A stretch of DNA of 28,277 bases from a virus. The notes under the pieces were generated by a model that was not told where the DNA came from, searched no databases, and saw nothing but the letters and a program-made list of their open reading frames with translations. Every line of letters starts with the position of its first letter. Within the stretch, counting starts at the first letter, position 1. Positions 1-28,277 of the stretch are shown here, piece after piece. The stretch is from IMG/VR virus record IMGVR_UViG_3300033273_000709, positions 1-28,277 of that record. One strand, 5' to 3'. The position numbers and the translations under genes are program-made.

Positions 1-443
1 AGGCCTGCGAAAGCGGTCTGGTTTGCGGCGCCGAGTTTCTTTTCAACGAGGACCTTTCCGGCCCACCGACCCTGGGCCACCCCATCAGCGTCGAGGGCCA
101 TTTCACCCTCAAAGTAAATCGCTCCGATCGATTTGACCCGATGCGTGGCCAGCACGATCACCAGATCGAGGTATGTGTTGTCCGATCCTGAGGAGTGCAG
201 GAAGACGATGACCCCGCCCTTGCGCGTGCGGCCATAGACGAGGTCGCGCGGCACGACGGGCTCGCGGATCGTCACCGTCCGCGGCTGCATGGTGGTCTGC
301 GGCTTTGGCATCAGGGCCTGAGCCGCGTAGGACAAAAGCAGCGTCCCGCCGATCCGCAAGAGTGCCGCGCCAATGCCGCCTGCAGCCAATACGCCGCTGA
401 TCGCCCCCGCGATTGCGGTGACGGCTGTCACGATAAAAGGCAT
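1..443 (-). CDS. Tail tip / host-specificity protein, N-terminal part (runs off the window)
   Basis: The minus frame opens with ATG at 443 (MPFIVTAVTAIAGAI) and stays open to the left edge, so about 147 N-terminal residues are present and the 3' end is missing. The N-terminus is a hydrophobic Ala/Gly/Leu stretch (about residues 3-45), followed by MPKPQTTMQPRTVTIREP and a segment typical of large phage tail-tip proteins (VYGRTRKGGVIVFLHSSGSD). Being last in the tail block, after the NlpC-like gene (15-bp gap), it fits the gpJ-like central fibre or receptor-binding protein of lambda-type and alphaproteobacterial siphophages. Role is inferred from position and N-terminal pattern; the receptor-binding C-terminus is not in view. 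Confidence 0.75.
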   Translation of the reverse strand, partial: MPFIVTAVTAIAGAISGVLAAGGIGAALLRIGGTLLLSYAAQALMPKPQTTMQPRTVTIREPVVPRDLVYGRTRKGGVIVFLHSSGSDNTYLDLVIVLATHRVKSIGAIYFEGEMALDADGVAQGRWAGKVLVEKKLGAANQTAFAG

Positions 444-458
444 GACTTGGATCCGAGT

Positions 459-866
459 TCAGATGGGCCAGGCAAGCTGGCAAGAGGTCAGCGGCACGGT
501 CGTGAGGCCCTCCGGCGCCATCCCGACGGCGCTGGCTCCAGTGCAGATGCCGAAGCCGAGACCGGTGTCGGCCAGAACGATGTCGCCGCGTTGCGCAAGA
601 AGGACAGACGGACGTGGTTCGCCTAAAAGGGAGCGCCCCATTTCTTCGAGCGTGGCCCAGCCCAGGCGGCGCATCACGCGCTGCCCGCCAAGCGCGGTGG
701 TGTAGCGCCCGCGCCAGATGGCCGCGATATCCTCACCGCCGGTCAAAATCATGCGCGTCTCGAAAGCAAAGGTCGGGCAGTCATGGACGCTCCAGACGAA
801 GGGCTTAGCCCGTGCTGTGTCGATTGCTGCTGCAAGCAGTCGTTCCCAATTAGAAGCTCGTGTCAT
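459..866 (-). CDS. NlpC/P60-like tail peptidase (DUF6950-like)
   Basis: 135 aa. It looks like a small NlpC/P60-fold protein of phage tail clusters. A candidate catalytic cysteine lies in VHDCPTFAFE (Cys30), and a GDIVL turn near residue 94 is followed by GFGICTGASA, where such proteins usually place the histidine strand. No clear catalytic His is visible, so activity is uncertain. In related clusters a protein in this position is a tail-tip cell-wall hydrolase or structural derivative that helps DNA entry. It lies between the DUF2163-like gene (2-bp gap) and the tail-tip gene, the usual distal-tail order. It could equally be called DUF6950; the family call is by pattern only. Confidence 0.65.
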   Translation of the reverse strand: MTRASNWERLLAAAIDTARAKPFVWSVHDCPTFAFETRMILTGGEDIAAIWRGRYTTALGGQRVMRRLGWATLEEMGRSLLGEPRPSVLLAQRGDIVLADTGLGFGICTGASAVGMAPEGLTTVPLTSCQLAWPI

Positions 867-868
867 GT

Positions 869-1429
869 CTACCCCCGCCCCCAGGTGATTTCGCGGTCCT
901 GGATTGCGGTCACGTATTCAAAACCAAGATCGCCTGGAAACAAGACCTGCTGGCTTTCGTGCGTATAGCGCCAGGTCCGCGCCACGGTGAGATCGATGAG
1001 GCGGCTCTCATAGCTGATGGTGATCGTGCAGGTATCCGCGTCATCCTTGATTTCAGGGACATCGAGCCGACCAGAGAAAGCCTGAACCGGATCGGCGATA
1101 ATGCTGCCATTCTCGGCCAGAAGCCCCAGCCAGATCCTGCCCGGTAGGCCCTGGCGCGCTTCATCGATGACCATCTGAACAAGATCTAACGGAACCCCGG
1201 ATAGCGACACGGCCGTGCCACCGGCCACGACTTCACCGGTTTCGTCGATGGATCCCAGGCCTAACAGCGATCCAGCCCCCGCCCAACTTTGACCGTTCCA
1301 GCTAACCTCTCCCAGTCCTGACCATAGACGCACCCACCCCGTCGCAAACTGGCCCTCATAAAAGATGATCGGTCGGAGGCTTTGATCCGCCAGCGCGGTG
1401 GCAAAAGCAAAGGTTAAATCGCGGCTCAT
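869..1429 (-). CDS. Distal tail assembly protein (DUF2163-like)
   Basis: 186 aa, beta-rich, no signal peptide or membrane segment. The start MSRDLTFAFATALAD and the C-terminal segment with FPGDLGFEYV, then an aromatic/charged end (ITWGRG), resemble the distal-tail or hub proteins of alphaproteobacterial siphophages and gene transfer agents. It sits between the tape-measure-proximal minor tail protein and the NlpC-like peptidase, where a baseplate/hub subunit is expected. The DUF2163 assignment is tentative: gene order supports it, but I see no diagnostic catalytic motif. No sign of truncation. Confidence 0.6.
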   Translation of the reverse strand: MSRDLTFAFATALADQSLRPIIFYEGQFATGWVRLWSGLGEVSWNGQSWAGAGSLLGLGSIDETGEVVAGGTAVSLSGVPLDLVQMVIDEARQGLPGRIWLGLLAENGSIIADPVQAFSGRLDVPEIKDDADTCTITISYESRLIDLTVARTWRYTHESQQVLFPGDLGFEYVTAIQDREITWGRG

Positions 1430-1445
1430 TTGAACACCTCACTGG

Positions 1446-2033
1446 TTACAGGGCTTCGCGGGCTGATATCGTGAAACGGTGCTGATCCGCACGGCCGATG
1501 ACCGAAGGAACGGGGACCGTCAGACGCAATAGGACCGACGGAGCATCAAGACCGAGCAGTGTCCCAACCGGCACGGAGGCCCTGAGCGGCGGCACGAAGG
1601 CGAGCGTTGCCTCACTGCCCAGAGGTGTCACATCGCCCGTCAGCTGGTAAAGACGCGTGGTGGCATCTCCGCCCAACTGGAAGAAATCCCCTGCGCGAAG
1701 CCCAAGTCCCCAACCCGCCGTGCGCAAGGTGGAGGCTCCCGCAACTTGCGCCTCGGTGACATAAGGATTGCCTGCTGCGACCGGCACCTCGATCGATGGA
1801 TCCGGAAACAGAAACAGTCCCCGCAATCCACCAAGGGCGCTGAAGAAGGCCGAAAGCCGCCGAGCCTTGGCCCCTTGGGTCACCGCCATCTCGATCTGGT
1901 ATTCCCACCAGGACGCGCCCCAGTCCTGGATCTGGGACGTGCCAGTGAAGGGCGAGCGGGCCTCGGCCACAGACGTGACCAGCCGCCGCTCGAGCGAGGA
2001 CACAAGCGTCAGGGGCAAGACTGGAATAGCCAT
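1446..2033 (-). CDS. Minor tail protein downstream of the tape measure (DUF2460 position)
   Basis: 195 aa from the ATG at 2033 (MAIPVLPLTLVSSLERRL). The frame is open further upstream, but this ATG is preferred because AGGAG lies about ten bases before it, overlapping the end of the tape-measure gene, and because the upstream residues are encoded inside that gene. The protein is beta-rich, with LFLFPDPSIEVPVAAG and a C-terminal RFTISAREAL. By order (tape measure, this gene, DUF2163-like, NlpC-like) it corresponds to the distal-tail slot often filled by DUF2460 proteins. A structural role is well supported by context; the exact family is not. Confidence 0.6.
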   Translation of the reverse strand: MAIPVLPLTLVSSLERRLVTSVAEARSPFTGTSQIQDWGASWWEYQIEMAVTQGAKARRLSAFFSALGGLRGLFLFPDPSIEVPVAAGNPYVTEAQVAGASTLRTAGWGLGLRAGDFFQLGGDATTRLYQLTGDVTPLGSEATLAFVPPLRASVPVGTLLGLDAPSVLLRLTVPVPSVIGRADQHRFTISAREAL

Positions 2034-2037
2034 GATT

Positions 2038-4500
2038 TTAGATCTCCTGACCCCGGCGCCGCCCATCGGCTACGCTCTCCTTGGCGATGCGCGCAATCTC
2101 AGGAATGGCCGCCCGAAGGCGCGCGTCGATCTGCTCGGCAACACCCATCTGCGCCCCGCGCGCGTCGATGTTCACGGTGACGCCCGCGCCAATACTGCCG
2201 CCCCGACCATAGTCGGCCGCCTCGCGTCGGTTCAGCACCCGTTCCCCGCGCTGCAGGATCGTCGGGACCTCGTCGGGGCGGAGCCCAGCCCAGGAGTCAA
2301 CCGGCCCCACGGTCCCTCCTGAATGCATCCGGGAAGCACCAGCGAAAGCCACCGCGGGTACCTGCCGTGTATGGCCCGACAGTCCGACAATACCGCCCGC
2401 ATGCGAGACAGCCGCCGCAACGGACCCGCCGCCAAAGATGCCAGAGAGCGCCGAGGCGATGGGCCCCAGAACCGTCCGCTTGAAGGACAGAACTGCAAGG
2501 TCCGCCAGGATCGAGCGCACGAGGCCCTTGAAGTCGAACCTGCCGGTCTCGACGAAGCTTCGGAACGCGCTTTCTGCGCCACTAAACGCGCCGGTCAGGG
2601 TTTCGCCGAGGCCTTTGCCCCAGTTCAGCGCATCCGTGGCATAAGCCTGAAGAGATTCAGAGACTGCGCGCCACCCGGTGGCGATCCGATCTCCGGCACT
2701 TCCTGCCGCGCCACCGGCGCGCCCCATGGCATCCGATAGCCGATCCGCGGAGGCCGTGGCCTCATCCAACGCCGCCGCGCCTTCTTCACCCGTGCCCGCA
2801 ACAGCGTCACGAAGCGCGCTCCAGGAGGTGAGTGGGGCTGTCGCGCCGTTCGCAAGGTCTGTGGCGGCACGCCGGAAAAGATTGGCTGTTTCCAGGGCAT
2901 CGGCCGCTATGCCATCAAGGCCAAGGTCGGGAACAGAGAGTGGGTTATCCTCGAAGGCTCGGCGAAACGCCTCTGCCGCAGCCGTTCCCGCATCTGCGGA
3001 GGCCCCGGCAAAGGGGTTCGGGATGTCGCCAAGGCTGATTGCCCCGATCTGGCCAAAGGTGGTCTCGATACCGACCGCCGCCAGCGCATCCCGAATGCGG
3101 CCTGTGAATGCGTCAATTCGGCGGATCGCACCGTTCAGCATGGCCTCGATCCCATCGAGCATGCGGTTGGCCGCCGAGAAAACCAGATCCCCGATCACAT
3201 CCGGCAAGCGCGACCAGATCTCGCGCACAGCCAAAAGCGCGCCCTCGAAGGTGTTGGCGGTGGTGTTGCCAAAGGCGACCACACTCTCGATGGCTCCAGC
3301 CATGCCAGTCGCGGCATCGGCTTTCAGGTCGTAAAACATGGCTGTGGCACGCGACCCCGCCGCACTGGCCCCCATTTTGATCCGGTCCCAGACCTCGACG
3401 GCGACGTCTTTCAAGAGGCCCATGACTTCGCCGAAGCCGCCTGCGCCGGTGGCCAGCCGCGTAAACCAGTAGACCAGTTCGCCTGCGCCGACGATCAGCG
3501 CACCGATGCCGGTGCGGATCAACGCGCCTTTCAGCACGACGAGCGTCGTGGCCAAACCCCGCACCGAAAGGGCGGCCGCCGCCATCGCCGCGACCCAGCG
3601 GCCCGCCAGGAAGGTGGCAAAGGTGCTCGCATAGATCGCCAGCCGATCAAGGTTGCTCAGCACCGCGTCAAAAGCCCGGCTGATCGGGCTGGTACTGGAC
3701 GCAAGGGCGACAAACGCATTGGCCGCAGCCTCAAGCGTAGGCGCGAGTGCGACAGCGATCCGATTGCGCACTCCAGTAAACACCTGCCCGATGCTGACCA
3801 GTGCCAATTCGGATCGACGCATCGCGGCGATGGCATCAGCATCGAGCACCGCCCCAAGGGCCTGCGCCTGTGCCCCGAGCCGGGTCATCTCCGCCCCGCC
3901 GTTTTGCAGAAGCGGAATGAGCCGCGTGGCATCGGACGCCATGGCCTCGAGATAGAAGGTCATCTCCTGTTGGCTGACGCCCGCGCGCTCGAGGCTGTCG
4001 ACATAGAGTTGCAGGGCTTCCGGCCCTGAGAGCCGGGCGAACTGATCGGCCGTCACGCCAACACGCGGCGCGATATTCTCGAAGAAATCCGCCATCGGGC
4101 CGCCGCCCGTCTGCAGGAAATCCCCCACGCGGTCATTCACGTCCTTCAGAATATCGGCCAGCTTTTCTTGTTCGATGCCGACCGTGGCCGAGGCCGCCGA
4201 CCAGCGCTGGAACAGCTCTGGATTGGCATTGGCCACCTGAGCGAGCTGGCCGATCTCATTAGCCGCTGCCACGGTTGAGCGGGTCATCGCGACAACGGCA
4301 CCGGCCAAGGCAGTGGCGGCAGCGGTCGCCGCGATCCGGGCCCGTCGCGCGAAAGCGGCCATGCGGGTGTTCGCGAGTTCCATTTCACGGCTGAGACGGC
4401 CGAAGCCCCGAGACCCAGCCTCGCCGACACCTTCCAACTCTGCACGCACCTGGCGGCCGCCGGTCGCGGAAAGCCGGACGGAAACGCGCTTTTCTGCCAT
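2038..4500 (-). CDS. Tail length tape measure protein
   Basis: 820 aa, the longest gene of the tail block, directly after the frameshifted chaperones as in lambda-type tails. N-terminal residues 1-50 (SVRLSATGGRQVRAELEGV) are followed by a long Ala-rich helical region with hydrophobic segments (about 55-75 and 300-350) and a C-terminal domain typical of lambda-family tape measures: FKGLVRSILADLAVLSFKR, then a Gly-rich stretch, then GLRPDEVPTILQRGERVLNR. It sets tail length and probably helps DNA cross the inner membrane. GAGGA lies nine bases before ATG at 4500. Its 3' end carries the SD of the next gene. Length is consistent with a tail of lambda size or slightly shorter. Confidence 0.93.
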   Translation of the reverse strand: MAEKRVSVRLSATGGRQVRAELEGVGEAGSRGFGRLSREMELANTRMAAFARRARIAATAAATALAGAVVAMTRSTVAAANEIGQLAQVANANPELFQRWSAASATVGIEQEKLADILKDVNDRVGDFLQTGGGPMADFFENIAPRVGVTADQFARLSGPEALQLYVDSLERAGVSQQEMTFYLEAMASDATRLIPLLQNGGAEMTRLGAQAQALGAVLDADAIAAMRRSELALVSIGQVFTGVRNRIAVALAPTLEAAANAFVALASSTSPISRAFDAVLSNLDRLAIYASTFATFLAGRWVAAMAAAALSVRGLATTLVVLKGALIRTGIGALIVGAGELVYWFTRLATGAGGFGEVMGLLKDVAVEVWDRIKMGASAAGSRATAMFYDLKADAATGMAGAIESVVAFGNTTANTFEGALLAVREIWSRLPDVIGDLVFSAANRMLDGIEAMLNGAIRRIDAFTGRIRDALAAVGIETTFGQIGAISLGDIPNPFAGASADAGTAAAEAFRRAFEDNPLSVPDLGLDGIAADALETANLFRRAATDLANGATAPLTSWSALRDAVAGTGEEGAAALDEATASADRLSDAMGRAGGAAGSAGDRIATGWRAVSESLQAYATDALNWGKGLGETLTGAFSGAESAFRSFVETGRFDFKGLVRSILADLAVLSFKRTVLGPIASALSGIFGGGSVAAAVSHAGGIVGLSGHTRQVPAVAFAGASRMHSGGTVGPVDSWAGLRPDEVPTILQRGERVLNRREAADYGRGGSIGAGVTVNIDARGAQMGVAEQIDARLRAAIPEIARIAKESVADGRRRGQEI

Positions 4501-4523
4501 CGAAAGGTGTCCTCAGAGCGTCA

Positions 4524-4550
4524 GACCTCGTTCCCAATGGAAACGAGGTC
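4524..4550. repeat. 9-bp perfect inverted repeat between chaperone and tape-measure genes
   Basis: GACCTCGTT (4524-4532) and AACGAGGTC (4542-4550) are perfect reverse complements separated by nine bases. The TGA stop of the frameshifted chaperone (4549-4551) lies in one arm, and the tape-measure SD begins about 15 bases further on. There is no T-tract, so it is not an intrinsic terminator. It may tune translation or mRNA stability between the two genes; function is inferred. Confidence 0.5.
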
Positions 4551-4887
4551 AGGTGAGGCCTGTTCCGGCCTGCAGGGTTTCGTTGATCTTGCGCACCATC
4601 ACCGCCTCAATGGGCGGCAGGAGTTCCGCGAGGATGAGGGGCGAAAGCCCGAGGGCTGCCCCGATTTGCAGTGCCGCGCCCATGTCCCAACCAAGGACAG
4701 CGCCGCCGCTCATGCCGCCGGCAACGCGCACCTGGCCGCCGAGGCGCTGGACCAGATCCCAGACCTGCCAACCCTCAAGGGTCACGGGTTTATGAAGGCG
4801 GCCTGGGCAGTCCGGGCATGCACCCGAACAGGCCGCGCAATACTCACCGCCCCCACCGAACTCCCAGTCGGCGAGAGCGGTCAGACG
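4549..4887 (-). CDS. Tail assembly chaperone, -1 frame extension (lambda T-like part of a G-T fusion)
   Basis: This frame is open from the slippery site (4887-4893) to TGA at 4549-4551 and is -1 relative to the upstream chaperone, so a -1 slip would give a 231-aa fusion (119 + 112 residues). The first part of the extension carries EYCAACSGACPDCPG, a CX2CX3CX2C cluster upstream of the only nearby start codon (GTG at 4785), so a separately initiated 78-aa product would lose it. The rest is helical (VTLEGWQVWDLVQRLGGQV, then ALGLSPLILAELLPP). In lambda, gpGT made by -1 frameshifting recruits tape measure and tube subunits during tail assembly; the same logic is inferred here. Confidence 0.75.
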   Translation of the reverse strand, partial: RLTALADWEFGGGGEYCAACSGACPDCPGRLHKPVTLEGWQVWDLVQRLGGQVRVAGGMSGGAVLGWDMGAALQIGAALGLSPLILAELLPPIEAVMVRKINETLQAGTGLT

Positions 4888-5243
4888 TTTTTTTCCGCGT
4901 CCAGGATGAGCGCGCCGGCGATGTATTTCGTCTGAAAGGCCTCAAAGATCGGCCAGAGCTCCAACAGGGCGTCGATGCCCTCTGGCGTCAGCGGTAGCGG
5001 CTGGCCGTCCTCGTCTCCGACGCCATCCCAGTCTTTAACGACGATGCGCGCCACGGCCTTCGCCACGATGCGCGCGAGATCGTCGTTGGATGACGTGCTT
5101 TCAGCCTCTGCCACCGCGGCGACAATCGCCGGATCGCTCCGCGCGGCCAGCATGATGGCCGTGGTCAGCGGCGCCACCAGCAGGCGGACACAATGACCGA
5201 GGTCGAGCCAACGGGGCTCGGTTGAGAGGTTCAGGCGCAGCAT
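4881..5243 (-). CDS. Tail assembly chaperone (lambda G-like, zero frame)
   Basis: 120 aa (MLRLNLSTEPRWLDLGHCV to LDAEKNV). The start begins with a short strand, then helical Ala-rich sequence and an acidic middle (VKDWDGVGDEDGQPLPLTP) followed by GIDALLELWPIFEAFQTKYIAG, typical of tail assembly chaperones between the tube and tape-measure genes. The gene ends on the slippery heptamer, so most ribosomes would make this short form and a minority the longer fusion. It starts two bases after the tail tube gene ends. Family assignment rests on position, size and the frameshift architecture. Confidence 0.75.
   Translation of the reverse strand: MLRLNLSTEPRWLDLGHCVRLLVAPLTTAIMLAARSDPAIVAAVAEAESTSSNDDLARIVAKAVARIVVKDWDGVGDEDGQPLPLTPEGIDALLELWPIFEAFQTKYIAGALILDAEKNV
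4887..4893 (-). promoter_or_regulatory. Programmed -1 ribosomal frameshift site (A AAA AAC)
   Basis: On the minus strand the end of the chaperone gene reads GCG GAA AAA AAC GTC TGA. The seven bases A-AAA-AAC are in the correct phase for simultaneous slippage of the P- and A-site tRNAs, two codons before the zero-frame stop. After the slip the reading continues CGT CTG ACC with no stop for 112 codons. Site and phase are read directly from the sequence; frameshifting itself is inferred from the conserved behaviour of siphophage tail chaperones. Confidence 0.8.
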
Positions 5244-5245
5244 GG

Positions 5246-6199
5246 TCAGTAATCCTCGCGGTCATTTGTCAGGGTCACGGTGCACATCCGGCCCGCGACG
5301 GGATCGCTGGCGGCCTGCCAGTCGAAGGTGGCCTGCACGCCTTGCGGGCCGGAGATTTCAATCCGGGGACGCGGCAGATAGACGGCATGGGCGGTCAAGG
5401 TCAGGGCCTCGCCTGTTGGCAGAGTGTAGGAAAACTCCAACTCGCAGGCCTCGCCGTTGATCGCTTGCGTCACCAGCGTCTGGTCAGCGAAGCGGACGAC
5501 GACATTGCCCGTCAGTGCTGCAATAGAGGGATCAGCGCCATCGATCTTGCCATCGGCCCGGATTGTCTCAATCCGGTCGAGATTGTTGGAATATGTCAGA
5601 TCAGCAGAGACGACGTTTCCGATGTTGGCGCCGTTTCGCGTGATAGCCCCATTGAAATGGCCAAAGCGTTTCAGCGCGATATTGGCGGGCGTGCCTGCCG
5701 ATGAGCTCGTGGCGATGGTTTCGCCCTGGGCCACGATGCTGGCCGTCGCCGTGAGCAAGCCAGAGCGCGCCATCTGCCAGGTAAGGCTGTCCACCATGCA
5801 GCCGGAATATATCGCATAGCGCGGCACTTCGGGCATACCGGTTTCCACCGAGAACGACGGTAGCGCCCAGTTTCCGGAGCGGAACTCGTGGGTATAGGGG
5901 CCTGCACCGGTGGTTGTCGGGGCGCCGAACGCGCCCTTCAGCCAGAAGCCGAAGGCCTCAGCATCAATCGGCACGACCACATCGCCATCGGCTGTCACCG
6001 CTTCCTTGATAGGTGCTTGCGGATCGCGCCCATAGCCCAGAAGCTCCGATGTCTGCAGCGGTTGCTCAGCCCCCAGCGTCGTGCTGGCAAAGGGCATCTT
6101 TGTAAAGCCGCTCCCATTTTGATCGGGGGGTGGCGGCGTGCCGTAACTTGTCTCAAACGCCAGCGCCATTTGCGCCCGCGCCCCTTGGGCTCGTGCCAT
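5246..6199 (-). CDS. Major tail tube protein
   Basis: 317 aa. The N-terminus (MARAQGARAQMALAFETSYG) is typical of Phage_tail_tube proteins of alphaproteobacterial siphophages. The body is beta-rich, with GYGRDPQAPIKEAVTADGDV, SGNWALPSFSVETG, YSGCMVDSLTW and a regular series of strand-forming repeats to the C-terminus (DPVAGRMCTVTLTND). It would form the hexameric rings of the non-contractile tail tube. GGAG lies eight bases before ATG at 6199. It stands between the tail terminator and the chaperones, as in lambda (U-V-G-T). No sheath gene follows, which supports a siphovirus rather than a myovirus. Confidence 0.85.
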   Translation of the reverse strand: MARAQGARAQMALAFETSYGTPPPPDQNGSGFTKMPFASTTLGAEQPLQTSELLGYGRDPQAPIKEAVTADGDVVVPIDAEAFGFWLKGAFGAPTTTGAGPYTHEFRSGNWALPSFSVETGMPEVPRYAIYSGCMVDSLTWQMARSGLLTATASIVAQGETIATSSSAGTPANIALKRFGHFNGAITRNGANIGNVVSADLTYSNNLDRIETIRADGKIDGADPSIAALTGNVVVRFADQTLVTQAINGEACELEFSYTLPTGEALTLTAHAVYLPRPRIEISGPQGVQATFDWQAASDPVAGRMCTVTLTNDREDY

Positions 6200-6225
6200 T
6201 GGTGTTTCTCCTTGAATTGGTCTCG

Positions 6226-6651
6226 TCAGCCCAGCGCGTCACTGGTCGCGTAGTGAAGAACGATCGGAATTATCCCGGCTTTCAGAGAGGCCGCGCCTTC
6301 GACCGGAAGATCGACAGGTTCAGCAGCCTCTGGCTCGACCCAGTCGCACAACCCCCGCAATGTCCGATCGGCGGTGATTACCGCGCCGACCTGAGCGGAG
6401 AGCGCGTCAAAGAGGCTGTCACGGTTCGGCGCTGACTGCACGATCACCTCGAGCTCGGCTCGGTGTTGGAAGTGATAGGTCAGCGGCGACAGCGTCACGC
6501 CTGGGTCGCCCGGGGCGCCATCGCGCAGGATCATGAGACCTGCGGGCGGTATGCGTTCCGGGAAAACTTCCCCGCGCAGAACAGGCACATGCGGGATCGT
6601 CCTGAGCAGGTCCGCCAGGGCGGTCAGGATGGTTTCGCGGGTGGTGGGCAT
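6226..6651 (-). CDS. Tail terminator / tail completion protein (lambda U-like)
   Basis: 141 aa, MPTTRETILTALADLLRTIP at the start, then EVFPERIPPAGLMILRDG, strand-rich YHFQHRAELEVIVQSA, and RDSLFDALSAQVGAVI. This helix-strand order (N-terminal helix, strand with an aromatic-rich YHFQHRAELEV, second helix beginning with a short Asp/Arg segment) matches the small terminator proteins that cap the tail tube before head attachment. Homologues in this order are sometimes mis-named acyl-CoA transferases in databases; nothing here suggests such an enzyme. It is separated from the tube gene by 26 bp. The SD before ATG 6651 is weak (AAGG, 11 bases upstream). Confidence 0.65.
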   Translation of the reverse strand: MPTTRETILTALADLLRTIPHVPVLRGEVFPERIPPAGLMILRDGAPGDPGVTLSPLTYHFQHRAELEVIVQSAPNRDSLFDALSAQVGAVITADRTLRGLCDWVEPEAAEPVDLPVEGAASLKAGIIPIVLHYATSDALG

Positions 6652-6713
6652 TGTTGAGTTCTGCCTTGTTGACCTTTAGATTTATCGGAAACTCGCAAAA
6701 GGGCGGGAATGCG

Positions 6714-7034
6714 ATGACTCGAAAGCCAAGCCACGGTTGGAGTACTGCTCAACAAGGCGGATATCGGAACGGCAGTACGGTTCGGACTGTCTATAAGAAA
6801 CCGCCGCCGGTTGATCAGGGGCTAACGGTTCTCCAAGCGGCGGGCTACGGATACGATGTAAACTCGCTCTGTCAGAACCCAAAATGCCTGAGGAAAACAA
6901 AGCATAGTGCCGCAAGCCTGGCTGCAGACTATGCCAAGCTTTCGAACCTAACGCTTGAGCAGATAAGCGCCCAAACCCCATGCAAGCACTGCAATTCCGA
7001 AAAAAGCTTGCTGCTCTTCTATTCTAAGCCGTGA
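6714..7034 (+). CDS. Small plus-strand Cys-rich protein, moron-like
   Basis: 106 aa from ATG at 6714 (MTRKPSHGWSTAQQGGYRNG). It is not a recognised family. It reads on the strand opposite to all surrounding late genes and fills the gap between the tail terminator and the DUF6441-like gene; its end is only seven bases from the end of the latter. Four cysteines form CX4C (Cys53, Cys58) and CX2C (Cys90, Cys93), a plausible zinc-ribbon. The N-terminus is basic and Gly-rich. Upstream in-frame codons to 6651 lack an ATG, and the purine-rich AAAAGGGCGGGA before 6714 could serve as SD. Opposite strand, lower GC and position suggest a moron expressed from the prophage. Function unknown. Confidence 0.6.
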   Translation: MTRKPSHGWSTAQQGGYRNGSTVRTVYKKPPPVDQGLTVLQAAGYGYDVNSLCQNPKCLRKTKHSAASLAADYAKLSNLTLEQISAQTPCKHCNSEKSLLLFYSKP

Positions 7035-7041
7035 TTGACGA

Positions 7042-7674
7042 TCAGGGCTTCTTCGCCTCCATCCAATTCGCCAAAATCAGCCCCGGTATCGCTGCCTGCG
7101 CCCGTTCGGCGTCCCGCGCCAGCGACAGCCGTTTGGCGAGTTTCACCTGGGGTACCAATAGGAAAATCGGCACAGTGCTCTGTCCACGCCCGGTCTTGGA
7201 CCGAGAGGCCACACCCAGCCCGCGACTGTTCAGCCGCCCGTCGGCCACCAGCAAGCTTGGCCCTCTCCGCCGATAGACAAAGCGCAGGCGCAGACCGCGC
7301 CGCCTTTCCCATTCGCCGGGCGTGAGCGCTTTGCCGCGCGTGCCCTTGCCGGCCGCTGGCGTTGGGATCGCAAGCCAGAACCCGTCTTTTGACCTGATCA
7401 AGGGTCCCGTGTCATGCGCCCCGATGATCTGGGGTGCGTTGGACCAAATGAGCGCGGCCGCTTCCAGGCTTTCGCCTGCCGCAGGATAGGTCTTGGACCT
7501 GATCGTGTTGGCCAGTCGCTGACCGAGGCGCGCCCGCGTGATTTGAGCGCGCCAGTCTGACTTCAGATTGCTGCCTGCAACGCGCATTGCCGTGGTCACG
7601 GCCTTTTCGCCAGCGAGGATTTCGGCGCGCATCGCGTTGACGATGTCGCCCGTCACTGAGAGGTCGAGTTTCAT
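7042..7674 (-). CDS. Minor tail / tail completion protein (DUF6441-like)
   Basis: 210 aa when started at ATG 7674 (MKLDLSVTGDIVNAMRAEI). The open frame extends to 7890, but those extra 72 residues lie over the plus-strand gene beginning at 7777 and look unlike the rest; the chosen start has AGG five bases upstream and gives a typical family N-terminus. Sequence: helical SDWRAQITRARLGQRLANTIR, then SLEAAALIWSNAPQIIGAHDTG, the basic GEWERRRGLRLRFVYRRRG, and a C-terminal FLLVPQVKLAKRL. Proteins of this pattern occur between the head-tail connector and the tail terminator in alphaproteobacterial siphophages and probably act at the head-tail junction. Confidence 0.7.
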   Translation of the reverse strand: MKLDLSVTGDIVNAMRAEILAGEKAVTTAMRVAGSNLKSDWRAQITRARLGQRLANTIRSKTYPAAGESLEAAALIWSNAPQIIGAHDTGPLIRSKDGFWLAIPTPAAGKGTRGKALTPGEWERRRGLRLRFVYRRRGPSLLVADGRLNSRGLGVASRSKTGRGQSTVPIFLLVPQVKLAKRLSLARDAERAQAAIPGLILANWMEAKKP

Positions 7675-7776
7675 CAGAGCCTGTAGGAGCGCGTTTGCAT
7701 GGTGGAACACTTGCGTTGTTGCGTGAGTGCGTGGGGAGTTTAAGCTTTCCCAAGGAAAAACCCTTTGGAGCCACTG

Positions 7777-8070
7777 ATGCAGCCCCCTTACATTGTATTT
7801 GAATTGAATTTCATGCCTGGGCTTCTCAAAGAGCCAATCGTGCTCACGCCGCAGAACCCAAAATGGGAAGTCGTAATTCGATCGCTCCAACGCATCGGTG
7901 TTTCAGATTGGCGAAAGCATTACGATAATCTCGAAGTTTGTGACGGATTTTCCTGGTCGTTGAAGATCAATACTCCCCAGCTCAAGCTGAGGTCATCGGG
8001 CTCAAACGACGCCCCGGATGCCTTTGAAAAAGTTAGAGAGCTTCTTGAAGCAGCTGCAGATGACGATTGA
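7777..8070 (+). CDS. Small plus-strand protein, second moron-like gene
   Basis: 97 aa from ATG 7777 (MQPPYIVFELNFMPGLLKEP). GGAG at 7767-7770 is six bases upstream and fixes this start over the in-frame TTG at 7765. The sequence looks like a compact alpha/beta protein: WEVVIRSLQRIGVSDW, CDGFSWSLKINTPQLKL, then RSSGSNDAPDAFEKVRELLE. The DG-x-W-S-L-x-I pattern followed by SSGSN is reminiscent of small orphan accessory proteins, but I cannot name a family. It lies on the strand opposite to the late genes, in a more AT-rich patch, between the DUF6441-like gene and the connector gene. Possible superinfection-exclusion, immunity or defence function; that is speculation. Confidence 0.6.
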   Translation: MQPPYIVFELNFMPGLLKEPIVLTPQNPKWEVVIRSLQRIGVSDWRKHYDNLEVCDGFSWSLKINTPQLKLRSSGSNDAPDAFEKVRELLEAAADDD

Positions 8071-8099
8071 TGTTGTCCCGGGGGAAGTGGTTTCGTGTT

Positions 8100-8411
8100 T
8101 CACGCCCGTGATGTCGTTACAGTCCAGATCAAGCGCTCCCGATCACGGATCGGCTCGCCTTGGATCAGGAAGGTTTCGTCACCGATGAGGATCTGCTCAT
8201 CGGGGCGGGGCGCGGGAAGTTCCAAGACGCGCACATCAAAGCGCACGGTCTCTGAGACCAGACGTGCTGCTCCAAACGTGGTCACATCATCATTACGCCG
8301 CATGATGATGCGGATGCGGGTGAACTGCCCTTCGCTGTCACGATGCCAAGCCTCATGGGCGAGGTTCTGATCAGCGAAGAGCAGATCGAGGGCCAGGGCA
8401 AAGGCCGTCAT
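8100..8411 (-). CDS. Head-tail connector / stopper protein (lambda FII position)
   Basis: 103 aa (MTAFALALDLLFADQNLAHE to LIWTVTTSRA). Strand-rich, with FTRIRIIMRRNDDVTTFG, a middle DVRVLELPAPRPDEQILIGD and a C-terminal RERLIWTVTTSRA, the pattern of the small barrel proteins that close the connector beneath the portal (FII/gp16-like stoppers). It lies 12 bp downstream of the major capsid gene in transcription, exactly where lambda has FII. Homologues in this place are sometimes listed under the Gifsy-2 ATP-binding sugar transporter-like name; that name is not a function. Assignment by order and size. Confidence 0.65.
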   Translation of the reverse strand: MTAFALALDLLFADQNLAHEAWHRDSEGQFTRIRIIMRRNDDVTTFGAARLVSETVRFDVRVLELPAPRPDEQILIGDETFLIQGEPIRDRERLIWTVTTSRA

Positions 8412-8423
8412 GTCTCAGCGGCC

Positions 8424-9446
8424 TCAGTTCGAGCTGAAGATCCGGATGGCCAGCCGCGGGCGCTTGTTGACCGGCAGGATAGAGGCCTCGGTCATGAGAT
8501 CGATCCAGCGGCCCTTGGCATCTATCATCTGCCGCGCGTAAAGCGGCAGCCCCACGGTGTTGGCCGTCTCCAGCAAGTTGGCCGGCCCGCCATAGGTGGT
8601 GAAGGTGTCGAAGGTGCCAAGCGGGAAGGCGATCCCCTCGCCCGCGGGGATCAGCCGCTCTGAGGTGCCGTTCGAGAGGGTGACCGAGCCGTTGTATTCC
8701 TCAAAGAGGATGCCTGCGAAGGGGAAGGCGCGGCGCATGTCCTCGCGGAGCGGCTGGCCGCCCGTGGCCGAGAAGAACTTGTAGGCCTCTTCGGTCTTGG
8801 GGTGGCTGATCAGCTTGTCGAAGAACTCCGAGCTCACCAGCGCATGCGCGGTGGTCATGGTCTCGCCCAGAAGGCTGTCCTCGATCCCACGCAGCACGGT
8901 GCGGACCTTTCCTTGCACGTTGGTGCCAGCAGTGCCGAAGACGAAGTCGACCGAGATCTGTTCGATCCCGAATTCGGTGAAGTAGTTGTAGAGGGTCGTG
9001 CCCGCGCCGTCCTTCACGATGCCGCGCAGCGCGTTCATCTCCATGTATTCGCGGGTCTGGGCATGCTTGCGGCGCATCAGCGTCAGCTTGCGGTTCATCA
9101 CCTCGACCAGCGGGTCAGCCGCATCTGAGACGCCAAGCGCCGGCATGCCCTGGATATCGGCGGGCAGGATCACATCGTCATGCGGGATCCAGGGCAGGGC
9201 AAAGCTGCGCATCGAGCGCTGCTCGCGGGTGCCAACGGTGGCCGGCGCGCCTAGCGGGACCGAGGGCAGCAGGCTGAGGACGCCTTCGCGCTGTTCGATG
9301 ACGATGGAGCGTTGCGTGACGCCTTCAAAGCGAAACAGGCCGATCTGGCCGAGGCGGGTGTAGAGGTTTGGCAGGATGTTGATGGCCTGCGTCATCTCGG
9401 CGAGCGAATAGCCGCCCGCATCAAACGGGTTGCGCGTGATGGTCAT
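8424..9446 (-). CDS. Major capsid protein (lambda E family)
   Basis: 340 aa, close to lambda gpE (341 aa). The start MTITRNPFDAGGYSLAEMTQ, the internal RKLTLMRRKHAQTREYMEMN with AlRGIVKDGAG, the HK97-fold segment VFGTAGTNVQGKVRTVL, the P-domain helix, and the C-terminal YARQMIDAKGRWIDLMTEAS and PVNKRPRLAIRI are all typical of the gpE family. It forms the hexamers and pentamers of the capsid. GGAG is six bases before ATG 9446. Directly after the decoration protein gene in transcription, as in lambda (D then E). High confidence. Confidence 0.95.
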   Translation of the reverse strand: MTITRNPFDAGGYSLAEMTQAINILPNLYTRLGQIGLFRFEGVTQRSIVIEQREGVLSLLPSVPLGAPATVGTREQRSMRSFALPWIPHDDVILPADIQGMPALGVSDAADPLVEVMNRKLTLMRRKHAQTREYMEMNALRGIVKDGAGTTLYNYFTEFGIEQISVDFVFGTAGTNVQGKVRTVLRGIEDSLLGETMTTAHALVSSEFFDKLISHPKTEEAYKFFSATGGQPLREDMRRAFPFAGILFEEYNGSVTLSNGTSERLIPAGEGIAFPLGTFDTFTTYGGPANLLETANTVGLPLYARQMIDAKGRWIDLMTEASILPVNKRPRLAIRIFSSN

Positions 9447-9512
9447 GGGGAACTCCAGGGAATAAGGGGTGACGCGCGAAAGCGCGACGGGAAGAACGGG
9501 CGATGCGTCGGA

Positions 9513-9893
9513 TCAGGCAGCGTCGCGCGGGATGATGCCGAGCGCGGTCAGCTGGGCATGCTTGGCGGCCGTCTTTGCAGCGTCATCGACGCTGGCGTCG
9601 AACACGAGCGTGGCTTTTGAGACGATGGCGGGGCCGCGCACGACCACGATGCCCGTCGCATCGGCCGCTGTCGCGTCGACGTCGTAAAGCAGGACAGCTG
9701 CTGCGTTCTGAGCGCCGTCGGTGCCTGTGGCAGTGCTGAGCTTCATCTTGCCGCTGGCGGTGATGCGACCAAGCACAGCGCCGACTGGGTAGTTGGTGCC
9801 GGCCAGCAGCGTGACGGTCTCGCGGGTGAAGTTGGGGTTCAGCTCGTATTTGATAATATCGCCCATCGTGGGCGGTTGGGTCAGCACGGACAT
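9513..9893 (-). CDS. Head decoration protein (lambda D family)
   Basis: 126 aa from ATG 9893 (MSVLTQPPTMGDIIKYELNP). GGAG seven bases upstream supports this ATG over the TTG two codons earlier. The family signature is the flexible N-terminus with GDIIKYE, then the strand NFTRETVTLLAG and PVGAVLGRITASGK, AAAVLLYDVDAT and a C-terminal HAQLTALGIIPR. Lambda gpD is 110 aa. It would bind as trimers on the expanded capsid and stabilise it against internal pressure. Located between the protease/scaffold gene and the capsid gene, exactly as in lambda. Confidence 0.93.
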   Translation of the reverse strand: MSVLTQPPTMGDIIKYELNPNFTRETVTLLAGTNYPVGAVLGRITASGKMKLSTATGTDGAQNAAAVLLYDVDATAADATGIVVVRGPAIVSKATLVFDASVDDAAKTAAKHAQLTALGIIPRDAA

Positions 9894-9990
9894 GGGCAAT
9901 CTCCGAAGGATTGGGGGTCAAAAAGAAATCCCCCGCCGGGGAGGAGCGGCGGGGGATCAGGTGGGCGGTCAGCGGTCTGGGGGCTGGTGT

Positions 9991-10452
9991 TCAGCCCCGG
10001 CTGCCCGCCGAGGCAGCCTTCTTCGCGGCAGCCACAATCGGGCTTTCAGCGGATTTGGGGAGAACGGGCGAGGGAGGGGCCGCAACGATGTCACGGGCAT
10101 CCGCCGCTGCGGAGGCGCGTTGAAGGACCAGTTTGCGGAGGGCTTCCGGGGCCGTGCCCTCGCGCAGCGCTTTCGCTGCATCGATAGCTATGCCGAGCCG
10201 GCCCGCTTGCGCGGCGATCTCTGCGATCTCCGCTGCCGCCTCACGAAGCTGAACTGAGAGTTCCGCCAGATTGCTTGGTTGCGCAGCTGCCGGGGCGGGC
10301 AAAGGCGCCGCAGCTGCGACGGGCGCGGGGTACTCTTCCTGAACGCTTTGTTCAGTTTCCTGCTCATCTTGCTCCGTCGCAATATCCAGGGCGGAATCTT
10401 CGTTGTCAGTGGGTTCAGTATTTGCCTCTGCGGCCTCTGTTCTGGCGCTCAT
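9991..10452 (-). CDS. Nested capsid scaffold protein (Nu3-like, internal start)
   Basis: An in-frame ATG at 10452 inside the protease gene (residue 321; MSARTEAAEANTEPTDNEDS) would give a 153-aa protein identical to the protease C-terminus. AAAGGAGG lies five bases upstream (10458-10465 on the plus strand), the strongest SD in the head block. The product is acidic at the start and helical at the end, typical of phage scaffolds. Lambda makes Nu3 in the same way from the 3' part of C. The internal start is seen directly; its use is inferred. Confidence 0.8.
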   Translation of the reverse strand: MSARTEAAEANTEPTDNEDSALDIATEQDEQETEQSVQEEYPAPVAAAAPLPAPAAAQPSNLAELSVQLREAAAEIAEIAAQAGRLGIAIDAAKALREGTAPEALRKLVLQRASAAADARDIVAAPPSPVLPKSAESPIVAAAKKAASAGSRG

Positions 10453-11412
10453 ATCGGCCTCCTTTGCTCGGGGATGAGTGGCGCGGGGCAGCTGCGCGGT
10501 GGGTGATGGGGCGGACAGACTTTCGCGAAAGCGGGCAAAGCCACGGGTGAGGTCGATCACCTCATCGGCCAAGCCAGCGCTGACCGCATCGACCCCGCGA
10601 TAGGTCGCGGCTTCGGTCGCTAGCGCCGCATCTTGGTTCAGACGCTCAGCACGGCCTGCAGCAACAGTCTCAGAAAAGAGGAACCGCAGCACATCAATCT
10701 CGTGCTGGATGTCGTCCCGCACGCTCTCTGGCAGCGGCGTGTAGGGATTGCCATCGACCTTGTGCTGGCCGGAATGGATCAGCGTGACCCGTACACCGTC
10801 TTGATCAAGCTGGCCGCTGAGGTCGGCATGCATAACCACAACCCCAATACTGCCCACGGCGCCGGTGCGCGGCAGAAGGATGCGGTCGGTCTGGGAGGCC
10901 AGCGCATAGCCGGCCGAGAACGCATGCTCTGCGACAAAGGCCCAGACGGGCTTGCTGCCCCGGATTGCCCGAATGCGATCGGCGAGGTCGAAAACGCCGG
11001 CCACTTCGCCCCCGAAACTATCGATTTCCAAGGCAATGCCGCGCACCGCCGGATCACTGGCCGCCGCTTCGATCTGAGCGGCGATCCCCTCGTAACTGGT
11101 CTGGCCCGAGGACTGACCGATCCAGCTCCCGCGATGAATAAGAACGCCAGAAATCTCGATCACGGCGATGCCGTCCACGATCGGGTAGGGCGCATTGCCA
11201 TGTTGCTGCGTACGCTCGGTGAGGTTCCCGGCCAGAATGCTGGCGCGGGCGGGTGTCGCGGCCGTGCTGTCGTGTGCCGCGTAGCCGTCCGAAATCTCGA
11301 CCTGTCGTCCCAGAATGCGCGGCCCGAGCCCTGAGAGAAACGCCATGGCTTTTGAGGGTTCGACCAGCAGCGGCGCGTTGAAAGCGCGTGCGGCAATGCG
11401 GGCATGGAGCAT
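9991..11412 (-). CDS. Head maturation protease, S49/SppA-like, with C-terminal scaffold (lambda C/Nu3 type)
   Basis: 473 aa, similar in length to lambda gpC (439). The S49 protease domain occupies about residues 80-300: IEISGVLIHRG, GIALEIDSFGGEVAG, the nucleophile region AEHAFSAGYALAS (Ser166) and the probable general base Lys218 in SGQHKVDGNPYTPL. After about residue 300 the sequence becomes low-complexity, acidic and Ala/Pro-rich, then helical (LSVQLREAAAEIAEIAAQAG), as expected of a scaffold tail. The protease cleaves scaffold and itself during prohead maturation. Its ATG (11412-11410) overlaps the portal stop as TGATG, giving translational coupling. Confidence 0.92.
   Translation of the reverse strand: MLHARIAARAFNAPLLVEPSKAMAFLSGLGPRILGRQVEISDGYAAHDSTAATPARASILAGNLTERTQQHGNAPYPIVDGIAVIEISGVLIHRGSWIGQSSGQTSYEGIAAQIEAAASDPAVRGIALEIDSFGGEVAGVFDLADRIRAIRGSKPVWAFVAEHAFSAGYALASQTDRILLPRTGAVGSIGVVVMHADLSGQLDQDGVRVTLIHSGQHKVDGNPYTPLPESVRDDIQHEIDVLRFLFSETVAAGRAERLNQDAALATEAATYRGVDAVSAGLADEVIDLTRGFARFRESLSAPSPTAQLPRATHPRAKEADMSARTEAAEANTEPTDNEDSALDIATEQDEQETEQSVQEEYPAPVAAAAPLPAPAAAQPSNLAELSVQLREAAAEIAEIAAQAGRLGIAIDAAKALREGTAPEALRKLVLQRASAAADARDIVAAPPSPVLPKSAESPIVAAAKKAASAGSRG
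10458..10465 (-). promoter_or_regulatory. Strong internal ribosome binding site for the nested scaffold
   Basis: The minus strand reads AAAGGAGG-CCGAT-ATG. This near-perfect Shine-Dalgarno sequence inside the protease coding region is correctly spaced for the in-frame ATG at 10452 and has no other evident purpose. Confidence 0.8.
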
Positions 11413-12908
11413 CAGGGTTGGTCCTCGTCAGTGCTCGGGCGGTCTTCCGCGTCATCAGTTTCATCTTCTGGGTCTGGCTTTTCTCCCTGGGATGGTACTG
11501 CCCGCACGCCCTGCGCGGGCGATCCCGGCCGGCGGAAATCAAGGCCCAGTGCGCGCTCGCGTTCGCGCTCAGCGGCTATCTCCCTGTCTACCTGTTCCGC
11601 GTCATAGCCCCGCTCGGCGATGGCTTGGGTGCGGGATTTCAGGCCGGCTTCGATCTGGGCGATCTCGGCATTGGCGTCTTTCAGCGGGTCGACCCAGTCC
11701 CATTTCGTCGGCAGCCAGTCGGCGGCCAGCATGCGCGGGCGATCCGCCTCATAGCCGGGCAGGGACAGTGCTCCGGAGAGCACGGCTAGGTCTAGCCAGC
11801 GCGCGTAGACCGGGCGACAAAGCTGGTAAATCATGACGGAATGCTGCCAGGCCGAAACCCGACGGCGGAACTCGATCAGCGCGAGCCGCGAATTCGAGAA
11901 GTTTCCCTTCACCATGTCATTGGCGAGGTAGGGGTAAGGAATGCCCAGCGCTGCTGAAATCTGCAGAAGCGTCCGATACTGAAACGGCTCGTAGGTCGCC
12001 CCACTATCCGCAGGTTGGCCGACGGTCACATCCTCGCCTGGATCGAGCCGCACAATCTGGCCTGGGCTGATCTCGACGCCGGCGGGTATCTCCTCATCGT
12101 CCAAGGGGGCGAGCGGGTTCTCTGGGGCAGGCGAGGTCACGAACATCGCATACATCGCCGCGACCTTTTTGCGGTCGAGCTCGGCATCGTCGTATTGATC
12201 GAGCAAAAAGAGTTTTACGATTGCCGGAGCGAGTTTGGACACGCCGCGCAGCTGCCCGCCCTCGACTGGGTCGATGACGTGGATGACTTCGCTGGCGGGA
12301 ACGCGAACAATCTCACCTGAGAGACCCGGGTCGGTGCTGTCGCCGGGGTGGCGGCGCAAGAAGTGATAGGCGACGCGCCGCCCGATGCGATCGAACTCGA
12401 TCCCCTGGCGGACCGCATTGCCGTTGCGCGCCACGCCTGTTTCATGCAGTGGCAGCATTTCCGAGGGCAGCATCTGAAGCTGGAGCGGTACCGTCAGCCC
12501 ATCTTCGACCCGCCGCGGCCTGACCCGCACGAATACTTCGCCTGCGATGAATACTTCGCGCGCCGCCCGGCGCTGCAGCCCGTAGAAATCCGTCAAACCC
12601 TCAGCATCCGCCTCGTCTGTCCAGGCGAGCCAAAGCCGCTGCAGCTCTTCCTTGCGTGTAGCGTCCGCGATCTTAGAGTTCGGTTTGATCCCGTCGCCTA
12701 CGGTATTGGCGGCCCAGCTTTCGACGGCATTCACGGCATAGCCGTTGTTGCGCACCAGCCAGCGGGCACGGGCGGTGATGTCAGGCCCCGAGGCCGCGAT
12801 CAGCGCATTCACATGAGCCCGTGTCGCCTGGAACCCGCGCAGGCGTCGGTGATGCTGGCCCGCGTCAAACCCGCCGATAAACGCGCCAAGGCGCTGCCGC
12901 CAGTTCAT
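11412..12908 (-). CDS. Portal protein (lambda B family)
   Basis: 498 aa from ATG 12908; lambda gpB is 533 aa. Signatures: the N-terminus MNWRQRLGAFIGGFDAGQHH, ITARARWLVRNNGYAVNAVE near residue 50, AAREVFIAGEVFVRVRPR, VHIIDP-like VIHVIDPVEGGQLRGVS, the clip/crown region and FSNSRLALIEFRRRVSAWQH. It forms the dodecameric DNA channel and docks the terminase. The ATG overlaps the gpW-like stop as TGATG and its own stop overlaps the protease start, so the three genes are translationally coupled. The C-terminus is charged and low-complexity. Confidence 0.94.
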   Translation of the reverse strand: MNWRQRLGAFIGGFDAGQHHRRLRGFQATRAHVNALIAASGPDITARARWLVRNNGYAVNAVESWAANTVGDGIKPNSKIADATRKEELQRLWLAWTDEADAEGLTDFYGLQRRAAREVFIAGEVFVRVRPRRVEDGLTVPLQLQMLPSEMLPLHETGVARNGNAVRQGIEFDRIGRRVAYHFLRRHPGDSTDPGLSGEIVRVPASEVIHVIDPVEGGQLRGVSKLAPAIVKLFLLDQYDDAELDRKKVAAMYAMFVTSPAPENPLAPLDDEEIPAGVEISPGQIVRLDPGEDVTVGQPADSGATYEPFQYRTLLQISAALGIPYPYLANDMVKGNFSNSRLALIEFRRRVSAWQHSVMIYQLCRPVYARWLDLAVLSGALSLPGYEADRPRMLAADWLPTKWDWVDPLKDANAEIAQIEAGLKSRTQAIAERGYDAEQVDREIAAERERERALGLDFRRPGSPAQGVRAVPSQGEKPDPEDETDDAEDRPSTDEDQP

Positions 12909-13117
12909 CACAGATCCTTCACGCCAAAGGGGCGGAGCACGCGCCCAGCGCCGCGTTCGAGTTTCGCAATGCGCCTTTCGACATCACCGATCGCTGCGGC
13001 GAGTTCAGCATCGGTCCCGTAATTGACGGTCTTGCCGTCATAGCTGACCGAGCGTGTGCCGCTGTAGCGCGCGGACAGAAGCGTGCTGTGGCGAAGCTTC
13101 AACTCGTCGAGGGTCAT
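12908..13117 (-). CDS. Head-tail joining protein gpW
   Basis: 69 aa, the same size as lambda gpW (68 aa). MTLDELKLRHSTLLSARYSG, a central beta turn SVSYDGKTVNYG, then a helix AELAAAIGDVERRIAKLER match the small alpha/beta gpW fold. It completes the filled head before tail attachment. It lies between the terminase and portal genes, as W does in lambda (A-W-B). Ends in TGATG overlap with the portal gene. Confidence 0.9.
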   Translation of the reverse strand: MTLDELKLRHSTLLSARYSGTRSVSYDGKTVNYGTDAELAAAIGDVERRIAKLERGAGRVLRPFGVKDL

Positions 13118-13120
13118 TTG

Positions 13121-15160
13121 TCATTCCATGTATTTTGGCGTGCTGATCTTCCAGCCGCGCCGCCGGGGCGTAGCAATCCGCCCCGCCTGAGGTTCGGTCG
13201 ATTTCTCGGGCTCGGCCGTTTGCGAGGTGACGGCGGTTTCGATACCGGCCTGCTTTTCCAGCTGTCGCCACATCCTTTCGTCGAAGCGGTCGGCGCCGAG
13301 GATCCACGCTGCTGCCCGCGCATAGACCCGTGTGTCCAGCGCTTCGTTCCTCTCGCGCATCTTCTGCCATTCCTGACGGGCGTAGCCGCGCCGGTCGCGG
13401 ATCGTCACCAACTGCTCAGCCACGAGCTGCTTGAGCCATTCGCTGTCCGCCCAGTCAGGCAGGTGGATCGTGCCCGCAGGGTTGGGCGCGCCCAGCGCGC
13501 GATCCTCATCCGATGGCCGTTCGATCCGCAGATACCGATAGGTCTCCGCCTTGAAGGTGGCCGTGGCCACCGTCCAGAGCCGAGCGCCTCGTTTCAGCTT
13601 GCGTCCATTCACCGTCGCATCGACGAAGGTGGGCCCCGACACCGGTGTCGCCCGGTTGAAGCCCTCAAGCCCTTTCACAGGTGCGACCTGCGCAATACCC
13701 TGCGCCCGTGCCCAGGCGTAGACCGCGGCGGTTTCATACCCGGTGTCAATGGCCAGCTTGGCAAGCGGCATGACCGCGCCGTTCTCATGCACCCAGGTTT
13801 GACCGAGCAGCTCTGTCAGTGCTTGCCAGCAGGCCGGATCACCAGGACCGCCCGGAAGCACGATGTGATCGACGAGCCAGCTTTCGAGGCCGCGGCCCCA
13901 AGCCCAGACATCGACCTCGATGCGGTCCTTCTGCACATCGGCCCCCGCGGTCAGGAACAGACCACCCTTCGGGATCTGCGCCGCATAAGCCTCACGCCGA
14001 TCCGCCAGCCGCTGCCATTCCGGCGCGTCCCCGCTTTCGACCCAGGTCTCGCCCAGAAGCGTGTTGCGCGCGGCGCGCAGCATCTCGTCCGAGCCCTGGG
14101 CCGCCAGCCAGTCGCGTGCGATCTGCTCCCAGCTTTTCCAGCCGATCGGCGAATAGAGTGCCGAGAGGTGAAACCCGATCGCGTTCGGATCCGCGCCGGT
14201 CGCGGTGGCCCTCCATTCACCACGCTCGAGCATCTGCGTCTTGTGGTGCTCGGCGATGGGCCGCTCGCAGCCCGCGCAGGCATATGCCGCGGTTTCCGGC
14301 CGGCCCTTGTCCCAGCGCAGCCGCTCGAACTGCAGCCACTGCATCTGGCCGCAATGCGGGCAGGGCACGAAATACCGCCGCTGGTCGCTGGCCTCGAACT
14401 CACGCTCGATGCGCGACAGCCCCCGGATCGTGGGCGTCGAGACCATGAAGACCTTGCGTCGATGCGCAAAGGTGGTGGTGCGCGCTTCGGCCAGGCTGAC
14501 CGGATCGCCTTCCTCGTCAGCCGAGGCCGGATAGGCATCGACCTCATCAAGAAAAACATATCGGGCCGGCATGGACCGCAGGCCCGTCGCCGAGTTCGCA
14601 CCTGTCAGCACCAGAATGCCGCCAGGGAATTCCTTGGACAGCATTGAGTTGCCCGCATCCCGCGATCTCGCGGGCTGCACGCGTTCTTTCAGCGCAGGGC
14701 TGTCTTCGATCAGCGGATCGATGCGGCCCCGCGAGGTGCGCTTGGCCATCTCGACCGTGGGCAGCACCGCCAGCATGGGGCCAGGCGCGTGATGAATCAC
14801 AAAGCCGATCCAGTTGTTGCCAGCTTCCGTTGCGCCGACCTGGGCGGCCTTCATAAAGCTGATCCGTTGGGCTGGGTGGCCCGGGCTCAGCGCATCCATA
14901 ATGGCGCGCAAATACGGCGTTCGGGCTGTTCTGTATTGCCCTGGTTCAGCAGAGGCGCGCGAGGACAGCTTGCGATGCTTGTCGGCCCATTCGGACACTG
15001 TCAGGTCTGGGTCAGGCCGCATGCCCCGGCGCCATGCGCGCAGGATATCCTCGGCGCCGTCAAAGGCGAGATCGAGGCCTTCTGTCAGATCAGATGTGTT
15101 CTCCTCATCATTCAAGCGAGACCCTGAGGTTGGACAGGGCGTTGAGCTGCTCTCGGACAT
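13121..15160 (-). CDS. Terminase large subunit (lambda A family)
   Basis: 679 aa; lambda gpA is 641. The N-terminal ATPase has a deviant Walker A (KAAQVGATEAGNN, from residue 104), as usual for gpA proteins, and Walker B YVFLDEVDAYP (201-211). A zinc-ribbon-like pair CPHC and CAGC (Cys267/270 and 295/298) separates it from the nuclease part, which has AGADVQKDRIEVDVWAWG and KLAIDTGYETAAVYAWARA with the conserved acidic residues. It cuts concatemers at cos and pumps DNA into the prohead. It overlaps the small subunit gene by 53 bp. A 519-codon open frame on the opposite strand is a codon-bias shadow. Confidence 0.95.
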   Translation of the reverse strand: MSESSSTPCPTSGSRLNDEENTSDLTEGLDLAFDGAEDILRAWRRGMRPDPDLTVSEWADKHRKLSSRASAEPGQYRTARTPYLRAIMDALSPGHPAQRISFMKAAQVGATEAGNNWIGFVIHHAPGPMLAVLPTVEMAKRTSRGRIDPLIEDSPALKERVQPARSRDAGNSMLSKEFPGGILVLTGANSATGLRSMPARYVFLDEVDAYPASADEEGDPVSLAEARTTTFAHRRKVFMVSTPTIRGLSRIEREFEASDQRRYFVPCPHCGQMQWLQFERLRWDKGRPETAAYACAGCERPIAEHHKTQMLERGEWRATATGADPNAIGFHLSALYSPIGWKSWEQIARDWLAAQGSDEMLRAARNTLLGETWVESGDAPEWQRLADRREAYAAQIPKGGLFLTAGADVQKDRIEVDVWAWGRGLESWLVDHIVLPGGPGDPACWQALTELLGQTWVHENGAVMPLAKLAIDTGYETAAVYAWARAQGIAQVAPVKGLEGFNRATPVSGPTFVDATVNGRKLKRGARLWTVATATFKAETYRYLRIERPSDEDRALGAPNPAGTIHLPDWADSEWLKQLVAEQLVTIRDRRGYARQEWQKMRERNEALDTRVYARAAAWILGADRFDERMWRQLEKQAGIETAVTSQTAEPEKSTEPQAGRIATPRRRGWKISTPKYME

Positions 15161-15662
15161 GGGTTTCCAGCACCCTCTGCAAGATCGCAGTCTCGATCGT
15201 CACCGCCTTGCCGGATGCCTTCTCCATGTCTGCGGACAATTGTGCGGCCATCAGCGCCGCCACGCGGGTGGGCCAGGTGACCCAAAGATCCCGCTCCTGA
15301 CGCGCCAGCCGAAACACCAGTGTCTCGGCGCGCGCGCGATCCACCAACACGCCCTTCTTCTTCTGGATCGATAGTTGGCGTTCCTGCGCCTGGTAAACGG
15401 TCAGCGCGGTGCGTGCTTTGATATAGGATGTGCTGTCACCGGGACCTGAGACTACAGGCCCTTCACCAGCCGCACCAAATCCGCCTCTCGAGCGCATCTG
15501 TTGATCCGGATCGGTCGCTGAACCGCGCCGCGCATCGGACGCCACCGCATTGATGGACCCGTCTGCAAAAAGCACCAGCCGACCGGTCTTGCGCGCCTTC
15601 TGAACAGCCCCGCGGGAGATCCCGGCATGCTCGGCATAGGCGCGTTCTGACATACCTTCCAT
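15108..15662 (-). CDS. Terminase small subunit (Nu1-like)
   Basis: 184 aa; lambda Nu1 is 181. An N-terminal winged HTH, MSERAYAEHAGISRGAVQKA (from residue 4), would bind the packaging site, followed by a Gly-rich linker (55-75) and a long helical region (YQAQERQLSIQKKKGVLV, then ETLVFRLARQERDLWVTWP) that joins the large subunit. First gene of the late operon. ATG 15662 is taken as start; a second ATG three codons later is possible, and neither has a clear SD. A cos site would be expected close by but I could not identify one. Confidence 0.88.
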   Translation of the reverse strand: MEGMSERAYAEHAGISRGAVQKARKTGRLVLFADGSINAVASDARRGSATDPDQQMRSRGGFGAAGEGPVVSGPGDSTSYIKARTALTVYQAQERQLSIQKKKGVLVDRARAETLVFRLARQERDLWVTWPTRVAALMAAQLSADMEKASGKAVTIETAILQRVLETHVREQLNALSNLRVSLE

Positions 15663-15783
15663 GGCGTTTAGAATTCCGTCAATATATTGAAAATAAACAG
15701 AAAAAGCTGCCTATTTGAGTTGATTACACTTCCGCTTGGAGCGATTCTCACATCAAGCAAATTGCCTGATTGGAGAAATCGAA
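15663..15783. promoter_or_regulatory. AT-rich divergent promoter region between late and early genes
   Basis: 121 bp separate the divergent terminase small-subunit gene (minus) and the small plus-strand genes. It is far more AT-rich than the flanking genes (AATATATTGAAAATAAACAG near 15679), so it should hold the late promoter and the promoter of the plus-strand cluster. I could not pick convincing -35/-10 pairs. GGAG at 15772-15775 is the SD of the gene starting at 15784. Confidence 0.5.
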
Positions 15784-15966
15784 ATGACCCTAGCCGCTCG
15801 CTACAACGCAGAAGCCAAACGCCTGATGCCGCACATGGCAGAAGATCTCGCGGTTGACCCCGCGATCGACAACGCCGGCCACATCGACGACATCGTGTTC
15901 CGTCGCAGCGAATACTTGGGCGGCATGGCGGCGGTCCTCCTTGCACTGCTTGAACAGCAGAAGTGA
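15784..15966 (+). CDS. Small conserved phage protein of unknown function
   Basis: 60 aa (MTLAARYNAEAKRLMPHMAE to LLALLEQQK). The ATG at 15784 has GGAG eight bases upstream (GGAGAAATCGAAATG), which favours it over in-frame starts further up. Mostly helical, with an acidic middle (DLAVDPAIDNAGHIDD) and a hydrophobic C-terminal helix (GGMAAVLLALLEQ). First of four plus-strand genes beside the terminase. No family recognised. Confidence 0.6.
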   Translation: MTLAARYNAEAKRLMPHMAEDLAVDPAIDNAGHIDDIVFRRSEYLGGMAAVLLALLEQQK

Positions 15967-15976
15967 GGGCGAACCC

Positions 15977-16258
15977 ATGAGCACCCGCGCACAGATCGCC
16001 ATTCAGACAGGGCCCGAAGAATGGGCGCATGTATATGTCCATTACGATGGCTACCCCGAGCACATGCTTCCCGCGCTAGCCGCGTGGGCGCCTGAGGACA
16101 TCCTTGCCGCACGGGAAATCCGGCAGGTCAACGCCGAGGCGCTGGATTGTTTCAACCCGCCTCGGTCGCCCCGGTTTCTCTCAAGACCCACCTGTGAGTT
16201 ATCCCACCTCTATGTCTGGCGCGACGGTGCATGGGCGGAATGGAGTGCAGAGCAATGA
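15977..16258 (+). CDS. Conserved small protein with a DGYPEHMLP motif
   Basis: 93 aa from ATG 15977 (MSTRAQIAIQTGPEEWAHVY). GAGG lies about eight bases upstream. The order STRAQIAIQ - VYVHYDGYPEHMLPAL - C-terminal SHLYVWRDGAWAEW recalls a widespread family of small proteins in phages and plasmids that begins with a short strand followed by Y-x-H-x-DGYP; function not known to me. Its TGA overlaps the next ATG (ATGA), so the two are coupled. Confidence 0.65.
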   Translation: MSTRAQIAIQTGPEEWAHVYVHYDGYPEHMLPALAAWAPEDILAAREIRQVNAEALDCFNPPRSPRFLSRPTCELSHLYVWRDGAWAEWSAEQ

Positions 16259-16656
16259 GCCGTCCCGATATCCTTCCCAGCCGCAACGAGGATTACGGCT
16301 TTTTCCGAACCCTGACCGTCTGCCCAGAGCGCGACCGTCGCAGTACGGAGGTCTGGACGCTGGCCTCGCGCCTGATCGCCGAGGCCATTCACGCCGACAG
16401 TGAGGACGAGATGATCGGCATCCGCGACTTTCTCGATAGCCGCATGGGTCGGCATTTCGCCGATGATGTTGTCGGCAATATGACCGGCTGCGGCATTGGA
16501 CTCGAGGCTGCTATCGGCTCCGCGATCCACCGCTGGCAGGGCTGGCGCATCGACCGCAAGACTGAACGTGAGCACGGCATCCCTGCGGGGCTGCCTAATC
16601 TGACTGGCTGGGTGCAGCACTTCGCCGTCACGGCCGCAATGGAAGATGCCAACTGA
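16255..16656 (+). CDS. Conserved hypothetical protein coupled to the preceding gene
   Basis: 133 aa from ATG 16255, which overlaps the previous stop as ATGA and so fixes the start. MSRPDILPSRNEDYGFFRTL, then RRSTEVWTLASRLIAEAIHA, DEMIGIRDFLDSRMGRHFAD and IGSAIHRWQGWRIDRKTERE. The pattern NEDYGFFGT plus a central helix and a D-S-x-x-G-R-H-F-A-D segment is seen in plasmid/phage accessory proteins of alphaproteobacteria, without an assigned function. No signal peptide or membrane span. Confidence 0.65.
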   Translation: MSRPDILPSRNEDYGFFRTLTVCPERDRRSTEVWTLASRLIAEAIHADSEDEMIGIRDFLDSRMGRHFADDVVGNMTGCGIGLEAAIGSAIHRWQGWRIDRKTEREHGIPAGLPNLTGWVQHFAVTAAMEDAN

Positions 16657-16691
16657 TCTGCTTCTCGAAACCTTTTGAAAAGGCGTAAACG

Positions 16692-17261
16692 ATGCCCAAA
16701 CTCACCGATACACAAACCATTATTCTCACCCGCGCCGCATCCCGCCCTGGCAACTTGGCTATGCCTCTGCCCGACGGGCTGGCTGGCGCTGCGGCCAAGA
16801 TCACCGTCACCAAGATGATCGAGCGCGGCTGGCTTGAAGAGGTCGATGCCAATCTCCGGCGTCACGAACCGCTCTGGCGTGAGACCGGTGATGGTCATGG
16901 CACGACCTTGATTGCAACTGAGGCCGGACTTGATGCCATCGGCATTGACCCAGTCGTCGCAAGCACTGTCAGTAATATCCGCAAGGCTCGACCGGCGCCT
17001 AAATCTACAGAAGTGCCCGCAGACGCAAGCGCAGGCCCTAAGCTGGTCTCTCTCCGGCAAGGTACCAAGCAGGCCCTGTTGATCGAAATGCTGCAGCGCC
17101 CCGAAGGTGCCTCGATCACCGAGATTGTTGAGGCGACATCTTGGCAAGCGCATACGGCGAGAGGTGCAATCTCCGGCGCGCTCAAGAAGAAGCTTGGCCT
17201 ACCAATCACGTCTGAGAAACACCCCGAGCGTGGCACTGTTTACAAATTGGACGCGGCTTGA
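16692..17261 (+). CDS. DUF3489 protein, probable DNA-binding
   Basis: 189 aa (MPKLTDTQTIILTRAASRPG). AAAAGG lies eight bases before ATG 16692. The N-terminal half (LTDTQTIILTRAA, then KMIERGWLEEV and LIATEAGLDAIGI) has the layout of a winged helix. After a linker (KARPAPKSTEVPADAS) the C-terminal half, TKQALLIEMLQRPEGASI then TSWQAHTARGAISGALKKKL, matches DUF3489, another HTH-like domain. Two HTH-like units suggest a DNA-binding regulator; targets unknown. It converges on the membrane protein gene ten bases away. Confidence 0.8.
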   Translation: MPKLTDTQTIILTRAASRPGNLAMPLPDGLAGAAAKITVTKMIERGWLEEVDANLRRHEPLWRETGDGHGTTLIATEAGLDAIGIDPVVASTVSNIRKARPAPKSTEVPADASAGPKLVSLRQGTKQALLIEMLQRPEGASITEIVEATSWQAHTARGAISGALKKKLGLPITSEKHPERGTVYKLDAA

Positions 17262-17270
17262 GTCCGCCAG

Positions 17271-17477
17271 TCATCGCCAGCGCTCGAAAAGCCGGCGCAG
17301 CGCATAGCTGCGTAGAAGCGAGATTATCACGAATATCGCGCCGATCGCGAGGTTGTCGTTCAGGCTTACTTTCAACCCGAACCACGGAAACACCACGATC
17401 TGCGTCAGCACGGCCAGCGCATAGCCCACCGCGACATTGGTGATCGCCTCGATCAGCGATTGGCGTCGCGACTGCAT
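17271..17477 (-). CDS. Small membrane protein (DUF7220-like)
   Basis: 68 aa from ATG 17477 (MQSRRQSLIEAITNVAVGYA). The ATG overlaps the methyltransferase stop as TGATG, which decides the start over the longer open frame to 17615. Two hydrophobic stretches, about residues 12-32 (ITNVAVGYALAVLTQIVVFP) and 43-56 (LAIGAIFVIISLLR), are joined by FGLKVSLNDN, and the end is basic (SYALRRLFERWR). This matches small inner-membrane proteins found in phages and plasmids of Rhodobacterales. Function unknown. Confidence 0.75.
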   Translation of the reverse strand: MQSRRQSLIEAITNVAVGYALAVLTQIVVFPWFGLKVSLNDNLAIGAIFVIISLLRSYALRRLFERWR

Positions 17478-18739
17478 CACGCTGCCAGGCGCTTGGATTT
17501 GAGGTTGGCGAAACTCTCCCCGCTGTCTGCCAGAACTGCTTCCTCGCTGGTGAAGGCTTGCCAGCGCTCGATAGCGACATCGACGTAAACCGGGTTCAGC
17601 TCTACCCCGTAGCAAATGCGCCCGGTGGTCTCAGCCGCGATCAGCGTGGTGCCCGATCCCATGAACGGCTCATAGATTGCTTGGCCGGGGCTTGAGTTGT
17701 TTAAGATCGGGCGGCGCATGCATTCGACCGGTTTTTGCGTGCCGTGTACGGTCTCGGCATCCTGGTCCTTGTTGGCGATCTGCCAGAGCGTGGTTTGTTT
17801 GCGATCGCCGGCCCAGTGGCCCTTTCCTTTGGCGCGCACGGCATACCAGCAGGGCTCGTGCTGCCAGTGGTAATCGCCGCGGCTGAGCACCAGCCTGTCC
17901 TTTGCCCAGATGATCTGAGAGCGGATGGCGAAGCCCGCGGCGCTCAGGCTGTCCGCCACGGTGGCCGCATGCAGGGCGCCATGCCAGATATAGGCGACAT
18001 CGCCGGGAAAGAGGGACCAGGCCTCGCGCCAATCAGCGCGGTCGTCGTTCAGAACCTTGCCTGTGCGTTTGGTCTTGGCCGCGCCCGCTTGGTTGCGCCA
18101 AGACGGGTCGTATTCCACGCCATAGGGTGGATCGGTCACCATCAGTAACGGTTTGACGCTACCCAGGAGGCGCCCAACCACATCGGCGCTGGTGCTGTCA
18201 CCGCAGATCAGCCGATGTGACCCAAGCTGCCAAAGGTCGCCTGCCACCGACACCGGGTTAACCGGCGGATCCGGGACGTCATCCTCGCCCTCGACGGCCC
18301 CCTCGTCGCCCACCGTCTCTGGATCCTGCAGTAGGGCATCCAGATACTCATCCGAGAAGCCCAGCAGATCGAGGTCGAAGTCTTCCGCCAAGAGCCCTGC
18401 GATTTCGTCGCGCAGCATCGCCTCGTCCCATTCGCCAAGCTCGGTCAGCTTGTTATCGGCGATGCGATAGGCGCGCCGTTCCGCTTCACCTAGATGGCCA
18501 AGCCTGATGACAGGTGCCTCGGTCAGGCCCAGCGCGCCGGCTGCCAGCACGCGCCCATGGCCTGCAATCAACTCGCCGTCGTCAGCGACCAAGCATGGTA
18601 CGGTCCATCCGAACTTCGCCATGCTGGCCGCAATCTTCGCAACCTGTGCCTCGCCATGAATCTTCGCGTTCTTGGCATAAGGGCGCAGCTTCTCGATCGG
18701 CCAGAGCTCGATCTGGCGCGGCGCAAAGACAAGGTCCAT
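17477..18739 (-). CDS. ParB-like / DNA adenine or cytosine-N4 methyltransferase fusion
   Basis: 420 aa. Residues 1-100 are a ParB/Srx-like domain (WPIEKLRPYAKNAKIHGEAQ, then GELIAGHGRVLAA at 55-67). After an acidic linker (140-162) comes an N6/N4 methyltransferase: DPPYGVEYD (203-211), SQIIWAKDR, HWQHEPCWYA, and the SAM motif EPFMGSGTTLIAA (357-369). DPPY before FxGxG is the beta-class order. It probably methylates phage DNA to evade host restriction or regulate expression. No restriction enzyme gene is near, so it looks like an orphan methyltransferase. An in-frame stop just upstream makes ATG 18739 the only ATG start; there is no clear SD. Confidence 0.92.
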   Translation of the reverse strand: MDLVFAPRQIELWPIEKLRPYAKNAKIHGEAQVAKIAASMAKFGWTVPCLVADDGELIAGHGRVLAAGALGLTEAPVIRLGHLGEAERRAYRIADNKLTELGEWDEAMLRDEIAGLLAEDFDLDLLGFSDEYLDALLQDPETVGDEGAVEGEDDVPDPPVNPVSVAGDLWQLGSHRLICGDSTSADVVGRLLGSVKPLLMVTDPPYGVEYDPSWRNQAGAAKTKRTGKVLNDDRADWREAWSLFPGDVAYIWHGALHAATVADSLSAAGFAIRSQIIWAKDRLVLSRGDYHWQHEPCWYAVRAKGKGHWAGDRKQTTLWQIANKDQDAETVHGTQKPVECMRRPILNNSSPGQAIYEPFMGSGTTLIAAETTGRICYGVELNPVYVDVAIERWQAFTSEEAVLADSGESFANLKSKRLAA

Positions 18740-18823
18740 TGGACGGAGAGCTCACAGAGGCAGGGGCGAAGCATGCCGAAGCCGATCCCGGGGTTACGGG
18801 CGCGTCAGCAGTCGCGATGTCAG

Positions 18824-18860
18824 AAAAACAAAAGCGCCCACGAGGGTCTCCTCTAGGCGC
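18824..18860 (-). terminator. Hairpin with T-tract, terminator or leader attenuator
   Basis: On the minus strand GCGCC (18860-18856) pairs with GGCGC, with an inner stem GAGG-AGAC-CCTC, followed by TTTTGTTTTT. This is a good intrinsic terminator. It would end transcripts of the Doc/antitoxin operon. Because a promoter lies directly upstream (18878-18907), it could also act as an attenuator in the leader of the methyltransferase mRNA. Confidence 0.65.
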
Positions 18861-18877
18861 AATTCTTCGATGGTTCT

Positions 18878-18907
18878 TTGATATGTCAAGGGGGCTAGAA
18901 ATGTCAA
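18878..18907 (-). promoter_or_regulatory. Candidate promoter of the methyltransferase operon
   Basis: Minus-strand TTGACA (18907-18902), an 18-bp spacer, then TATCAA (18883-18878). The -35 is a perfect consensus; the -10 matches four of six. A second TTGACA (18889-18884) follows, with only a weak -10. The -35 touches the perfect inverted repeat at 18907-18939, suggesting regulation from that site. Confidence 0.5.
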
Positions 18908-18939
18908 TCCAAAATGTGAATCAGAGTCACATTTTGGAT
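18907..18939. repeat. Perfect 13-bp inverted repeat, likely operator
   Basis: ATCCAAAATGTGA (18907-18919) and TCACATTTTGGAT (18927-18939) are exact reverse complements with a 7-bp spacer. The core TGTGA-N7-TCACA resembles CRP/FNR-type sites, whose usual spacer is six bases. It adjoins the -35 of a minus-strand promoter, so it is a probable regulator-binding site. Confidence 0.7.
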
Positions 18940-18940
18940 C

Positions 18941-19099
18941 GGTGGCTTCAATCTGGATTTGGTGGATCCAAATCTGGCCCAGGTGGATTCCTAACTAAAA
19001 TACTAAAATCCACCTTCGGCATCCCTAATGGGTACCCAAGGCATTGTTATTAAGAAGTATCTTTCCGGAGCCTTCAAGGTTGGCTTCAAGGTGGATTCC
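18941..19099. repeat. Cluster of GGTGG(A/C)TTC-type repeats
   Basis: Related short copies: GGTGGCTTCAA (18941), GGTGGATCCAAA (18961), AGGTGGATTCC (18981-18991), inverted AATCCACCT (19007-19015), and AGGTGGATTCC again (19089-19099), the last preceded by CTTCAAGGT in tandem (19072-19090). The pair 18981-18989/19007-19015 forms a 9-bp inverted repeat, and GATTTGG/CCAAATC (18956-18974) another. They may bind a phage protein; they lack the regularity of a CRISPR. Confidence 0.5.
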
Positions 19100-19205
19100 C
19101 CGGTGAAAAGGCCAGACGCTAGCAAACTTGTGCGCTGATCCCCCCCCGTATACGGATTGGGCCCGGGAGGAACCCTGGGAGGGGGGCTATTGGGCGACGA
19201 TGACA

Positions 19206-19382
19206 CTATTTGGGATAAGTCGTCGGGTAGGCTTTGTCTTCGAAGTCTGCAATTGCCTCAGTGAGGCAATCAAAGGCATCGGCTTCCTTTGACCCTGGCA
19301 CTGGAGGGGCGTCGAAGAACCCTTCGATTTCGCAAAGAGCTTGGTCAAGCTCTGAATCTGTGCTGACAGTACGACGGCTCAT
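19206..19382 (-). CDS. 58-aa protein resembling the N-terminal domain of HigA-type antitoxins
   Basis: Minus frame from ATG 19382 to TAG at 19206-19208: MSRRTVSTDSELDQALCEIE, then DAPPVPGSKEADAFDCL and FEDKAYPTTYPK. The pattern (helix, FxDAxPxPGSxEADxxDxL, then an ExxYP end) matches the segment that precedes the HTH in HigA-like antitoxins, here without any HTH after it. It begins 31 bp after the Doc gene and could belong to the same transcript. The SD is weak. It may be a stand-alone partner protein or a remnant of an antitoxin. Similarity is by eye only. Confidence 0.5.
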   Translation of the reverse strand: MSRRTVSTDSELDQALCEIEGFFDAPPVPGSKEADAFDCLTEAIADFEDKAYPTTYPK

Positions 19383-19413
19383 CTTACCCGTGCCCTACGC
19401 GTTGCTGCTCTGA

Positions 19414-19821
19414 CTACTCGATATCCGGATAGATATTGGCTTCGAAATAATCGGCCAAGTCGCTGACGCTCAGCTCGCCAGCGACACGCGCTCGCAGCTT
19501 GGTTTCCAGTTCGTTCTCGGAAACATCCAAGAAAGAGCCATTCATTGCAATAAAGGTCAAAGACGCGATCGCACCCGCCCTCTTGTTTCCATCCATCAAA
19601 GCGTGCCGTGTCGCGATGCCATCATACATCAAGGCGGCAAGGTAGGCTAACCTCGCCTCCGGCTCGTATTCAGCGGCTGACCTTGCCCGCTCGAGCCCTG
19701 CTTCAAAGGCATCGCGGTCGTTCAAGACCATTCGATGGTCCATGGTCTCCATAAATGCTGCAGTTTCGTCCAAGATCGCATCGGCATTGGGCCAAGCGTA
19801 GCCATTGTCTTCCGAGGTCAC
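19414..19821 (-). CDS. doc: Doc-family (Fic fold) toxin
   Basis: 135 aa. The motif HALMDGNKRAGA (from His73) matches the Doc signature HxFxDGNKR, with the second position hydrophobic Leu where Phe is usual. N-terminal WPNADAILDETAAF and the middle LAALMYDGIATRH fit death-on-curing proteins, which phosphorylate EF-Tu and stop translation. GTG at 19821 overlaps the antitoxin stop (GTGA), so the pair is coupled. The partner is AbrB-like rather than Phd. The module probably stabilises the prophage or acts in phage exclusion. Confidence 0.9.
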   Translation of the reverse strand: MTSEDNGYAWPNADAILDETAAFMETMDHRMVLNDRDAFEAGLERARSAAEYEPEARLAYLAALMYDGIATRHALMDGNKRAGAIASLTFIAMNGSFLDVSENELETKLRARVAGELSVSDLADYFEANIYPDIE

Positions 19822-20063
19822 GCCACGTCGCCCTCGCGGCCAAGTTTAACGAGGGTCCGCCGATATCTTTGGGTGACCTTGGCAGCTGCCTCACGCGTTT
19901 CGGTGTAATCGTCGTTGACGGTACGCACGATCAGTGTGCCGTCATCCGTTGAAAGCGTAACCTGCTGTCCTGCGCGCAGTTGCAATGCGTCCATCGTGGC
20001 TGCCGACAGCGGCAGGAAATGGCCATTGCCGATCCTCTTAATCTTATTGGTTGTCGTCGCCAT
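19818..20063 (-). CDS. AbrB/MazE-like antitoxin paired with Doc
   Basis: 81 aa from ATG 20063 (MATTTNKIKRIGNGHFLPLS). The swapped-hairpin AbrB DNA-binding domain covers about residues 5-50 (KRIGNGHFLPLSAATMDALQ, RAGQQVTLSTDDGTLIVRT), and the C-terminal tail (ETREAAAKVTQRYRRTLVKL) is the likely toxin-binding part. The frame is open further upstream, but the extra residues look non-native. It should repress its own promoter through repeats at 20098-20120. Overlaps the toxin start. Confidence 0.85.
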   Translation of the reverse strand: MATTTNKIKRIGNGHFLPLSAATMDALQLRAGQQVTLSTDDGTLIVRTVNDDYTETREAAAKVTQRYRRTLVKLGREGDVA

Positions 20064-20097
20064 AGCGCCCGCATGCTCTTTGCTTGATTGGTTGAAT

Positions 20098-20139
20098 TGT
20101 TTATACGTGATGTTTATACGCATCTGTGGCATTTGTCAA
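20098..20139 (-). promoter_or_regulatory. Promoter and tandem operators of the toxin-antitoxin operon
   Basis: Minus strand TTGACA (20139-20134) is followed after 15 bp by TATAAA. The ten bases CGTATAAACA occur twice in tandem, 13 bp apart (plus-strand TGTTTATACG at 20098-20107 and 20111-20120), and each includes the -10-like element. Tandem sites over the -10 fit autorepression by the AbrB-like protein. The 15-bp spacer is short, so the exact -10 is uncertain. Confidence 0.6.
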
Positions 20140-20148
20140 CGTGCTCGA

Positions 20149-20613
20149 TCAGCAGTCCGCTGGCTGTCTTCGCGGGTCTTTTGTCCAGGGTTGATCGGGT
20201 GGCATCCCTTCCACCAGCTCTACGTCTTGCAGCATTCCCCCAACCTGGAGCCCGTCTCGCACCCAACCCAGTGCGAGCCACCACTCGCTATACGCCCGGC
20301 GTGCTGCCTCAATCTGCCGGGAATCTGGCCGAAACATCACCGGACATGCCCGCACCTCCACGGTCCGCCACTTGCCGCGCGACAGCACACGCTCGGTGCC
20401 CACCACCACGGTCGTTGCATGATCCCCATGCCGGTTGCGCTTCATTTCGACCGGCACGCAGCGCGGCACAGCTCCGGGCATCCAGTCCGGTGTGAGGCCC
20501 GCTCGGGCGAGCTCTGCGACCCGAATGGCCATGCGCTTGCCGCCGAGGTTGTCGGGCATCCCAGCCACTGTGGCAGCGATCACTTCGGCGTCCTCGTGGG
20601 TATGGGTGCCCAT
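20149..20613 (-). CDS. Conserved hypothetical, last gene of the early operon
   Basis: 154 aa (MGTHTHEDAEVIAATVAGMP). Not recognised. N-terminal helix, NLGGKRMAIRVAELARAGLT, then a beta region (ATTVVVGTERVLSRGKWRTV), and a C-terminal helix (QIEAARRAYSEWWLALGWVR) with a Pro/Trp end (GMPPDQPWTKD). No HTH, nuclease or membrane feature is clear. It starts four bases after the 76-aa gene ends. Its place at the end of the early operon is where some phages keep a late regulator; that is only a positional hint. Confidence 0.6.
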   Translation of the reverse strand: MGTHTHEDAEVIAATVAGMPDNLGGKRMAIRVAELARAGLTPDWMPGAVPRCVPVEMKRNRHGDHATTVVVGTERVLSRGKWRTVEVRACPVMFRPDSRQIEAARRAYSEWWLALGWVRDGLQVGGMLQDVELVEGMPPDQPWTKDPRRQPADC

Positions 20614-20616
20614 CTT

Positions 20617-20847
20617 TTACTGACCACCATCGATCTTGCAGCCCAGCGCCGCCCGCTGCATGAGGACGTATTCCAGACCGAAGCCAAATCCTTGGCCACG
20701 CTCTGGGTCGGGCGGCCCGGGTAGTTCCAACTGGGCATGCTCAACGCGAAACGCCCATTCCAGCGCCTGTTGCACTGACATGACGCGTTTCGGTCGTCCG
20801 TGACCTGCGCTTGGAGAGCGAGCATGAAGATTGCGATCGTGTTTCAT
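20617..20847 (-). CDS. Small hypothetical protein of the replication operon
   Basis: 76 aa (MKHDRNLHARSPSAGHGRPK). ATG 20847 overlaps the stop of the initiator gene (ATGA), which supports the start. The N-terminus is basic; the remainder, VMSVQQALEWAFRVEHAQLE then QGFGFGLEYVLMQRAALGCK, is helical and looks folded. Perhaps an accessory of replication; no family recognised. Confidence 0.6.
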   Translation of the reverse strand: MKHDRNLHARSPSAGHGRPKRVMSVQQALEWAFRVEHAQLELPGPPDPERGQGFGFGLEYVLMQRAALGCKIDGGQ

Positions 20848-21854
20848 CGGATACCTCGTTCAAGCAGCCGCTCAACCGTCACAAGGCCTCGGGCCAGCAT
20901 GGCATCGCGCATGGAGTTGGAAATCGCGCTGACGGGCAGGTAGCGATCGGAGTTGACCATCTCGGCGTAGAAGACAGGCAGGTCGGTGACTGGCCTGTTC
21001 TCGGACTTCGACGACTTTCGTGCCTTGCGCCGACCACGGAATTTTTCGTCCGCCTTGCGTTGGGCCGCGCGCTGCATGATGCGATCCAGGCCCTTGGGCC
21101 CATCTGGCGGCTCGGGGTGGTCTTGGCGAGAAGCTTCCGCAGCCTCGAGGATTTCCGCCTCGGTCAGCCCGAGGTCCGTTTGCCAGCGCCGAACATGCTC
21201 TCGGGGCGGCCAACCCTGCCACCAGCCAGGTAGAGGCCCGTCAGGGGCAAAGCCTAGAGCTGCCAACAGCGATCCGAAAAACTCTTCATCGACGATTTCG
21301 CGCGCTCGCGCGTCCTCCTCCTCCTTTACTGGTTTACTTACTGGTTCTCTTACAAGGTTACTGTCCGGATTTCGGACACGGGAATCGGCATTTTCCGGAC
21401 ACGGGTCGGGGGCAAAATCGGACACGGCTCCGTGTATGGATTTCGGACACAGGTGCGGGTTATCCACAGGTTTATCCTCAGAAATGGCCGTGATTTCCGA
21501 ACCCTTGGCTTCGCCTGCGTAGGTCGCTTCGACGCCGTGTGCGGTTTCCGAACACGGCATTGCACAATCTTGGGTAAAGCCCGGCTCGAAGGCCAAGATG
21601 TAGCGGGTTGGCATCTGTCGCTTGGTGCCTGGGTTCAGCCGCTGTATGCGGCGGATCAATCCGGCGCTCTCGAGGAGCGTGAGGTGGTCATTCAGCGTTG
21701 AACGGCTGATTTCGCAGTCATGGGCGAGCTGTTCCTGGGATGGAAAACAGCCGAAGTCCGGGTTGAACCGATCACAGAGATGCCAAAGCACGATTTTGGT
21801 GGTGGGCTTCAGTCCGCGCTGCTGTATCGCCCAATTGGTGGCAGCATGGCTCAT
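20844..21854 (-). CDS. Replication initiator-like protein with N-terminal winged HTH (HTH_36)
   Basis: 336 aa. Residues 1-95 form the HTH_36 pattern (NWAIQQRGLKPTTKIVLWHL, then CFPSQEQLAHDCEISRSTLN and LLESAGLIRRI). A long low-complexity middle (about 105-180) is encoded by the iteron array. The C-terminal part, GWPPREHVRRWQTDLGLTEA with EILEAAEASRQDHPEPPDGP, resembles DnaD/O-type loader domains and ends in a basic region (KFRGRRKARKSSKSENRPVT). It probably initiates phage replication and brings in host helicase. Coupled by ATGA overlaps to the VRR-NUC gene upstream and the 76-aa gene downstream. Confidence 0.8.
   Translation of the reverse strand: MSHAATNWAIQQRGLKPTTKIVLWHLCDRFNPDFGCFPSQEQLAHDCEISRSTLNDHLTLLESAGLIRRIQRLNPGTKRQMPTRYILAFEPGFTQDCAMPCSETAHGVEATYAGEAKGSEITAISEDKPVDNPHLCPKSIHGAVSDFAPDPCPENADSRVRNPDSNLVREPVSKPVKEEEDARAREIVDEEFFGSLLAALGFAPDGPLPGWWQGWPPREHVRRWQTDLGLTEAEILEAAEASRQDHPEPPDGPKGLDRIMQRAAQRKADEKFRGRRKARKSSKSENRPVTDLPVFYAEMVNSDRYLPVSAISNSMRDAMLARGLVTVERLLERGIR
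21373..21468. other. Candidate replication origin: iterons and DnaA box inside the initiator gene
   Basis: The seven bases CGGACAC occur at 21373, 21396, 21419 and 21444 (spacing 23, 23 and 25 bp), each with flanking matches (usually TTCGGACACGGG or TCCGGACACGGG). A perfect DnaA-box consensus TTATCCACA follows at 21460-21468, ten bases after the last copy. A weaker copy CCGAACAC is at 21549. The nearby 21321-21360 region holds TTACTGGTT twice and is relatively AT-rich, a possible unwinding element. Lambda places its origin iterons inside gene O in the same way. Confidence 0.7.
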
Positions 21855-22246
21855 GGCGCGACCCTCCCAGATGGAGAGGCCACACGCGTCGTGAACCCTT
21901 GGTCTGCCAAGGCGCCCAGCGCGTCATCAAGCGAACGCACCAGCGCCCAGCCAAAGCCCTGGGCCAACACCGCGTCGCGGAAGGCCTCCTGCGCTGGACT
22001 GAGCCTACCTTTGAGGGATTTCAGCTCGAGGAACAGGACCTTGCCATCGCACAGGATGATCAAATCGGCAAAGCCGGGATGGACACCCATGCCAACGAGG
22101 ATGGCCTGGCGCTTGGCCCCGCGTGGGCCGGCCTCGGTCACCTCATTGGCACAGTGATGGATGATGGTGCCCTTGGGCAGGGCAAAGCGCAGCGCGGTCA
22201 CAACAGCGCGCTGCAGATCAGCTTCTGGAGTTCCACGTCGCTTCAT
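21851..22246 (-). CDS. VRR-NUC domain nuclease
   Basis: 131 aa. Signature: TPEADLQRAVVTALRFALPK at the start, then HPGFADLIILCDGKVLFLEL and KSLKGRLSPAQEAF, the PD-(D/E)XK-like core of VRR-NUC (D in GFADL, ExK in LELKS). Family members are structure-specific nucleases associated with replication and restriction systems; in phages they often accompany replication genes and may act as Holliday-junction or repair nucleases. Its start (22246) and end (21851) overlap neighbours by ATGA. Confidence 0.9.
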   Translation of the reverse strand: MKRRGTPEADLQRAVVTALRFALPKGTIIHHCANEVTEAGPRGAKRQAILVGMGVHPGFADLIILCDGKVLFLELKSLKGRLSPAQEAFRDAVLAQGFGWALVRSLDDALGALADQGFTTRVASPSGRVAP

Positions 22247-22506
22247 GAGCGGCCCTCCCGATCTGGTGCAGGCAGCCGCCCTGGTGTTTTGGCGTCGAGC
22301 ACGACAAGCAGGATGCGCGCGTCCTCGCGCTCTTCGGGTGTTTCGCCATGCTGGACCAGCACATTGCAGGCGAGACGAACGAGATAGTCGGAATGATGAA
22401 CCATATCAGCGACGACCATGCGCGCCTCGCGCAGGCGCTCCTCAATCCACTCCTGGCGGACACGGTCCCGGGCGCTGGGCTTGCGGAAGGGAAGGGGGAT
22501 GCTCAT
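22243..22506 (-). CDS. Small helical protein of the early operon
   Basis: 87 aa from ATG 22506 (MSIPLPFRKPSARDRVRQEW). The start overlaps the stop of the HTH gene (ATGA), which decides against the longer frame to 22557. Helical (EERLREARMVVADMVHHSDY, LVRLACNVLVQHGETPEERE) with a proline-rich end. No family recognised; placed between the HTH protein and the VRR-NUC nuclease, and probably cotranscribed. Confidence 0.65.
   Translation of the reverse strand: MSIPLPFRKPSARDRVRQEWIEERLREARMVVADMVHHSDYLVRLACNVLVQHGETPEEREDARILLVVLDAKTPGRLPAPDREGRS

Positions 22507-28277: not shown

Follow-up and report, generated by a model that had tools for sequence, protein, structure and literature searches.

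The window analyzed here, a stretch of viral DNA of 28,277 nucleotides taken as a whole, carries on its minus strand a gene that we assign as a replication initiator gene on the basis of matches to HTH_36 and phrog_345 and of an AF2 model. The features of this gene are listed below in the order in which they occur along its coding strand.

20844-21854, minus strand: replication initiator gene, 336 amino acids
21666-21704, minus strand: predicted recognition helix, codons 51-63; residues 51, 52, 53 and 56 covary with iteron sequence
21537-21555, no strand assigned: site U, an upstream, degenerate 7-5-7 dyad (12 of 14 arm positions)
21460-21468, plus strand: perfect DnaA box TTATCCACA, found in close relatives only
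21432-21450, no strand assigned: site 1, a 7-5-7 dyad (12 of 14), the left arm of which is the iteron at 21444-21450
21419-21425, minus strand: site 2, a GTGTCCG half-site without a right arm
21396-21402, minus strand: site 3, a GTGTCCG half-site without a right arm
21361-21379, no strand assigned: site 4, a 7-5-7 dyad (13 of 14) that adjoins the AT-rich element
21315-21360, no strand assigned: AT-rich stretch with direct repeats of 12 bp, a putative unwinding element

For comparison, we assembled related loci, comprising the best 80 of 149 confirmed species-genome loci and 69 viral-contig loci. Five of these (L075, L134, L148, L149 and L150) were truncated, divergent or contained N and were dropped from the codon analysis; the resulting 145 genes, including that of the window, were reduced to 117 non-redundant genes by clustering at 95% nucleotide identity. 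The loci L011, L061, L070 and L075 are labelled Gammaproteobacteria, Deltaproteobacteria, Acidovorax and Exiguobacterium, respectively; their genes resemble those of Rhodobacterales phages, and the contigs are perhaps misbinned. Among relatives with enough flanking DNA, the initiator gene belongs to a conserved gene block: it is accompanied by an integrase gene in 105 of 107 and by genes for an excisionase-like helix-turn-helix protein and a VRR-NUC protein in all 107. The presence of integrase and excisionase-like genes near the initiator gene indicates that these are integrating phages.

Directly downstream of the initiator gene, at 20149-20847 on the minus strand, lies a gene of unknown function (phrog_9306) that in the window is interrupted by an in-frame TAA stop and in the close relatives L002 and L004 forms one open frame of 223-224 amino acids. 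An extra gene of 358-416 amino acids lies between the initiator and phrog_9306 genes in L015 (6011-7123), L027, L059, L136 and L145. It is a cytosine-5 DNA methyltransferase gene in L015 by Pfam match, the others look alike by eye, and the window has none at this position. A Fic/Doc-like gene and an AbrB/MazE-like partner at 19414-20132 (minus strand) are a possible toxin-antitoxin pair, as judged from weak matches, and each gene recurs in only 2 of the 104 relatives whose flanks are long enough. At 17477-18739 (minus strand), a ParB-like N-terminal part is fused to an N4/N6 DNA methyltransferase; a match is found near the initiator gene in 18 of 104 relatives.

The AF2 model, for which the alignment took 51 of the 117 non-redundant genes, predicts an N-terminal winged helix, a linker spanning residues 97-172 and a helical C-terminal part. 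Within the winged helix, the recognition helix is predicted at residues 51-63 and the wing at residues 67-87. The linker is modelled with low confidence, mostly at pLDDT below 50, and is predicted to be disordered. The N-terminus matches the Pfam family HTH_36 (E = 6.9e-15), and the best PHROG match is phrog_345, annotated as 'replication initiation O-like' (E = 5.1e-23, residues 1-188), with further matches to PHROG replication-initiator families that include phrog_270 and phrog_391. The Pfam lambda O model does not match the initiator at E values up to 0.01; the Pfam matches are to helix-turn-helix and regulator families only. Fold matches of the full model all concern the winged helix and include, among many winged helices, MarR/SlyA-type proteins, the N-terminal domain of DnaD and a solved initiator (4pt7). 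A comparison of the initiator's sequence profile to solved structures yielded a best match of only E = 0.14. For the C-terminal part there is no Pfam match and a weak PHROG match of unknown function, and fold searches with the low-confidence model of this part yielded nothing convincing and recognised no helicase-loader fold; that such matches are lacking says little.

The first-pass annotation of this DNA had described four copies of CGGACAC, at 21373, 21396, 21419 and 21444 with spacings of 23, 23 and 25 bp, followed by a perfect DnaA box, and all of these are present exactly as described. On the coding strand the iterons read GTGTCCG; their offsets within the gene are 404, 429, 452 and 475, which correspond to frames 2, 0, 2 and 1. 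The total number of CGGACAC copies in the window is unremarkable (7, compared with a shuffle mean of 3.9; 12 of 100 shuffles reach 7). Their clustering is unusual: when the gene was shuffled 5000 times among synonymous codons, a single shuffle had any 7-mer four times within 100 bp. Three elements had been overlooked: a fifth site (the degenerate dyad U), the 7-5-7 structure of three of the sites, and the AT-rich element. The inverted repeat that marks a lambda-type origin is not present at every iteron: it occurs at sites U, 1 and 4, where it forms dyads of 19 bp, while sites 2 and 3 are half-sites.

The earlier note had proposed iteron conservation alongside a drifting protein sequence as a check. 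Among the relatives, at least three exact copies of GTGTCCG are found inside the initiator gene in 122 of 149 loci. Three arms of the same class in a 23-23 bp register are present in 115 of the 117 non-redundant genes (the misses are L118 and L140), compared with 12 of 351 synonymously shuffled genes, and the arms occupy frames 0, 2 and 1 in all 115, an agreement that partly reflects common descent. The iterons are thus conserved, and residues 111-130 vary most in the protein. Site anatomy was counted in 98 class A genes, as defined by first class labels that were assigned by counting arms and that also underlie the dyad counts given below; these labels placed L066, L067 and L120 in class A even though their site 4 arm is of class C. 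Site 4 has both arms, each matching at 6.9 of 7 positions on average, and at sites 2 and 3 only the left arm is present, the right arm matching at 2.3 and 2.1 of 7 positions. Site 1 is a dyad in 97 of these 98 genes and site U is a dyad (at least 11 of 14 positions) in 96. In most relatives, the spacing from site 1 to site 2 is 25 or 37 bp. Class A loci contain 288 dyads with no more than two mismatches within initiator genes (98,577 bp) and 1 outside of them (846,550 bp). The later iteron tables, for covariation and for the tree, assigned arms by position rather than by arm counting.

The DNA adjoining site 4 is likewise distinctive. In 111 of 115 genes, the 36-mer of lowest stability is found immediately past site 4, with an AT content of 63% compared with 35% gene-wide. 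Cumulative GC skew was also considered as evidence for an origin and was rejected: its minimum at 20-22 kb fits, but it is confounded by a nearby switch in gene direction.

Selection at the DNA level shows at synonymous sites: the excess of synonymous-codon identity over expectation is 0.47 for codons 134-180, compared with 0.20 in the rest of the gene (Mann-Whitney p = 4e-16). Of all 47-codon windows, the one beginning at codon 135, the first iteron codon, is the most constrained; the best of the windows separate from it reaches 0.25. The constraint covers the AT-rich element as well. In the protein, variability is highest in residues 111-130, just before the array, is still raised in residues 131-150 and is low in residues 161-180, so that some protein constraint is possible at the AT-rich end. 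The repeats do encode, in part, recurring Cys-Pro pairs, which could be taken to mean that selection acts on the protein linker and not on DNA. Against this, the copies lie in three reading frames and are thus not a protein repeat, synonymous sites are frozen at the repeats, and the encoded linker is predicted to be disordered. We therefore reject the protein-repeat explanation, to which we attach next to no probability, and concur with the earlier proposal that the DNA, rather than the protein segment that it encodes, is under selection.

The DnaA box fared differently. A perfect box has a probability of 0.027 in synonymous shuffles of the window's gene, and it lies 9 bp from site 1. It is found in 6 of the 117 genes, namely that of the window and close relatives that share ancestry, compared with 0.19 expected from shuffles, and in none of the 107 pairs of 1-kb flanks of relatives. 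Thus, the box does not hold up as a conserved part of the origin and may matter in the window and its close relatives only. The earlier remark that lambda does not use a DnaA box in this way was overstated, since DnaA-box-like sites lie near the lambda origin: the available part of one report describes two such sequences that were footprinted in its vicinity (PMC3985674). No box turned up when the lambda stretch was scanned with one strict DnaA consensus. A DnaA-dependent iteron origin with a functional box, as in many plasmids, would be a special case of an origin at this locus rather than an exclusive alternative. Its appeal lies in the position of the box beside site 1, in the excess of boxes over the shuffle expectation and in the presence of TGTGGATAA upstream of the iteron array of phage RcKemmy, but the remaining 111 genes lack the box, as do all 107 flanks, and we consider such dependence improbable. 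The RcKemmy copy (L151, within 3001-3930) encodes Val-Asp-Asn, as in the window, and is maybe a coincidence of codon use.

Two further explanations assign the sites another role. The sites could be operators, with the winged-helix protein acting as a transcription regulator that, by binding inside its own gene, controls either itself or downstream genes. The resemblance of its fold to MarR/SlyA repressors is in keeping with this, as are the records of related phages, whose annotation of the protein goes no further than helix-turn-helix protein or transcriptional regulator. However, the sites lie in the middle of the gene beside an AT-rich element, the flanking DNA is nearly free of dyads (1 in 846,550 bp), and phrog_345, phrog_270, phrog_391 and others are families of replication initiators. 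We regard it as quite unlikely that the sites are operators instead of an origin; the two roles do not exclude one another. Partition systems also have arrays of dyads bound by helix-turn-helix proteins, and the array could in principle be a centromere-like site for partition or maintenance that is bound by the initiator protein. That possibility appears fainter still, given that the nearby integrase (105 of 107) and excisionase-like (107 of 107) genes point to integrating phages and that an origin better accounts for the AT-rich neighbour and for the matches to initiator profiles.

We therefore favour the reading that 21315-21555 is a phage replication origin inside the coding sequence of its initiator, in the style of lambda, a reading drawn from sequence comparison to which we assign a probability of about 0.88. 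The first-pass annotation had proposed an origin within the initiator gene, and the comparisons of iterons, DNA constraint, AT-rich element and winged helix support that proposal well, though not the DnaA box as a conserved part of it. At such an origin, the winged helix would read the GTGTCCG arms with its recognition helix, as the covariation described below suggests. An initiator dimer would occupy each 19-bp dyad (U, 1 and 4), with extra protomers filling the two half-sites, and the protomers would together build a nucleoprotein complex in the 23-bp register. Once assembled, this complex would melt the AT-rich element beside it and so provide the place to which the C-terminal part of the initiator, probably together with a partner, would bring the replicative helicase. 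The constraint that the iterons impose on the DNA would be tolerated because the encoded linker is predicted to be disordered.

In relatives that lack GTGTCCG arrays, the arms read GTGTCTC, ATCTCCG or GTGTCCA and keep the same register, and the recognition helices differ accordingly. Most genes with GTGTCCG iterons encode the helix ISRSTLN[DE]HL, while I[SG]RATLNR[HR]L pairs with GTGTCTC, MS[IV]S[SA]LN[DE]HL with ATCTCCG and VSRSGLNNHL with GTGTCCA. Among the relatives, iteron sequence and the matching recognition-helix residues thus appear to have switched together. The code that we propose from these pairings would relate R or I/V at residue 51 to GTG or ATC, residue 52 to arm base 6, and residues 53 and 56 to base 7.

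The rule on residues 51, 52, 53 and 56 was fixed in writing before it was tested on new genes. The 243 new loci included 240 with a helix, and these gave 58 new, non-redundant genes, 30 with helix types outside the rule and 28 covered by it. Since L230 is cut before the iterons, 27 were evaluable, and the rule fitted all 27, L255 being scored as a fit by the majority of its arms; these new genes share ancestry with the old ones. L227 is the same contig as L349, a 99% match to phage LagS-V1 that was known before the rule was fixed; this leaves 26 of 26 that were truly unseen. The strict register test was failed by 23 of the 58 new genes, some of which have other arm types and some of which have no array that we could find. 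Helices beyond the rule, such as that of L237, in which the helix residues RSTR accompany GTGTCCC iterons, suggest that the rule can be split by position. Exceptions occur as well: arm base 6 is still C in L267 (R-A-S-V), and genes with V or T at residue 56 have G or A at arm base 7. On a tree of the winged helix built without the helix columns, arm base 3 switched once, base 6 three times and base 7 ten times, and residues 51 and 52 switched once and three times, respectively. An independent-pairs test of the covariation, with 1 or 2 pairs on supported branches, was not significant, the independent switches being too few.

The DNA-binding domain and its iterons also behave as a swappable module, as judged from few independent events. 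Residues 1-90 of the mosaic gene L013 are 98% identical to those of the class C gene L122, and its iterons are of class C; its residues 261-336 are 91% identical to those of the window and 75% identical to those of L122. L013 thus couples a DNA-binding domain and iterons that have changed together with a C-terminal part close to that of the window. The isolated phage LagS-V1 is the converse: its C-terminus is a different one, while both its helix and its iterons, which occupy three frames at 23-bp spacing, are of class B. Because the array of the window lies inside the coding sequence, one recombination would move domain and origin together. We lean, by a modest margin over even odds, toward the view that the winged helix and the three-frame array form a compact cassette that confers specificity and has at least five natural versions, in which a short helix code sets the origin sequence, and which Rhodobacterales phages swap or retune while the linker stays translatable. 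Three initiator loci of the GTGTCCG class (L015, L025 and L062) occur on contigs of one Gemmobacter strain, so that shared iterons are seemingly no bar to co-resident prophages.

These results assign a probable origin to a large family of temperate Rhodobacterales phages; neither 'origin of replication' nor 'iteron' occurs in the main text of the papers on this phage group that we searched. They also provide a set of naturally occurring variants in which initiator and origin match, together with specific residue-to-base predictions, and this set allows one to ask how the specificity of such pairs can switch while the origin doubles as coding sequence. The family is a possible source of small, mutually distinct replicons for Rhodobacterales.

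Related initiators, whose genes likewise contain arrays (GACTCCG, GTGTCTC and ACCGGAC), occur in isolated phages: the Rhodobacter phages RcKemmy and RcOceanus, Labrenzia phage vB_LagS-V1 and Rhizobium phage PPF1. These initiators are 34-50% identical to that of the window over the matched part, those of LagS-V1 and PPF1 match along the N-terminal half only, and their records call them just helix-turn-helix proteins or a transcriptional regulator. A similar arrangement is described in the accessible portion of a report on the PLE satellites of Vibrio, in which the DNA-binding domain of RepA covaries with the origin, the C-terminal part is conserved and recombined, and the cognate pairing of RepA and origin was demonstrated experimentally (PMC8263062). 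As far as that portion goes, DNA-binding domain and origin vary together and the C-terminal part is kept in PLE as in the family of the window, whereas the PLE origin is intergenic, with iterons of approximately 30 bp, and the candidate origin of the window lies inside coding sequence.

The closest parallel is lambda. According to the accessible portions of two reports, inverted 19-bp repeats in lambda bind O dimers, and the adjoining 40-bp A+T-rich region opens (PMC5043065, PMC7466680). The window differs from lambda in having two half-sites among its five sites as well as a separate upstream dyad, in the left-arm spacing of its family (23, 23, then 25 or 37 bp, compared with 20, 24 and 23 bp in lambda) and in an initiator that lies outside the Pfam lambda-O family. 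As in lambda and also the Stx phages, the iterons lie within the initiator gene after the DNA-binding part, in three frames and 20-24 bp apart; the frames of the lambda iterons are 0, 2, 2 and 1. Conserved, repeated sites that are presumably bound by the initiator are thus found within the initiator coding sequence, and the AT-rich element lies beside the last iteron in the same 111 of 115 genes. The lambda O gene agrees with this when subjected to the same calculation, its least stable 36-mer starting 5 bp past the end of iteron 4.
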